64,000 nt of DNA, from contig NZ_SDMK01000006.1 of assembly GCF_004123295.1 (NCBI RefSeq), forward strand, positions 62,001 through 126,000. Direction: 5' to 3'. This document shows positions 1 to 64,000 of this stretch, piece by piece. The position numbers and the translations under genes were made by a program. The notes below the pieces were generated by a model. It was not told the origin of the DNA and did no database searches. It saw nothing but the letters and a program-made list of their open reading frames with translations. This DNA is from Silvibacterium dinghuense (GTDB taxonomy: Bacteria > Acidobacteriota > Terriglobia > Terriglobales > Acidobacteriaceae). Position 1 is the first letter of the stretch, and each line of letters starts with the position of its first letter.

Positions 1-1630
1 TCGTCCAAGTGAGCGTGTCGGCTCCCTGATACGTACCGTTCAGGTCCTGCTCGGAATAGGCACCGCCAAAGCCGCTGAGGGCGCTGTTGATGAAGCTGAT
101 GGTCGCCAGGCCGCCGGCGAGACCACCTTGTACGGGCACACCGGCAATTCCGACCTCCTGGTTCACGTTCTCATTTCCGTTCACCGGAGCCGTGATCCAG
201 TTCAAGCGCGTCCAGCCGAAGCGCGCATCGTTGATCATGTGCGGATTAAAGACGTGTGTCCAGCCAGCAACCACTCCCTGGGCATTTGCAGTATTGCTGA
301 TGTCCCCGGTCAGGATCGTTCCAGAAAAGAGGGTCACCTGGGGCAGGCTCTGGTATTGATACTGATAGCGTCCGAAGATGGAATCATTCGCATCCAGCTT
401 TTCGTCGATGCGCACGGCGACGCGGTTATCGTCATCATTCACCGGACTGCTGTGAACGTAGTTGTCCGCTCCCGACCCAAGCAGGTTGGGCGCGGGAATG
501 GCGGCTGCGATCTTCTGCGCGACGGCGTTGATCGAAGGAATCGTATTGTTGGGGTACTGCTGGTTGGTCGTAGGGTCGTAAATGGGAGCATCGCCCTGAA
601 AGTTGCCGGATGCTTCCGCGACCGTGGGAATCAGTCCGCGGTTCGGCGTTCCGGGCGAGCGATAGGGCTGGCGCTCGAAATCCGCAAAGAAGAAGCTCTT
701 GTCGTGGCCGTTATATAGCTTGCCCAGCCATACCGGGCCGCCCACCGAGCCACCAAAGATATTCTTGGTGTAATCGGTCTTGGCAACTCCTTGCGCATTG
801 TTAAAGTAGTCATTGGTATTGAAGTCGCTGGTCTGGAAGTACTCGTAACCTGATCCGTGGAAGGCGTTGCTGCCGGACTTGGTAATGACGTTGATGACTG
901 CACCGCCGTCCCGTCCGAACTCTGCGGAATAGGCATTCGTCTCTACCTTGAATTCCGCAATCGCATCAAGCGATGGTTCGATCGCGAAGGTACGCCCCTC
1001 GTTGACGTTTTGGTCATAGCTGTTATTGTCGGTGCCATCCAGGATGTAATTGTTCTGATATTGCGAGATGCCGTTGGCGGCAAAGGCTCCGCTGGCAGTG
1101 TCGCGCGGGCCTGAAGGTGTGGAGTAGTTTACTCCCGTCGTGAGTACGGCGAGGCGATTGAAATTGCGGTCGCTGACCGGCAGGTTCTCCTTCAGAACAC
1201 CGCTGATGGTCTGTCCTGCTGACACGTCTTCGGTCTGGAGTAATGGCGCCTGCGCCGTGACCACAACATTCTGCTGCACATCGCCGACCTGGAGGGTCAC
1301 CGCCACCCGGCTGTTCTGCTGAATTTCCACCACAACGCGGTCTACCACATCCGTCTGGAAGCCAGTTTTGACCACCGCCACGCGATAGTTGCCCGGCGCC
1401 AGCGGCGTTGCCGACCACGTCCCAATTTCATTGGTCCTTCCATGCAGCTGGATCTGGGTGCCGACATTGGTCGCCGTCACCGCCGCATCCCGAACCGCTG
1501 CTCCCGATGCGTCTGTGACAACGACAAAAATTCCACCTGCGTCCTGCTGCGCGAATGCGCCGCAAACGGACAACAACAGGAGGTACAGGATGGAGATAGA
1601 GCGAAGAAATCTTGCTGGTCGAACCGACAC
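1..1630 (-). CDS. TonB-dependent receptor, Oar-like (3' part cut by window edge)
   Basis: About 543 codons are open from a GTG at 1630 to the left edge with no stop. The N-terminus has a signal peptide ending ..GAFAQ. It is followed by a carboxypeptidase-regulatory-like (CarboxypepD_reg) beta-sandwich: the stretch around VTDASGAAVRDAAVTATN and later PGNYRVAVV. Then comes a plug-like region with NLPVSDRNFNRLAVLTTGV and YILDGTDNN. This order is typical of the large Oar-type outer-membrane TonB-dependent receptors of Acidobacteria, which probably take up oligosaccharides or other large ligands. The GTG is chosen because AAGGAG stands seven bases before it. An in-frame ATG at 1657 is possible but would add an arginine-rich leader. 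The gene is divergent from the membrane regulator at 2015. The barrel and C-terminus lie outside the window. Confidence 0.9.
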   Translation of the reverse strand, partial: MSVRPARFLRSISILYLLLLSVCGAFAQQDAGGIFVVVTDASGAAVRDAAVTATNVGTQIQLHGRTNEIGTWSATPLAPGNYRVAVVKTGFQTDVVDRVVVEIQQNSRVAVTLQVGDVQQNVVVTAQAPLLQTEDVSAGQTISGVLKENLPVSDRNFNRLAVLTTGVNYSTPSGPRDTASGAFAANGISQYQNNYILDGTDNNSYDQNVNEGRTFAIEPSLDAIAEFKVETNAYSAEFGRDGGAVINVITKSGSNAFHGSGYEYFQTSDFNTNDYFNNAQGVAKTDYTKNIFGGSVGGPVWLGKLYNGHDKSFFFADFERQPYRSPGTPNRGLIPTVAEASGNFQGDAPIYDPTTNQQYPNNTIPSINAVAQKIAAAIPAPNLLGSGADNYVHSSPVNDDDNRVAVRIDEKLDANDSIFGRYQYQYQSLPQVTLFSGTILTGDISNTANAQGVVAGWTHVFNPHMINDARFGWTRLNWITAPVNGNENVNQEVGIAGVPVQGGLAGGLATISFINSALSGFGGAYSEQDLNGTYQGADTLTWT

Positions 1631-2014
1631 GTTGAATCTCCTTCTTTTTCTACGCATGCGAGGTCTCGTTCATTGAGCGGGCATTCACCGTGCATTCACA
1701 GAAGCCTCACCTGCTTCCGAATGCAAGAGAACGCGCTCGAAGAGTTCGGGGGAATGCGCCCATCATGGAAGGGGGCTCGCGTAGGCCGGAAGGTGTTTTC
1801 ACGGTGGAGCACGACGGAGACGAAGGAGCCTAACTCGCCGACCCGCTCGAAGCGGTGCTGAGTCAGCTGGTCTGTGAAAACGGGCAAGTACGCCGCAAGG
1901 GGCTTCTTTTAACGGTGTATAAACCGTGGAACCACATAATAGAGGTGTTTAAAGACGACCGTCTGCGCGTACATCGGCCGCTGCGTTGATTCGCAACAGG
2001 GCCGAAGGTGATCC
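1631..2014. other. Divergent promoter region between receptor and membrane regulator
   Basis: This 384-bp gap has no convincing gene. It must hold the promoters of both flanking divergent genes. What I can see is a pair of direct repeats at 1914-1953 and an AT-rich stretch around 1905-1955 that includes CATAAT at 1935-1940. Confidence 0.5.
1914..1953. promoter_or_regulatory. Direct repeat GGTGTWTAAA, candidate operator
   Basis: GGTGTATAAA (1914-1923) and GGTGTTTAAA (1944-1953) are direct repeats whose starts are 30 bp apart, about three helical turns. They lie roughly 60-100 bp before the start of the winged-helix membrane regulator and about 285-325 bp before the receptor. OmpR/ToxR-type winged helices often bind tandem direct repeats, so self-binding by the adjacent regulator is a reasonable inference. 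Nothing in the sequence proves it. Confidence 0.3.
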
Positions 2015-3355
2015 ATGAGAGTTGCCGTGAATGGCATGGAAGTGCTGTCGCCGGCTGATGCCGGAGACGTGGGATTGTCCCGTGACACGCGCTGGCAACT
2101 TGCGCAACGCATCGCAGCCAGCGACATCTTTGCGAAATCCGAGCTCCTGCAGAAGTTCCTCCTGCACATTTGCGAGCTTCACCTGCGCGATCGAGACAGC
2201 GAGATCCGAGAGCAGAATATCGGCGTGCGCGTCTTCGGCCGCCCGGCCGGGTACAACCCTGGTGATGACAACATTGTTCGTAACTATGCCGTGCAACTGC
2301 GCAAACGGCTGAGTCTCTATTTCGAGGGCGAAGGAGATCACGAGGAGCTTCGCGTCGAAATCCCGCGTGGGGGCTACATCCCGGTATTTCGCCGCAGGTC
2401 CGAACCACTGGCGCCTGTTCCGCATCCCGTGGCTGTCCCCGAGGATATTTCCCAAATACAACCGGCACCTTTTTCAGCTCTTGCCGCGATTCCGCCTCGT
2501 CGGGACTGGCGCATGTTCATGCTGGGTCTCGTCGTCGGACTGCTGCTGTGCGGTGCGAGCGCATATAAGTGGAAGGCGCAAGCGGTGGCAGCCACTTCGC
2601 ACTTCGTCCCTAGCCCGCTGTGGGCTGCCATGTTTCCCCGCAATCACGACACGCTGATCGTTCCTGCCGACAGCGGGCTCGGCATTCTCCAGAACCTGAC
2701 CCGGCAGCCGGTCGATCTCAGCAGTTACACAGATGGGCAATATCTGTCTGGCCTGAATTTGAAAGGGCTCGATCAGGGCAGCATCGATGATCTGCGCACG
2801 CAGCGCTATACGAGCATGATCGATCTGGATATTACATCGCGCCTCTCGCACCTGCCCGAAGTCGTTCCGGAGCATTTGGTGATTCGCTATGCGCGCGACC
2901 TGCGAATGGACGATCTGAGAGAAAACAATGCCATTCTGCTGGGTGCGATTCATACCGATCCCTGGATCAATCTCCTGCAGACGAATCTAAATTTTCAGTT
3001 TGCCTGCGCCAGGCGTGTGGATGATTGCTATATCCTCAACTCTCATCCGGCTCGAGGCGAACCGGCCTCATACCGGAGCGATCTTCGCAGCCCCTATCGC
3101 GAGACTTATTCCGTCCTCGCACTGCTGCCAAATCTGGATCACTCAGGATGGATATTGCTGATTGAGGGACTGGATATGGCAGGAACCGAGGCAGCAGCCG
3201 ATCTGCTGCTGGATGACGCGACCATGCGCCCCGTCATTCAGAAATCCTTTACAAGGACCGGCGATCCTCGCGGATTTGAACTCCTGATCAAGACAGGCAG
3301 TCTCGGAGCGCAGGCGCTTCCTGCACAGATCGTCGCCGAGCGGCTTCCGAGCTAG
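2015..3355 (+). CDS. Membrane-anchored winged-helix (ToxR/CadC-like) regulator
   Basis: 446 aa. The N-terminal part (about residues 25-125) has FGRPAGYNP, then DNIVRNYAVQLRKRL and a terminal LRVEIPRGGYIPVF. These line up with the recognition helix and the beta-hairpin wing (the GYR-type end) of OmpR-family winged helices, and this domain is common in acidobacterial proteins. A single membrane segment follows at about residues 167-185 (MFMLGLVVGLLLCGASAY), then a periplasmic domain of about 250 residues that I do not recognise. The layout implies a one-step signal transducer: periplasmic sensing, cytoplasmic DNA binding. AGGTG sits just before the ATG. It is divergent from an Oar-like receptor, which makes that receptor its likely target. 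The DNA-binding role is inferred from fold-level similarity read by eye. Confidence 0.75.
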   Translation: MRVAVNGMEVLSPADAGDVGLSRDTRWQLAQRIAASDIFAKSELLQKFLLHICELHLRDRDSEIREQNIGVRVFGRPAGYNPGDDNIVRNYAVQLRKRLSLYFEGEGDHEELRVEIPRGGYIPVFRRRSEPLAPVPHPVAVPEDISQIQPAPFSALAAIPPRRDWRMFMLGLVVGLLLCGASAYKWKAQAVAATSHFVPSPLWAAMFPRNHDTLIVPADSGLGILQNLTRQPVDLSSYTDGQYLSGLNLKGLDQGSIDDLRTQRYTSMIDLDITSRLSHLPEVVPEHLVIRYARDLRMDDLRENNAILLGAIHTDPWINLLQTNLNFQFACARRVDDCYILNSHPARGEPASYRSDLRSPYRETYSVLALLPNLDHSGWILLIEGLDMAGTEAAADLLLDDATMRPVIQKSFTRTGDPRGFELLIKTGSLGAQALPAQIVAERLPS

Positions 3356-3397
3356 AACAATAGCTGAGCGCCCTGGTTGAATGTCTGAAGGAGCGAA

Positions 3398-4345
3398 TCA
3401 GGGGTGCATGCGCTTGAATCGCTGTGTGTATTCACCCGCTGTGATCCCCATCACGCGCTGGAATGTACGGCGCATGGAATCGGCAGATCCGAAACCGCAT
3501 GCATCCGCGATCTCTTTCAATCCCAGGGAAGAGCTGTCGATCATCTGCTGCGCGGCTTCTACCCGCAGGCGGTCGACAAACTGTCCCGGATTCATCTTCA
3601 TCTCGCGCAGACACACACGCGAAAAATGCCTTGGACTCATCCCCAGCCTCTCGGCCAGAGTTTCGACAGAAAGGTCTGCCCGCAGGTTTTCCAGCATGTA
3701 CACCTGCAACTCGCGTAGAGGTTCAAACGTTGTTGCCTGGCGAGAAAGCATGTGACTGTACTGCGCCTGGCCGCCTGGCCGAACAAGGAACATGACCAGT
3801 TGTCGCGCCACCGCGAGGGCGGCCTGATGCCCGTGGTCTTCTTCCACTAACGCGAGAGAGAGATCGATTCCAGCCGTAATGCCTGCCGAGGTATAGATCG
3901 CTCCATCGCGAAGAAAAATAGGATTAGGCAGAACCTTCACATCAGGAAACTCGCGCGCAAGCCTGTCGCAGAAGTTCCAGTGTGTCACCGCCCGCTTTCC
4001 ATCAAGGAGGCCCGCGGCTGCAAGAATGAAAGCACCGGTACAGATCGAGGCAATACGCCGGGATCTGCCTGCAGCATCCGCAATCCAGCGAAGATACGCA
4101 TCATCATATTTGCCGCTCTCTGCGCCAGGTCCACCTGCGACGATCAGTGTGTCGATTGGACCAGAGATACTGGTGCACGGAACTGCGCCCGCCAGATGAA
4201 TACCTCGATTGGTCTGGAGCTGGTCCGACCCCTCGACGGCAACAAGCGTGATCTGGTAGTCCGGAATGTTCGAAAAGACCTCGAGCGGACCGGTCACGTC
4301 GAGAATCTGCACTGGCGGCGGACCACTGATGACAACCCTTCGCAT
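3398..4345 (-). CDS. GlxA-family AraC-type transcriptional regulator
   Basis: 315 aa. The N-terminal DJ-1/PfpI-like domain (residues about 1-180) carries the GlxA signature SICTGAFILAAAGLLDG followed by AVTHW, with the nucleophile-elbow cysteine near residue 102. In this family the domain is thought to sense small molecules and is usually not a working amidase. The C-terminal about 100 residues form the two helix-turn-helix motifs of AraC/XylS (LSVETLAERLGMSPRHFSR, then IADACGFGSADSMRRTFQR). The length is normal. Family members control nitrogen or amino-acid catabolism in other bacteria; no target can be read from the neighbours. It may be involved with the HD-domain gene transcribed in the same direction upstream, but a strong terminator at 4427-4452 separates them. 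Confidence 0.92.
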   Translation of the reverse strand: MRRVVISGPPPVQILDVTGPLEVFSNIPDYQITLVAVEGSDQLQTNRGIHLAGAVPCTSISGPIDTLIVAGGPGAESGKYDDAYLRWIADAAGRSRRIASICTGAFILAAAGLLDGKRAVTHWNFCDRLAREFPDVKVLPNPIFLRDGAIYTSAGITAGIDLSLALVEEDHGHQAALAVARQLVMFLVRPGGQAQYSHMLSRQATTFEPLRELQVYMLENLRADLSVETLAERLGMSPRHFSRVCLREMKMNPGQFVDRLRVEAAQQMIDSSSLGLKEIADACGFGSADSMRRTFQRVMGITAGEYTQRFKRMHP

Positions 4346-4426
4346 ATCCCCATTTTATGAGTACAGCGATATCAGGACATATCTGGAGCGGCATCGAGAA
4401 AGACTGGATGATGACCCATGCAAGGA

Positions 4427-4452
4427 AAACCCCATTCCTGAGAATGGGGTTT
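4427..4452 (-). terminator. Rho-independent terminator of the HD-domain gene
   Basis: A perfect 11-bp inverted repeat (4427-4437 with 4442-4452, loop CTGA) reads AAACCCCATTC / GAATGGGGTTT. On the minus strand it is followed by a short T run. It starts 25 bases after the stop of the HD-domain gene and lies before the GlxA regulator. Confidence 0.85.
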
Positions 4453-4477
4453 GATCGATATTGCCATGCGGAGGAGT

Positions 4478-5146
4478 TCAGCCAATCCAGCTGGAACCGC
4501 GAATGATACTGCAGAAGTTTCCGCGCACAAACTTCGGGTCTTTGTCCGCGAGCACATCTGCTTTGACATTGCCAAAGGTGGTCTCAGGCTTCTTCTGGAT
4601 GCCGTCGTAGAAGGCTTGAAGGATGTCTTCTTTAAAGTGCGGAGTCCGTGGGTATGCAGCAACAACCGCATTGCGGACCTGGTCAGAATACTCGGAGTAC
4701 CTGATGCCCAGAACGTCCATTTCCACTCCTGCAGTTACGAGTGCGATAACCGGATGCATGTGTTCAGGAATGCCCGGAGTCGTGTGGAGAGCAATCGCTG
4801 CCCAAACGGTATCGAGATCGTGTTGCGGAATGCCGCGCGACTTAAGAAAGGTACGAGCAGCATTGGCTCCATCGACTTCGAAGCGCTCTGCAGGGCTGCT
4901 GTAGCCTGGCATCAGGCCGATGTCATGAAACATTGCGCCGGCATAAAGTAATTCGGCGTCAAAGTTGAAACCACGGTTCTTCCCGGCGATCGCCCCAAAG
5001 TAATAAACACGACTGGAGTGGTGGAAGAGCAGCTCCGTCTCCGTGTCCCGAATGAACTCTGTGATCTCCCGCGCCAGCTTTGTGTCGGGGATGCTGATAC
5101 CGGAAACGGACTTCACTGAAGCAAATTCAGAACCTGAAGTAGTCAT
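4478..5146 (-). CDS. HD-domain protein, probable metal-dependent hydrolase
   Basis: 222 aa from the ATG at 5146, preferred because AGGAGAG stands just before it; the frame could open further upstream at 5248, but that has no ribosome binding site. The HD superfamily signature is visible: FHHSSRVYYFGA, then LLYAGAMFHDIGL with the paired His-Asp, and later ALHTTPGIPEHMHP. The pattern resembles HD proteins annotated next to cyanamide hydratase-like enzymes, but I cannot name the substrate. It is transcribed alone and ends at a strong terminator. Its ribosome binding site lies inside a perfect palindrome (5154-5177), so expression is probably switched by a DNA-binding protein or by RNA structure. 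Confidence 0.88.
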   Translation of the reverse strand: MTTSGSEFASVKSVSGISIPDTKLAREITEFIRDTETELLFHHSSRVYYFGAIAGKNRGFNFDAELLYAGAMFHDIGLMPGYSSPAERFEVDGANAARTFLKSRGIPQHDLDTVWAAIALHTTPGIPEHMHPVIALVTAGVEMDVLGIRYSEYSDQVRNAVVAAYPRTPHFKEDILQAFYDGIQKKPETTFGNVKADVLADKDPKFVRGNFCSIIRGSSWIG

Positions 5147-5153
5147 CTCATCT

Positions 5154-5177
5154 CTCCTGTGAGCCTGCTCACAGGAG
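5154..5177. promoter_or_regulatory. CRP-consensus palindrome overlapping a ribosome binding site
   Basis: Perfect 11-bp arms with a 2-base spacer: CTCCTGTGAGC and GCTCACAGGAG. The centre reads TGTGA-N6-TCACA (5158-5173), an exact match to the enterobacterial CRP consensus. On the minus strand the right half contributes AGGAG, the ribosome binding site for the HD-domain gene starting at 5146. The element could be an operator for a CRP/FNR-family protein, or an RNA hairpin hiding the ribosome binding site, or both. Confidence 0.6.
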
Positions 5178-5283
5178 TTACAGTATCTCCGCGTAGAGAG
5201 AATCTCCATGACACGGATACAGCATTTTCGGACATGGAGAAGACGCATCGGGCACTGCGTCTTCGCGCATGCAGTCCGGCACT

Positions 5284-6153
5284 TTAATGGGCTTGCGCAA
5301 CCATCGCATGCGATGCGGGGTGGATCTGCTGCCCGGCCTGAGAGTAGAAGTGCTTGTTGTGCCAGGGATGAAGGCGCTTCAGACAGGCAACTACTCCCTC
5401 TGCATTCATCCTGCCGCCTTCGGGACTGTTATGTGTATGGTCCTTGGGGAAGAGCGGCATAACTTCTTTCTGCCCCAACTGTTCAAAGCGATCGGCCATG
5501 AGATCGGTCAGATCAAGGAATGGGATATGCTCCTCTTTCGCTAACTGCCGATCCCATTCGTTGAACTGGCCCATCACGCGCTCAATGTGATTCGCGGTCC
5601 AGATATCTCTTACCGTCACGCCGACGAGTACCGGGTGCGCACCCTTGCTCCTGGCATCTGTGATCATGCGGCGCACATACCAGCCGTAGGTATGAACTGT
5701 TTCACTGCTGTGATCCGCAAGCTCAACCGTCTGCTCCTCGTCTGAGAGGCCGGGAAGTGATCCGCGGTATTTGGGACTGCCAACCGGGCCGCCATCATTG
5801 TGGCCAAAGGCAATGAGCACCCAATCTCCCGCCTGAAGGCTGCTGAACACGGATTGCCAGCGTTGCTCGTGGTAGAAAGTGCGGCTACTGCTCCCGGCCT
5901 TGGCGCGGTTTTCTACCTGTACCTGGTCGGGGTTCAGGAGCGCGGCAATGGATTGCCCCCAGCCGCCATTCCATTCGTTGTTTGCCGTGGAGTCGCCAAC
6001 AATCCATAGTGTTCGCTGGGCATGATGACCGCTTGTAGCGGTTGGATCGGAAGCACTTTGTGTCTGACAGCGTGCTGAATTGGAGGCAGGAAGAAAGAGA
6101 AGGTAGAGGGCAAAGAAACAAACGATAAGGGAGCGATTGCGAAACATAGACAT
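5284..6153 (-). CDS. SGNH-hydrolase, rhamnogalacturonan acetylesterase-like (CE12)
   Basis: About 289 aa, secreted (hydrophobic signal segment LIVCFFALYLLFLPAS). SGNH blocks are all present: block I GDST with the catalytic Ser near residue 55, a Gly in WGQSI, block III GHND with Asn near 119, and the terminal Asp/His in KDHTHNSPEG. The DxxH arrangement and GHND are those of rhamnogalacturonan acetylesterases, which remove acetyl groups from pectin. Substrate is inferred from family and from the nearby GH3 gene and TonB receptors. The chosen ATG at 6153 has a loosely spaced AAGGTG; an ATG two codons later is equally possible. Confidence 0.85.
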   Translation of the reverse strand: MSMFRNRSLIVCFFALYLLFLPASNSARCQTQSASDPTATSGHHAQRTLWIVGDSTANNEWNGGWGQSIAALLNPDQVQVENRAKAGSSSRTFYHEQRWQSVFSSLQAGDWVLIAFGHNDGGPVGSPKYRGSLPGLSDEEQTVELADHSSETVHTYGWYVRRMITDARSKGAHPVLVGVTVRDIWTANHIERVMGQFNEWDRQLAKEEHIPFLDLTDLMADRFEQLGQKEVMPLFPKDHTHNSPEGGRMNAEGVVACLKRLHPWHNKHFYSQAGQQIHPASHAMVAQAH

Positions 6154-6763
6154 CGATGAGGCATCACCTTGAGAGCATCGATTACAGATCACTTTTGATT
6201 AAAGTCGATGACGCGCATTTTTACCAAGCGGGTTAGGGGATGAATTGGTACGAAAGAGCATGCCGATGGAGATGGCCTGAGCTACTCGGCATAGCCTGGT
6301 TGGCACCAGATGGGCGAGGTATTGAAAATGCAGCATTTGGGCGATGCGTTTTCTGGGTCTCGAGGAGCTCCGGCTTAAGCTCGTATGTGCTGATTTCAGC
6401 TCCATGCAGAAGACTGATTTGGGAACATGCTGCCCCTGTCGGCAAGGAAGCAGTCAAATACCAAAGTTTTCTGAGTAAAGCATTTTACTGTTGACATTTT
6501 TGCGGTTTGATCTCTACTCTTCGCGTCCAGCGAATGGCTCTTTGCTTTCGATGCGCGCTATATTTCGGTCGCGGATTCGAAGTGACGAGCTGTAATGCAG
6601 CATGGCTGCGATCGCCGCTCTGTGTCCATACAAGGGGCGGAAATAGCTGCTTACAGGTTCAAAATCGCAGCCTGTGGCGTAACAAAAGAAAAGGTTTACG
6701 CAGCGAGATCTCTGTTGAGCGAGAGAGCCCCGCTGCAATTTGAACGATGTTGAGGGAGGTACT
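6154..6763. other. Intergenic region before the large TonB receptor
   Basis: 610 bp with only short, unconvincing reading frames. It separates divergent genes. A promoter-like pair is seen at 6491-6520; the rest would be promoter for the esterase and a long leader for the receptor. Confidence 0.5.
6491..6520 (+). promoter_or_regulatory. Candidate sigma-70-type promoter for the TonB receptor
   Basis: TTGACA at 6491-6496 is a perfect -35 match. An 18-base spacer leads to TACTCT at 6515-6520, a weak -10. Transcription from here would give a leader of about 235 nt before the ATG at 6764. Confidence 0.35.
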
Positions 6764-9700
6764 ATGCAACGCAGGTTGTTCATGTTGCTTGGCATGATCA
6801 TGTTTGCGATCCTCGCCTTGCCAGCGCATGCCCAGGACAACGCAACAATGACTGGAACAGTGCTCGATTCCTCCGGGGCTGTGGTCGCCAACGCAAATAT
6901 CACACTGACAAATCCTTCGACGGGACAAACAAGAAATACAGTTTCGAATTCCGTCGGTATCTATGTGTTCGCAAACGTGGGGGTAGGAAGTTACACGCTC
7001 AGCGCCACAGCACCGGGCTTTCAGAAATACAACGCGACGAACATCATCGTGAACGTCGGTCAGACACTTAAAGTCGATGTGGGCCTACAGGTCGGGAGCG
7101 CCGGACAGACTGTGACCGTTCAGGCGAATGCGCTGCAGGTGCAATCGGAGACCAGCGAGTTAAGCACGCTGATCAGCGGCGAGCAGGTGGCGCAGCTGGC
7201 TACCAATGGACGAAATGTGACCGCGCTGGCTGCACTTGGCATGGGCGTTTCGAATAATCTCCCGTCTTTCAGCGGTGTCAATGCTCTAACGTCGGCGAAT
7301 GGCATCAGCTTCAACGGTACCCGCACAAGCCATAACATCTACATGCTCGATGGAGGCGAACTGAATGACCGCGGTTGCGGTGGATGCTTCAGCTCTCTGC
7401 CTTCGATCGATGCGCTCTCGGAGTTTCAGACCCTGGACAGCAATTACGGTCCTGACTACGGCATCGGCTCCGGCGGTACCATCCTGATGGTGATTAAGTC
7501 GGGCACCAGTAAGTTCCATGGAGGGGCGTGGTACTTCAACCGCAACGAAGATTACGACGCGAATAACTACTTCACGAATCTTGCCGGGCAGGGGAGGCCG
7601 GAGTTCCGGTTGAATGAGCCGGGCTTTAATATCGGCGGGCCACTCTTCATTCCGCATGTGTACAACGAATCGAAAAACAGGACGTTTTTCTTTGTGAACG
7701 AAGAGTGGCGGCGCCTGATTCAGGGAAGTTCGCCCTCGATCGTGAACACCATCATGGCGGATAATTTCCCGGTGTCAGGGCAGTCTCTGGCCTACACCGT
7801 TCCTTCCGGTGGCAGCACGCCGATCGTTCCGGCGACTCAGGATCCGGCCAAGCTCGCGCTTTACACGCAGGATGGCCTGACGGCCGGCAGTGCGTTCCCG
7901 AACAACGTGATTCCGGCAAACCTGATCGATCAGAATGCAGTTCTGGAGATCAATGCTGGTACCTTTCCTAAGCCCAACCTGGGAACCGATCAGTACATCT
8001 CCTCGATTCCACAGCCGACGAATGTGCGCGAGGACGTCGTGCGCATCGATCATGCGATTACCAGCAAGGTGCAGCTGATGGGGCACTTCCTGCACGATGG
8101 GGTGTCGACATCGTTCTTCCCGCCGTTATGGCAAGGCGCCACGTATCCGACAGTGGGTACCGCGATGACGAATCCTTCCTACTCTTCGGTCATCAAGGTG
8201 ACGGAGACGATCTCGTCGAACATGCTCAACGAGACCGGCTTCTACTACAGCGGCAACAAGATCACGCTGACGCCTGTCGATGGACCGGGAGGCTCCTTCG
8301 TTCAGCCCAGCGGATGGACTGCCACGACATTCTTTCCCGCGGCGGACAATGATCTGTCGCGTATGCCGCAGATCAACCTGGATGGCACTCCTCTGAACGT
8401 GCAGTGGAGTTCCGCATACTTCCCCTGGAAGAACGGGTATGAGGGCTTTGAGCCGCGCGATGATTTCTCGTGGACCAAGGGCGCGCACCAGATGAAGATG
8501 GGCTTCAGCTGGCTGCACGATTACAAAAATCAGCAGTTGCAGGCGAATACGCAGGGAACCGCGACCTTCAACTCGAGTAATTTCTCCGGCGACTCTTACA
8601 TCAACTTCCTCTTGGGTGATGCATCGAGCTTCCAGCAATTGCAGTATCTGGCTGGCAAGCACTGGGTCAATAACAACTACGGCTTCTACTTCAACGACAA
8701 CTGGCACGTAGTTCCGCGGTTGACGCTGAATCTCGGCCTGCGCTTCGATGGCATGCCGCACGCCTTCGAGCGTTATAACCAGTTCGCAAACTTCGTCCCT
8801 GCGGATTACAACACGTCTCTTGGTTATCCGCTGAACTCGGACGGCACACTGAACTCCAGCTACCTGACGACACAGGACGGCGAGTCGTTCTACCTCAACG
8901 GCATCCGCGAGGCCGGCGTAAATGGCTTCCCGCGTGGTGCTGTGGAGAACAAGTACTACACCTGGCAGCCACGTGTCGGTTTTGCACTGGATGTCTTCGG
9001 CAATGGCAAGACGGTATGGCGCGGCGGATTCGGTGCGTTCTATGAACGCGTTCAGGGCAACGATGTCTACAACGCAGCTCTGAATCCTCCCTTTGCTTAT
9101 CAGCCGCAGGCGACGAACGTCTATTTCTCTGACCCCAACACCAGCGCGCTTACCGGAGAGACAACGTCGCAGACATTTCCTTCTACGTTGAATAGCATTC
9201 AGTATGATTATCGGCCGCCTGGAACGCTGATGTTCAGCATGGGCATCCAGCAGCAGCTGGCTCCTTCCGTGATTGCCGTGCTGCAATATGCGGGATCAAT
9301 CGGCTGGGATCAGGACGACGATCGCTCCATCAACACGCTGCCTCTCAATGATCTTACGGACAGAGAAGGTGTGGCCAATGGCACGCTGAATGCGAACCTA
9401 TACCGTATCTATCCCGGGTACAGCACCATCACGCAGGAAGAGAACCAGTCCAACTTCAGTTACCACTCCCTGCAGGCGGGTCTGCGCATGGAGAATAAGC
9501 ATGGCCTGACCCTGCAGCTCGCCTACACGTACTCGCATGAGATCGACGAGGTGAGCAGCGATCTGAGCGGGCTCTCTAACCCCTTCAACACGGCCTATGA
9601 TCGTGGCTCCGGTTCGCTCGATCGCAGGCACATCTTTAACGCAAACTACATCTACAGTCTCCCGTTCTTCCCTGCGGGGAGCAACAGGGCCGCTCACGCG

Positions 9701-10171
9701 GTTCTCGGCGGATGGCAGGTGTCCGGTGTCACGGTGGTCGAATCCGGCTCTCCGCAGCCGTTAACCTATACGGGTTCAGACACCCTGGGCCTCGGAGGTG
9801 GCACTACGAACCGTCCTGACCTGGTAGCCGCAGTGAACTACCCGAAGAAGCGCCTGGAGTGGTTCTCAACCAGTTCCTTCGCGAATCCGGTAGCGCCATG
9901 GAATGGCGGTGGCAATCAGGGATTCGGCAACGCAGGAAAGGATGCGGTGGTGTTGCCGGGCCTGTTCAACACAAATCTCTCGCTATTCAAGAGCTTTGCA
10001 CTGGCACCAAACGAAAGAGCTATGCTGGAGCTTCGCTTCGAATCCTTTAATACCTTCAACCATACGGAGTTCAACGCGATCGATGCGAACACCGCCGATT
10101 CTAATTTCGGTCAGGTGACGGGCTCCTATGACGCACGTACCTTGCAGATGGGAGCCAAGATCAAATTCTGA
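6764..10171 (+). CDS. TonB-dependent receptor, Oar-like, complete
   Basis: 1135 aa from the ATG at 6764, which follows GGGAGG by four bases; an upstream ATG at 6740 lacks such a site. Order of parts: signal peptide ending PAHAQ; carboxypeptidase-regulatory-like domain (TGTVLDSSGAVVANANITL, VGSYTLSATAPGF); plug-like region (SFNGTRTSHNIYMLDGG); then a long beta-barrel ending in MGAKIKF with the aromatic terminal residue expected for BAM-dependent outer-membrane proteins. These receptors are the acidobacterial counterpart of SusC. Together with the TPR protein and GH3 glycosidase that follow, this looks like an uptake and degradation locus for plant oligosaccharides; the ligand itself is inferred. 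Confidence 0.93.
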   Translation: MQRRLFMLLGMIMFAILALPAHAQDNATMTGTVLDSSGAVVANANITLTNPSTGQTRNTVSNSVGIYVFANVGVGSYTLSATAPGFQKYNATNIIVNVGQTLKVDVGLQVGSAGQTVTVQANALQVQSETSELSTLISGEQVAQLATNGRNVTALAALGMGVSNNLPSFSGVNALTSANGISFNGTRTSHNIYMLDGGELNDRGCGGCFSSLPSIDALSEFQTLDSNYGPDYGIGSGGTILMVIKSGTSKFHGGAWYFNRNEDYDANNYFTNLAGQGRPEFRLNEPGFNIGGPLFIPHVYNESKNRTFFFVNEEWRRLIQGSSPSIVNTIMADNFPVSGQSLAYTVPSGGSTPIVPATQDPAKLALYTQDGLTAGSAFPNNVIPANLIDQNAVLEINAGTFPKPNLGTDQYISSIPQPTNVREDVVRIDHAITSKVQLMGHFLHDGVSTSFFPPLWQGATYPTVGTAMTNPSYSSVIKVTETISSNMLNETGFYYSGNKITLTPVDGPGGSFVQPSGWTATTFFPAADNDLSRMPQINLDGTPLNVQWSSAYFPWKNGYEGFEPRDDFSWTKGAHQMKMGFSWLHDYKNQQLQANTQGTATFNSSNFSGDSYINFLLGDASSFQQLQYLAGKHWVNNNYGFYFNDNWHVVPRLTLNLGLRFDGMPHAFERYNQFANFVPADYNTSLGYPLNSDGTLNSSYLTTQDGESFYLNGIREAGVNGFPRGAVENKYYTWQPRVGFALDVFGNGKTVWRGGFGAFYERVQGNDVYNAALNPPFAYQPQATNVYFSDPNTSALTGETTSQTFPSTLNSIQYDYRPPGTLMFSMGIQQQLAPSVIAVLQYAGSIGWDQDDDRSINTLPLNDLTDREGVANGTLNANLYRIYPGYSTITQEENQSNFSYHSLQAGLRMENKHGLTLQLAYTYSHEIDEVSSDLSGLSNPFNTAYDRGSGSLDRRHIFNANYIYSLPFFPAGSNRAAHAVLGGWQVSGVTVVESGSPQPLTYTGSDTLGLGGGTTNRPDLVAAVNYPKKRLEWFSTSSFANPVAPWNGGGNQGFGNAGKDAVVLPGLFNTNLSLFKSFALAPNERAMLELRFESFNTFNHTEFNAIDANTADSNFGQVTGSYDARTLQMGAKIKF

Positions 10172-10191
10172 TTTGACTCCTGGCAAGCCTG

Positions 10192-10228
10192 ATCAGGCGC
10201 TCCGGCTGCTTCAGCCTGGGCGCCTGAT
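10192..10228. terminator. Hairpin terminator between convergent genes
   Basis: ATCAGGCGC (10192-10200) pairs with GCGCCTGAT (10220-10228), and inside it GGCTG (10204-10208) pairs with CAGCC (10212-10216). A short T run follows. It lies between the receptor stop and the convergent TPR gene, so it probably serves the receptor and perhaps both. Confidence 0.65.
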
Positions 10229-10293
10229 TTCTACAGACGCAAAGTTTTTCTGTCAGGGAGTGTACGGGAATCACAGCGGAGAAGTGATCTGGA

Positions 10294-11535
10294 TCAGGGC
10301 TGTGCAGGGCCAGATGGATTCGCCAGTGCTGCCTTGCCGGATACCTTTTCAATCAGCGACTCATCGTCTTTCGCGTGGAGCGTGCGGGTCTTCGCAAATT
10401 CGGCCGCGGCTTTCTGTTGCTCGCCAAGAGCCTTGTATACGCGTGCGAGACGATAGTGCGCGTCTGGCTGGGATGGTTCCATTTGCTCGGCCTGAAGGAA
10501 TGCGGTTAAAGCCTGTTGGTTCTTCTGCTGGTCTGCATAGACGCAGCCAAGATCGAAGTAGACCAGGCGCTGGTGCGGATCGTAACTCATGGCCTTGTTG
10601 AGATAGTCTTCAGCCGTTGCGTCGTCGTTGTTGTGGAGGGCGATATCTCCGAGATAGGTATACGCAAGTGCAGACTGAGGATTGATACGGAGCTCGCTGT
10701 TGAGTTCATCCGTTGCCTTGGCGTAATCGTGAGCGGTGTAATACAGGTAGCCGAGCTCGAAGTGGAGCAGAGGCTCGTCCGGCGCCGTGCGCTCCGCGGT
10801 CTGCAATTCAGTGATGGCTTCCGGCTTCTTATCCATGGCATCGTAAGCTTCGGCCAGCATCATGTGGGCCTGGACAGCATCTGGATTGATGTGCAGAATC
10901 TGCTGGAACTCGGTCAGCGCGCATGCATACTGCTTGCTCCACAGACAGCTTTTGGCAAGTACGCCGTGCAGCTCAAGATTATTGGGATCGGCCGCTGCCG
11001 CGCTGCGGAGAAAAGGAATGGCTTCTGGATAACGATGCAATCCGAAATAGGACATGCCCATAAGTACGGGGATGCGGTTGTCGTTCTGATGCTCGCTGCC
11101 GATGGATCGAAAGGCGGCAATCGCTTTATCGAAGTTGCCGAGCTTGAATTCTGCGAGACCAAGGTCGAGGTTCACGACGGGTTGATGCGCATGCAGTGCA
11201 AGCGAGCGCTGATATTCCACGATGGCCTCAGGAAGCCTGCCTTCGCGGGCCAGCGCAAGGCCAAGGCTCGCGTGTGCCGCGGCATTGCGTGGTTCCTGTG
11301 CGGTAAGCTGTCTCCACAGCGCCTCGGCCTCAACAAACCGGCCGGCCTGCATCATCGCCGTGGCATTCTGCGCAAGGTTCGTATCCTCGGCGCGAGTCTG
11401 CGGTGTTCCAGCATAGGCCGGCAGGATGGCGCAACTGAGCGCCAGAGCCCAGCCCCATGGGCGAATTGCATACGAGCTGACAGGTGTCGAGAGGTTCTGC
11501 TTCGACATGCGGGCCCTGGGCAACAGTTTCATCAT
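10294..11535 (-). CDS. Secreted tetratricopeptide-repeat protein
   Basis: About 413 aa from the ATG at 11535; other in-frame starts lie at 11610 and 11508, and none has a clear ribosome binding site. A hydrophobic segment (WGWALALSCAILPAYAG) suggests export. Then at least eight TPR units run to near the end, for example NAAAHASLGLALAREGRLPE, ALAYTYLGDIALHNNDDATA and PDAHYRLARVYKALGEQQ. There is no catalytic domain. TPR proteins of this type act as protein-interaction scaffolds. It is convergent with the TonB receptor and divergent from the GH3 gene, so its link to carbohydrate use is only by position. Confidence 0.85.
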   Translation of the reverse strand: MMKLLPRARMSKQNLSTPVSSYAIRPWGWALALSCAILPAYAGTPQTRAEDTNLAQNATAMMQAGRFVEAEALWRQLTAQEPRNAAAHASLGLALAREGRLPEAIVEYQRSLALHAHQPVVNLDLGLAEFKLGNFDKAIAAFRSIGSEHQNDNRIPVLMGMSYFGLHRYPEAIPFLRSAAAADPNNLELHGVLAKSCLWSKQYACALTEFQQILHINPDAVQAHMMLAEAYDAMDKKPEAITELQTAERTAPDEPLLHFELGYLYYTAHDYAKATDELNSELRINPQSALAYTYLGDIALHNNDDATAEDYLNKAMSYDPHQRLVYFDLGCVYADQQKNQQALTAFLQAEQMEPSQPDAHYRLARVYKALGEQQKAAAEFAKTRTLHAKDDESLIEKVSGKAALANPSGPAQP

Positions 11536-11725
11536 CGTGAGTCTACTTGCCGGCGATGCTTCTGTCGCGCAGAAATTCGCAGCGTGAAAATCAAGTGCGC
11601 CAGATGTCATTTCCTGGAGCTATACTGCTCGTCGCGGTACGGACGGCTGACACCTCCGACGACTAGATCAACGTAAAACGAATTGCTTTGCCGCCAACCC
11701 ACTTGTTGGAGAATGGAGAGTTTGC

Positions 11726-14458
11726 GTGCCTTACAAAATCGATTTAACCTGTATCGCTTCCTGGAAGACGATCTGCCTTCGCAGAGAGCGGAGCGGGAAG
11801 AGGATAGGCTTTCGATGCCACCTTGCTCCTGCCTTGCTGATCGTTGCAGGAGCATGTCTTGTTGCGCATGGGCAGAAAGCTGCTTATCTCGATACGAGCC
11901 TTCCTGCGGCTGAGCGCGCCGCAGATCTTGTGCATCGCATGACGCTGGGAGAAAAAGCTTCCCAGCTGGTCAATCAGGCGCGTGCCATTCCGCGGCTCAA
12001 TGTCCCGTCCTACGACTGGTGGAGTGAGGCGTTGCATGGCGTGGCGGTGAAGGACGTCACCGAATTTCCGGAGCCGGTTGGGCTGGCTGCTACCTTCGAC
12101 ACGGATGCGATTCATCGCATGGCCGTCGTCATCAGTACGGAAGGCCGGATTAAATACGAGCAGGCAGTAAAGAAGAACGGCGGTCACAGCGATATCTTCC
12201 AGGGGCTGGATTTCTGGGCTCCGAATATCAACATCTTTCGTGATCCACGCTGGGGGCGCGGGCAGGAAACCTACGGGGAAGATCCTTTTCTAACTGCGGG
12301 CATGGGTGTGGCCTTCGTCACAGGAATGCAGGGAGACGACCCGCGGTATTACCGTGTTATTTCGACGCCGAAGCATTACGCCGTGCATTCCGGGCCGGAA
12401 TCGACGCGCCACATCGCAGATGTGACGGTGAGCAAGCACGATGAGATCGATACCTATCTGCCGGCTTTCCGCGCCACGGTCACCGAAGCGAAGGCTGGGT
12501 CGGTGATGTGTGCGTATAACAGCATCAACGGCGAACCGGCATGTGCGAATCAGTTTTTGCTTGACGACCAGTTACGCGGAAAGTGGGCTTTTAACGGCTA
12601 TGTTGTTTCTGACTGCGGCGCGGTTGTCGATATCTATCGCAATCATCACTTCAAGCCGTCGCAGCCCGAGTCTTCGGCGATCAGCCTGAAGCGGGGTATG
12701 GACAACGAGTGCGTAGACTTCACCTTCAAGGTGAAGGACGATCACGACTACAAGCCTTATCTCGATGCGGTGAAACAGGGATATCTCAAGGAAAGCGATA
12801 TCGATACCGCGCTCGTCCGTCTCTTTACTGCTCGCATCAGACTCGGGATGTTCGATCCGCCGTCAATGGTGCCATATACGAAGATCGATGAGAGCGAACT
12901 CAACAGCGCTGCGCATCGCGAGCTTGCGCGCAAAATTGCGGATGAGTCGATGGTGCTGCTCAAGAACGATGGAACGCTGCCCCTGAAGACGAGCGGCATC
13001 AGGCTTGCGGTGATTGGCCCCATCGCGGAGCAGACGAAAGTCCTGCTGGGCAATTACAACGGCACTCCGACGCATACGGTCTCCATTCTCGAGGGGCTAC
13101 GCAAGGAGTTTGCCGGCGCCACGATTCAGTATGAGGCGGGAACGCAGTTCTTGAGTCACGATGCGGACCCGGTTCCTGCCTCCGCGCTGACGCATGATGG
13201 CAAGCCTGGTGTGGAGGTTAGCTATTCGAAGCTCGACATGAGCGACATCAACAGCCTTGCAGCAACGAAGCCTCTGGCCACGAGCACAGTTCCATCGATC
13301 GATGCAGCTTCGGAACCTCTCCCCGCTGCAGTTGCCGACGTGCATCCGCTCTCCATCCGCTGGGACGGCATGATTACCGCACCCGAGACCGGAGATTACA
13401 ACCTCGGACTGAAGGCTGCCGGGTTCTTCCGCATCCGCGTGGACGGCAAAGATGTGACCTCTTCCTACGAAGGCGATCCGCATGAGGCCAAGCTTGGCCG
13501 TGTGCATCTCGAAGCCAATAAACCTTCCGCGCTTCACGTGGAATACACACCGCCGGAAAGCGGGAATGCCGCGGCCCAGCTGGTCTGGGGCAGGGTCGAT
13601 CTCCGTCCACAGCCGGCAGCGATCGAAGCAGCGAAGCATGCCGATGTTGTAGTCGCTGTGCTGGGCATTAGCAGTGAGCTTGAGGGAGAAGAGATGCAGG
13701 TGAGCGAGCCGGGCTTCAAGGGTGGCGACCGTACCAGCATCAATTTGCCAAAGCCGGAGGAGGATCTGCTCGAAGCGCTTGTGGCTACGGGCAAGCCTGT
13801 GGTGCTGGTGCTTACAAACGGCAGCGCGCTTGCTGTGAACTGGGCCAATCAGCACGCAAATGCCATCCTCGATGCGTGGTATCCGGGCGAAGAGGGTGGA
13901 ACCGCAGTGGCTGAAACCTTGTCGGGCAGGAACAACCCTGCGGGACGGCTGCCTGTCACCTTCTACACAGGGATCGATCAACTCCCACCCTTCGAGAACT
14001 ATGCGATGAAGGGACGTACATATCGCTACTTTGAAGGTAAGCCGCTTTATCCCTTTGGCTATGGTCTGAGTTACACCACGTTTGCTTATCGAGACCTGAA
14101 GCTGCCATCGAGTGCGGTAGATGCAGGACAGCCGATGACCGCTGAAGTCACGGTGAGCAATACAGGACAAGTACCGGGGGATGAGGTGGCACAACTCTAT
14201 CTCTCGTTCCCGGATGTGAAGGGAGCTCCGATTCGCGCGCTACGCGGCTTCGAGCGGGTGCATCTGGATGCGGGGGAATCAAAGATCGTGCAGTTTCATC
14301 TTCGGCCCCGTGACCTGAGCATGGTGACCGAAGCCGGGGAGCCCATCATTGCCGAGGGGAAATACACGGTCTCGGTTGGAGGAGGTCAGCCGGACACAAC
14401 TGCACCGACAGTCAGTGGAGCCTTTGAGGTGAAGGGAAGCGTCACGCTGCCGGAATAG
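11726..14458 (+). CDS. GH3 beta-xylosidase/beta-glucosidase with PA14 insert
   Basis: 910 aa from a GTG with GGAGAG just upstream. A basic leader and hydrophobic segment (about residues 32-50) indicate export. The GH3 TIM-barrel domain is clear: YDWWSEALHGV near 97-106, the conserved KHYAVHSG near 216, and the nucleophile Asp near residue 296 in VVSDCGAV. The second alpha/beta-sandwich domain follows. A PA14-like beta domain (about 510-630, WDGMITAPETGDYNLGLKA) is inserted in it, and a fibronectin III-like domain ends the protein (about 805-885). YDWWSEALHGV is the form seen in beta-xylosidase-type GH3 enzymes, so xylo-oligosaccharides are the likely substrate. It would act on products of the GH10 xylanase found at 57 kb. 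Confidence 0.93.
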   Translation: MPYKIDLTCIASWKTICLRRERSGKRIGFRCHLAPALLIVAGACLVAHGQKAAYLDTSLPAAERAADLVHRMTLGEKASQLVNQARAIPRLNVPSYDWWSEALHGVAVKDVTEFPEPVGLAATFDTDAIHRMAVVISTEGRIKYEQAVKKNGGHSDIFQGLDFWAPNINIFRDPRWGRGQETYGEDPFLTAGMGVAFVTGMQGDDPRYYRVISTPKHYAVHSGPESTRHIADVTVSKHDEIDTYLPAFRATVTEAKAGSVMCAYNSINGEPACANQFLLDDQLRGKWAFNGYVVSDCGAVVDIYRNHHFKPSQPESSAISLKRGMDNECVDFTFKVKDDHDYKPYLDAVKQGYLKESDIDTALVRLFTARIRLGMFDPPSMVPYTKIDESELNSAAHRELARKIADESMVLLKNDGTLPLKTSGIRLAVIGPIAEQTKVLLGNYNGTPTHTVSILEGLRKEFAGATIQYEAGTQFLSHDADPVPASALTHDGKPGVEVSYSKLDMSDINSLAATKPLATSTVPSIDAASEPLPAAVADVHPLSIRWDGMITAPETGDYNLGLKAAGFFRIRVDGKDVTSSYEGDPHEAKLGRVHLEANKPSALHVEYTPPESGNAAAQLVWGRVDLRPQPAAIEAAKHADVVVAVLGISSELEGEEMQVSEPGFKGGDRTSINLPKPEEDLLEALVATGKPVVLVLTNGSALAVNWANQHANAILDAWYPGEEGGTAVAETLSGRNNPAGRLPVTFYTGIDQLPPFENYAMKGRTYRYFEGKPLYPFGYGLSYTTFAYRDLKLPSSAVDAGQPMTAEVTVSNTGQVPGDEVAQLYLSFPDVKGAPIRALRGFERVHLDAGESKIVQFHLRPRDLSMVTEAGEPIIAEGKYTVSVGGGQPDTTAPTVSGAFEVKGSVTLPE

Positions 14459-14547
14459 CATCCATGTTGCTTCGTATCACGACCCTGCTTCTCTTCAAAA
14501 GGAGCAGGGCCGTAGTTATGATGCGGTCATTCTGTTGGAGCGGAGTG

Positions 14548-17112
14548 CTACTGGTTGCGCAGTGCAATCATCGGCTCTACTCCGGCTGCTCGGCGTGCCG
14601 GTACAACCGAGGCGACGAGCGCAGCCAGCGCGAGCAGAATGGTTGCGCTGACCAGCATCAGGGGATCCCAGGGGCTGACGCCGAACAACTGGTCGGTCAT
14701 GAGCTTGCCGGCAAGGATCGCCAGGGGGATGCCGAGCCCCAGCCCGATGCCGACCTGCCAGGAAGCACTGCGCAGTACCATGCCGACGACGTCGCGCCGA
14801 TTCGCTCCCAGCGCCATGCGAAGCCCGATCTCGCTGGTGCGTTGTTCGACGGTATAGGCCATGACGCCGTACAGGCCGACAGCGGCGAGAATCAGGCCAA
14901 GCACGCCGAAGAGTGTAGTCAGGGTTGCGATCATATTCTGCTGCTGGAAGTCGGCGCTTACGATCTTGTCGTAAGAGTCAACGTCGTAGAGCACGAGATT
15001 CGGATCGACGTCGGCGAGCGCCTTGCGCACCTTTTCGGCAAAGCCAGGAGGATCGCCAGGCGCCCAGAGAACGATGTTATAGAGGAAATGTGACCACCGC
15101 TCGCCATCAGTGAAGACTGGATCGTCGTATTGCGCGGTCTGCGTCTCCGCGGGCCAGAACATCGGCCCAACAGCGCTCTTATAGTCCCAGGTCATGTAGC
15201 GTATGTCCCGTACTACGCCGACAATCTCGTAGGTGTTGGCGTATTTCAGCCGATCGATGCCGAAATGCTGACCGATAGGATTCTGGTTCTTGAAGAACTT
15301 CTTGGCAAAGGCCTGGTTGATCACGGCGACATTGCGCGTAGCGGTGGTGTCCTGCTCGCTGAGGGAACGGCCGAGCAGGATCTTCGCGCCGATGGTTTCA
15401 AAGAAGCCGGGCTCCACGCGAGCCCACCCGGCGCTGGTATCCTCCTTGGCATTCGGCTCCGGCCTGCCTTCGATACGGATGCCTTCATTCCAGCTGTCAC
15501 CGGTCATGGGTGCATAGAGTGCCGGAGCGACCATGCGTACTCCGGGAATCTGTTTCATCCGGTCGTCGATACGGCGGAAGAGCGGTTCCATCTGCTCCGG
15601 CGTGTATGTGCTCAGGCTGGGATTGATCGAGGCGATGTAGCGGCCCCGGGTGTCGAAGCCGAAATCCTGGTGTTCAAGATTGCGGAGGCTCTGTGCGAGC
15701 AGGGCCGCAGCAGAGAGCAATACCAGGGACATCGCCGCCTGAACAATGACCAACGACTTTTGCACCCAGGTGCGGCCTCCGCCAACCGAGCGGTTCGCTC
15801 CACGCAGGGCTTCGACGGGGTCCGCATGTGAGGTCATCCACGCGGGCGCGGTGCCAAAGAGGATGCCGGTAAGGATAGAGATGCCGAGCGCAAAGAGCAG
15901 CACGGGCCAGGAAGGCGCTGCGCTGACTGGTACGTAGTTATCCGGACCGCCGACTTCAAAGGCCAGATAGAGGATGAGCCGCGTTCCCCCATAGGCCACA
16001 ACAATGCCGAAGATTCCGCCGATGAGTGCCAGCAGGACACTCTCGACCAGCGCCTTGCGCACCAGGCGCATGCGAGATGCACCCAGGGCGACCCGCACCG
16101 AGATCTGGGCGCGCTCTTTGAGGCCGCGTGCAAGCATCAGATTGGCGAGGTTGCTGCAGGCTACCAGCAGCACGCATGCGGCCGCGATCAGCAGCAGCTT
16201 GAGTCCGTCCTGGTATGCATCCCGCATGTCCGCTACCCCAGCTCCGCCCGGCGTCAGGTGCAGGGTCTGCTGCTGCCAGAGCTGTTTCTCGCCGGGCTCC
16301 ATGTCGGAGACATGGCTGGCGAGCCAATCATGTAACTCGACTTTCAACTTGGCGTCGAGTCGTTGCGTATTCGTCCCGGGGCGCACCCGGCCGAGAAGAT
16401 CGAGATAGTTGGAGTTCGCCCGTTTCAGGTGCGAGACCGCTCCGTTGAGCGTGTTTTCCGAGGTCAGCGGAAGCCAGAAATCGGGCATGCCGTAGCCGGA
16501 GAGCTTACCTCCATAGAAGCCTGGAGGAGTGATCCCGATGACAGTGAAGGGGTGACCGTTGATCTGATAAATGGAGCCGACGACGGCAGGATTGGAGCCA
16601 TATTTCTGCTGCCAGATGCGATAGCTCATTACCGTGACGAGAGGCGCGCCGTCCTGATCGTCGGCATCGGTCATCAGGCGACCGATCCAGGGCTGAATGC
16701 CGAAGGTGCGGAAGAAATTACCGGAGACGTATTCTCCATTGCGCGTATCGGCCTGCGATTTCGAGCCGGCGGGCCTGACTCCGAGCGGCGCGTTGCCAGC
16801 CTGCAGCGCGGCCAGATCGGTGAACTCCGGGGTGTGCTGGCGGAAGGTATGGTAGGCCTCCCAGGAAAAGAGCGCGAAGTCGCCATCGCCGCCCTGTGTA
16901 TAGCCGCCCCAGTTACAGCAGCGGTTCTTGTCCCCGATGCGCCAGAGCTCTTCCGGCTTGGTCACAGGCAGCGATTTGAGCATGACCTGCTGCACCAGGG
17001 TGAAGATAGCGGTGGTGGCTCCGATACCCAAAGCCAGGGTGATGACTGCCGTGGCTGTAAAGCCAGGGGCTTTTCGCAATTGCCGCAGCGCGTCGCGCAG
17101 ATCCGCCAGCAT
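14548..17112 (-). CDS. ADOP-family (acidobacterial duplicated orphan) permease, MacB-like
   Basis: About 854 aa from the ATG at 17112, preceded by GGGAG at seven bases; a GTG two codons earlier is also open. It has two copies of the MacB/FtsX permease plan. Each starts with a membrane helix (AVITLALGIGATTAIF), then a large periplasmic MacB-core-like domain, then three membrane helices (for example GLKLLLIAAACVLLVACSNLANL and ATLTTLFGVLGLILAAVGLYGVMAY). No ABC ATPase gene is adjacent, which is the family's hallmark ('orphan'). Function of ADOP proteins is not established. It lacks the N-terminal prefix present in the paralogue at 17560. A fold-back repeat ends 24 bp before the ATG. Confidence 0.92.
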   Translation of the reverse strand: MLADLRDALRQLRKAPGFTATAVITLALGIGATTAIFTLVQQVMLKSLPVTKPEELWRIGDKNRCCNWGGYTQGGDGDFALFSWEAYHTFRQHTPEFTDLAALQAGNAPLGVRPAGSKSQADTRNGEYVSGNFFRTFGIQPWIGRLMTDADDQDGAPLVTVMSYRIWQQKYGSNPAVVGSIYQINGHPFTVIGITPPGFYGGKLSGYGMPDFWLPLTSENTLNGAVSHLKRANSNYLDLLGRVRPGTNTQRLDAKLKVELHDWLASHVSDMEPGEKQLWQQQTLHLTPGGAGVADMRDAYQDGLKLLLIAAACVLLVACSNLANLMLARGLKERAQISVRVALGASRMRLVRKALVESVLLALIGGIFGIVVAYGGTRLILYLAFEVGGPDNYVPVSAAPSWPVLLFALGISILTGILFGTAPAWMTSHADPVEALRGANRSVGGGRTWVQKSLVIVQAAMSLVLLSAAALLAQSLRNLEHQDFGFDTRGRYIASINPSLSTYTPEQMEPLFRRIDDRMKQIPGVRMVAPALYAPMTGDSWNEGIRIEGRPEPNAKEDTSAGWARVEPGFFETIGAKILLGRSLSEQDTTATRNVAVINQAFAKKFFKNQNPIGQHFGIDRLKYANTYEIVGVVRDIRYMTWDYKSAVGPMFWPAETQTAQYDDPVFTDGERWSHFLYNIVLWAPGDPPGFAEKVRKALADVDPNLVLYDVDSYDKIVSADFQQQNMIATLTTLFGVLGLILAAVGLYGVMAYTVEQRTSEIGLRMALGANRRDVVGMVLRSASWQVGIGLGLGIPLAILAGKLMTDQLFGVSPWDPLMLVSATILLALAALVASVVPARRAAGVEPMIALRNQ

Positions 17113-17135
17113 ACACACTCTCCCGGAGTGACCTT

Positions 17136-17419
17136 AGAGCCTGTTATGAACTTTCCCGCGGCGGACGCTGGGAGCCAATTTTTACGAGATCGAGGAGCGA
17201 GTTGCGACGGATATCGGGCCATATCCTAGCAGCGAGCGACGAAGAGGTCGGGAAAATTTGCCCCAGCCCCCTGAAAATGGATATTGGGGGTTGCGGGGAA
17301 AATCGGCCCATACTTCGTTGTCGTCCTCGCCTAGAAATAGCCTATGTCTTCGTCCTCCGCCTCGTCTCGGCCGATTTTCCCGCGCAACGCCGCTTGCGCG
17401 AAAGTTCATAACAGGCTCT
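17136..17419. mobile_element. MITE-like fold-back element, copy 1
   Basis: 284 bp bounded by perfect 20-bp inverted termini, AGAGCCTGTTATGAACTTTC (17136-17155) and its reverse complement (17400-17419). It has no credible coding sequence. The inside is rich in further complementary stretches. A second copy of the same family lies at 36228-36494; a 42-bp internal block (17288-17329) matches 36364-36405 at 41 positions. TA flanks both ends of this copy (TA-GAGCC and GGCTC-TA), which could be a target duplication, but copy 2 does not show it. It sits between the ribosome binding site of the ADOP permease and whatever promoter it once had. Confidence 0.8.
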
Positions 17420-17559
17420 AGCGGCCGGTTCCCGAAAGTACGCAGGCTGGAGGTGCTCTGTTCCGTGAAAAAGATGTCCCTTAAAGTTTTCTTGACTGAG
17501 AGGAGGCAGAAGTCACGCTGATCGCGTCCAGTTTTACTGAAACGATGCGAGAATATCGT

Positions 17560-20199
17560 CTATTCCGCACGCAATGATTCTGTAGGGTGAATCGATGCGG
17601 CCCGACGCGCAGGGATGAAACTGGCAAGGAGAGTTGCTGCGAAGAGCGCCGATATAACCCAGAACCAGGTGCCGGGGTCCCATGGGCGCACCTCGAAAAG
17701 CATGCTCTTAAGGAACATCCCTGCGGCAATGGATCCCAACAGGCCGCCGGTCAGACCCAGGCAGGCAAGCCAGAATGCTTCATGGAGTACAAGCTTGTAA
17801 ATCGAGGATCGCTGTGCTCCAAGAGCAATCCGCAGGCCGATTTCGCGTGTGCGTCTACCGACGGAATAGGCGACCACGCCATACAGTCCGACCGTCCCAA
17901 GCAGAAGCGCCAGCAGGGCGAAGCCGGTAACCAGCGAAGCCGCAGAACGGTGCAGATAGGCGGACTGTGAATTGTCGATCCTGTCCTGCATCGTGTCTTC
18001 GCCGTCTGTGATCAGGCCAGGATCAATCTGGTGCACCGCTGTTTCGATGGCATGCAGAGCCGTCCTCGGAGCGTAAGTGGTGCGCACGGTGATGTAAAAG
18101 TCATTGATCGGAATCTGCCGGAATGGGCTATACACAGCAGCCACGCGGGTCATGTCCAGGGGCCCGTCCTTGAGATCATCGATCACGCCGACAATCTCAT
18201 AGGGGTGCTCGGGGTCGTATTGATCGATCAGGCGCTGTCCGATGGGGTTCTGTCCCGGGAACTCGAGCGCCGCCATCGTCTGATTAATGATGACGACACG
18301 GGGCCTCGAAGCGTCGTCGGCTTCGATAAAGTAGCGTCCATGCAGCAATCGCGCCTGCAGCGTCTCAAAATATCCGGTGCCCGCTATAAGGCTGAGAGCT
18401 TCGTCCCCCAGGCCGTTATAGGCGCGTCCGAAGACACGAAAGTGTCCAAAGGCAGCTTTAAAGGACTCATCGCCTCCCACTGCGAGTAACCCGGAAGAAC
18501 CAATCGATGTGATGCCGGGCAAGTGCGTGACCTGATCGATCACTTTATGCTCGAGCGAAATCTGTTGGGCGTCGGTTGGATTCCCCGGCCGCGCGATATG
18601 CAATACCGCCAGATGATCAGGGCGAAGACCGAGGTCGCTGTGGAGCAGTCGATAGAAACTCTTGGCCAGAAGGCCGGCGCTGGTGAGCATGATGACCGTA
18701 ATCATGAGCTCGACCACAACAAGACTCGTCCCGACTCTCCGCCAGCTTCTATCCGCAGCTCCGCGGCCTCCCTCTGAGAGCCCTTGACGCATGCTTGTAA
18801 ATCTCAGTTGTGCGATCGGAGCCAGGGTGAAGAGCAGAGCACCGAGCGCCATCGCCAGCAATGCAACGCCAAACACGTGCCAGCCGAGATTGAGATGTTC
18901 CAGATACGGCATCGAGCTGAGCATCGGACGGGGAATCAGGCCTAGCATGAGACGGATCAATACCACGTCCAAGGACAGGCCGAGCAGACCTCCCGCGATT
19001 GCCAATACGGATCCTTCGACTGCGAATTGCCGCAGGAGACGGATATGAGACGCGCCAAGCGCGCCGCGTACTGCGATCTCTCTTTTTCGGGCCTCAGCCC
19101 GAACAATCAGCAGGCTGAAGATGTTCACGTATCCGATGAGGGCCAGTAGCAGCGCCCCGCTCAGTAGTGCAAGAAAGGTCGGCCGGATGTCGCCAAGAAT
19201 GAGATGCGTGAGAGGCAGGACCGTAGCACCTCGATCACGATTGGAGGTGGGGAAGGCGAGCGCGATTTGCTTTGCCAGTATGTCGATATCGGCAGCGGCT
19301 GTCGGCAGTGAAATGCCAGGCTTCAGACGCGCAATGCCGTAGTACGGATAACAGAACCGGTTATCGGCGCAAAGCCCATGAATGGTCTTCCAGAACTCTG
19401 CGGATCCAACCGGGGCGAAGTGAAAGTCGGGAGGAAGCACTCCAATGATCTGATAGGCGGCGCCGTCCATCTCGACAGTGCTACCTATCACGGCCTTATC
19501 TGCTCCAAAGCGATGCTGCCATGTTTGATAACTCAGGATTGCAGTCTGTGGCGCGCTTGCCAGGTCTTCTCCCGTCCTGAAGTCGCGGCCGAGGAATGGC
19601 GATACACCAAGCGTCTTAAAAAAGCCGTCGCTGACAGATGCGACCGATATCTCTTCCATCCCGGTCTGATTCTTCAACGTAACGCGTTCGGGGCGATACA
19701 CGTTGAGCGAGCTGAAAACATGATTGTGTGCCTTCCATGCCTGATAGTCGGGGAACGATAAGTGAAATCGATCGCCAACGGAGGGGCGCTCAAAAAGAGC
19801 TACCAGCCGAGACGGCTGGTGATAAGGCAGCGGTTTGATGAAGGCTGCATCGACAAAGGCAAAAATGGTCGTGCTTGCCGCGACGCCAAAGGCAAAGACG
19901 ACGATGGCAGTCATTGTGAAGCTGGGGCTGCGGCGCAGCTGGCGCAAGGCAAAGCGAAGATCGTGGAACAGGTCCTCGAGCAGGCGCGTCCCGCGGGCAT
20001 CGCGGCACTCCTGGCGTACCTGTTCCATGCCGCCGATTGCAATCTGGGCACGACGTTTCGCTTCTGCGGGGCTCGCGCCACGGGCCATATGCTTCTTGAT
20101 CTCATGCTCGAGGTGAAATTGCAGCTCTTCATCCAACTCGTTCTCGACGCGCTGGCGGCTGATAAGGGAGCGGAGGCGATAGATCAGGTCAGTCAGCAT
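17560..20199 (-). CDS. ADOP-family permease with N-terminal prefix domain
   Basis: 879 aa. Residues 1-85 form the helical prefix typical of ADOP proteins (ENELDEELQFHLEHE, ASPAEAKRRAQIAIGG). The duplicated FtsX/MacB permease plan follows, starting FRFALRQLRRSPSFT-like (seen as LRFALRQLRRSPSF) and the first membrane helix AIVVFAFGVAASTTIFAFV. A periplasmic domain and three-helix bundle come next, then a repeat of the set. The gene starts 8 bp after the PadR regulator stop, so the two are co-transcribed; PadR-ADOP pairing is common in Acidobacteria. No ATPase partner is nearby. Transport substrate is unknown. Confidence 0.93.
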   Translation of the reverse strand: MLTDLIYRLRSLISRQRVENELDEELQFHLEHEIKKHMARGASPAEAKRRAQIAIGGMEQVRQECRDARGTRLLEDLFHDLRFALRQLRRSPSFTMTAIVVFAFGVAASTTIFAFVDAAFIKPLPYHQPSRLVALFERPSVGDRFHLSFPDYQAWKAHNHVFSSLNVYRPERVTLKNQTGMEEISVASVSDGFFKTLGVSPFLGRDFRTGEDLASAPQTAILSYQTWQHRFGADKAVIGSTVEMDGAAYQIIGVLPPDFHFAPVGSAEFWKTIHGLCADNRFCYPYYGIARLKPGISLPTAAADIDILAKQIALAFPTSNRDRGATVLPLTHLILGDIRPTFLALLSGALLLALIGYVNIFSLLIVRAEARKREIAVRGALGASHIRLLRQFAVEGSVLAIAGGLLGLSLDVVLIRLMLGLIPRPMLSSMPYLEHLNLGWHVFGVALLAMALGALLFTLAPIAQLRFTSMRQGLSEGGRGAADRSWRRVGTSLVVVELMITVIMLTSAGLLAKSFYRLLHSDLGLRPDHLAVLHIARPGNPTDAQQISLEHKVIDQVTHLPGITSIGSSGLLAVGGDESFKAAFGHFRVFGRAYNGLGDEALSLIAGTGYFETLQARLLHGRYFIEADDASRPRVVIINQTMAALEFPGQNPIGQRLIDQYDPEHPYEIVGVIDDLKDGPLDMTRVAAVYSPFRQIPINDFYITVRTTYAPRTALHAIETAVHQIDPGLITDGEDTMQDRIDNSQSAYLHRSAASLVTGFALLALLLGTVGLYGVVAYSVGRRTREIGLRIALGAQRSSIYKLVLHEAFWLACLGLTGGLLGSIAAGMFLKSMLFEVRPWDPGTWFWVISALFAATLLASFIPARRAASIHPTESLRAE

Positions 20200-20207
20200 C
20201 GGTATCT

Positions 20208-20543
20208 CTATGCAAGGGTTAGGATGTGCTCGACAGCGGTCGTCAGTTTGCGCCAGGCAGCAGTTTCATTCGCAAGCTGCTTCCGTCCTGTTGCACTCAA
20301 TTCGTAATACTTGGCGCGGCGATTGTTTTCGCTGGTTGCCCAGTTCGCTTTGATCCATCCGCGACGTTCCAGGCGGTGCAGTGCAGGGTACAACGAGCCC
20401 TGCTGCACCTGTATTACGTCGTGGGACAGCTGCTGTAGCCGCTCTGAAATAGCCCATCCGTGCATCGGTTCGAGAGCGATCGCCTTGAGGATCAAAAAAT
20501 CGAGGGTGCCTTGCGGAAGCTCGATACGTTTTTCTGTCACCAT
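20208..20543 (-). CDS. PadR-family transcriptional regulator
   Basis: 111 aa, the usual size for short (subfamily 2) PadR proteins. The winged helix is clear: LPQGTLDFLILKAIALEPMH, GWAISERLQQLS, then QQGSLYPALHRLERRGWI and KYYELSATGRKQL, followed by a short dimerisation helix. PadR proteins are repressors relieved by small ligands, often controlling efflux. It is the first gene of a unit with the ADOP permease (gap 8 bp). It probably controls its own promoter; a 9-bp inverted repeat lies just upstream. Confidence 0.95.
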   Translation of the reverse strand: MVTEKRIELPQGTLDFLILKAIALEPMHGWAISERLQQLSHDVIQVQQGSLYPALHRLERRGWIKANWATSENNRRAKYYELSATGRKQLANETAAWRKLTTAVEHILTLA

Positions 20544-20556
20544 TTCTTACCCTTTT

Positions 20557-20595
20557 ACTTCGACAGGAATAGGGTATCGAATCTGTTGTCGAAGT
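20557..20595. promoter_or_regulatory. Inverted repeat upstream of padR, candidate operator
   Basis: ACTTCGACA (20557-20565) and TGTCGAAGT (20587-20595) form a perfect 9-bp inverted repeat with a 21-bp spacer. The site is 14 to 52 bp before the padR start, where a promoter would be expected. Autoregulation by PadR is inferred from position. Confidence 0.45.
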
Positions 20596-20661
20596 GCAAG
20601 GGGAGAAGTCGTCCCCGCATGCGCCAAGGCTCTCGTTGATTTCAGCCTGTTAAAAAAAATA

Positions 20662-20686
20662 CGGCCCCGATCTTGGATCGAGGCCG
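20662..20686 (-). terminator. Rho-independent terminator of the LysR gene
   Basis: CGGCCCCGATC (20662-20672) and GATCGAGGCCG (20676-20686) pair at ten of eleven positions around a 3-base loop. On the minus strand the stem is followed by eight consecutive T. It lies about 60 bases after the LysR stop. Confidence 0.88.
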
Positions 20687-20742
20687 CGTCGCTTTCTGCA
20701 AAAGCTGTTTACAGGAACAGTTTTTCCTCTGTGCTGCGTGTG

Positions 20743-21672
20743 TTACTTCGCCTGGCGCCCCTTTGCGGTGGGTGGAGGCGGAGGTGTGTGCGGACGCGCG
20801 CGGCCGGTTGCGATCTCGAGAAAGGCATGCGCGGCGCGGGTCAGTGTCTTATCCTTGCGGAAGACGAGTGCCAGTTCACGGCTGAGACGAACCCCCTCGA
20901 GACGGATGATCTGAACAAGGCCGGCTTTTTCGTCTACGGTGACATTGGTGCGGGGGAGAAAGCCCATGCCGAGGCCGGCAATGATCAGGCGCTTGAGCAG
21001 CTCGCTGGACTCGACCTCCATGGCCACGCGAGGATTCACATCATAGCTGCGGAAAAGGTCTTCGATGAGCTCGCGCTGGCGTCCCTGCTTGGGCAGCAGA
21101 AGCTGGTGCTGGAGAATCTCGGGAAACTTTACGGAATCGCGCGCGGCCAGGGAGTGATTCTTGGGCGCGACGAGAACCAGCTCGTCGCGATGAATCGGAT
21201 CGACTGTGAGGCGAGGGTCTTTCAGCGGCAGCGAAACGATGCCGAAATCGACTTCGCGGTTGAGAACGGATTCAAGGGTACGCGCACGGTCGGCGCGGAC
21301 AATACTGAGGCCCACGCGCGAATACTGGCGCTTGAACTGGGCAAAGACGCTGGGCAGCACGTAAAGGCTGGTGGCTTCATTCGCGGAGACGGAGATCTCG
21401 CCGCGGGGCGAGCGGTGCAACTCGCCGATGGTCACCATGATGTGGTTGTGAATCTGCAGGCAGTGCTCGGCGAAGGGCTCGAAGACCTTGCCAGCGGCCG
21501 TGAAGGTGACCTTGCCGCCGTCGCGATCGAACAGACGCGCTCCTACCTCGTTCTCAAGGGTGCGAATCTGCGCCGAGATGGCCGGCTGAGTGACCATCAG
21601 CTTCTCTGCAGCGCGGGAGAAGCTGCGCAGGCGGCAGACTTCCAGAAACGTACGCAGTTGCTCAAAATCCAT
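20743..21672 (-). CDS. LysR-family transcriptional regulator
   Basis: 309 aa from the ATG at 21672, which begins the usual MDFEQLRTFLEV pattern; the frame stays open another 500 bp upstream but that part is not LysR-like. The N-terminal winged helix is standard (SFSRAAEKLMVTQPAISAQI, then LENEVGARLFDR). The C-terminal effector domain has two alpha/beta lobes (EISVSANEATSLYVLP; VDFGIVSLPLKDP). The C-terminus ends in a short proline-rich tail. Similar LysR proteins include CysB/Cbl-like and CbbR-like types; the inducer cannot be named. It follows the UDP-glucuronate decarboxylase gene in the same direction but a hairpin lies between. Confidence 0.93.
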   Translation of the reverse strand: MDFEQLRTFLEVCRLRSFSRAAEKLMVTQPAISAQIRTLENEVGARLFDRDGGKVTFTAAGKVFEPFAEHCLQIHNHIMVTIGELHRSPRGEISVSANEATSLYVLPSVFAQFKRQYSRVGLSIVRADRARTLESVLNREVDFGIVSLPLKDPRLTVDPIHRDELVLVAPKNHSLAARDSVKFPEILQHQLLLPKQGRQRELIEDLFRSYDVNPRVAMEVESSELLKRLIIAGLGMGFLPRTNVTVDEKAGLVQIIRLEGVRLSRELALVFRKDKTLTRAAHAFLEIATGRARPHTPPPPPTAKGRQAK

Positions 21673-21771
21673 GCCTGGGTCGCATCCTCTTCCGCGAGGA
21701 AATCCGGTCCAGCGACACTTCAGGGACGGACAACAGGTGCGTTGCCAGGGGGAGTCGTGGGCAGATCTCTC

Positions 21772-21793
21772 GCTTGCAAAAGTTAGTGCAAGC
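21772..21793. promoter_or_regulatory. LysR-type binding-site candidate
   Basis: GCTTGCA and TGCAAGC form a perfect 7-bp inverted repeat with an 8-base spacer, about 100 bp before the LysR start. The dyad length of about 22 bp and the position suit a LysR-type autoregulatory site. A strict T-N11-A match is also present within it (T of CTTGC to A of GCAAG). Confidence 0.4.
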
Positions 21794-21916
21794 ATAAAGA
21801 AAAGTTTTACAGATGGAAAGGGACGGGCCATCCAGGCGGTGCGCTTCTTACCCGTGTTTGCTGGATGGTCGCTTCCTATGATCGTGGGTGGAATGTGGGT
21901 GCGAAGGGAAAATAAC

Positions 21917-21942
21917 ACGCCCCACGCTTGCGCATGGGGCGT
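21917..21942 (-). terminator. Hairpin after UDP-glucuronate decarboxylase
   Basis: ACGCCCCA (21917-21924) pairs with TGGGGCGT (21935-21942). On the minus strand the stem is followed by GTTATTTT. It starts 24 bases after the stop of the decarboxylase gene and would separate it from lysR. Confidence 0.65.
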
Positions 21943-21965
21943 ATGTGGCTTCCGTTTGCGGCCGA

Positions 21966-22913
21966 TTAAGCCTTGGCCGCTTCCAGGTCGATGGTGGACT
22001 GGAAATAATCGAGGCTGAGGCGAAGGCCGGTCTCGAGGTCGATCTTCGGCTCCCAGCCGAAAAGGCGCTGCGCCTTGGAGATATCCGGTTTGCGCTGCAT
22101 GGGGTCGTCCTGCGGCAGCGGACGATAGACGATCTTGCTCTTCGATCCGGTTACCTTGAGCACGGCATGAGCGCACTCGAGGATGGTCCACTCGTGCGGG
22201 TTGCCGATGTTGACCGGGGTGTGCTCATCGGAGCGTGAGAGGCCGAGAATGCCGGCGATCTCATCTGCGACGTAGCAGAAGCTGCGTGTCTGGTCGCCTT
22301 CGCCATAGACCGTCAGGTCTTCACCTTTGAGAGCCTGGACGACGAAGTTAGAGATCACGCGGCCATCGTTCTTCTGCAGGCGCGGCCCATAGGTATTGAA
22401 GATGCGGACCAGGCGTGTATCGACATTGTAGTAGCGGTGATAAGCCATGGTCAGGGCTTCAGAGAAGCGCTTGGCCTCGTCATAGACCGAGCGTGGACCG
22501 ATGGGGTTCACATTGCCCCAGTAGTCCTCGGTCTGCGGATGAACCGCCGGATCGCCGTAGCACTCGGAGGTAGAGGCGTGAAGGAACTTTGCGCCGTACT
22601 TCTTCGCTACCTCGAGGGCGTTGCGGGTTCCGTCGGAGCCGACCGCAAGCGTCTCCACGCCGAGGCGGGAGTAGTCGACCGGACTGGCCGGCGATGCGAA
22701 GTTGAAGACGTATTCGACGGCGCCGGGATCGAAAGCCCGGCAAATATCGAGTTCGCGGAACTCGAAGCGGGACTCATTCTCGAGATGACGAAGATTCGCG
22801 AGTGAGCCGGTGCAAAGATTGTCTACGCCGATGATGCTGTTGCCATCGGCAAGCAGGGCATCGGCAAGGTGAGATCCTAGAAAACCGGCGACTCCGGTGA
22901 TGAGTATGCGCAT
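21966..22913 (-). CDS. uxs: UDP-glucuronate decarboxylase (UDP-xylose synthase), SDR family
   Basis: 315 aa from the ATG at 22913, the point where the Rossmann fold starts. The NAD motif GVAGFLG is at residues 7-13 and the catalytic Tyr/Lys pair is Y144/K148 (SVYDEAK). [11 protein letters not shown], the [11 protein letters not shown] stretch and [10 protein letters not shown] are features of UDP-glucuronate decarboxylases rather than of epimerases. The enzyme turns UDP-glucuronate into UDP-xylose plus CO2. Its substrate would be made by the UDP-glucose dehydrogenase encoded at 40229. It stands apart from other polysaccharide genes. A close relative (UDP-apiose/xylose synthase or a plain epimerase) is the main alternative. 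Confidence 0.85.
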
Positions 22914-23100
22914 GGGCTCTTTTGTGAAACCTGATCGAAAATATGGTGTACGTTGGCACGGCGGCGAGGGCGCTCGTGGAAGGGGGAGCGAAAGATCAGG
23001 GGTGTTTCTTCTATTGAGTGTAAGAAACGGGCGGAGAAAGAGCAATCACGGAACATCCTGCTGGGCGGCATGACAAGCAGGACTATGGCAGGCTGAAGAC

Positions 23101-24240
23101 ATGCGGTTGCGTCAGGAAGATGTTCGAAGGCTGGCCGAAGAGGCTGGTTTTACGCTCGGCGGGGTGGCCGCTGTGCCGGCTGCGGACTCTGCGCAATCCG
23201 CGGAGGAGCGGCAGCGATTCGAACAGTGGATTGCAGCCGGATCGGCCGGCGAGATGGAGTATCTGAAACGCCGCAACGAGTCGGGCGACCTGTTGCGTAG
23301 CTCCGTACGAGCGGTGTTCCCATGGGCGAAGTCGGTGATCGTGTGTGCGGCGAACTACAACGGTGCGGCCGTGCGTTCTCTCGACCCCACGTCCTCAGAC
23401 CGGGGCTGGATCGCGCGGTATGCATGGTCTGGCCAGCCAGGCAGCGAAGACGGGCAGTTGCGGCCATCGGATTATCACAAGGTGTTGCTAAAGCGCCTGA
23501 ACGGGATGGAAGCGCGATTGAGGGAAGAGTGCGGCGCGGAGTTTGAATCGCGCGCCTTTGTCGATACAGGCCCAATCGTCGAACGCGTCTATGCGCGCTA
23601 TGCAGGGCTGGGCTGGACAGGGAAGAATACCTGTCTCATCAGCCAGGGAAAGGGCTCCTGGCACTTTCTATGCGTGCTGCTGACCTCGCTTGAGGTCGAA
23701 GAGGAGCAGCTTGCGGTGATGGCTCCGGATCGTTGCGGCAGCTGCACGCGCTGCATCGACGCCTGCCCGACGGACGCATTGACGCCGTACCGGATGGATG
23801 CCTCTCGCTGCATCGCATATCTCACCATTGAGAAGCGTGGAGTCATCGAAGCGGGTGACGGCGCGGTGGATTTGCGCGAGGGAATCGGGCGAAATGTCTT
23901 TGGCTGCGATATCTGCCAGGAGGTGTGCCCATGGAATCGCAAAGCACTGCCAGCTGATGACACAGAGCTGACGACGCGGCAGGAGCTGGTGAATCCGGCG
24001 CTGGACTGGCTGGCTGCGATGACCGAAGCGGACTTTGGTGCGTGGTTCTATGGTTCGCCGGTGAAGCGTGCAAAGTACGAAGGTTTCCGTCGCAACCTGG
24101 CGATCGCAATGGGCAATAGCCGAAGACAGGAATACGCGATGATCCTGCGCGTTTGGGCGCAGGAAGAAGATGCCGGGTTGCGCAGCGCGGCGGAATGGGC
24201 CTTGCAGAAACTCCAGGCCGAGATACATACGGCCTCCTGA
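23101..24240 (+). CDS. queG: Epoxyqueuosine reductase QueG
   Basis: 379 aa. A cobalamin-dependent enzyme for the last step of queuosine synthesis in tRNA (epoxyqueuosine to queuosine). The N-terminal half is the DUF1730 cobalamin-binding region, with the catalytic Asp near 155 (AFVDTGPIVER). Two [4Fe-4S] sets are complete: CGSCTRCIDACP (Cys 212, 215, 218, 222) and CDICQEVCP (269, 272, 276) plus Cys 237. A HEAT-like C-terminus follows (about 330-379). The length is normal. It stands alone, divergent from uxs with about 190 bp between. Confidence 0.96.
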   Translation: MRLRQEDVRRLAEEAGFTLGGVAAVPAADSAQSAEERQRFEQWIAAGSAGEMEYLKRRNESGDLLRSSVRAVFPWAKSVIVCAANYNGAAVRSLDPTSSDRGWIARYAWSGQPGSEDGQLRPSDYHKVLLKRLNGMEARLREECGAEFESRAFVDTGPIVERVYARYAGLGWTGKNTCLISQGKGSWHFLCVLLTSLEVEEEQLAVMAPDRCGSCTRCIDACPTDALTPYRMDASRCIAYLTIEKRGVIEAGDGAVDLREGIGRNVFGCDICQEVCPWNRKALPADDTELTTRQELVNPALDWLAAMTEADFGAWFYGSPVKRAKYEGFRRNLAIAMGNSRRQEYAMILRVWAQEEDAGLRSAAEWALQKLQAEIHTAS

Positions 24241-24357
24241 AAATCAGGAGGCCGCAAAAGGATTAGGACGGGTTTCAAACCCGATAAAAGATAAATTCGG
24301 GTGTTGGGGGAAGAAACCTGGACGAAACTGACATTCCCTCCGCTTTCGCGGCCTGGA

Positions 24358-24564
24358 TCAGTTGCCGCGGACGACGTTGGCAGCGTTCAGTCCCTTGGGA
24401 CCCTGCTGACACTCGAACTCGACGGCTTCGCCCTCGTTCAGGGTCTTATAGCCAGTGTCCTGGATGGCGGAGAAATGAACGAAAACATCCTCCCCCGTGG
24501 ACCGCTGGATAAACCCATAGCCTTTTGCGCCGTTGAACCACTTCACTACGCCATGTTCCTTCAC
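24358..24564 (-). CDS. Cold-shock protein, CspA family
   Basis: 68 aa, a single cold-shock OB-fold. RNA-binding motifs RNP1 (KGYGFIQ) and RNP2 (VFVHF) are intact, as is the opening [11 protein letters not shown]. Members bind single-stranded nucleic acid and melt mRNA structure. GAAGGAG sits just before the ATG. About 330 bp upstream carry no gene, leaving room for the long structured leader that many csp genes have. Confidence 0.97.
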
Positions 24565-24896
24565 ATCGACTCCTTCGGTTGTGCAGAACAGTCATGCGTG
24601 GGCAACAAAGCCCGGGAGACACGGGTGGGATGATCGCCATAGGTTGCTGGCAATGCAGCCGCGTATCTCAGGTGGGCGGTGTTGAACGCCGGAACCAACT
24701 CCTGCAGAGAAGACTGGCCTCTCAGGAACCTATAACTCTGAAGAATGAATTATGGGTCCTCCTGTTATGGCAGGAAACGAACGGCGAAGCAAGAAAAATT
24801 TACAGGGTTAAGACCGCCTGCGCAGCCGGTTACGGAAGGCCATTGTACGTTCGTACTTATACAGAAAGAAGGCGCAGAGAGCAGTCGTGCGGCGAG
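24565..24896. other. Upstream region / probable leader of the cold-shock gene
   Basis: 332 bp with no gene, between the csp start and the end of the exosortase gene, both leftward. On the minus strand CATAAT at about 24750 is a possible -10. I see no strong terminator for the exosortase unit here. Confidence 0.4.
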
Positions 24897-26588
24897 CTAC
24901 CACTGCGACCAGTCATGGCGTAACAGGACCCAGAGTGTGAGCAGCAGGTTGCTGGTCGCGTGAGCGACAACGGCATCGCCGATGCGGCCGCGCCAGCGTG
25001 CTGCACCGGCGAAGGCAAGGCCAGCCAGGATGCCGGCCAGCCAGTGGCTGCCATGAAGAATGCCGAAGATCGCTGACGAGAGCAGGATGGCAAGCGGGGT
25101 GAGTTTGGAGAAGGAAATCTGTTCGAACTCCCGGCGCATCAGGCGTCGCGCAAGATAACCCCGAAAGGCCAGCTCTTCGGCGATGGGCACGGTAACAATA
25201 GCTGCCGCGGCGCGAAATGCGATCCAGGTAGAGCGGGCGCTGGGGGATAACGCGGCCAGATCCGATCCGAGACGGCCGACATCCGGATGAGACCAGAACT
25301 CCGGAGCGATCCAGAGGAGGAAGATGCCTGTGCCGGCGAGCGGTGCAAGCCATCCGAAGCTCCAGCGCAGCTTCCGATACTCAGTGCGGAAGAGCCATAG
25401 GGCGATGATTGCGGCAAGAAAGCGCAATGGATAGAGCCATTCGAAATAACCCGAGGCCGAGCGGGAGAGAAACGACGCGGCAAGAATTGCGAGAAAGGGA
25501 ACAAGGTATGCGGCGGTCGCGGCCGATTCTCTGCTCGCATGGATCTCGTTCTGCGTAGAAAGCGAGCCGGACAACATCGAAACAGGCGCGGCCGGAGCAG
25601 CCGCAGCCACGGGTGATTTCTGAAACCAGGCAATGCGGCTGGTGGCCATCGAAAAGGCGAGAGAGACGAGGGTAAAGGCAATCCAGCCTGCCTGAGAGTG
25701 AAAGCCGACCATGGCAATGGATGGGGCTCCCGCATTGCCGATGAGGATGATCACGGCGATGCGCACGATATTGAGAAGCCAGACGGCAACAAGTGCGAGC
25801 GGGATAAGGAGCAGTGCCTGGGGAAAGCGTGTCTCGCGGCGCAGATACCAGAGCCATATGCAGGTAAAGATGAGGACCAGTCCCAGGCCCTCGATGCCCG
25901 AGCACTGTTCGGCGATGGTGACGGCGAAGCGAGGAGTGCCGATCACGAAGGTCGCCGGATTGACGATGACGCCGGGCAACAGGGCATGCAGCAGCAGGTG
26001 AACGCAGTGGAAGGCCGTGATCTGCAGGATGCGGCCGTGTGCCAGGGCGGAAGTATCCCATAGCTGCTGCGTGGGTCGGCGGATCAGCGCCGCGGCGAGG
26101 CCGGCAACGATTGAGACGAACCAGAGCGGGCTGGTCTCTCGAAGGGCTCGTATGGACGCGCGCAGGGGGATACAGGCAAAGAGCAGCAGCACCATGGAGC
26201 AGGAGACGACAATCGTCGCGACGACATGCGCAGGCAGCGCATACGGGCGGTACTTCGGACCGCGTGGAGCTATCCAGTACATCAGATAGATGGAAAGGAT
26301 TCCCGCAAGGTGCCAGAAGAACCAGGCGCGGCGAAAGGGAAGCGGCTCGCGGAGGAGCTTCAGCCGACGGCGTCCGAGTCCTGCGAAAACGGCAAAGGCC
26401 ACGATGGCGAACGGCGCGATCACCCCGAAGATGGGAGCGCGGCGAGGGACGCTCGCCAGCAGAAGGCAATCCGCAGCGAGCAATGACGCCAACAGATAGA
26501 GCCGGCCAAGGAAATATCGTGGCGGAGAGAATCGCGGCCTTGACGGAGAGTGATGAGGAGAGGAAGAGATCTCTGTCAAGGCACGCAT
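24897..26588 (-). CDS. xrtE: Exosortase E fused to CAAX-type (CPBP) protease
   Basis: 563 aa from the ATG at 26588 (a TTG three codons earlier is also open; neither has a good ribosome binding site). The N-terminal two-thirds is a polytopic exosortase, with its cysteine in AEQCSGIEGLGL (C229), arginine in LLNIVRIAVI (R276) and histidine in GFHSQAGWIAF (H297), the transpeptidase triad. The C-terminal about 200 residues are a CPBP intramembrane protease: EELAFR (E471, E472, R476), FGILH (H512) and HATSN (H543, N547). This fusion defines the exosortase E/protease of VPEID-CTERM systems. It would cleave and transfer C-terminally tagged proteins at the inner membrane. The tagged substrate is encoded 30 bp upstream. 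Confidence 0.93.
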   Translation of the reverse strand: MRALTEISSSPHHSPSRPRFSPPRYFLGRLYLLASLLAADCLLLASVPRRAPIFGVIAPFAIVAFAVFAGLGRRRLKLLREPLPFRRAWFFWHLAGILSIYLMYWIAPRGPKYRPYALPAHVVATIVVSCSMVLLLFACIPLRASIRALRETSPLWFVSIVAGLAAALIRRPTQQLWDTSALAHGRILQITAFHCVHLLLHALLPGVIVNPATFVIGTPRFAVTIAEQCSGIEGLGLVLIFTCIWLWYLRRETRFPQALLLIPLALVAVWLLNIVRIAVIILIGNAGAPSIAMVGFHSQAGWIAFTLVSLAFSMATSRIAWFQKSPVAAAAPAAPVSMLSGSLSTQNEIHASRESAATAAYLVPFLAILAASFLSRSASGYFEWLYPLRFLAAIIALWLFRTEYRKLRWSFGWLAPLAGTGIFLLWIAPEFWSHPDVGRLGSDLAALSPSARSTWIAFRAAAAIVTVPIAEELAFRGYLARRLMRREFEQISFSKLTPLAILLSSAIFGILHGSHWLAGILAGLAFAGAARWRGRIGDAVVAHATSNLLLTLWVLLRHDWSQW

Positions 26589-26618
26589 CGAGAGCAAAAG
26601 CAGAAGAAACCCAGCGGC

Positions 26619-26822
26619 TTACTTACGCCGCCGGGCGCGAAAAACAGTAAGGGTGCCAGCAAGCAGGGTAATGCCGCTGACAGCAAGGCCAGGATCGATC
26701 TCTGGAGCGGTTGGAGTGGGAGGCTGAGGATTCTGCCACCACGGTGGGTCGGCATGAGCGGCCGTGCTGGCGCCGAGCATGAGGCCCAGGGCTAGGAGCG
26801 ATGGTTTGAGAAATCTTTTCAT
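26619..26822 (-). CDS. VPEID-CTERM sorted micro-protein, substrate of exosortase E
   Basis: 67 aa from the ATG at 26822 (a TTG four codons earlier is possible). Three parts: a signal peptide (residues 1-24, ending AAHA); a proline/tryptophan-rich stretch (DPPWWQNPQPPTPT); and a C-terminal sorting tag. The tag is APEIDPG (39-45, variant of VPEID), a hydrophobic helix (about 47-60) and the basic end RARRRK. It is the classic tripartite sorting signal. After removal of both ends only about 15 residues would remain. The stop is 30 bp before the exosortase start, so the two form an operon. Role of the mature peptide is unknown. Confidence 0.92.
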   Translation of the reverse strand: MKRFLKPSLLALGLMLGASTAAHADPPWWQNPQPPTPTAPEIDPGLAVSGITLLAGTLTVFRARRRK

Positions 26823-27271
26823 GCACGCTCGCAAAAGTTATCAGCATGCAACGGGTCCGTGGATATCCAGGTCGCGACGTCTGCGCATGCGGATCTGGTA
26901 TGAATCTTGCGGTAAGCCACGGCGCAGGAAACAGTCCTGCGGCTCCATGCTGGTTAGGTCAATCCAGAGAGCCGTCTCTGGACATCCGGTAGTGCTCGTG
27001 AATGACGCACAGGGGAGGTGTGCAGCAGACAACACGTACCAAGCATGGGAGCGCTGCGCCCATGCCACAACAAGATTATGCCCCAGCTCGCAACAAACGG
27101 CGTTCCCCATTAGGAACGGAAGTGAGAGGTTCAATAGTAATGAAAGGTAACAATTTCCAAATTTTGGGACAGCGTGCTCCTACGCCTGTCGAGTGCGAGA
27201 GCTGGGTGCCGGAAACTGCTTCATTCCATGCATACTGAAGCTGTAACGAATGATTCTTTAAAGGTATAGAC
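26823..27271. other. Divergent intergenic region before the VPEID/exosortase unit
   Basis: 449 bp with no convincing gene. It must hold the leftward promoter of the sorted micro-protein and the rightward one of the YihY gene. A 7-bp inverted repeat CGCAGGA / TCCTGCG (26923-26929 and 26935-26941) lies about 100 bp before the micro-protein and could be an operator. Confidence 0.4.
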
Positions 27272-28192
27272 GTGACTTCGCAAGTAACCCCTGAGATCAC
27301 CCGCGGTGAAAGGCCGGCGCCTTCGACCCTGGGAGGGCAGCTCAAAGCCCTGCTTTTTTATCTGGCCCAGAGCGAGGTGCACACCTATGCCTTCAGCGTG
27401 GCGGCGAACACGATCCTGTCTCTCTTCCCATTCATCGTGATGACCTGGACGATCGAGCGCCGGCTCTTCCATTCTCCAGGCATGGATTCGGTCCTGGGAG
27501 ACCTGTTGCGATACTTCCTGCCCGCGCACCAGGATTTCGTGGTCCGCAACATGGGATTGCTGGCACAGGCACGGGGACAGGTCCAGATCATTTCCATTGT
27601 GACGCTGCTGATTTCTTCGACCGGAGTTTTTCTGCCGCTGGAGGTTGCCCTGAACCGGGTATGGGGGGTGACGAAGAACCGTTCCTATCTGGTAAATCAG
27701 GCCGTGTCACTGGGGCTGGCCTTTGCCGTGGGTCTGCTTGCGCTTTTCTCTGTCGCTTTTACCGCCGGCCAGACGCATCTGGTCGGCCTGATCTTCCGCA
27801 ATCACACGGAATGGCTGATCGTGCGGCTGATGGGAGGGGCGGTGCTGCGGGTTTCGGCGGCGATCTTCAGCATTAGCATTTTCTTCCTGATTTACTGGGT
27901 GCTTCCCAACCGCAAGCTGCCGGTACGGGCCGTATTGCCCACGGCGATCCTGATGGGATTGCTCTGGGAGGGAGCGAAAACGCTTTATGTGCTGGTGCTT
28001 CCGCACATGGACCTGGAGTCGGCGTATGGGCCGTTCTCCGTATCGGTGAGTCTGATGCTGTGGGCCTTTCTGACTGGATTGCTATTGCTCGGAGGGGCAC
28101 ATCTCTCGGCGACCCGGTACACGCTGCGGCTGGCGCACGAGGCAGATGCGGAGCGCGCGCGGGAGCAGGCTATAGAAAAGCAGAAACTCTAA
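27272..28192 (+). CDS. YihY/BrkB-family inner-membrane protein
   Basis: 306 aa from a GTG with AAAGGT upstream. It has six predicted membrane helices in the family pattern: YAFSVAANTILSLFPFIV near the start, the conserved loop LEVALNRVWG with NRSYL, then helices through SLGLAFAVGLLALFSV, FSISIFFLIYWVLPN and VSLMLWAFLTGLLLLGGA. The family was once called ribonuclease BN in error; its real role is not settled. The C-terminal tail is charged (EADAERAREQAIEKQ). The PP2C phosphatase gene follows 51 bp later. Confidence 0.9.
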   Translation: MTSQVTPEITRGERPAPSTLGGQLKALLFYLAQSEVHTYAFSVAANTILSLFPFIVMTWTIERRLFHSPGMDSVLGDLLRYFLPAHQDFVVRNMGLLAQARGQVQIISIVTLLISSTGVFLPLEVALNRVWGVTKNRSYLVNQAVSLGLAFAVGLLALFSVAFTAGQTHLVGLIFRNHTEWLIVRLMGGAVLRVSAAIFSISIFFLIYWVLPNRKLPVRAVLPTAILMGLLWEGAKTLYVLVLPHMDLESAYGPFSVSVSLMLWAFLTGLLLLGGAHLSATRYTLRLAHEADAERAREQAIEKQKL

Positions 28193-28243
28193 TGGTTCGC
28201 GGGCTTCTGCAGGGGAGGGCTCTCCGCTACACTCAACACACGG

Positions 28244-30412
28244 ATGGGACACTTACGCAATTTTGAGGTTGCGGTCTTTCGACGCGTGCGGCGCGATCCT
28301 CCGCAGGGGAAGGTCCACCGGATCGCCTTCTGGCTGTTCGTGGCCTACCTGGTGCTGGGCTTTGGCCGTGCGTTGCCGGGGCAGGTGCGTGAGGTCTTTG
28401 AAGCGCTTAGCTTCCTCACCTTATTGCTGCTGATCTGCTTCTGTATTCCCTTGCTCTGGCGCTGGCTCTTCGGACGGCTCCTCTGGCAGGTGCGCAGCCG
28501 CCTGGTGGTGACCTATCTTCTGATGGGATTGGCCCCGGTGGTGCTGTTCGTCACGCTGGCCTCTCTGATGCTGTACGTCTTCTCCGGACAGTTTGCCATT
28601 TTTGCCGCAACGACCGAGATCACGGCGGAACTGGGCGACCTGACTGCGGCGAACCATGGTTTCACCATGCGCACGCTGCATGAGATCGCCATGGACCCGA
28701 AGCGTACAAGTATTCCGGCTCTCGAACCGGAGGAGGCAACCGGCGAATCGACGTTGAAGGGCACGGTGGTGAGCGTCTTCGAGGATGGCCGGCCATTGCA
28801 GATGACACCCGGTGGCCCCGAGACAGAGGCCACCCAGCAGTATCCCGCCTGGGTGAAAAAGCCGTTCAGCGGGGTCGTGCTGGAAAACGGGGCTCTCTTC
28901 CTGCGCGCGGTGGATGTCCAGGAGCTGGGAAATCGCCAGATCATCACGGTGACCAGCCGTCCGCTGCACCGGGAAAATGTGGACCAGATCGCCCATGGCC
29001 TGGGGACTATGTCGATCATCCCGGGTGTGCGGGTGGATGATGACCAGGATGATGGCTCCGCAGCGAAAAGCCGCACGGTGATCAACTTCGCGCCGAAGAA
29101 TGCGGCTGCGAAGCAGGATGCCGAAGATATGCAGGTCCTCGAGGCGCGCCGCTCGTCGGTGACAGGAGGAAGCCTGCCGGCGGCACAGCATTTTTACGAC
29201 ATTCCTGTGACCTTCTATGCGCCGCTCGATACCCTGGACTGGGCAACCGGACGGCCGCATTCGACCTTTGCCAAGGTCACCTCGCGGCCATCGCTGCTCT
29301 ACCAGCGCCTGTTCATTACCTCTCTGAAGATCGCCGCGATCATGCAGGATCTGCTGATTGGCGTCGCCATCGCTTTCGGCGTGATTGAACTGTTTGCTTT
29401 CTACATGGCGGTGCGGCTGAACCGGACAATCACTGCATCGGTGGATCATCTGTATGCAGCGACCACGGCAATCGACCGGGGCAATCTCTCGCACCGGATC
29501 GAGGTCAAGCGAAACGATCAGCTTGCTGCGCTGAGCCGATCGTTCAACTCCATGGCGGCTTCGCTCGAGCGGCTGCTCGACGAGCAGCGCGAAAAGCAGC
29601 GCCTGCAGAACGAGCTGGCCATTGCGCAGGAGGTGCAGGCGAACCTCTTTCCGCAGGGCAATGTGAATGTTCCGTCGTTGGAGCTGCACGGAGCCTGCTA
29701 TCCGGCACGGACCGTCAGCGGCGATTATTACGATTTCCTCGTTTTCGGGGGCAGGAACGTCGGCCTTGCGATCGGCGACATCAGCGGGAAAGGCATCTCC
29801 GCGGCGCTGCTGATGGCAACGCTGCACTCGGCGGTACGCGCATACCGGTTTGCCGGTGAAGAACTGGTGACTTCAGGTACGCCTGTGATGTCGGAGGTGA
29901 AGACACGGCATGAAGACGAGGATGAAGTCGAGTGCGGAGAGCTGTTCGAGGACCCGGCGAAGATCCTGGCGCTGCTGAACCGCCATCTTTACCGCAGTAC
30001 ACAGCCGGAAAAGTACGCGACGCTGTGGCTTGGGCACTACGACGGAGCGACGCAGCGGCTGATCTACTCGAACGGCGGGCAGTTGCCGCCGCTGCTGCTG
30101 CGCGGCGATGACACGGTGACGCGGCTGGATTGCGGTGGTACGGTCGTGGGTCTGCTGAACAACATGACCTATGAGCAGGCGACCGAGCAGATGCACCCCG
30201 GGGACATCCTGATTGCCTACAGCGATGGCGTGACCGAGCCGGAGAATGAGTTCGGCGAGTTCGGAGAAGAGCGGCTGCTGGAGGTCGTGCGGCGGCACCG
30301 GCACCTTTCCCTGGCGGCGATCTCCGAGCAGGTGATGGTTGCGCTGCGGACCTGGATTGGCGGGCAGGAGCAGCCGGACGACATTACGCTGGTGCTGGCG
30401 CGGCAGCAATAG
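28244..30412 (+). CDS. Membrane PP2C (SpoIIE/RsbU-type) serine phosphatase with HAMP
   Basis: 722 aa. N-terminal membrane helices (about 28-41, 55-75, 88-113) precede an extracytoplasmic domain of about 240 residues of unknown ligand. A further membrane helix (about 365-390), a HAMP linker and a coiled coil (LLDEQREKQRLQNELAIAQEVQANLFP) follow. The C-terminal PP2C-like SpoIIE domain has GDYYDF, IGDISGKGISAALLMA and the closing YSDGVTEPEN and QPDDITLVLARQ, the metal-binding aspartates. Such proteins dephosphorylate anti-sigma-factor antagonists in partner-switching systems. No anti-sigma or antagonist gene is adjacent. TACACT lies ten bases before the start codon. Confidence 0.93.
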   Translation: MGHLRNFEVAVFRRVRRDPPQGKVHRIAFWLFVAYLVLGFGRALPGQVREVFEALSFLTLLLLICFCIPLLWRWLFGRLLWQVRSRLVVTYLLMGLAPVVLFVTLASLMLYVFSGQFAIFAATTEITAELGDLTAANHGFTMRTLHEIAMDPKRTSIPALEPEEATGESTLKGTVVSVFEDGRPLQMTPGGPETEATQQYPAWVKKPFSGVVLENGALFLRAVDVQELGNRQIITVTSRPLHRENVDQIAHGLGTMSIIPGVRVDDDQDDGSAAKSRTVINFAPKNAAAKQDAEDMQVLEARRSSVTGGSLPAAQHFYDIPVTFYAPLDTLDWATGRPHSTFAKVTSRPSLLYQRLFITSLKIAAIMQDLLIGVAIAFGVIELFAFYMAVRLNRTITASVDHLYAATTAIDRGNLSHRIEVKRNDQLAALSRSFNSMAASLERLLDEQREKQRLQNELAIAQEVQANLFPQGNVNVPSLELHGACYPARTVSGDYYDFLVFGGRNVGLAIGDISGKGISAALLMATLHSAVRAYRFAGEELVTSGTPVMSEVKTRHEDEDEVECGELFEDPAKILALLNRHLYRSTQPEKYATLWLGHYDGATQRLIYSNGGQLPPLLLRGDDTVTRLDCGGTVVGLLNNMTYEQATEQMHPGDILIAYSDGVTEPENEFGEFGEERLLEVVRRHRHLSLAAISEQVMVALRTWIGGQEQPDDITLVLARQQ

Positions 30413-30497
30413 CGCATGCCCATGCGACTGCAGGCTCTCTGCCGGCGTCTATCCAAAAAAGACGTGGAGAAAAACGGCCGGTGATGAGGATGGTGGC

Positions 30498-31715
30498 TTG
30501 AAGCAAAGCATAGGGTGGATGGCGCGTTGGGCCTGTGGACTGACGTTGGCGGCTGCAGTTGCGACAGGGCATGCGGATACCGTGGATACAAGTCCCCTGA
30601 ATCGTGCGCCTGAGGTGCGTGCGGCCTTCGACCGCTTCTATCTGATGGATTACGACGGAGCGATTACGCGCTTCGAAGCCATCGCCGCGGCTCATCCTCA
30701 AGACCCGATTGCGACCGATTATGTGCTGGATGCGGTGCTCTTCCGCGAGCTCTTCCGGCTGGATCTTCTGGATACGACCTTTTATGCCAATGACGGTTTC
30801 CTGACCGGCAAGCACACGGTGATGGAAGACCCGAAGGTGCGCGATCAGGTCAAGACGTTATCGGATAAGGCGATCGAGCAGGCGAATAACGCGCTGAAGA
30901 CGAATCCGAACGATGTGAATGCGCTTTTTGCGCGCGGGTGGGCGCGGAGTCTGGAGGCAACCTACCTCGCCATGGTGGAGCGCGGCTTCGGTGCAGGCAT
31001 GAAGCTGGCTTTGGGCGCGAAGAACGATCACGAGCAGGCGCTTAAGCTGGACCCCAACTATGTAGATGCCAAGATGGTCGTGGGTATCTACCAGTATGTA
31101 GTCGGAGCGCTGCCCTTCGCCTTCAAGATTCTGGTCGGCTTTGCCGGAATTCACGGATCGAAGACAACGGGTATGACCATGCTGCATGATTCCGGCTCCC
31201 GCGGAGTGATTACCAGCGTGGAGTCGCGCACCGCGATGACGCTCTTCCTGCGCCGCGAAGCGAAGTACGGCGAGGCCTATGGGATGGTCAAAGGGCTGGC
31301 GGATGAGTATCCGCGGGACTTTCTGTTCTGCCTCGAAGAAGCAAATCTGCTCAAGGATGCGGGAGATGGACAGAAGGCAATCGCCCAGTACCGGGTGGTG
31401 ATCGCCGACGCGAAGCGGCCCGGATACTTTCCGGAGTCACACCTGGAACTGGCCTACTTCGGACTGGGAGATACGCTGCGCGGGCAGAAGATGTATCCCG
31501 ATGCAGTGCAGGCCTACCAGGAGGCAGCAGGCATGCCGACGACCAGTCTCGAGCTGAAGCGCCGCTCGCTGCTCGAGGCGGGGATGATCTACGACCTGAT
31601 GAACCAGCATGACCGCGCAAAGCAGGAGTACCAGGCCGTGATCGATGCCGGCAGCGAGAGCGTGCAGGCCGACCAGGCGCGGAAGTACGAGCGCTCGGCG
31701 TATACCGGTCATTAA
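30498..31715 (+). CDS. Exported TPR-repeat protein
   Basis: About 405 aa from a TTG at 30498 preceded by GAGG; an ATG at 30519 is the alternative. Signal peptide: KQSIGWMARWACGLTLAAAV. The body has scattered TPR-like helices, for example NPNDVNALFARGWARSLEATY, LDPNYVDAKMVVGIYQYVVG, the ESHLELAYFGLGDTLRGQ unit and RSLLEAGMIYDLMNQHDRAKQEY. The middle part has an unusual Gly-rich segment (FKILVGFAGIHGSKTTG). Function is unknown; acidobacterial genomes encode many of these. It follows the phosphatase gene closely (85 bp). Confidence 0.82.
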   Translation: MKQSIGWMARWACGLTLAAAVATGHADTVDTSPLNRAPEVRAAFDRFYLMDYDGAITRFEAIAAAHPQDPIATDYVLDAVLFRELFRLDLLDTTFYANDGFLTGKHTVMEDPKVRDQVKTLSDKAIEQANNALKTNPNDVNALFARGWARSLEATYLAMVERGFGAGMKLALGAKNDHEQALKLDPNYVDAKMVVGIYQYVVGALPFAFKILVGFAGIHGSKTTGMTMLHDSGSRGVITSVESRTAMTLFLRREAKYGEAYGMVKGLADEYPRDFLFCLEEANLLKDAGDGQKAIAQYRVVIADAKRPGYFPESHLELAYFGLGDTLRGQKMYPDAVQAYQEAAGMPTTSLELKRRSLLEAGMIYDLMNQHDRAKQEYQAVIDAGSESVQADQARKYERSAYTGH

Positions 31716-31823
31716 GCAGTCGGGAACATTGCGGGGTGGGATTGCGTAGTTCTGCATGGAAGGCTTTCCGGCTGTTTCGGTAGAGGAGCCGGGTGTAAGC
31801 TTCTGGAACGAGAGGGAACTGCG

Positions 31824-32171
31824 ATGGCGGTCTTTTGTCAGAACTGCGGAACCGGTATGAATGATGGCGCACGCTTCTGTTCGTCCTGCGGCGCTCAGCT
31901 GCATGCGGCGGCGCCCTATGCTCCCAGTGCATGGACAGGACAGAGCCGGTTGATCCGTCCACGCGCCGGGCGGATGGTCGCCGGCGTATGCCAGGGGTTG
32001 GCAAACAATTACGGATGGGACGTTGTCCTGGTTCGGGTGATTACGGTGCTGCTGGCGGTCTTTGGCGGCGGAATTGGCCTGGTGGCCTACGTGATTTTCT
32101 GGATCGTGATGCCGGAAGAACCACTGCTGCTGCCGTCGGGTACTTCCTATGTCCCGCCAAGCCAGGGGTAG
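31824..32171 (+). CDS. Zinc-ribbon plus PspC-domain membrane protein
   Basis: 115 aa. Residues 5-23 form a zinc ribbon (CQNCG and CSSCG). Then a PspC domain: RMVAGVCQGLANNYGWDVVLVRV followed by one hydrophobic stretch with IGLVAYVIFWIVMPEEP. PspC proteins sit in the inner membrane and are linked to envelope stress. The start has GAGAGGGAACTGCG upstream. It is a standalone small gene. Confidence 0.9.
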   Translation: MAVFCQNCGTGMNDGARFCSSCGAQLHAAAPYAPSAWTGQSRLIRPRAGRMVAGVCQGLANNYGWDVVLVRVITVLLAVFGGGIGLVAYVIFWIVMPEEPLLLPSGTSYVPPSQG

Positions 32172-32248
32172 GTTCCATTCCGGGAGCCGCCCTGCGCAGC
32201 ATCGCAGGAACCTCCTGCGTGCTTCGCGCGAAACGCTACACTGCACTT

Positions 32249-33052
32249 GTGTTCTATACCTCTGACGACGCGAAGCTCTTTTACACGGTAGAAGGCAATG
32301 GGCCGGCTCTGGTGCTGCTGCACCCGATGCCGGCCAATCATCGTTTCTGGCTGGAGACAGCCGCGGCCCTGTCGCAGCGCTACCGGGTGATCCTGCCGGA
32401 CCTGCGCGGGCATGGGCAGTCGGAAGCGGGTGAAGGACCGATTACCATGGCCCGGCTGGGCGCGGACATCGAGCGCCTGCTCGACCAGGCAGCTGTCTCG
32501 AAGGCCATGTTTGCCGGCTGCTCGATCGGCGGCTACGCGCTCTATGAAGTCTGGAGAAGGATGCCGGCCCGCGTCGAGGCCTTGGCCTTCTGCTGCGCAC
32601 GGCCGCAGGCGGACAGCGATGCCGTCCGGGCAAAACGCGAGGAGTGGATCGCGAAGATCGCCGAACGTGGCACGGGGGAATGGATCGAGTCGATGCTTGA
32701 GCAGCTCATCGGGTCGACGGCGCGGCGGCGGAATCCGGAGAAGCTGGGCGAAGCCCGGGAAATGATGCAGATGGTGACGCCGGGTGCTGCGATTGCTTTG
32801 CAGCAGGGACTGGCGGCGCGGCCGGATTCGACCGAGACGGCGAAATCGATGCGGATACCGACGTTTGTCCTGGCGGCGGGCGAAGATCAGTCCTCAACGA
32901 CCGCGGACATGAAGCTGCTGGCGGACCTGATTCGCAGCGGCGGCTTTGGGCCGGAGTTCACCGAGATCAAGGACGCGGGGCATTATGCGCCCTGGGAGCA
33001 GCCGCAGATGGTAGGCAGGCTGTTGCGCCGCTTTTTCGATTCCGTGCTCTGA
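32249..33052 (+). CDS. Alpha/beta hydrolase
   Basis: 267 aa from the GTG at 32249; the frame is open further upstream but there it only overlaps the PspC gene. The fold is clear: strand and oxyanion region LVLLHPMPANHRFW, DLRGHGQS, nucleophile elbow GCSIGG with Ser near 92, and the final His in DAGHYAPWEQP. Asp is probably in the AAGEDQSS turn. The pattern is of the 3-oxoadipate enol-lactonase/esterase group, without a specific substrate. TACACT six bases before the GTG suggests a leaderless transcript. Confidence 0.87.
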   Translation: MFYTSDDAKLFYTVEGNGPALVLLHPMPANHRFWLETAAALSQRYRVILPDLRGHGQSEAGEGPITMARLGADIERLLDQAAVSKAMFAGCSIGGYALYEVWRRMPARVEALAFCCARPQADSDAVRAKREEWIAKIAERGTGEWIESMLEQLIGSTARRRNPEKLGEAREMMQMVTPGAAIALQQGLAARPDSTETAKSMRIPTFVLAAGEDQSSTTADMKLLADLIRSGGFGPEFTEIKDAGHYAPWEQPQMVGRLLRRFFDSVL

Positions 33053-33119
33053 AATATTGCTTCGAGCCGGTCTCGCAAGTCATCGAGCTTTCAACAGGGT
33101 AGCTGGCCATGGGCATTAG

Positions 33120-34517
<1,398 letters not shown>

Positions 34518-34530
34518 ACGATAACCAGGC

Positions 34531-34586
34531 CGGGTGCCCCACGTCTCGCATTTGTGACGTGGGATCCTTCCCACCCAAAACAAGCC
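34531..34586 (+). repeat. Acidobacterial palindromic repeat, copy A
   Basis: 56 bp starting CGGGTGCCCC, with hairpin CCCACGTC (34538-34545) pairing with GACGTGGG (34556-34563). A second copy of equal length is at 52545-52600. The two differ in the stem by a compensatory change (C-G here, T-A there). Copy A begins 14 bp after the argG stop. Read on the minus strand it would encode the SQ-RD-GHP string that I recall from many spurious acidobacterial ORFs, so it is probably a frequent genomic repeat. Confidence 0.75.
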
Positions 34587-34636
34587 CGGGGTTGCCCATG
34601 CAAGCCCGGTGTTGTCTGGGTGGACTATTGGTACGC

Positions 34637-34661
34637 CCCGTCCAAGCTTTGCTTGGGCGGG
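34637..34661 (+). repeat. Second hairpin in the argG-icd gap
   Basis: CCCGTCCAAGC (34637-34647) pairs with GCTTGGGCGGG (34651-34661) around TTT, with one G-T pair. It follows copy A and precedes the 21-bp hairpin at 34694. Whether it belongs to the same repeat unit cannot be told from one copy. Confidence 0.5.
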
Positions 34662-34693
34662 AGACAAGGCTCCGGCCCGTGTGCATGGATGAA

Positions 34694-34738
34694 GCAACGC
34701 GAAAACCCTCAAGCATCGCTTGAGGGTTTTCGCGTTGC
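34694..34738. terminator. Perfect 21-bp hairpin before icd
   Basis: GCAACGCGAAAACCCTCAAGC (written as two parts GCAACGCGAAAA + CCCTCAAGC, 34694-34714) and its exact reverse complement (34718-34738) are separated by ATC. The stem contains AAAA on one arm and TTTT on the other, so a terminator in either direction is possible. It is about 80 bp before the icd start. Confidence 0.55.
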
Positions 34739-34818
34739 GAGCCGTTCACAACCGATGGTAGGCTGCGGTGTTTCCTTTGAGTCCTATTCCAATCGATCAT
34801 GCGGGAGAGTTCTGACAC

Positions 34819-37483
<2,665 letters not shown>

Positions 37484-37498
37484 CTTCCGTCTTCAAGA

Positions 37499-37537
37499 CA
37501 AAGAAAAATGCCCGCTTCTCGCGGGCATTTTTCTTTG
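37499..37537. terminator. Bidirectional terminator between mdh and glycosyltransferase
   Basis: A perfect 17-bp stem (37499-37515 with 37521-37537; core ATGCCCGC / GCGGGCAT) with a 5-base loop. It has A and T runs on its outer arms, so it can work for mdh and for the convergent gene ending at 37550. Confidence 0.93.
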
Positions 37538-37549
37538 TTTATCTCCAAC

Positions 37550-38599
37550 CTAAACCTGTTTGCCGTCGAGGTGATTGAGGATACGGGCTAGCTGTGTGTC
37601 GTTGTCGTAGCCGCTGCGGACAGCGCGCTCGCGTGCATGAGCTCCGATGGCCTCACGCAGATCCGGTCGGTCCAGGTAAAAGCGGGCTTTGTCGGCACAT
37701 TCCTCGACTGAAGAGAAGAAAACCGCCTCCCGGTTTTCTTCAAGTAACGCTTCATGTCCTGGAGTGCGCAGGGCAAGTAGAAAGGCTCCGCAGGCGGCGA
37801 TTTCGACGGACTTATGGCCGATATCGTCCTCGTTGCTGGTGGTGACAAAGCCGAGATTGATGCGTGAGCGCCAGATCGCTTCCCGATAGTGCGGACCAGG
37901 CAGGTGACCGCCCAGGGTGCAGTGGGACAGAGCCGATGTGCCGAGGACCTTCTGCCAGAGGTTGCCGTTGATGGAGAGCGGCAGCTCCCACTCCGTGGCG
38001 AGACGGGTTAAAAAAGCCGGCCGATTTTCATAGGGATGGCCGATGTAAGAGAGCAGGCGCACGCGCTCGGCGTCTGTCCAGCCGGGAGGCGCAGGGAAAT
38101 GCATCTCCGGTGCGAAGCTGAACATGGTTTGGATGTACGGCAGGTGCCGCTCGCGATAGCGGACAACATCGGCTTGGCGCACCAGGCAATGGAGGTCGGC
38201 GAGGCGATAGCTCGCGAGAAACTGCTTCCAGATGCCGTCCTGCCGCCCTCCGAAGGGGCTGTCCTGTACATAGAAGACGACGCGCGTGCCATTGCGTTTC
38301 AGCGTTTCGAGTGTTTTCGGTGTAAAGAGGATGGGTTTATCCATCCAGACAACATCTGGCTGAAAGCGCTTTGCCGCTTCAAGCAGCGCCCGGTTGATGG
38401 AAAAGATAAATGGTCCCGAGGGGTAACGGGATTGCAGGGCGCGCAGATAATAGTTGCCGGGGATTTGCTCCCGGATGTCAAAAACCTCCACCTGCTGTTG
38501 GAGCCGGCGCAGGGCATCGCAACGATAGACCGTTGTCGAATACGGATCCATGGATGCGACGTATAAGATGCGGCGCGGCGCAGGCTGTAGAGCGGTCAT
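37550..38599 (-). CDS. Glycosyltransferase, CgeB-like family
   Basis: 349 aa. A GT-B type fold is suggested by the opening ILYVASMDPYSTTVYR, the middle VVFYVQDSPFGGRQD, and the C-terminal DIGHKSVEIAACGAFLLALRTPGHEALL followed by VFFSSVEECADKARFYL. The last part is the glycosyltransferase group 1 'second domain' typical of CgeB/spore-maturation-like transferases. It overlaps the upstream transferase by ATGA (38596-38599), so the two are translationally coupled. Sugar and acceptor are unknown; surface polysaccharide is likely from context. Confidence 0.85.
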   Translation of the reverse strand: MTALQPAPRRILYVASMDPYSTTVYRCDALRRLQQQVEVFDIREQIPGNYYLRALQSRYPSGPFIFSINRALLEAAKRFQPDVVWMDKPILFTPKTLETLKRNGTRVVFYVQDSPFGGRQDGIWKQFLASYRLADLHCLVRQADVVRYRERHLPYIQTMFSFAPEMHFPAPPGWTDAERVRLLSYIGHPYENRPAFLTRLATEWELPLSINGNLWQKVLGTSALSHCTLGGHLPGPHYREAIWRSRINLGFVTTSNEDDIGHKSVEIAACGAFLLALRTPGHEALLEENREAVFFSSVEECADKARFYLDRPDLREAIGAHARERAVRSGYDNDTQLARILNHLDGKQV

Positions 38600-39852
38600 G
38601 CGGGAAATCCAGGTACGCAGTAAGCGATGGCCTGGCGCAGTCCTGCCACGTCTTCTTCGAAGCTGAAGCGTGAGATCGTTTCCAGTGCACGCTGCCCCAG
38701 GCGTATGGCAAGGTCCGGATCGTCGAGGATGGAGGCAAGCGCGGCTCGCAGGGCATCGATATTCTGCGCCGGGAAGACGAGGCCATTTTCACCATTGCGG
38801 ATAAGGTCAGGCTGGCATCCGACCTGGTCGGTGACGATGACCGTGCGGCCGGCGTTCATCACTTCATTCACGATGAGCCCCCAGGGTTCGTGGATCGATG
38901 GCAGGATGAACGCATTGCAGAGGTCGAAGTAGCGCGGCAGCTCGCCCTGGTTCTTGAAGCCCAGCATGCGGATGCTGGAAAGGCCGGATGCCTGGATGCG
39001 GCCTTCGATGGCGGATCGCTCTTCCCCATCGCCGATGATCAACAGGTAGGCATGTGGATCGACGCCTGGAGCAGGCGCGAGGCGAAGATAGGCTTCGACA
39101 AGATCGATACAGCGCTTGCGCTTCTGCAGCTTCGAGGCGAAGAGAAAGATCGGCCGGCCGGGCTCAAGACCAAGCTCCTTGCGCAGCGCTTCGCGTGCTG
39201 GAGCGGCTTGTTGCGATCGGCCTTGGAAGAAGTCATTGTCGACGGCATAGGGAACACGGAACATGGGGAACTGCTCACCCAGGTAGTACTGCCAGTAGGC
39301 CGCGTTGGCTGTGCCGATGGGCAATACGCAGCGGACAGCGGAGCGTAATCCAGCGAAGAAGGCGCGCTTGGCGGCGAGAGTCTTTCCGGTTCGCGGCCGG
39401 TCGTAGAGCATGGATTCCGCGCGCAGCATCACGGGCAGATCGTGGGCTTTGGCTAGAGCCAGTACCTGCAGACTGTTCAGGGTGTGATAGCCATGCAGCC
39501 ACACAGCGTCAAAGGATCCAGAGTTGAGGGCGGTATGGATGCCGTAATTAACGGGCCGCGTGAAGGCAAAACTATTTCCTTTGCGGATACCGGGCAGGAA
39601 ACTGGATTTGTAACCGTCAAGGAGCGGGACATCCCACTTGACCTGCACATTGCCAAAGCCCTTGTCGGCATAGCCGCGGACAGAGATGTCGCTGAAGAAG
39701 AACGCGTGCAGATCGATATCCGGCTCGCGGGCAATCCGCCGCAGCAAGGGAGCCTGATATTGGATCGGATGCGAGACGAAATAAGCAATACGGACGCGTC
39801 TGCCGGAGGCCATGGGATTTTGTGGTGGCATGGGGGCAGAAGATGCGCGCAT
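38596..39852 (-). CDS. Glycosyltransferase family 4
   Basis: About 418 aa from the ATG at 39852. The start is uncertain: GTG 39873, ATG 39831 and ATG 39813 are also in frame, and the conserved part begins only at VRIAYFVSHPIQYQAPLL. GT4 landmarks: FLFASKLQKRKRCIDLVEAY after the linker, and the EX7E-like NAFILPSIHEPWGLIVNEVMNAGR. It transfers a sugar from an activated donor to a growing glycan at the cytoplasmic membrane face. First gene of a two-gene unit, divergent from ugd. Confidence 0.88.
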   Translation of the reverse strand: MRASSAPMPPQNPMASGRRVRIAYFVSHPIQYQAPLLRRIAREPDIDLHAFFFSDISVRGYADKGFGNVQVKWDVPLLDGYKSSFLPGIRKGNSFAFTRPVNYGIHTALNSGSFDAVWLHGYHTLNSLQVLALAKAHDLPVMLRAESMLYDRPRTGKTLAAKRAFFAGLRSAVRCVLPIGTANAAYWQYYLGEQFPMFRVPYAVDNDFFQGRSQQAAPAREALRKELGLEPGRPIFLFASKLQKRKRCIDLVEAYLRLAPAPGVDPHAYLLIIGDGEERSAIEGRIQASGLSSIRMLGFKNQGELPRYFDLCNAFILPSIHEPWGLIVNEVMNAGRTVIVTDQVGCQPDLIRNGENGLVFPAQNIDALRAALASILDDPDLAIRLGQRALETISRFSFEEDVAGLRQAIAYCVPGFPA

Positions 39853-40228
39853 AGCAGGCAGGGAAATGTGCACCCTGAAACGGCCCGGCAGGGTGCGTCA
39901 CTCTCTTGTATCGGATCGTACCATTCGCGCCTGGATTTTTCGGTTTATCGGAGGGAAGAAGGGCGATCGGAGGGCAGGTAACAGACACGAGTTCACAAGG
40001 ATGAAAGAGAGCCTCTGGTACAATTGGCCATAAGTTGTCGCCTTTTCTGCATCACAGTGACCAGCTCCATATGGCGGCCGAGAGCAATACCAACTCACCC
40101 CTATCAGCAGCTTCCTCCATGGTTCCGCAGAAAGTAACCTATACATGTGTAAGGTTTCGGGACCGTTGCGTGTGGCCAGTCAGACGTTGTTATTCAAGGT
40201 TCGATCCTAAGATCTCAGGAGAATTGTG
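39853..40228. other. Divergent promoter region before ugd
   Basis: 376 bp without a gene. TACAAT at 40019-40024 is a possible -10 for ugd, which would give a leader of about 200 nt; I see no matching -35. No hairpin of note. Confidence 0.35.
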
Positions 40229-41644
40229 ATGAGTCAGCCCGTTTCCATTGCGGTTGTCGGTTCCGGTTATGTGGGCCTGGTAGCAGCAGCATGTTTCGCC
40301 GAAATCGGTCACAAGGTTATCTGCGTCGACAATGATGAATCCAAGGTAAAGATGCTGCGTGAAGGCGGCGTGCCGATTCACGAGGAGTATCTCCCCGAAC
40401 TGCTCGCCCGTCATCGCGGCACCAATATCGAGTTCACCTCGGATCTGCGTTCTGCAACCAAGCGCGCTCAGGCGATCTTCATCGCCGTGGGAACGCCGCA
40501 GAGCAAGACCGGCAGCGCCGATCTCTCCTACGTCGATGCGGTGGCCAGCGAGATTGCGCGTTCGATCGATGACTACAAGGTGATCGTCGAGAAAAGCACG
40601 GTGCCGGTGTACACCAATGAGTGGATCCGTCGCGTAGTGGAGCGCAATGGTGTAGCCCGTGAGCTCTTCGATGTGGCATCGAACCCCGAGTTCCTGCGTG
40701 AAGGCACGGCCGTGGTGGACTTCATCCATGCTGACCGCATTGTCATCGGTGTCGAAAACGACAAGGCCGGCCAGGTGCTGCGTGATATCTACGCTCCGCT
40801 GACTTCGGGCGAATACTTCAAGCTCGACCATGCGGTTCCGGGCGATCTCACGGCGGACACCCCTCCGGCGCTTCTACAGACCTCAACCAAGGCCGCGGAG
40901 TTGATCAAGCATGCCTCGAATGCCTTCCTGGCAATGAAGATCTCCTTCATCAACGTGGTCTCGAATGTCTGCGAGGCGGTGGGTGCGGACGTGGAGCAGG
41001 TCTCGAAGGGCATGGGCATGGACAGCCGTATCGGGCCCAAGTTCCTCAAGGCCGGCATCGGTTATGGCGGCTCCTGCTTCCCCAAGGACGTTGCGGCATT
41101 CCGCTATGTTGCTGAGCAGCTTGGCGTAGACTTCGACCTGCTGAAGGAAGTGGAAGAGATCAACGAAGAGCAGAAGAGCCGCTTCTTCCAGAAGGTGCGT
41201 TCGGCGTTGTGGACCTTCCGCAGCAAGAAGGTCGGCGTGCTCGGCCTGGCCTTCAAGGGTGGCACGGATGACATCCGCGAGAGCCCGGCGCTCGACATCG
41301 TGCATAGCCTGCTCAAGGAAGGTTGCTCGGTCGTAGCGTTTGACCCTGCGGCTATTGACCGGACGAAGGAAGTGATTCCGCCCTCCGAGAAGATGCAGTA
41401 TGTCAATGACGCTTATGCTGCGGCACAGGATGCGGATGCGCTGCTGATCCTGACCGATTGGCATGAGTTTGCAGAGCTCGACCTCGCGAAGCTGCACTAT
41501 ACGCTGCGCTACCCCATCATCATCGACGGCCGTAATCTCTACGATCCGGCTCAGATGATCGAAGCGGGCTTCACTTATCTGAGCGTGGGCCGCCCGGCGG
41601 CGCAGCAGACGCGGGATACCGCGGTCTGGCATCGCCTGCCGTAA
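40229..41644 (+). CDS. ugd: UDP-glucose 6-dehydrogenase
   Basis: 471 aa from the ATG at 40229, seven bases after AGGAG. Oxidises UDP-glucose to UDP-glucuronate with two NAD. NAD motif GSGYVG (11-16); EKSTVPVYT; SNPEFLREGTAVVDF; catalytic Cys 283 in GYGGSCFPKD; and the UDP-binding C-terminal domain with KGGTDDIRESPALD. The product feeds capsule or exopolysaccharide and the UDP-xylose synthase at 21966. It is followed by the ADP-heptose genes in the same direction. Confidence 0.96.
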   Translation: MSQPVSIAVVGSGYVGLVAAACFAEIGHKVICVDNDESKVKMLREGGVPIHEEYLPELLARHRGTNIEFTSDLRSATKRAQAIFIAVGTPQSKTGSADLSYVDAVASEIARSIDDYKVIVEKSTVPVYTNEWIRRVVERNGVARELFDVASNPEFLREGTAVVDFIHADRIVIGVENDKAGQVLRDIYAPLTSGEYFKLDHAVPGDLTADTPPALLQTSTKAAELIKHASNAFLAMKISFINVVSNVCEAVGADVEQVSKGMGMDSRIGPKFLKAGIGYGGSCFPKDVAAFRYVAEQLGVDFDLLKEVEEINEEQKSRFFQKVRSALWTFRSKKVGVLGLAFKGGTDDIRESPALDIVHSLLKEGCSVVAFDPAAIDRTKEVIPPSEKMQYVNDAYAAAQDADALLILTDWHEFAELDLAKLHYTLRYPIIIDGRNLYDPAQMIEAGFTYLSVGRPAAQQTRDTAVWHRLP

Positions 41645-41800
41645 CTCCTTTCTGCCGGGCGCAGGTTCCCGGATATCTCCGGGATCTGCGCCTAAGGCAT
41701 GATCCACGCTGAGCGTATATTCGGTGCAGCCTTCTACTGCCCCCTCATCATATGCAGAAGCAGTGCCGATGCCGGGATCTGAGAGCATCCGGTTTTCCTT

Positions 41801-42901
41801 ATGGATATGTCTGGTATTGCCACGCGTAGTGTGAAGCGAGTTCTGATCTACCGACTCGGAAGTCTGGGTGACACCGTAGTGGCTTTGCCTGCTTTGCGCC
41901 TGGTGGCGCGCACCTTTGCGCATGCGCAAAAGATGATGCTGACAAATCTTCCGGTACATGCCAAGGCTCCGGCAGCCTCAGCTATCCTTGGCAGCTCGGG
42001 GCTCGTGGATGGCTATTTCAGCTATCCGGTCGGCACACGCAGCCCGATCAAGCTCCTTCGACTATGGTGGTCCATCCGCCGCTTCCGTCCTGACATCTTG
42101 ATCTATCTGGCGAAGCCTCGCGGCGAGCAGGCAGTCCTGCGTGATGAGCGCTTTTTCCGGAGTTGTGGTGTAAAAACGATCGTCGGTCTTCCTCTCGGAG
42201 ACCGCGCGATCAACCTACAATACTCTTCCGGCCTATGGGAGAGCGAGGCTGGCCGGCTTGCGCGCAGCATAAAAGATCTGGGCGAGATCGATTTGGACGC
42301 GCCGGAGAGCTGGGACCTCGGTTTGTCGGAGGCAGAAGAGAGAAAGGCCAGCAACGTTCTCTCTGAAACCGAAGGCCGGCCGCTGATCGCATGTGGGCCG
42401 GGCACCAAAATGCAGGCCAAGGATTGGGGGACAGAGAACTGGTGCGCGCTGATGACGGTGCTCTCCGGGAAGCTAGATCGGCATGTCCTGGTCCTGGTAG
42501 GCGCAAAGGAAGACAGAGATGTGAGCGCAAAGCTCGCTGTCGCGTGGGGTGGCATGGCGGTGAACCTTTGCGGCGATCTTTCTCCTCGTGAGACGGCAGC
42601 GGTACTGCGCAGGACTGAGCTGTTTCTTGGCCCGGATAGCGGCCCTATGCACTTTGCGGCGGGTGCCGGCGTGCCTTGTGTCATCGCATTTGCAGCGCGG
42701 ACCAGGCCGGGCATCTGGTTTCCTCAGGGCAACGGACATCGGGTACTGTATCGGCAGATGGACTGTGCGGGATGCAATCTCGAAACCTGTACCGAACATG
42801 AGAGGAAGTGTCTGACCGCCATTTCCGTCGAGGACATGTTCCACGCGGCGATGGAGGTTCTGGAGCGCCGGCGAAGCGAGTCAGGTGCAGCTTGCGAGTA
42901 G
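41801..42901 (+). CDS. Glycosyltransferase family 9 (heptosyltransferase-like)
   Basis: 366 aa. GT-B fold of the WaaC/WaaF group: N-terminal VLIYRLGSLGDTVVALPALRL, GVKTIVGL, and the nucleotide-sugar-binding LGPDSGPMHFAAGAGVPCV near residue 278. The late Cys-rich stretch MDCAGCNLETCTEHERKC is also common in these transferases. It probably adds L-glycero-D-manno-heptose from ADP-heptose to lipid A core or another surface glycan, and hldD starts 19 bp after its stop. No good ribosome binding site precedes the ATG at 41801; an ATG two codons on is possible. Confidence 0.88.
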   Translation: MDMSGIATRSVKRVLIYRLGSLGDTVVALPALRLVARTFAHAQKMMLTNLPVHAKAPAASAILGSSGLVDGYFSYPVGTRSPIKLLRLWWSIRRFRPDILIYLAKPRGEQAVLRDERFFRSCGVKTIVGLPLGDRAINLQYSSGLWESEAGRLARSIKDLGEIDLDAPESWDLGLSEAEERKASNVLSETEGRPLIACGPGTKMQAKDWGTENWCALMTVLSGKLDRHVLVLVGAKEDRDVSAKLAVAWGGMAVNLCGDLSPRETAAVLRRTELFLGPDSGPMHFAAGAGVPCVIAFAARTRPGIWFPQGNGHRVLYRQMDCAGCNLETCTEHERKCLTAISVEDMFHAAMEVLERRRSESGAACE

Positions 42902-42920
42902 AAGACAAGGAAAAGAGAAA

Positions 42921-43919
42921 ATGCACATTGTTACGGGCGGTGCGGGATTTATTGGCAGTAACCTTGTCCACGAACTAAACCGGCAGGGTATTATCGACAT
43001 TCTTGTTGTCGATAACTTTGCTGACTCACGAAAGCTTTTCAATCTGCATGGCGCGCGCTTTGTCGACTATATGGACAAGAGGGAGTTTCGGCGTGCACTT
43101 GAGGAGAAGGCACTTCGGCTGTCCAAGGTAAGCGCGATCTATCACCAGGGAGCGTGCTCCAACACGCTGGTCGATGATGGCGTGTACATGATGGACAATA
43201 ACTTCACCACGTCCAAGGTGCTTCTGCATTACGCACTGGAGCAGGGGGCGCCGTTTGTCTATGCCTCGACGGCAGCGGTGTATGGTCTGAGCGGGCCAGG
43301 GCATTTCACGCCGACTCTCAAAAATGAAAAGCCGTTGAATATCTATGGCTTCTCAAAGTTGGCATTCGATCATTACGTGCGGAGCTTGCTCGGAAAAGAA
43401 ACGATAAAGAGCACGGTGGTGGGCCTGCGCTACTTCAATGTGTATGGTCCGCGAGAGCAGCACAAGGGACGCATGGCTTCAGTGATCCACCATTTCACCA
43501 AGCAGATTCTGGAAACAGGTCGAGTGCGTCTCTTTGAGGGGTCAGGGGGATATGGGAATGGCGAGCAACGCCGGGACTTTGTCTATGTGCGCGATCTCGC
43601 CCGCCTCAATCTTTTTTTTGCACAGACATCTGCGCTTGAGCGTGGTACGGCAGGGGAAGAACGGATCTATCAGGGGGTGGTGAATGCAGGCTCCGGACAA
43701 GCCCGAACCTTCAATGAAGTAGCGCGGGCGCTGATGTCTGTCCATGGGCCGGCTCAGATCGAATACATCCCGTTCCCGGCTGATTTGGATACCCGCTATC
43801 AGCACTTCACGGAGGCCGATCTGACCGGACTGCGTGCTCTCGGGTATGACCAGCCGATGACGCAGCTCAAGGACGGCATCCAGGAAACATTCGCGGCCAT
43901 GGCGGAGATGGCCGTTTAG
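42921..43919 (+). CDS. hldD: ADP-L-glycero-D-manno-heptose 6-epimerase
   Basis: 332 aa from the ATG at 42921, where the Rossmann fold begins; the frame opens 36 bp earlier inside the GT9 gene. NADP-type motif TGGAGFIG (5-12); active-site YGFSKLAFDHYV with Tyr and Lys; RYFNVYGPREQHKGRMASV, specific for this enzyme, as is GEQRRDFVYV. It performs the last step of ADP-heptose synthesis. Its TAG stop overlaps the stop of the opposing gmhB. Confidence 0.95.
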   Translation: MHIVTGGAGFIGSNLVHELNRQGIIDILVVDNFADSRKLFNLHGARFVDYMDKREFRRALEEKALRLSKVSAIYHQGACSNTLVDDGVYMMDNNFTTSKVLLHYALEQGAPFVYASTAAVYGLSGPGHFTPTLKNEKPLNIYGFSKLAFDHYVRSLLGKETIKSTVVGLRYFNVYGPREQHKGRMASVIHHFTKQILETGRVRLFEGSGGYGNGEQRRDFVYVRDLARLNLFFAQTSALERGTAGEERIYQGVVNAGSGQARTFNEVARALMSVHGPAQIEYIPFPADLDTRYQHFTEADLTGLRALGYDQPMTQLKDGIQETFAAMAEMAV

Positions 43920-44503
43920 GGCGATTCTTCACCGAGAATCCGGGCAACTCCTTCTGCCAGGCTGTGGATCACGCATACGGCGAGCTCCGCTGCTTTCTGT
44001 ACGCCGGGCTTGCGCGTCGCTGGATCGCCAAGAAGGAAGAAACTCGGAGCTCCGAAGTTCCGCGCCGCTTCGATATCCGAGAGGGAGTCGCCGATGACGA
44101 GGCTGTTTGCTGTGGAGAGCTCCGGAAAATCTCTGCGTGCCTGCGTGAAGAGGCCGGTCTTCGGTTTGCGGCAGTCACACGCATTCCGGTCGTGCGGACA
44201 GAGGTAAAAGCCATCGATGTGCGCGTTGCTGGCCGCAAGCTGCATCTGTAACTGCTGATGGATGAATTCCACGTCTGCGGCGCTGTAGAGCCCGAGTGCG
44301 ATACCCCGCTGATTTGTGATTACAATAACGGTACGTCCGGAGCTGTTGAGGGCGGCAATGGCGGGAGCGACTCCTGGAAGCAGGTGAAATTGATCACAGT
44401 GGCCAATGTATGTTCCTTCTTCCGGCTTGTGGTTGATGACGCCGTCGCGGTCAAGCAGAATATAGCGAATATGATCAAAGCCGGTTGCGTGATGAATGAC
44501 CAT
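43916..44503 (-). CDS. gmhB: D-glycero-D-manno-heptose 1,7-bisphosphate phosphatase
   Basis: About 195 aa from the ATG at 44503; an ATG at 44536 is also in frame, neither has a clear ribosome binding site. HAD phosphatase: motif I LLDRDGVIN, motif II ITNQRG, and motif IV IGDSLSDIEAARN. The zinc-binding CPHDRNACDCRKP is the GmhB signature. It removes the 7-phosphate in ADP-heptose synthesis. It is the only gene of the set on the minus strand, tail to tail with hldD (stops overlap by bases 43916-43919) and head to head with gmhA (about 80 bp). Confidence 0.93.
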   Translation of the reverse strand: MVIHHATGFDHIRYILLDRDGVINHKPEEGTYIGHCDQFHLLPGVAPAIAALNSSGRTVIVITNQRGIALGLYSAADVEFIHQQLQMQLAASNAHIDGFYLCPHDRNACDCRKPKTGLFTQARRDFPELSTANSLVIGDSLSDIEAARNFGAPSFFLLGDPATRKPGVQKAAELAVCVIHSLAEGVARILGEESP

Positions 44504-44585
44504 GGAAAGTTCTCGATCTTGAGGTGATAGCCTCATTTTTCAATAAAGCTTAAGCTCATGGCAATCCGATCGGTTTGGAGTATCG

Positions 44586-45203
44586 ATGCCAGTTATTGCA
44601 AAGCAGTCGACGCTATTCACGCAGGCAATCGCAGATCATCAGAAAGTCATCGAGGCATTAGCATCCCAGCAGCAGGTCCTCGAGCGGATTGCCGATGCGA
44701 TGACGCAGGCCATCCTTTCAGGGAAGAAAGTTTTATGGTGCGGCAACGGCGGAAGCGCTGCTGATTCGCAACACCTCGCCGCTGAATTCGTGGGGCGCTT
44801 CCGGCGCGAGAGACGCGGGCTGCCTTCGATGGCGCTGACTACGGATACCTCGGTGCTGACCTCGGTTGCAAACGACTATGGCTTTGAGGAGATCTTCCGC
44901 CGGCAGGTACAGGCGCATTGTATGCCGGGCGATGTGGTGGTTGGAATCACCACATCAGGCAACAGCAGAAATGTATGCGCAGCTCTCCGCGAAGCGCGGG
45001 TGATGGGAGCCTTTACGGTCGGGTTTACCGGCACTGGTGGCGGAACATTGGGAACCATCGCCGATGTGATGTTGTGCGTTCCCTCCGATGATACGGCGCG
45101 CATCCAGGAAGCGCATATTCTTTGTGGGCATGTCCTGTGCGATTGGGTGGAGGTCGCCGTGTGCGAGCGCGCAGATGCCGAAAGAGAAGGGCTCACGCAA
45201 TGA
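44586..45203 (+). CDS. gmhA: Sedoheptulose 7-phosphate isomerase
   Basis: 205 aa. SIS-domain enzyme giving D-glycero-D-manno-heptose 7-phosphate, the first step to ADP-heptose. GNGGSAADSQHLAAEFVGRF and the loop ITTSGNSRNV are hallmark stretches; the late EAHILCGHVLCDWVE helix supplies the His that binds zinc and substrate. The stop overlaps the hldE start (ATGA), so the two are coupled. Confidence 0.96.
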   Translation: MPVIAKQSTLFTQAIADHQKVIEALASQQQVLERIADAMTQAILSGKKVLWCGNGGSAADSQHLAAEFVGRFRRERRGLPSMALTTDTSVLTSVANDYGFEEIFRRQVQAHCMPGDVVVGITTSGNSRNVCAALREARVMGAFTVGFTGTGGGTLGTIADVMLCVPSDDTARIQEAHILCGHVLCDWVEVAVCERADAEREGLTQ

Positions 45204-46675
45204 TGAAGGATCTGCACCGCATCTTGCAGCTGATCGAAGACAACTGGCGGAAGATTCACGTGCTGGTAGTAGGTGATGTCATGCTCGATCGATTTGTCTG
45301 GGGCGATGTGGAGCGCATCTCTCCGGAGGCACCGGTGCCGATCGTTCGCGTGGTGCATCGCAGCGAACAGCCGGGTGGCGCAGCCAACGTTGCCATGAAT
45401 ATTGTCGGATTGGGTGCGAAGGCTAGTCTCTTCGGCTTTTGCGGTAAGGATGCAGATGGAGAATCGTTGCATACCTGCTTGGCAAAAGCCGGTGTCGATG
45501 CCCATATGCTGCGGGTGGAGAGCCATCCCACGACGACCAAACAGCGTGTGATGAGCGGTAGGCAGCAGATGCTGCGCCTGGATATGGAAAGACCGGACGG
45601 CTATTCAGGAGAAGAGTATGAGGAGTTGATTGCCAGCGTGGAAGAGACCATGCCGTCTGCCGATGCGATCGTGCTCTCCGACTATGCCAAAGGAGTTCTT
45701 TCCGAAGAGGCGTGCCAGAGGATTATTCAGCGCGCGCGGGAGCATGGCCTTCCCGTGCTGGTCGATCCGAAGCAGAGAAGCTTTACGCGGTACCGCGGCG
45801 CTACGACGATCTGTCCGAACCTGAGTGAGCTTTCCGTTGCAACAGGAGTGGCCGCAAAAGAGCTGAGCTCGATTCTCGAGGCCGGCAGAGGAATGATTCC
45901 AAAACTTGCGCTCGATTTTCTCACCGTAACGCTTAGCGAGAAGGGAATTGCGGTGTTGCGCGAGGATACACAGAGAACATTCCCTGCTGTTGCGCAGCAG
46001 GTATTCGATGTCTCTGGTGCTGGTGACACTGTGATTGCGACACTGGCGCTCTCCCTGGCCAGCGGACTGGAGATCGAGACAGCGGTTCCGTTGGCAAATA
46101 TTGCTGCTGGGGTGGTGGTAAGCAAGGTGGGAACCGTCCCTATCACGCGCGAGGAACTGGCCACACGGCTTATGCCCGAAATCGAGTTGCAGGCCGAAGA
46201 GAAGGTCCTGACGCTGAATCGGCTTCGCACCCGGGTCTCCGCGTGGCGCGCGAATGGGCAGAGCGTGGTCTTCACGAATGGGTGCTTCGATCTTTTACAT
46301 ATCGGCCACATCACGCTGCTGGAAGACGCGCGGCGGCAGGGGGACCGGTTGATTGTAGGTATCAACAGTGACCAATCGGTACGCGAACTGAAGGGGCCGA
46401 CACGCCCCATGGTCGGCGAGCGCGAACGAGCATACGTCCTTGCTGCATTGGCAGCGGTAGACGCGGTGGTGATCTTCGCGGAGGCGACCCCTCTGGCCCT
46501 GATGGAAGCTCTGCGGCCAGACGTAATCGTCAAGGGTGGCGATTACAGTGAAGAGACCGTTGTGGGAGCAAAAGAGGTACGCTCTTGGGGTGGGAGAGTC
46601 AAGATCATTCCCACTGTCGAAGGCTTCAGTACCACCCGGCTGATCGCCAAGGCCGCTGCTCCTGTGCTGCCATAA
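45200..46675 (+). CDS. hldE: Bifunctional heptose 7-phosphate kinase / heptose 1-phosphate adenylyltransferase
   Basis: 491 aa from the ATG at 45200 overlapping the gmhA stop; a second ATG follows directly. The N-terminal ribokinase-like kinase (about 1-330) has VVGDVMLDRFVWGDVERISPEAPVP, GGAANVA, and the catalytic Asp in DVSGAGDTVIA. The C-terminal nucleotidyltransferase (about 345-491) has VFTNGCFDLLHIGH, the HxGH motif. Both domains are intact, so one protein supplies both steps. With gmhA, gmhB and hldD the pathway to ADP-L-glycero-D-manno-heptose is complete in this window. Confidence 0.96.
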   Translation: MMKDLHRILQLIEDNWRKIHVLVVGDVMLDRFVWGDVERISPEAPVPIVRVVHRSEQPGGAANVAMNIVGLGAKASLFGFCGKDADGESLHTCLAKAGVDAHMLRVESHPTTTKQRVMSGRQQMLRLDMERPDGYSGEEYEELIASVEETMPSADAIVLSDYAKGVLSEEACQRIIQRAREHGLPVLVDPKQRSFTRYRGATTICPNLSELSVATGVAAKELSSILEAGRGMIPKLALDFLTVTLSEKGIAVLREDTQRTFPAVAQQVFDVSGAGDTVIATLALSLASGLEIETAVPLANIAAGVVVSKVGTVPITREELATRLMPEIELQAEEKVLTLNRLRTRVSAWRANGQSVVFTNGCFDLLHIGHITLLEDARRQGDRLIVGINSDQSVRELKGPTRPMVGERERAYVLAALAAVDAVVIFAEATPLALMEALRPDVIVKGGDYSEETVVGAKEVRSWGGRVKIIPTVEGFSTTRLIAKAAAPVLP

Positions 46676-46752
46676 ACGGCACGGAGAAAAGCTCCGGAGG
46701 CGCATTTGCTTGTCTCTTCAACTTCGCCGATGTCCTCCGGTTTGGTGATCGG

Positions 46753-47976
46753 CTATGCGCCAGTCTGGGTTACCGGTTGTGCTTGTGCAACCAATTCCAC
46801 ACCATCGCGATGGAACATCTGGCGGATGCCGCGCAGCGCCTGGCGCGTGCGTTCTTCATTCTCGATAAGCGAAAAGCGCACGTAGCCGTCCCCGTATTCG
46901 CCGAACCCGATACCGGGGCTCACCGCGACCTTCGCTTCTTTCAGCAGCAGTGTTGAGAACTCAAGCGAGCCAAGGTGGCGATAGTGTTCCGGAATCGGCG
47001 CCCAGACAAACATCGTGGCCTTGGGGAGCGACACCTGCCAGCCGAGCTTGTTCAGACCCTGTACCAGGACGTCGCGGCGCGAGCGATAAATGTCGCAAAT
47101 TTCCGTGACGCACTCCTGCGGGCCTTCCAGTGCGAGGATCGACGCAACCTGGATCGGGGTAAAGGTGCCGTAATCGAAGTAGCTCTTGAGGCGTGCCAGC
47201 GCAGCGACCAGCTTGGGATTGCCGACCATGAAGCCGACGCGCCAGCCGGGCATGTTGTAGCTCTTCGAGAGTGTGAAGAACTCGACGGCAATATCCTTGG
47301 CGCCGGGGACTTCAAGGATCGAGGGCGCGCGGTAGCCGTCGAAGACGATGTCCGCATAGGCCAGGTCGTGTACGAGGTAAATGCCGTGCTGGCGGCAAAG
47401 ATCGACGACGCGCTCGAAGAAGCTCAACTCCACGCACTGGGTTGTGGGATTGGCAGGGAAGTTGAGGATCAGCATCTTCGGCTTGGGATACATGAGCGGA
47501 ATGGTCTGCTCAAGCTCGGCAAGGAAGCTGTCCGTGTCATGGATGGCAATGCTGCGGATGTTCGCTCCGGCGATCACCGGGCCGTAGATGTGAATGGGGT
47601 AGCTCGGATTGGGCACCAGCACCACGTCGCCCTGGTCAAGCGTGGCCAGGCAGAGATGCGCAATGCCCTCCTTCGAGCCGATGGTAACGATTGCTTCCGT
47701 ATCAGGATCGATGGCGACGTTGTAGCGGCGCTCATACCAGTTGGAGATGGCACGGCGCAGGCGGGGAATGCCCTTCGAGAGCGAGTAGCGGTGGGTGTCG
47801 GGCTTGCGCGCGGCCTCGATCATCTTGTCGACGATGTGCTGCGGCGTGGCCCCATCGGGATTGCCCATGCCGAAGTCGATGATGTCTTCTCCGCGGCGTC
47901 GTGCGGAGGCCTTGAGCTCGCCGGTGATGTTAAAGACGTAGGCGGGCAGGCGCTTGATTCTCGAAAACTCTTCCAC
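46753..47976 (-). CDS. alaC: Alanine-synthesising aminotransferase, AlaC-type (class I)
   Basis: 407 aa from a GTG with GGGG close upstream. Fold-type I PLP enzyme: [13 protein letters not shown] at the start, [25 protein letters not shown], the PLP lysine in [16 protein letters not shown], and the terminal [17 protein letters not shown]. The MGNPDGATP and NMPGWR wording is that of AlaC/YfdZ, which makes alanine from pyruvate and glutamate. Other class I aminotransferases are a less likely reading. It is convergent with hldE. Confidence 0.9.
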
Positions 47977-48067
47977 TGGATTCCCCGTGCTGAATTGATC
48001 TGCTTATTGTCTCAGAACTATGGAGGTTCTAATGGTATCCAGCATGGTGCGGGCGGGTGAAAGCGCT

Positions 48068-48673
48068 TTAGTAGAGCAGATTGCCGGCTTCAGCCTCCAC
48101 GGCTGCGAGAAATGCGGTGAGAAGCTCGATGCGAGGCTTGGCCAGAGCTTGAGTCGCGTCGAGTTGAATCTTGCCTGGAAGCGTCTCTAGTGAACGGCGC
48201 AGCACGGGGAGAATCTCCGAGAAGCGTGCATAGCGGGTATCGCGGCCGACCTTGGAAACATTGCGCAGGATACCGATGGCGCCAAGCTGTTCGAGGATAT
48301 CGGCATCGCGCAGAATCGTTGCTTCGAGGGACTGCGGTGTGTCCTGTGGCTGATGGTTGCGGATGGCTTCGAGTACGGCGGGAATCTTTTCCGCTGGGAA
48401 ATCCGTTGACGCGAGAATCTCCGGCGCGCGGGCGCAGGCATAAGCGACGTGATCCCATGTCTTCAATGCTGTAGCGCCCTCAGGGCGATGGCCGATGAAG
48501 ACGCCGAGATCGTGCAGCCAGGCTGCGGCAAAGACAACATCGTCGTCATAGGCGAGACCTTTGCCGATTTCCCGGGTTAAGCGATAAAGGCGAGGTTGGT
48601 GACCGAACTTGTCGACAGGTAAGGCTTCACGCTCAAGGATTTGCGGGATTGCGAGGCGAAAGGAAGGCCGCAT
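48068..48673 (-). CDS. HD-domain phosphohydrolase
   Basis: About 201 aa from the ATG at 48673; an ATG 17 codons earlier is possible. HD motif residues: KFGHQPRLYRLTREIG, then FAAAWLHDLGVFIGH (His-Asp pair), EAIRNHQPQ and ILRDADILEQLG. These are the metal ligands of small HD hydrolases (YedJ/YpgQ-like). The nucleotide or other substrate is unknown. It has only low resemblance to the HD protein at 4478. Confidence 0.88.
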   Translation of the reverse strand: MRPSFRLAIPQILEREALPVDKFGHQPRLYRLTREIGKGLAYDDDVVFAAAWLHDLGVFIGHRPEGATALKTWDHVAYACARAPEILASTDFPAEKIPAVLEAIRNHQPQDTPQSLEATILRDADILEQLGAIGILRNVSKVGRDTRYARFSEILPVLRRSLETLPGKIQLDATQALAKPRIELLTAFLAAVEAEAGNLLY

Positions 48674-49203
48674 GCCACTATCGTACTGGCAGCGCTGTCC
48701 GCTGGTAACCAAATTTCCGTTCAATCCAGGCTATCGGGTATCCAATAAAACGAAATTGTGACGGAATCAGTGACAAATTCTTTTGCGATGGGCAGCATGT
48801 GGCACCAGCATCGCTTCCAACTGTAAGAACGATCCGCATTGTTAGAGAAATTTCATAAAGAACAGAGCAGAACGCTATCCCGGGACCGGGACTGATACGG
48901 AAGATTGACACAAAATCCAGGATGCGATTCCAGCAGGAGATGGTATAGTGTTTCTTAAACCGGGCTTGCACGAAACTCCGCTTCGCAGAAAGTCCTTTTC
49001 TCGGCATGTGCAACCTGTAACGCCGACGGTCGAGAAATATAGCAAAAACTGCCTCAGAGTAGACACTAGATGAGAGGCAGCGCAGAGCATATTCTTCCTC
49101 AGTTCGCGGTCTCTTCTGTTCTCAAACCTACTCTATCGTTTGGGCCTCCCATGAGACGTTCTGGCGGCTTACACAAAGGCTATCGATTGTTCTAGAGACA
49201 GAT
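48674..49203. other. Long intergenic region before the sugar transferase
   Basis: 530 bp without a gene between divergent genes. TATAGT at 48944-48949 is a candidate -10, giving a leader of about 250 nt for the sugar transferase; TTGACA at 48905 is too far for its -35. CTGCCTC (about 49050) and GAGGCAG (about 49075) could form a stem in that leader. Confidence 0.4.
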
Positions 49204-50721
49204 ATGGCGACTTCGGAATACATAAGAAAATCTCCACGAAACGAGCCTCGTGTGGCAGGATGGCCGGGTAAGGCTCCTCGTCGGAGCCGCATCTTCAGCC
49301 AGTCGATTGTGACCTCGATGCTGATGATGTTGAATGACACGCTGGTCATTCTTCTCGCTTTTGCCGTGTCCCTGTTGTTGCGGGCGATGGTCTTCGACAA
49401 GGTCGATCAGGTGGCCGGTGTGCCCCCGCACGCACTTATCGGCGCTCCGCTCCATATCGTTTATCTGGGGTGGTTTGTGCTCTCGTACCTTCTGGTAGCG
49501 AACCGCTATGGCCTGTACTCCGCGATCCCGCTGGCCAGCGGCTGGCATGAGGTGCGCCTGACGGTACAGGCCAGCCTGAATGCTGGACTGCTGCTGTGTG
49601 GCGCGCTTTATCTCGCCGGTAACCTCAGCGTTTCCCGTGTCCTGGTGTTGCTGCTGATTGCCAGCACGATCGCGCTGCTGTGCACGCGCCGTATCGTGTG
49701 GCGCAAGTCCCGGTTCCGCCAGTTTGAGCGCGGTCTTGAAACCCGCAATGTGGTCATTCTGGGAACCCATCATCTGAGCAATGCTCTTGGCCAGCACATC
49801 GAGAAGGATTACCGGCTCGGCTACAAGCTGCGTGGCTACGTGGTTGCGCCCGAGTGCGCGAACGGCCTGGAAGTTCCGAGATCGCAGGTGCTGGGCGGCG
49901 TGGAGGGTCTCCGCCAGCTTATCCGCCAGCACTTCATCGATGAAATTGTGATCGCTGAACCGTGCCCGACGGAAAGTGTGATCCAGTTGCTCGAAGAGGC
50001 GCGCGAGCTCGAAGTCGATATCCGTGCAATCTCCGGCTACTACGGCGAACTGACGGCCGATACTCCCATCGAGTACCTGGGAATCTTTCCTGTGGTCTCG
50101 CTGCATCGCCGCGATCCGCGCACTGTAGCCCTGGTGCTCAAGCGCGGCCTGGATATGCTGCTTTCGCTCATGGCACTGGCGGCGGTCTTTCCCATCATGC
50201 TGGCGATTGCCATTGCCGTGCGGCTGGACAGTGAAGGTCCGATCTTCTATGTCTCTGAGCGTATCGGCAAACGTGGCCGCGTCTTCCCCTGCTTCAAGTT
50301 CCGAACCATGGTGAAGAACGCCGAGCAGCTGAAGAAGGATCTGGCCGCGCAGAACGAGCGCGATGGCATCCTCTTCAAGATGACCAACGACCCGCGTATT
50401 ACCCGCGTGGGCCGCATCCTGCGCAAGTACAGCCTGGATGAGCTGCCGCAGTTCTTCAATGTGCTGCGCGGCGAGATGAGCATGGTCGGGCCGCGTCCGC
50501 CGATCGCCAGTGAAGTGGCCAAGTATGAACTTGAGCACTTCCGGCGTCTTGAAGTCCTGCCGGGCCTTACCGGCCTCTGGCAGGTGCAGGCACGCGGCGA
50601 TTCCTCCTTTGCGAAATACATCGCGCTCGATACCGCGTATGTCGAGAACTGGAGCTTCTGGATGGATCTGAAGATTCTGGTTCGCACGGCGGAGGTCGTC
50701 TTCCGGGGTACGGGAAGCTAA
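49204..50721 (+). CDS. Polyprenyl-phosphate sugar-1-phosphate transferase (WcaJ/WbaP type)
   Basis: 505 aa. Four to five membrane helices in the first 170 residues, a CoA-binding-like Rossmann domain (TRNVVILGTHHLSNALGQHI), another helix near 315-335, and the conserved catalytic C-terminus. The last part shows VLKRGLDMLLSLMAL, GPIFYVSERIGKRG, FPCFKFRTMV, and DELPQFFNVLRGEMSMVGPRPP, the sugar-transferase core with its Asp-Glu pair. It loads a sugar phosphate onto undecaprenyl phosphate, starting a polysaccharide repeat unit. Glucose is the usual substrate of this long form. A terminator follows directly. Confidence 0.94.
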   Translation: MATSEYIRKSPRNEPRVAGWPGKAPRRSRIFSQSIVTSMLMMLNDTLVILLAFAVSLLLRAMVFDKVDQVAGVPPHALIGAPLHIVYLGWFVLSYLLVANRYGLYSAIPLASGWHEVRLTVQASLNAGLLLCGALYLAGNLSVSRVLVLLLIASTIALLCTRRIVWRKSRFRQFERGLETRNVVILGTHHLSNALGQHIEKDYRLGYKLRGYVVAPECANGLEVPRSQVLGGVEGLRQLIRQHFIDEIVIAEPCPTESVIQLLEEARELEVDIRAISGYYGELTADTPIEYLGIFPVVSLHRRDPRTVALVLKRGLDMLLSLMALAAVFPIMLAIAIAVRLDSEGPIFYVSERIGKRGRVFPCFKFRTMVKNAEQLKKDLAAQNERDGILFKMTNDPRITRVGRILRKYSLDELPQFFNVLRGEMSMVGPRPPIASEVAKYELEHFRRLEVLPGLTGLWQVQARGDSSFAKYIALDTAYVENWSFWMDLKILVRTAEVVFRGTGS

Positions 50722-50739
50722 CGCTCCAGCAGAAATGCA

Positions 50740-50773
50740 GCAAAAGGCCGGCTCAAAAGAGCCGGCCTTTTGC
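50740..50773 (+). terminator. Rho-independent terminator of the sugar transferase
   Basis: A perfect 15-bp stem (50740-50754 with 50759-50773; core GGCCGGCTC / GAGCCGGCC), loop AAAA, then TTTTTC. It is 18 bases after the stop. Confidence 0.93.
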
Positions 50774-50897
50774 TTTTTCGGAAGAAAGATCGATTGAGAT
50801 GAATGTGCTGTAACAATTTCTGTAGGCAGATGGAAGCGCTCATGGGAGACTGGTGCAACCCACAAATCTCAAATTGCATTTTTGTTGGAGGACAGTG

Positions 50898-52457
50898 TTG
50901 AGACAGGTGAAGCTGAAGCTTCTGGCCCTTACGTTGACTGCTTCTCTCGCCGGCATTCCTGCAATGGCACAGGATGCGCCGCGGCATGACGATCAACCGA
51001 AACATGACACGGATAAGACTCCACCTGCTCCGCAGGAAAAGAGCTCGGTTACACATCACGACCTGACTCTCGGCAGCCGCACGATTCACTACACGGCAAC
51101 AGCAGGCACTCTGCTGATCCGCAACGAGCAGGATGAGCCCTACGGCACGATCTTCTATGTTGCCTATACGGAAGATGGCGTGGATGCGAAGAACCGCCCG
51201 GTGACCTTCCTCTACAATGGCGGCCCGGGATCGGCATCCTTGTGGCTGCACATGGGTTCGGTAGGCCCGGTGCGGGTGGTGACTGCGAGCCCGGAGGCGA
51301 CAGGGCCGGCGCCCTACCAGACCGTTCCCAACCAGTACAGCCTGCTGGACAAGACGGACCTCGTCTTTATCGATGCGCCGCTGACCGGCTTCTCGAAAGC
51401 TGTAGGCAAGGGGACGGACAAGGATTTCCGCGGTGTGGATCAGGATCTCCAGGCCTTCGATAAGTTCATCCAGCGTTACATTACAGTGAATCAGCGGTGG
51501 AATTCTCCCAAGTATCTGTTCGGTGAGTCCTACGGCACCACACGCTCGGCCGGCCTTGCCGGGTTGCTGCAGGAAGACGGAGTCTCGCTCAATGGCGTCA
51601 TCCTGCTCTCCTCGATTTTGAATTACAACGTACGCGGGCCGGGTTTCGATGCCGTGTATGTCGGCAATCTCCCCAGCTACGCGGCCATCGCCTGGTATCA
51701 CAACAAACTGGCGCACAAGCCCGCGGACATGACCGCCTACCTCGACGAGGTTCGTGCGTTCGCGCGCGGGGAATACTCCGAGGCGCTTTCCGAGGGTGAT
51801 CTGCTGCCGCAGGAGAAGTTCGATGCCATTGCGGCGAAGGTTGCAGCTTACACGGGACTCAGTGTGGAGTACGTGAAAAACTCGAAGCTGCGCATTGAGC
51901 CTACCCGCTTCCGTAAAGAGCTGCTGCGTGGCGAGGGCGAAATCCTGGGCCGCTATGACGCCCGTTTTGAGGGCACGGATGTGGACGACGCAGGCGAAAA
52001 TCCTGGGTACGATCCTTCGGACACAGGGATTTCAGGCGTGTTCATCGGTGCCTTCCATGACTACCTGAGCCGCGAGCTCAAGTACGACACAACCGATGCC
52101 TATGCGGTGCATTCCGAGTCGAATGTCCCGTGGGACCAGACGCATCATCCGGTCGGCGGTGGAGGCGGCATGGGCCGGATGTTCGGGCAGCGCATGCCGG
52201 ACGTGGCAATGGATCTGGCCGATGCCATGCGCAAGAACCCCAAGCTGAAGGTTTATTCGGCGAACGGGCTCTTCGATCTGGCAACCCCGTTCTTCCTCAC
52301 CGAGTACGATCTCTCGCACATGATGGTGACACCGGCATTGGCGAAGAATGTCGAATTCGGCTACTACCCGGCCGGCCACATGGTGTATCTCAATGTGGAT
52401 GCGCTGAAGCAGCTCACGCATGACCTCGACGGCTTCTACGCCGAGACTTCGAAGTAA
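50898..52457 (+). CDS. Secreted S10-family serine carboxypeptidase
   Basis: 519 aa from a TTG at 50898, chosen for GGAGG seven bases upstream; it gives a clean signal peptide (KLKLLALTLTASLAGIPAMA). The peptidase S10 fold is clear: oxyanion loop NGGPGSAS (107-114), nucleophile Ser 211 in GESYG, Asp in NGLFDLATP, and His in YYPAGHMVY. Enzymes of this family remove C-terminal residues from peptides, often at acidic pH, which suits a soil acidobacterium. It is monocistronic with its own terminator. Confidence 0.92.
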   Translation: MRQVKLKLLALTLTASLAGIPAMAQDAPRHDDQPKHDTDKTPPAPQEKSSVTHHDLTLGSRTIHYTATAGTLLIRNEQDEPYGTIFYVAYTEDGVDAKNRPVTFLYNGGPGSASLWLHMGSVGPVRVVTASPEATGPAPYQTVPNQYSLLDKTDLVFIDAPLTGFSKAVGKGTDKDFRGVDQDLQAFDKFIQRYITVNQRWNSPKYLFGESYGTTRSAGLAGLLQEDGVSLNGVILLSSILNYNVRGPGFDAVYVGNLPSYAAIAWYHNKLAHKPADMTAYLDEVRAFARGEYSEALSEGDLLPQEKFDAIAAKVAAYTGLSVEYVKNSKLRIEPTRFRKELLRGEGEILGRYDARFEGTDVDDAGENPGYDPSDTGISGVFIGAFHDYLSRELKYDTTDAYAVHSESNVPWDQTHHPVGGGGGMGRMFGQRMPDVAMDLADAMRKNPKLKVYSANGLFDLATPFFLTEYDLSHMMVTPALAKNVEFGYYPAGHMVYLNVDALKQLTHDLDGFYAETSK

Positions 52458-52473
52458 AACGGTAGGAGAAGAG

Positions 52474-52500
52474 AAAAGGCCCGCACCATGCGGGCCTTTT
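52474..52500 (+). terminator. Rho-independent terminator of the S10 peptidase
   Basis: AAAAGGCCCGC (52474-52484) and GCGGGCCTTTT (52490-52500) are perfect complements around a 5-base loop, ending in a T run. Confidence 0.93.
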
Positions 52501-52544
52501 GCTTTGCTGCCAGATTGTCGGGTAAGAGGACCTGGCAAAGAACG

Positions 52545-52600
52545 CGGGTGCCCCATGTCTCGATTTTGAGACATGGGCTCTCCTCCCACTCAAATCAGCC
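52545..52600 (+). repeat. Acidobacterial palindromic repeat, copy B
   Basis: 56 bp starting CGGGTGCCCC with a 10-bp stem, CCCATGTCTC (52552-52561) and GAGACATGGG (52568-52577), loop GATTTT. It is the partner of copy A at 34531-34586. Its right end abuts the mqnD stop codon at 52601, between convergent genes. Confidence 0.78.
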
Positions 52601-53482
52601 TTAGCCGACGAAATCAACCTTGACGGGGTGGGGAATCACGCCACGCTCATGGCCCATTTCGAGGAGCTTCTTGATCGCCTCGCGGCCATCGTCGCCGTAG
52701 CTGAGGGTGCGCTCGTTCACATACATGCCGACGAACTTGTTGGCCAGATTCTCGTCGAGATCGCGGGCGAACTGCATGGCATAGGCCAGCGCTGCTTCGC
52801 GGTGATCGAGGCCATGCTGAATGCTCTCGCGCAGTGCTTGGGTGCAGATTTGCATGGTCTTCTCACCGAGCGAGCGGCGGATGGCATTGCCGCCCAGCGG
52901 CAGCGGCAGGCCGGTCAGGTCGCGCCACCAGATGCCGAGGTCGAGGATCTTCTTGAGGCCTTCCTGCGCGTAGGTGAGCTGACCCTCGTGGATGATGAGT
53001 CCAGCGGCATAGTTGCCGGCAAGCACCTCGGGGATGATGCGGTCGAAGGGCACGATCGCAGTCTCGATCTCAGGAGCGAAGAGCTTGAGCGCAAGGTTGG
53101 CGGTGGTCAGCGTGCCGGGGATGGCGATCTTCTCGCGCTTGATCTCGTCGAGCGTGTAGGCCTTCGGAGCCACGATCATCGGGCCGTAGCCTTCGCCGAC
53201 CGATCCGCCGCAGGCCATCAGGGCGTAATTGTCCTGCAGGTAGGGATAGGCGTGGAAGGAGATGGCGGTCACGTCGTAGAACTGCTCGTGAATGGCCTTC
53301 TGGTTCAGCGTTTCGATGTCGGTGAGGGTGTGGGTGAACTTGAAACCGGGCACGCGAATCTTGTTCGTGGCCAGGCCATAGAACATAAATGCGTCGTCGG
53401 AGTCCGGGCTGTGCGCGATGGTGATCTCGCGGACCTGGGAGTTAGCGTGCGGCTCGGCGGGAACGGACGGAGTGGAACTCAC
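52601..53482 (-). CDS. mqnD: 1,4-dihydroxy-6-naphthoate synthase (futalosine menaquinone pathway)
   Basis: 293 aa from a GTG with AGG upstream. Periplasmic-binding-like fold used as an enzyme: AHSPDSDDAFMFYGL near the start is the MqnD/MqnA signature, followed by DIETLNQKAIHEQFYDVTAISFHAYPYL, GEGYGPMIV, and the C-terminal YVNERTLSYGDDGREAI. It converts cyclic de-hypoxanthine futalosine to dihydroxynaphthoate in menaquinone synthesis. It ends a leftward group cutA, small membrane protein, bioY, mqnD with gaps of 61, 24 and 57 bp. An uncharacterised substrate-binding protein is the alternative. Confidence 0.9.
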   Translation of the reverse strand: MSSTPSVPAEPHANSQVREITIAHSPDSDDAFMFYGLATNKIRVPGFKFTHTLTDIETLNQKAIHEQFYDVTAISFHAYPYLQDNYALMACGGSVGEGYGPMIVAPKAYTLDEIKREKIAIPGTLTTANLALKLFAPEIETAIVPFDRIIPEVLAGNYAAGLIIHEGQLTYAQEGLKKILDLGIWWRDLTGLPLPLGGNAIRRSLGEKTMQICTQALRESIQHGLDHREAALAYAMQFARDLDENLANKFVGMYVNERTLSYGDDGREAIKKLLEMGHERGVIPHPVKVDFVG

Positions 53483-53539
53483 TTCTGATACCTGATCCTT
53501 TCAACAGAAGCGACCGGCGAACCGGCCGCGGGTGAATCC

Positions 53540-54142
53540 TTAGCGCGCGGGCAGCATGCGCCGGCGCAGTGAAGCCAGGGAGACAACGATGGCCGCCGCG
53601 GCAACCACCTTCAGAGCGTCTCCGGCAACGAAGGGAAGGACGGCCATCTTAACTACGGTGGCCAGAGAGAGATGCGAGAAGAGGGCGAGCCAGGAAGCGC
53701 CACTGACGTAGAGAACAAGGCTGGCAATGGCGCCGGCTGCGGCGCGCGAGGAGAAGCTCATGGGGCGCATGCGGGCGATGCGGCTGGCGCACGCGGCAAC
53801 CAGCGGGTAGCTCAACAGGAAGCCGCCGGTTGCGCCGAACAGCTGCAGCATGCCGCCGGGACCCGCAGGCGTGAAGACGGGCAGGCCGGATGCGCCTTCG
53901 ATCAGATAGAGCACCATGGCGGCGACAGCCGTGGCCGGCTCAAGCAGCAGTGCCAGCAGGATGACCGCGAAGTTCTGCGTGGTCAGAGGCACGGGGGTAA
54001 AGAGTAAGGGAATGGAAACGTGCGCCGAAAGGGCAACCAGGGCGCTGCCGGCGACAGCCAGGCCGGTCTGATGAGCCAATGCGCCGGAGGCTGAATTCTG
54101 CCGGGTTGTCGATGTTGCCGTTGCCGTGCGCATTTCCATCAT
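53540..54142 (-). CDS. bioY: Biotin transporter BioY (ECF S-component)
   Basis: 200 aa with AGGAG eight bases before the ATG. About six membrane helices. The BioY signature is visible: IPLLFTPVPLTTQNFAVILLALLL, then YLIEGASGLPVF and GGFLLSYPLVA, and FVAGDALKVVAAA near the end. It binds biotin at the membrane; with an ECF module (not seen here) or alone it imports it. No BirA site was recognised upstream. Confidence 0.95.
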   Translation of the reverse strand: MMEMRTATATSTTRQNSASGALAHQTGLAVAGSALVALSAHVSIPLLFTPVPLTTQNFAVILLALLLEPATAVAAMVLYLIEGASGLPVFTPAGPGGMLQLFGATGGFLLSYPLVAACASRIARMRPMSFSSRAAAGAIASLVLYVSGASWLALFSHLSLATVVKMAVLPFVAGDALKVVAAAAIVVSLASLRRRMLPAR

Positions 54143-54166
54143 GCGAGGTTCTCCTGAAATAGAAGC

Positions 54167-54325
54167 TTATTCGCCGCGCTCAAGCGGATCTTCCTCTTTT
54201 TTTGCACCCAGGCGGAGGATATCGGCCCGCTGGTGATCGTGATCCCGGATATGGCGTCGGACCGAGAGCACTGCCCAGATCAACGCGATCATGCTCACGA
54301 CAAATACTACGTAGAGAAGGCGCAT
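54167..54325 (-). CDS. Small single-pass membrane protein
   Basis: 52 aa. Residues 1-21 form one membrane helix (LLYVVFVVSMIALIWAVL) and the rest is a charged cytoplasmic tail (RRHIRDHDHQ, KKEEDPLERGE). CAGGT lies four bases before the ATG at 54325. It fits between cutA and bioY with short gaps. I do not recognise the family; the tidy gene spacing and helix argue for a real gene. Confidence 0.62.
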   Translation of the reverse strand: MRLLYVVFVVSMIALIWAVLSVRRHIRDHDHQRADILRLGAKKEEDPLERGE

Positions 54326-54386
54326 TGGTACCTGCACCTCAGAATAGCAGGCGGTCGGGCCGAAAAACAGTCCATCGGACCTGTGC

Positions 54387-54713
54387 TCAGCGGGTGACCG
54401 ACGCCGCGAGCCATTCGAGGTAAGCGGCGCTGCCTCCATCCACACCGAGCACAACAAACTCCGGTACCTCATAGCTGTGCAGGGAACAAAGGGCTTCTTC
54501 GAGTGCTCCGAGGCTGGCCCCGGTGGTCTTGACGAGCAGCAGAACCTCATGCGCGGTTTCGACCGCGCCCTGCCAGCGGTAGATCGAGGTAAGGCCGGGA
54601 ACGATATTCACGCAGGCGGCGAGTCCCTGCTCGACAAGGTGGCGGGCAATGCGGCGAGCTTCTTCTTCAGAGGAAGCGGTGCTGAGCGCGATGCGAAATG
54701 GGGTGGAGGCCAT
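54387..54713 (-). CDS. cutA: CutA-like divalent-cation tolerance protein
   Basis: 108 aa from the ATG at 54713 with GGAG upstream; 20 extra codons are open above it. The CutA1 trimer fold is shown by TASSEEEARRIARHLVEQGLAACVNI, then YRWQGAVETAHEVLLLVKT, SLHSYEVPEFVVL and YLEWLAAS. The role of CutA1 in bacteria is not settled (metal tolerance in E. coli). It heads the leftward group. Confidence 0.95.
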   Translation of the reverse strand: MASTPFRIALSTASSEEEARRIARHLVEQGLAACVNIVPGLTSIYRWQGAVETAHEVLLLVKTTGASLGALEEALCSLHSYEVPEFVVLGVDGGSAAYLEWLAASVTR

Positions 54714-54938
54714 GCCATGATTCTCCTCGAAGATGGGGCGCGACGGCTCTTTCGAAGCGGTGGAGCGATGCATTTGCCCACAGGGCTTCTTCCAGATTTA
54801 AGATGGCCCAAGGCATTCCAGAGACTTTTGCAGGCATCTCATTGACGGACAGTATCCGGGGTCCTATGCTCCGGTGCGAGGATGGCTCCGCGATGCGGGC
54901 GCGACTGAAACGGACTACAGGAAAGGCGAAGGAAAAGT

Positions 54939-56342
54939 ATGGCTGTCGAGATCAAGTTTGGTACGTCGGGCTGGCGGGCAATTGTTGCCGAGGAATTTAC
55001 CGTGGCGAATATCCGCCGGGCTGTGACCGGCATCGCAAAGTACGTGGCGGCACAGCCGGGCTCGGGCTCCGTGCTGGTCGGGCGCGATCCGCGTTTTCTG
55101 GGCGAGAGCTTTGTGGCGGAAGCGGCAAAGGTGCTGGCCTCGCACGGCGTAAAGCCGCTGGTAATTCCGCATGCCGCGCCGACACCGGCTATCTCGTATG
55201 CCGTGCGGCGGCTGAAGGCCAGCGGCGCAATCAACTTCACGGCCTCGCATAACCCGCCCGAGTACAACGGCATCAAGTTCTCGACGCCGGATGGTGCTCC
55301 GGCTCTGCCCGAGGTGACGAAGCAGATCGAGTCGCTGATCAAGAAGCTTGGCGACGAGACCCTGCCTGCGCCGCCCGAGCCAAAGGAAAAGTTCGAAGAA
55401 GTCGATGTGAAGCCGGACTACCTCAAGCGCATCGGGGAACTGGTAGATTTCGCGGCGATCAAGAAGTCGGGCATCAAGGTGGTCTTCGACCCCTTCTGGG
55501 GTGCAGCGCGTGGCTACAGCTGCCACATCCTGCGTGATCACGGCGTCGAGGTTGCGACGGTGCATGATTACCGCGATGTGCTGTTTGGCGGACATGCGCC
55601 GGAGCCTGACGATCATCTGTTGGCCGACTGCAAGGCCAGGATGAAGGAGACTGGAGCGAAGATCGGCATCGCAACCGATGGCGATGCAGACCGCTTCGGC
55701 ATCGTCGACGAAGACGGCACCTTCATCCAGCCGAACTACATCATCGCGCTGCTCTTCGACTATCTGGTCGAGACGCGCGGCTGGAAGAACGGCGTGGCCA
55801 AGTCGGTCGCGACGACCAACCTGATCAATGCCGTGGCCGAGTCCTACGGCGTGCCGCTCTACGAGACCCCGGTGGGCTTCAAGTACATCGGCGAGCTCAT
55901 CAACCAGGACAAGATCGCGATCGGCGGCGAGGAGAGCGCTGGTCTCACGATTCGTGGTCATGTACCGGAGAAGGACGGCGTGATCGCCGGTCTGTTGGTC
56001 ACGGAGATGGTGGCCAGACGCGGCAAGAGTCTGGGCGCGCAGCTGAAGGAGCTGTTCGCGCGTGTGGGTGAGTTCTATCCGAACCGCGAGAACTTCCGCC
56101 TCACACCCGAAGTAAAGGAGAAGTTTGTCGAGAAGGTGAAGGAAGACCCGTCGGAGATCGGCGGGCGCAAGGTCACCTCGGTCGTACGCACAGACGGTCT
56201 GAAGCTGATCCTCGCCGATGGCTCATGGGTCTGCTATCGCCTCAGTGGCACCGAGCCGGTCGTGCGTGTCTACTCGGAGGCGCGCAAGGCCTCGGATGTC
56301 GAGCCACTGAGCGAAGCAGCGAAGTCCTGGGTGCTCGAGTAG
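54939..56342 (+). CDS. Phosphoglucomutase/phosphomannomutase family protein
   Basis: 467 aa. The four-domain phosphohexomutase is complete: KFGTSGWRAIV at the start, phosphoserine loop FTASHNPPEYNG (Ser 103), metal loop TDGDADRFG (Asp 247, 249, 251), sugar-binding GGEESAGLTIRG, and the phosphate-binding RLSGTEPVVRVY. It interconverts glucose or mannose 1- and 6-phosphates; the GEES loop is seen in enzymes handling glucose. It would supply glucose 1-phosphate for UDP-glucose and so for ugd and uxs. GAAGG precedes the ATG. Confidence 0.93.
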   Translation: MAVEIKFGTSGWRAIVAEEFTVANIRRAVTGIAKYVAAQPGSGSVLVGRDPRFLGESFVAEAAKVLASHGVKPLVIPHAAPTPAISYAVRRLKASGAINFTASHNPPEYNGIKFSTPDGAPALPEVTKQIESLIKKLGDETLPAPPEPKEKFEEVDVKPDYLKRIGELVDFAAIKKSGIKVVFDPFWGAARGYSCHILRDHGVEVATVHDYRDVLFGGHAPEPDDHLLADCKARMKETGAKIGIATDGDADRFGIVDEDGTFIQPNYIIALLFDYLVETRGWKNGVAKSVATTNLINAVAESYGVPLYETPVGFKYIGELINQDKIAIGGEESAGLTIRGHVPEKDGVIAGLLVTEMVARRGKSLGAQLKELFARVGEFYPNRENFRLTPEVKEKFVEKVKEDPSEIGGRKVTSVVRTDGLKLILADGSWVCYRLSGTEPVVRVYSEARKASDVEPLSEAAKSWVLE

Positions 56343-56407
56343 CAGCGGGAGAAGGATTTGTAGCGGTCACAGGCACAAAATGACGTAACTGTGACAGGCA
56401 CAGAATC

Positions 56408-56433
56408 AGGGCTACTCCCGAAGGAGTGGCCCT
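56408..56433 (+). terminator. Rho-independent terminator of the phosphohexomutase
   Basis: AGGGCTACTCC (56408-56418) pairs with GGAGTGGCCCT (56423-56433), with one G-T pair, around CGAA. A T run follows immediately. Confidence 0.85.
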
Positions 56434-56549
56434 TTTTCCTGCCTGAGAGCCAGTTTGGGACGCGAAGGATTGGCGAAAGAATGCCGCTTTTGATTCCTCT
56501 CTTGCCTCTTTGCCTCGCTATGTGTATCAGTCGCATCATCCCACCGACG

Positions 56550-56957
56550 ATGATGGAAATCTGGAGGCAGTTTTTCGTGCAGGCAGTGGAATCCAATCCG
56601 TCGTGGAAGTCGCGCATCGTGGGCGGGGTGTATCGTGTCCGCCGGCGCATTGCGACGGGTTTCGCTGTGCTGCTGGCCGTCTTCTTCGGATTTCATGTCA
56701 TGTTCGGGCGCAACGGTCTCAATGCTTATGAGGCCAAGCGCGTCGAGGACAAGACACTCCAGAAGCAGATCGAGAGCCTGCACGCGGAGAATGATCGCCT
56801 GAAGGACCACATCGATCACCTGCAGTCCGATCCCGATGCCATCGAGCACGAGGCGCGCGAGAAGCTGCATTATGCACGGCCGGATGAAGTGATCTACACG
56901 CTCAACGACGCTCCGCACCCCGCGGATCAGGCGCCGGTAACCCAGGCGCGCCGATAA
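56550..56957 (+). CDS. FtsB/DivIC-like septum formation protein
   Basis: About 135 aa from the ATG at 56550. A GTG at 56577 has GGAGG upstream and may be the real start. One membrane helix (TGFAVLLAVFFGFHVMFG) is followed by a coiled coil (VEDKTLQKQIESLHAENDRLKDHIDHLQ) and the conserved AIEHEAREKLHYARPDEVIY. That last stretch is the FtsB/DivIC signature. The protein bridges FtsL and FtsQ in the divisome. The C-terminus is a short Pro/Ala tail. Confidence 0.88.
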   Translation: MMEIWRQFFVQAVESNPSWKSRIVGGVYRVRRRIATGFAVLLAVFFGFHVMFGRNGLNAYEAKRVEDKTLQKQIESLHAENDRLKDHIDHLQSDPDAIEHEAREKLHYARPDEVIYTLNDAPHPADQAPVTQARR

Positions 56958-57072
56958 CGCTGGGCCAACTGTTGCAAAGAAGATAAGCTGAAGATTGCCG
57001 TCGGGCAGCCATGGCCGGATTGTGTCCGGATGCCATAGCATTGCTGACTATCTTGATTGAGGCGATCTGAGC

Positions 57073-57294
57073 TTGCTGTCTTCTTTTCGATTTCTTTGGA
57101 ACGCGACGCGCGGATACCGGCTGCGCCCCTGGGCAAGCCCCTATGTAAAGTGGCGTCTCGAAACCTATTCCGGACTCAAGGCCGAAAAAATCCGGCCGCG
57201 CGATGTATTTGGATTTGTCTGGCAGGAGAAGATGCAGTTGCTGCGTTTCCTGCGTTGGACCGGAGAGATCGACAAGGCCGCGACGCGGGATTAA
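57073..57294 (+). CDS. Small conserved-looking protein before the xylanase
   Basis: 73 aa starting TTG at 57073. It is basic and aromatic (FLWNATRGYRLRPWASPYVKWR, then DVFGFVWQEKMQLLRFLRWTGEI). There is no signal peptide, membrane helix or known motif. The stop is two bases before the GH10 start, so the two are likely translated together. I believe similar short ORFs occur in other acidobacteria but cannot check it here. Confidence 0.6.
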   Translation: MLSSFRFLWNATRGYRLRPWASPYVKWRLETYSGLKAEKIRPRDVFGFVWQEKMQLLRFLRWTGEIDKAATRD

Positions 57295-57296
57295 GC

Positions 57297-58565
57297 ATGA
57301 GTAGAGTGACCAGCCGCCGTCAATTTTTTCATTATCTGTTACAGGGGAGTGCCGCTGCTACGCTGGCTGCGGGGCTGCCTTGGCCCCTGATCGCCGAAAA
57401 GCATAAGCACCAGAAGGACTCTGCGCCGCAGTTTGCGGATGTGAACGGTCCGCGCTCTCTGCGGGCGCATGCTGAGACCGCAGGACTGCTGGTAGGGTGT
57501 GCGGTGGTGCCGGATCGGCTTTCCGGTGAGCCGGCCTATGGCTCACTCGTCGCAGACCAGGCCAACATCCTGGTGGCAGAGAACGCAATGAAGTGGCAGG
57601 CGCTGCGTCCGTCTCCGGATAAGTTCGATTTCCGTGGCGGCGATGAGCTGTTGGCCTTTGCCGCGGCCCACGGGCAGAAGGTTCGTGGGCATAATCTCTG
57701 CTGGCACGAAGCGCTGCCGTCATGGTTTGCGGGCACGGTGACGAAAGAGAATGCGCAGGGCTTCCTCATCCAGCATATCCAGACCGTAGCCGGGCACTTC
57801 GCAGGCAAACTGCACTCCTGGGACGTAGTGAATGAGGCTGTGGACCCGAAGAGCGGCCGCGCCGATGGATTGCGGGTCTCGCCGTGGCTGGAGATGATCG
57901 GACCGGATTACATCGAGCTGGCCTTTCATGCCGCGCGGCAGGCTGATCCGGCGGCGCTGCTCACCTATAACGACTACGGGATTGAGAACGACGGCGCGGA
58001 CAGTCGTGAGAAGCGCGGACAGGTGATGATGCTGGTCCGCCGTCTGAAGGCGCGCGGCGTGCCGATCGATGCCGTGGGTATCCAGAGCCATCTCACGGTG
58101 AACGATCCCATGCCGGGAGCCGGGCTCATCGACTTTGTGCGTGAGCTGGGGCGGATGGGACTGCAGGTTTTCATTACCGAGCTCGATGCAAATGAGCACA
58201 AGGTCGAGGGCTCCGTGGCTGAGCGGGATGCGGCCGTGGCCCGGCTTTATCGCGATTACGTCACCATGATGGTGGCGGAGCCGAATGTAACGGCGGTGCT
58301 GACCTGGGGCATTACGGATCGCTACACATGGCTGAACGGGCAGAAGACGGCTCGTCCGGACGGCAAACCGCAACGGTGCCTGCCCTTCGATTCCGATGAT
58401 CAGCCGGTCCCGGCCTTTTTCGCCCTGCGCGATGCGATCGACACCCGGCACCCGGTGCCTGCGCCTTCAGGCGTGAAGCCTTCGGCGGCGCCAAAGCCGG
58501 AGTCGGGAGATGCCTATGCGCCATTTACCCCGCAGACCGTGAAACCCCAGGCGACACCGCAATAG
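57297..58565 (+). CDS. GH10 endo-1,4-beta-xylanase with Tat-type leader
   Basis: 422 aa from the ATG at 57297; the same frame is open upstream but there it overlaps the small ORF at 57073. The leader SRRQFFHYLLQGSAAATLAAG looks like a twin-arginine signal. The GH10 barrel has NILVAENAMKWQALRP, RGHNLCWHEALPSW, acid/base Glu 180 in WDVVNEAVD, TYNDYGIE, GIQSHL, and nucleophile Glu 295 in FITELD. It cuts xylan internally; the GH3 enzyme at 11.7 kb could finish the products. The last 40 residues are Pro/Ala-rich and probably disordered. Confidence 0.95.
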   Translation: MSRVTSRRQFFHYLLQGSAAATLAAGLPWPLIAEKHKHQKDSAPQFADVNGPRSLRAHAETAGLLVGCAVVPDRLSGEPAYGSLVADQANILVAENAMKWQALRPSPDKFDFRGGDELLAFAAAHGQKVRGHNLCWHEALPSWFAGTVTKENAQGFLIQHIQTVAGHFAGKLHSWDVVNEAVDPKSGRADGLRVSPWLEMIGPDYIELAFHAARQADPAALLTYNDYGIENDGADSREKRGQVMMLVRRLKARGVPIDAVGIQSHLTVNDPMPGAGLIDFVRELGRMGLQVFITELDANEHKVEGSVAERDAAVARLYRDYVTMMVAEPNVTAVLTWGITDRYTWLNGQKTARPDGKPQRCLPFDSDDQPVPAFFALRDAIDTRHPVPAPSGVKPSAAPKPESGDAYAPFTPQTVKPQATPQ

Positions 58566-58607
58566 TCTCTTTCCTGTGCTCCAATGAGAGGATAGGAGTA
58601 GCCCCGC

Positions 58608-59759
58608 GTGGCGTTTATGCGTCTCACTCCTGTGTCCAGGTTTTTTCTCTGTTCGATTTTTCCGGCTGCTGCGTTCGTGATTGTGGCTGGTTTGTGCCTG
58701 CCGATGGTGGGTTTTGCGCAGGAGCCCTTTCCCGGCGAACCTGCCCAGCCTCCGTCTCAGCCGCTGCCCCCGCCCGTGGTCCCCAGCGCACCTGCGGCGC
58801 GCATGCTTACCGACCGCGATTATCAGGACCCGATCATTCGCGTGAACACCACGGAAGTGATGGTGCCGACGCTGGTAGCGAAGAAGCATTCCGGAGAGGT
58901 GATTTACGGGCTTCAGGCGACGGATTTCGCGATCTTCGACAACGGCGTGCGCCAGAAGGTTCACCTGGAAGAGGACATGGACACGCAGCCGGTTTCGCTG
59001 GTGATCTGTGTGGAGCGAGGCCGCGATGCCTCGCTCGAGTTCGATAAATTTGCGCGGCTGGGACCGTTGCTCGATTATTTCCTCGGCTCGGAGAAAAGCT
59101 CGGCAGCTTTGGTGACCTTCGACTCGAAGCCGAGCCTGGCCAGCGATTTTTCTGAGGACTCAACCGGGGTGCGCCGTAGGCTGTTGAGTCTGCCGCAGGG
59201 AGACGGCGGAGCGGCCATTCTCGACGCAGTAGGCTATTCGCTGAATATCCTGGCGCGGCAGCCGGATAACAGGCGGCGTGTGATTCTGCTGATCAGCGAA
59301 ACGCGGGATCATGGCAGCCGCCACATCACCATTCCCGAGGTAGTGCAGCGCGTGGGCGAGACCAATACTTTGGTCCTGAGCCTGGGCTTTTCGCCGGTCA
59401 ACTCGCATCTGCGCGAGTGGGGCAAGGGAAATCCGCACGGCAGCCTGCTGGAGCCTTTTCTGATGGCCTACAACGCGATGAAGAAGAATGCACCGCGGGC
59501 GCTCGCTGAGATGAGCGGCGGCGAGTATGCCTTCTTCAACAAGGACAAGGCGTTTGAGAAAGCCGTGCATGACGAAGCCTCGCACGCAGGGAATCGTTAT
59601 GTGTTGAGCTTCCATCCGACAGACCTCACGCCGGGGATCCATGTGCTTGAGGTCCAGTTGACTGCGGATTACGGGGCACGTGTAGTGGCGCGGAATAATT
59701 ACTGGGCAGTGACCGGCAATCCGGAGCAGGGGAGCGCTGCTCCCTCCTCTGCACCCTGA
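58608..59759 (+). CDS. VWFA-related acidobacterial protein
   Basis: 383 aa from a GTG nine bases after AGGAG; an ATG three codons on is less well placed. Signal peptide up to GFAQ, then a proline-rich linker. The first beta-rich segment has INV-like VNTTEVMVPTLVAKKHSGEVIYGLQATDFAIFDNG (split here as VNTTEVMVPTLV and LQATDFAIFDNG). A von Willebrand A-like domain follows (SLVICVERGRDASLEF, AALVTFDSKP, DGGAAILDAVGYSLN, RRVILLISETRDHGS). This is the layout of the VWFA-related acidobacterial domain family. The MIDAS motif is degenerate: VERGRDAS in place of DxSxS. Function is unknown. Confidence 0.9.
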   Translation: MAFMRLTPVSRFFLCSIFPAAAFVIVAGLCLPMVGFAQEPFPGEPAQPPSQPLPPPVVPSAPAARMLTDRDYQDPIIRVNTTEVMVPTLVAKKHSGEVIYGLQATDFAIFDNGVRQKVHLEEDMDTQPVSLVICVERGRDASLEFDKFARLGPLLDYFLGSEKSSAALVTFDSKPSLASDFSEDSTGVRRRLLSLPQGDGGAAILDAVGYSLNILARQPDNRRRVILLISETRDHGSRHITIPEVVQRVGETNTLVLSLGFSPVNSHLREWGKGNPHGSLLEPFLMAYNAMKKNAPRALAEMSGGEYAFFNKDKAFEKAVHDEASHAGNRYVLSFHPTDLTPGIHVLEVQLTADYGARVVARNNYWAVTGNPEQGSAAPSSAP

Positions 59760-59825
59760 AGATGCGGCCTTCCCGTGACGCAGTCCGTCTGTCTACACAG
59801 GACACCTGTCTGCAAGGGAGAAAGC

Positions 59826-60497
59826 ATGGGGGAGTTTGTGAGGCTGCACGCCGCCGACGGCCATGAGCTGGGAGCGTATGTGGCGCGGCCGGAGGGCGAG
59901 CCGATTGCCGGGCTGGTTGTGATCCAGGAGATTTTCGGGGTGAACCGGCATATCCGCAGCATGACCGATCAGTATGCGGAGGCGGGGTTTCTGGCCGTGG
60001 CGCCGGCGCTCTTCGATCGCGTAGAGCGTGGTGTCGAACTGGGATACGACGGGGAAGACCGGCAGAAGGCAATGTCCTTCATGCCGAAGCTCGACGTGGA
60101 GTCGATGAACCTCGATACGGACGCGGCGGTTGCCTACGCAAGGGCTCAAACCGGGAAAAAGACGGGCATTGTCGGCTATTGTCTGGGTGGTTCTATTGCG
60201 TGGTTTGCTGCCATGCGGGGCACGGTCGACGCAGCCGTGGGATATTACGGCGGTCTGATCGCGAAGTTTGCCGAAGCGGAGCTGAAGGCTCCGGTGATCC
60301 TGCACTTCGGATCGAAGGACACGCATATTCCGGAAGAGCACCGCGCAAAGATCGCAGCAGCCCATCCCGAGGTGCCGATTTACCTGTATGACGCCGAGCA
60401 TGGTTTCAATTGCGACCAGAAGTCGAGCTTCGAGCCGCGCTCCGCAGCGCTGGCGCGGGAGCGCTCCCTGGCCTTTCTCAGGGATCATCTGGGCTGA
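59826..60497 (+). CDS. Dienelactone hydrolase family protein
   Basis: 223 aa from the ATG at 59826 with GGGAG upstream. Alpha/beta fold with nucleophile Cys 119 in GYCLGG, Asp in GSKDTHIP, and His in AEHGFNC, the Cys-Asp-His triad of dienelactone hydrolases. Also typical is VVIQEIFGVNRHIR. Family members open lactone rings in chloroaromatic breakdown, but many act as general carboxyl esterases. No catabolic genes are adjacent. Confidence 0.93.
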   Translation: MGEFVRLHAADGHELGAYVARPEGEPIAGLVVIQEIFGVNRHIRSMTDQYAEAGFLAVAPALFDRVERGVELGYDGEDRQKAMSFMPKLDVESMNLDTDAAVAYARAQTGKKTGIVGYCLGGSIAWFAAMRGTVDAAVGYYGGLIAKFAEAELKAPVILHFGSKDTHIPEEHRAKIAAAHPEVPIYLYDAEHGFNCDQKSSFEPRSAALARERSLAFLRDHLG

Positions 60498-60515
60498 TTT
60501 TGGCAAAGCGGTACC

Positions 60516-60560
60516 TGCCGGTTCCGGATGAGGCCGGCGTACGGCTATCCAGAACCGGCA
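60516..60560 (+). terminator. Rho-independent terminator of dienelactone hydrolase
   Basis: TGCCGGTTC (60516-60524) and GAACCGGCA (60552-60560) are perfect complements, with inner GGAT/ATCC pairing, followed by TTTTTAT. Confidence 0.85.
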
Positions 60561-60694
60561 TTTTTATGCTGGACTAACCGGCATTTCGGCGTCCTCTTTC
60601 TCCTTCCGCGCATCTAGTCTTGTGATTCAGAATTGAAAAGAGCTACCGCGCATCTTCAGGGAAAGCCCTGAGAAGAGCGCAGTTGCGGAGGTAC

Positions 60695-62299
60695 ATGGCG
60701 AGTTCGACGGCAACGGCTGCGGTGGCGCAGGAGCGGTGGCATCCGCGCGTCAATCCCTGGATTATTGCGGCAACAGTGGCCATGGCCGCGTTCATGGAGG
60801 TGCTGGATACCTCCATCGCCAATGTTGCGCTGCCGCATATTGCCGGCAATCTCGGTGCGAGCCAGGACGAAAGCACCTGGGTTTTGACAGCGTACCTGGT
60901 GGCCAATGCCGTCGTGCTGCCGATGGGCGGCTGGGCAGCGAGTGTGATCGGCCGCAAGAACTTTTTCATGCTGTGCATCGTGATCTTCACGATCAGCTCT
61001 CTGCTGTGTGGTCTTGCTCCTTCGCTGCCGCTGCTCCTGCTCTTCCGGGTGTTGCAGGGCGCCGGCGGCGGTGGCTTGCAGCCGATGGCGCAGGCCATCA
61101 TGGCGGACTCCTTCGAGCCGGCGCAGCGCGGACTGGCCTTTTCACTCTATGGTTTGGTGGCGGTGCTGGCGCCCTCGATCGGACCTACACTCGGCGGCTG
61201 GATTACCGACAACTACAGCTGGCACTGGATCTTCTACATCAATATTCCCGTGGGCATCCTGGCCTTCTTCCTGACCCAGCGGCTGGTGGATGATCCGCCA
61301 TGGTCGAAAGCCGACCGTGCCAACTTCTTCAAGTTGGATTACATCGGCCTGGCGCTGCTGGTGATCTCGATGGGCGCGCTACAGATCAGCCTCGATAAGG
61401 GCGAGGAAAAGGACTGGTTCGGCTCGCACTTTATCGTGGGTTTTGCCATCGCCTTCGTGGTCTCCTTCGTGGCGCTCATTATCTGGGAGTGGCGCTCGAA
61501 GGCCCCTCTGATGGACCTGAAGCTCTTCAAGCAGTCGAACTTTGCGATCTGCTGCTTCCTGATGATGCTGACCGGCGGCCTGCTCAATGCCACGACGGTG
61601 CTGCAGCCGCAATTCCTCCAGTCGGAGCTGGGCTACACGGCGACCTGGGCAGGTCTTTCGCTCTCCGGAGGAGGTCTGGCCCTGATCTTTGTCATGCCCT
61701 TCGCCGGGCAGGCGGTCGGGCGCTTCCCGGCGCGGAACATCATTGCTTGCGGCTTCGTCTTCTTCGCTCTCTCCTATTTCTTGAGCGCGACCTTCCTGAA
61801 CCTGGGGCTGAGCTTCAAGACTTCCTCCTGGCTGCGTGTCGCGCAGGTGGCTCCGATTCCGTTCGTCTTCATCTCGGTAACGACAGCGGCATACTTCGGT
61901 TTACCGAGAGAGAAGAGCAATCAGATCTCCGGCCTTATTAACTTTGTTCGTAATATCGGCGGAAGTATCCTGATCTCACTGACCAACGCCCTGGTGACGG
62001 AGCGGGGATACTTCCACCAGAACCAGCTGCTCAAGTACCTGACCCCTTCGAGCGCAAACTTTCAGCAGCGGGTGAATCAGTTGACCGGATTTTTCGATGG
62101 CCATGCCGGGCCTGCGAATGCTGGCCAATTGGCGCAGGGGAGAATCTATAACCAGCTCCTCTCGCAATCTCAGATACTGGCGTATGTGGATGTCTTTTAC
62201 CTCCTCTGCGGAGCGTCCATCCTCCTGATTCCGACGGCCTTTCTGCTCAGAAAGAACAATCCGCGGGCAGAGGCGAAGAGCGAGATCGCTGTTCACTGA
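60695..62299 (+). CDS. DHA2-family (EmrB/QacA) multidrug exporter
   Basis: 534 aa from the ATG at 60695, after GGAGG. Fourteen-helix MFS pattern. Motifs: TSIANVALPHIAGNLGASQDESTWVLTAYLVANA (split: TSIANVALPHIAG, TWVLTAYLVANAV), loop motif GRKNFFM, the antiporter motif region LAPSIGPTLGGWIT, and WHWIFYINIPVG. Usually works with an EmrA-like membrane fusion protein and a TolC partner, neither seen here. It would export drugs or toxic lipophilic compounds using protons. A cytoplasmic Ala/Thr-rich start precedes helix 1. Confidence 0.94.
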   Translation: MASSTATAAVAQERWHPRVNPWIIAATVAMAAFMEVLDTSIANVALPHIAGNLGASQDESTWVLTAYLVANAVVLPMGGWAASVIGRKNFFMLCIVIFTISSLLCGLAPSLPLLLLFRVLQGAGGGGLQPMAQAIMADSFEPAQRGLAFSLYGLVAVLAPSIGPTLGGWITDNYSWHWIFYINIPVGILAFFLTQRLVDDPPWSKADRANFFKLDYIGLALLVISMGALQISLDKGEEKDWFGSHFIVGFAIAFVVSFVALIIWEWRSKAPLMDLKLFKQSNFAICCFLMMLTGGLLNATTVLQPQFLQSELGYTATWAGLSLSGGGLALIFVMPFAGQAVGRFPARNIIACGFVFFALSYFLSATFLNLGLSFKTSSWLRVAQVAPIPFVFISVTTAAYFGLPREKSNQISGLINFVRNIGGSILISLTNALVTERGYFHQNQLLKYLTPSSANFQQRVNQLTGFFDGHAGPANAGQLAQGRIYNQLLSQSQILAYVDVFYLLCGASILLIPTAFLLRKNNPRAEAKSEIAVH

Positions 62300-62369
62300 G
62301 GCTGAAAATCAGACTGGCTGCGATAACGCTATGGATATTCATAGGAAAGTAAACATCGAAGTCTAGGAA

Positions 62370-62400
62370 TATGGATGCGCTTTCTGTTAGCGCATCCATA
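62370..62400 (+). terminator. 12-bp hairpin between exporter and TonB receptor
   Basis: TATGGATGCGCT (62370-62381) and AGCGCATCCATA (62389-62400) are perfect complements around TTCTGTT. The T run (TTTTT) comes only seven bases later, so it may be a weak terminator of the exporter or a leader structure of the receptor. Confidence 0.5.
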
Positions 62401-62518
62401 ACTCATTGTTTTTCAAGAGTTACTGTTTGGTCTCTGAATTGCCTCAACTGCCCAACAGTTGGTGATGTTCTTGCCGCCCCTGTGGCAAAAAACTCTTTCT
62501 GGAGACCCCCACAACTCT

Positions 62519-64000
62519 ATGAAGCCAATCAGGTTTCTTCTTTTCTGCCTCGCCTTCCTGCTTCCAGCGTTCAGCGTCGTCCATGCACAGATGGACACCG
62601 GTGGACTGAAGGGAACCATCACCGACCCAAGCGGCGCCGCGGTGGTTGGCGCATCGGTGCACATTCACAACCCGTCGACCGGACTCGATCGCACGACGCA
62701 GTCTTCAGGGAACGGTACCTATCAGTTCACGGACCTGCAGCCCGGACCCTACCAGATCGAAATTCTTGCTACGGGCTTTGGAAAGTATTCGATGACCCGT
62801 GCGGTGACCGTCGGTGGAAGCACCACGGTGGACGCGAAGCTGAGCGTAACCGCGACCACGCAGGTGGAAGTGGATGCCTCGCAGGACGTCGGCGCACAGG
62901 TGAATACGAACGACCAGCAGATTTCGCAGGTGATTACCCCGAAACAGGTGATGGACCTGCCGTCGCTCAGCCGCGATCCCTATGATTTTGTCGCCCTGTC
63001 GGGCAATGTCACCAGCGATCCGAATGGATCGACGGGGCCGAACGGCGTAGGCGTGAGCTTCAGCGGCCTGCGCTCGGCTTCGACGGAGATTCTGCTCGAT
63101 GGCGCAGAGAACGTCGATCTTTACGATGCGGCGGTTGGCCAGCAGATCCCATTGGATTCAGTGGACGAGTACCGCACCATCACGGACGGCTTCACGGCAG
63201 AGTATGGCCGCGCTTCGGGTGGAGTGGTGAACCTGGTCACCAAGAGCGGTACGAACAAATTCCACGGATCGTTGTATGAGTACAACCGCCTCTCGGCGCT
63301 GGCCGCCAACACCTATAACGAAGACGCTCAGAATGTGTACCTGCGCAGCTTAGGAGAGTCGCCCCTGCCTGCCGACCACTTCACGCGCAACCAGTTCGGC
63401 TACTCGGTCGGTGGACCGGTGCCGTTCTTTGCGCACAAGGTCTTCTTCTTCTCGAATACGGAGTGGAACCGCATTCGAAGCACGGGGCTTCAGCAGTTTA
63501 TTGTGCCGACCTCCTCGTTCATCGCATCGAGCGCCAGCAATACGCAGCAGTTCTTCTCAAACTACGGCACGCTGGCCTCGGGCACGACGCTCGGCCAGAC
63601 GGTTGCGGTGAGCGGCTTTGCCACCAACCCTCTGCAGATTGCCAACGTGCAGGCGCCGATCGATGCCGGTGCAGGCGCCCCGGTGAATGCCTGGGACACG
63701 GACGCGCGCTTTGACGTGAATCTCAGCGAGAAGACGACGATGTTCTTCCGTGCCGCCGTGTACAGCGACGATTACACGGCAGGTTTCGTCTCGTTGAGCC
63801 CTTACAACGGCTACAACACGGGGCAGACCGATCTGAACCAGAGCTTTCTCTACAGCCTGACACACGTCTTCTCGCCGAACCTGGTGAGCGTGAGCAAGGT
63901 GAGCTACAACCGCTTCAATGAGAGCGAGCCGCTGGGCTCGGCCGGCGTGACGCCGACGCTCTACCTGAGCCATAACAACACGGCCAGCGTGGATACGACG
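62519..64000 (+). CDS. TonB-dependent receptor, Oar-like (5' part, runs off right edge)
   Basis: 494 codons from the ATG at 62519 to the window end, no stop. Signal peptide (FLLFCLAFLLPAFSVVHA), then a carboxypeptidase-regulatory-like domain (LKGTITDPSGAAVVGASVHI, GPYQIEILATGFGKY), plug with LDGAENVDLYDA and EYGRASGGVVNLVTKSGTNKFHG, and the beginning of the barrel. It is of the same type as the receptors at 1 and 6764 but not a close copy. Ribosome binding site is weak (GGAG at 14 bases). Ligand unknown. Confidence 0.92.
   Translation, partial: MKPIRFLLFCLAFLLPAFSVVHAQMDTGGLKGTITDPSGAAVVGASVHIHNPSTGLDRTTQSSGNGTYQFTDLQPGPYQIEILATGFGKYSMTRAVTVGGSTTVDAKLSVTATTQVEVDASQDVGAQVNTNDQQISQVITPKQVMDLPSLSRDPYDFVALSGNVTSDPNGSTGPNGVGVSFSGLRSASTEILLDGAENVDLYDAAVGQQIPLDSVDEYRTITDGFTAEYGRASGGVVNLVTKSGTNKFHGSLYEYNRLSALAANTYNEDAQNVYLRSLGESPLPADHFTRNQFGYSVGGPVPFFAHKVFFFSNTEWNRIRSTGLQQFIVPTSSFIASSASNTQQFFSNYGTLASGTTLGQTVAVSGFATNPLQIANVQAPIDAGAGAPVNAWDTDARFDVNLSEKTTMFFRAAVYSDDYTAGFVSLSPYNGYNTGQTDLNQSFLYSLTHVFSPNLVSVSKVSYNRFNESEPLGSAGVTPTLYLSHNNTASVDTT

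Follow-up and report, generated by a model that had tools for sequence, protein, structure and literature searches.

The locus described here, carried by the window (the whole 64,000-nucleotide stretch of Silvibacterium dinghuense DNA that was analysed), is tentatively read as a dedicated exosortase E system of the VPEID-CTERM type, with a modified membrane lipid as its possible output, a reading that we hold to be possible but short of probable. A gene for a 67-residue protein ending in a sorting tag is followed, after a gap of 30 bp and on the same minus strand, by xrtE, which encodes a fusion of an exosortase with a CPBP intramembrane protease (Table 1). Sortase-type enzymes are usually explained by the proteins that they display. 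In the conserved branch to which XrtE belongs, the typical substrate offers hardly anything for display, so that another product is called for.

Table 1. Features of the exosortase E locus, with positions counted from the first letter of the window
Feature	Position	Strand	Evidence
Sugar-nucleotide epimerase/dehydratase gene	21966-23045		PF16363, 167.3 bits
XrtE, 563-aa exosortase E/CPBP intramembrane protease fusion	24897-26588	minus	TIGR04162 match
Exosortase half of XrtE (PF09721)	25635-26411	minus	Pfam match over cut-off
Exosortase residues C229, R276, H297	25902-25904, 25761-25763, 25698-25700	minus	invariant, n = 65
CPBP/Rce1-like protease half of XrtE (PF02517)	24942-25226	minus	Pfam match over cut-off
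Protease residues E471/E472, H512, H543	25173-25178, 25053-25055, 24960-24962	minus	alignment, n = 65
Tag protein, likely substrate, 67 aa: signal peptide, 14-aa core and sorting tag, in this order	26619-26822	minus	S. bohemicum homologue; no other tag match in the genome
Signal peptide, residues 1-24, MKRFLKPSLLALGLMLGASTAAHA	26751-26822	minus	sequence, residue rule; identity 0.46 against 0.22 shuffled
Core, residues 25-38, DPPWWQNPQPPTPT	26709-26750	minus	not conserved: identity 0.29 against 0.26 shuffled
Sorting tag, residues 39-67, APEIDPGLAVSGITLLAGTLTVFRARRRK: APEID motif, hydrophobic helix, RARRRK	26622-26708	minus	tag profile; identity 0.64 against 0.22

XrtE matches TIGR04162 (exosortase E/protease, VPEID-CTERM system) with 199.1 bits, where 150 are required, and passes the cut-offs of both PF09721 and PF02517. 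Its CPBP half also gives a match of 114.3 bits to TIGR03008 (short name pepcterm_CAAX), for which the cut-off is 81.05. The TIGR03008 family accompanies ordinary exosortase systems. An alignment of 65 XrtE sequences shows no substitution at C229, R276, H297, E471, E472, R476 or H543; H512 is present in at least 90% of them, a copy at a contig edge (L005) having Gln at that position. Both catalytic sets are retained across the 65 proteins, whether the substrate has a core or lacks one. The structure predicted from the same 65-row alignment has a mean pLDDT of 87.5; compared by fold with the PDB it finds no match at E 0.001, and the XrtE profile finds none among the sequences of solved structures. 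XrtE is the single exosortase match in the window's genome.

On the evidence of its counterpart at the sequence level, the 67-residue protein is a genuine gene product: a homologue, 61-63% identical, occupies the corresponding position in Silvibacterium bohemicum (L037, the same locus as L004), where QueG-like and cold-shock-like ORFs, named by eye in L004, follow beyond xrtE in the same order as in the window. The boundaries of signal peptide and core were set by rule and not by a trained predictor; signal peptidase would cleave after AHA. The core is rich in Pro and Trp both here and in the homologue. The tag-only profile (A4, 29 columns) recognises the protein at 1.5e-14, the protein being itself a member of A4, and finds this one protein in the genome at E up to 0.05; the whole-protein tag profile likewise returns one protein (E 1.3e-24), the next standing at 0.73. 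The curated VPEID-CTERM model, TIGR04161 (cut-off 33 bits), gives no match at the window's locus even at E 10, and none on the whole genome at E 0.01. The PEID-type motif, the helix, the basic end and the position beside an exosortase E are nonetheless those of the VPEID-CTERM family, and to judge from these traits the protein works like a VPEID-CTERM domain, though it is not scored as a member of TIGR04161. The protein has no library matches other than the LPXTG-type models TIGR01167, reached with 18.3 bits against 15.9, and PF00746, below its cut-off, and a weak PFE-CTERM match that also stays below the cut-off. An LPXTG anchor was rejected, since the TIGR01167 match covers residues 44-67, that is, the helix and basic tail, and the motif is APEID and not LPXTG. 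Other proteins of the genome were also considered as the real substrates and dismissed, none being found by the tag profiles, TIGR04161 or the PEP-CTERM model PF07589 (no match at E 0.01). One exosortase match, one tag protein and no PEP-CTERM match together make this a dedicated system in the sense of PMC3237569, as far as the available part of that source goes. The preliminary description of this DNA, made from its letters, had given the coordinates, strand, lengths of 67 and 563 residues and the 30-bp gap correctly. Its assignment of both catalytic sets to the larger protein is upheld by the family cut-offs and the alignment; its division of the smaller one into signal peptide, short core and complete tag is confirmed too, and the pairing of exosortase E with a dedicated, very small substrate that it proposed also agrees with the genome-wide searches for other tagged proteins.

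A hairpin in the nucleotide sequence, at 26609-26636, overlaps the stop codon of the tag gene (three were found in the scan, with 2.3 expected). A terminator between the tag gene and xrtE that would raise the level of substrate was tried as an explanation and rejected: over 150 tag genes, some from loci counted more than once because overlapping stretches were pooled, folding after the stop is no better than in the control (p = 0.27).

The segment between signal peptide and tag is poorly conserved. In 12 tag proteins from ten hand-chosen loci among the window's nearest (two loci give two each), core lengths run from 5 to 49 aa and the mean pairwise identity of the core is 0.29 against 0.26 after shuffling; the tag reaches 0.64 and the signal peptide 0.46, each against 0.22. 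In most of the relatives sampled there is hardly a core at all. Where a signal-peptide stretch can be recognised in tag ORFs beside xrtE (91 ORFs, the window's own protein and three duplicate loci left out), the PE motif begins 19-24 residues past the start of the hydrophobic stretch in 63, which leaves little or no cargo; in the rest this span tails out to 68. Measured by the residue rule from the signal peptidase site to the motif, the length has a median of 7 and a range of 0-52 (103 ORFs, duplicates included). L082 (...LLA-SV-PEID) and L065 (...AMA-GFTA-PEID) are almost coreless, as is L167 (...AFA-ISGGSV-PEIS) in the class of genome G524, where two other cores have about 30-35 residues and that of G524 itself is longer. 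On a quick XrtE tree, in which 21 of 62 inner branches are weak, the short and long classes (56 rows) switch at least eight times, a count that may be slightly high since two or three of the long rows are borderline: short means a span of up to 24, and L097 (25) and L112 (26 and 27) count as long with almost no core. A core near the shuffled level, and often with little or nothing in it, is a spacer at most. Its absence from many relatives suggests that exosortase E may do something other than display proteins.

The xrtE branch occurs in records titled Acidobacteriota, Planctomycetota and Proteobacteria. XrtE was found at 1e-25 or better in 4 of 100 genomes comprising the window's own and its relatives, in 2 of 396 sampled across the phylum (the window's own among them), and in 4 of 385 from the class of G524, that genome included. 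A scan of named genomes with two peptide patterns confirmed 188 xrtE loci, a sample and not all of exosortase E, of which the best 80 were used; five loci from genome searches, four of them repeating others, brought the set to 85. A first tag profile (E up to 0.5) matched ORFs in 74 of these, or 73 when L047, which has no motif, is set aside. Among the 12 that remain, L095 and L114 have tag-like ORFs recognised by pattern and missed by this profile, and xrtE lies near a contig end in L005/L054, L046, L050 and L084. L106 and L107 have full flanks and no adjoining tag gene, and tag matches lie elsewhere in their genomes. Within the 100 genomes, tag matches at 1e-8 or better were limited to the window's own (G000), G006 and G074, which have the fusion, and G077, which has a tag gene and no fused XrtE; G005, with xrtE at a contig edge, gave none. 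The tag-only profile finds matches in 45 of 45 xrtE genomes at E 0.05, one of which (G483) repeats G006, a result that is partly so by construction because the profile was built largely from these loci; in 33 further genomes it finds them in 31 at 1e-5. The curated TIGR04161, over 47 xrtE genomes, matches 24 at E 0.01, with six passing its cut-off.

The 99 strongest tag rows, from which the G483 duplicate and nine rows with E above 5e-6 are excluded, include 87 in frames of at most 130 aa and seven in frames of at least 200 aa, although A4, built from tags beside xrtE and so mostly from tiny proteins, may under-find tags on larger ones. Four of the seven large frames carry real cargo (G507, two in G511, and G520); in the other three (two from G514, one from G522) a tiny gene forms the end of a long open frame. 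Larger tag frames are also found in L199 (293 aa), L213 (256 aa) and a weaker row of G525 (276 aa). The median length of XrtE-tag frames is 77 aa (60 rows, 26 genomes); that of the PEP-CTERM frames of these genomes is 275.5 aa, a figure resting on 150 frames among the matches listed. PEP-CTERM matches occur in 19 of the 26, with up to 67 per genome, and seven have none. In some gammaproteobacterial genomes the tag sits on real cargo of roughly 150-200 aa, which means that the enzyme class can sort proteins. This real cargo, the two loci without an adjacent tag gene (L106 and L107) and the tag without a fusion in G077 are observations that run against a dedicated, cargo-free reading.

Tag genes have also multiplied and dispersed. 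Up to six copies are present at a single xrtE locus, and G491 has eight tag genes at three places. Around 20 tag matches, 16 of the regions contain no XrtE within the stretch (about 5 kb on each side, less at contig ends); in L187 an XrtE is 4 kb away. Tandem tag genes away from xrtE number up to four (L178).

Given so little cargo, the purpose is more likely to lie on the acceptor side, where a few residues would be placed on a lipid. The tiny tag protein would enter by the Sec pathway. Signal peptidase would cut at one end; at the other, on the outer side of the membrane, the exosortase half would use Cys229 to cut close to the PEID motif. The few residues left over would be transferred to an acceptor, for which a membrane lipid is the likeliest candidate. 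The output would then be a modified lipid or envelope component and not a displayed protein. The CPBP half could carry out a second step on the membrane side, for example by clearing the helix that has been cut off or by finishing the product. In several lineages an enzyme of the fatty-acid-hydroxylase family, distant kin of OlsE, may tailor the lipid; in the window's genome such an enzyme is not linked to the locus. Craig et al. are said to have linked N-acyl amino acid synthases with PEP-CTERM/exosortase in 2011. For the archaeosortase ArtA, the lipid head-group enzymes PssA and PssD are needed for attachment of the substrate to lipid, according to the available part of PMC7157517. Both are precedents for a tie between sortases and lipids.

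The tie to lipid in the present branch comes from PF04116, the fatty-acid hydroxylase family, a gene of which directly adjoins the tag genes at 8 of 17 distant tag loci examined. In 45 genomes, with PF04116 genes counted at 1e-12, 14 of the 54 have a tag cluster no more than 1 kb away, where 0.044 would be expected from genome length, although the link was first noticed in some of the genomes later used for this count. Seen from the tags, 14 of 66 clusters have such a gene within 1 kb, all in genomes titled Acidobacteriota. In the 33 further genomes, where hydroxylases were found with a profile of our own (A6) at 1e-8, the raw count is 3 of 41 tag clusters (L201, L203 and L207); L203 also ends in a fragment of xrtE, and the hydroxylase of L207 reads in pieces. 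At xrtE loci the link, present at eight, needs seven changes on the tree. Some arrangements run along one strand: tags, xrtE, tags, hydroxylase in L093; xrtE, two tags, hydroxylase in L112; and two tags, xrtE, hydroxylase in L116, a gammaproteobacterium. In L171 (G577) a tag, recognised by pattern and eye and not by the tag profile, and the hydroxylase share a strand, with xrtE divergent; L116 and L171 are the only places outside Acidobacteriota where the hydroxylase was seen. Other pairs are often convergent, and their ends either overlap or are up to about 70 bp apart. The hydroxylase of L102 was missed by the neighbour clustering and found in later PF04116 searches. The window's genome has a single PF04116 gene, on another contig (C1:1568769), and no link. 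Against the OlsE model NF052566, whose cut-off is 475, all six hydroxylases tested, that of the window's genome included, score between 61.5 and 89.0 bits, so that the tag-linked enzymes would appear to be only distant kin of this ornithine-lipid hydroxylase. Several observations stand against a lipid product: a hydroxylase lies near just 14 of the 66 tag clusters, often in convergent and not operonic order; none is linked in the window's genome; and OlsE scores are 61-89 bits against 475.

A wider proposition would be that in many lineages exosortase E is not a protein-display machine at all, and that cargo-free tag peptides are disposable donors for the modification of a membrane lipid, forming with the OlsE-like hydroxylases and the dispersed tandem tag genes an unrecognised lipid-tailoring (peptidyl-lipid) pathway. 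We consider this proposition fairly unlikely.

The strongest competitors of a modified lipid are the membrane hairpin itself as the working part and a service to a polysaccharide layer. In the former case, the tag protein would be a small membrane hairpin acting as a regulator, as a subunit or pseudo-substrate of XrtE, or as the source of a released C-terminal helix, and processing would be no more than an on/off switch. The conservation of both hydrophobic segments and not of the loop between them is what such a hairpin would predict, as is the narrowly set span in 63 of 91 ORFs, and the multiplication of copies (up to six per locus and eight per genome) is in its favour. The same tag is found, however, on ordinary cargo in some gammaproteobacteria, a finding easier to reconcile with a processed signal than with a subunit, and we regard this explanation as somewhat unlikely.

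The latter would be an ordinary exosortase system tied to exopolysaccharide, in which the polysaccharide layer would serve as anchorage for the small protein, or for its Pro-rich linker, or be helped by it, as with PEP-CTERM proteins but on a smaller scale. Homology to exosortases argues for it, and in other bacteria PEP-CTERM proteins link exopolysaccharide to the surface (PMC12188702, in the part available). Neighbours bear on it too. The families that recur around xrtE are the hydroxylase, a sugar-nucleotide epimerase and, in Planctomycetes, an SdrD-type gene; they were found by a clustering in which long ORFs were chosen greedily, so that genes are missed, and the family search covered a minority of the clusters. 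In 5 of 84 stretches, the window included, no more than a few kb separate xrtE from a sugar-nucleotide epimerase/dehydratase gene (a raw count); in L056 and L095 the two adjoin. L187, near the xrtE of L060, also has genes of the ABC-2 transporter and UDP-glucose dehydrogenase types, and these polysaccharide-type genes, like the epimerase, favour a role in exopolysaccharide. Such genes are present at a minority of loci only, and most tag ORFs have no linker to anchor; we hold a service to polysaccharide to be unlikely.

It is highly improbable that the core peptide, once the two proteases have released or anchored it, serves as a signal or at the surface. The short Pro/Trp-rich core shared with S. 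bohemicum speaks for it, as do two alphaproteobacterial cores that are rich in Trp and Gly; against it, the core is barely above the shuffled level, is reduced to little or nothing in 63 of 91 ORFs and changes class at least eight times on the tree, and among the minority of neighbour clusters searched for families, no receptor or peptide exporter was recognised beside xrtE. A conserved signal was rejected on the near-shuffled identity and the switches on the tree. The preliminary description had made a core of about 15 residues the functional product and had named its alignment among relatives beforehand as a test that could refute this; the core turned out not to be conserved. Its suggestion that trimming explains the second protease fares no better, given that XrtE retains both catalytic sets irrespective of a core and that the CPBP half matches TIGR03008. 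What stands of its interpretation is the dedicated tiny substrate; the core-peptide product and the trimming rationale find no support. There is only a very small chance that the acceptor is a protein, namely the giant SdrD/SpaA-repeat protein of Planctomycetes encoded just downstream, which would receive the stub: in five planctomycete loci xrtE is followed on its own strand by a large gene, the five being related, both of the two put to Pfam encode SdrD_B/SpaA proteins and none of the five ends in the tag (two are cut by a contig end), but this holds for Planctomycetes only, and no SdrD-type gene was found beside the window's xrtE.

The enzyme family, its pairing with the tag and the fusion itself are already known. 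To our knowledge, the acceptor of exosortases is still unidentified. The conserved branch to which XrtE belongs opens this acceptor to direct test: a processed stub free of cargo is of a size that lipidomics can handle, and the OlsE-like hydroxylase, where it is linked in relatives, indicates which lipids to inspect first. Exosortases share Cys, Arg and His residues that resemble the sortase triad, and exosortase-CAAX-protease fusions have been noted since 2006 (PMC1569441, in the part available). For cargo-free substrates, tandem or distant tag genes and the link to a hydroxylase, we found no report in the literature searched, though an earlier mention cannot be excluded.

Several known systems invite comparison. 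Rhombosortase and myxosortase pairs also consist of one enzyme and one adjacent target with a tripartite C-terminal tag, and MrtJ, which pairs with one JDVT-CTERM protein, is a CPBP protease like the second half of XrtE (available parts of PMC3237569 and PMC11980579). They differ in catalytic family or tag: XrtE fails both myxosortase models, its CPBP half scoring 39.2 bits against the Mrt_core cut-off of 100 (NF040914) and XrtE 39.8 against 75 for NF033192, and the window's tag has no Cys. ArtA, from the same superfamily, is a sortase encoded in some species beside lipid head-group genes (PMC7157517, in the part available); its substrate is a large S-layer glycoprotein, whereas XrtE has PF04116 as its partner family and a substrate with little or no cargo. 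PEP-CTERM/exosortase systems share the tripartite tag and the conserved exosortase Cys, Arg and His (PMC1569441, again in part), but PEP-CTERM occurs on frames with a median of 275.5 aa (150 among the matches listed) and the XrtE tag on tiny ones. With the exosortase E/VPEID-CTERM system (TIGR04162 with TIGR04161), from which the window's locus departs in that its tag is missed by TIGR04161, it shares the same fusion scoring over the cut-off, both active sites and an adjoining small protein of the PEID type.

The same sorting tag also occurs on reading frames with roughly 150-200 residues of ordinary cargo, at five loci (L158, L159, L160, L161 and L162) in genomes G507, G511, G520 and G525. 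The tag on such frames indicates that the exosortase E class of enzymes can sort real proteins as well.

An orphan tag gene was found in genome G077 (L150/L172), encoding a cargo-free protein, that is, one with little or nothing between the signal peptide and the PEID-type motif. It is adjoined by an ORF that resembles LysR by eye. No exosortase E fusion was found in this genome, which gave one exosortase-like and one CPBP-like match, separate from each other.

In the contig-edge XrtE of L005 (G005 C405), a glutamine occupies the position aligned to the CPBP histidine H512, the remaining catalytic residues being retained in the alignment. At L207 (G921 C15), the hydroxylase adjoining the tag gene is spread over more than two frames that overlap one another, a pattern resembling that of a disrupted gene or an assembly error.

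A sugar-nucleotide epimerase/dehydratase gene lies close to xrtE in the window and at four other loci, and the tag gene of L187 is flanked by transporter and dehydrogenase genes of the polysaccharide type. Elsewhere in the window, a small protein that looks by eye like a transcriptional regulator is encoded directly upstream of a large permease-like protein, on the same strand. The stem between the tag gene and xrtE belongs to a type whose count in a hairpin scan was no higher than chance, and which is not general among the tag genes of relatives.

Coordinates of the features discussed (protein names in the permease row assigned by eye)
Feature	Position	Strand	Remark
Permease-like protein (879 aa) and small protein (111 aa)	window 17560-20543	minus	
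Sugar-nucleotide epimerase/dehydratase gene	window 21966-23045		
GC-rich stem with T-rich tail	window 26609-26636		spans tag gene stop codon, between substrate and enzyme genes
Orphan tag gene	G077 C32:21508-21594		
Tag gene with flanking genes	L187 3073-9042		

In five Planctomycetota loci (L089, L096, L104, L109 and L115), related large proteins are encoded downstream of xrtE on the same strand. No sorting tag was seen in any of the five, and Pfam identified SdrD_B/SpaA repeats in two of them, the two that were searched. These large proteins could be acceptors.
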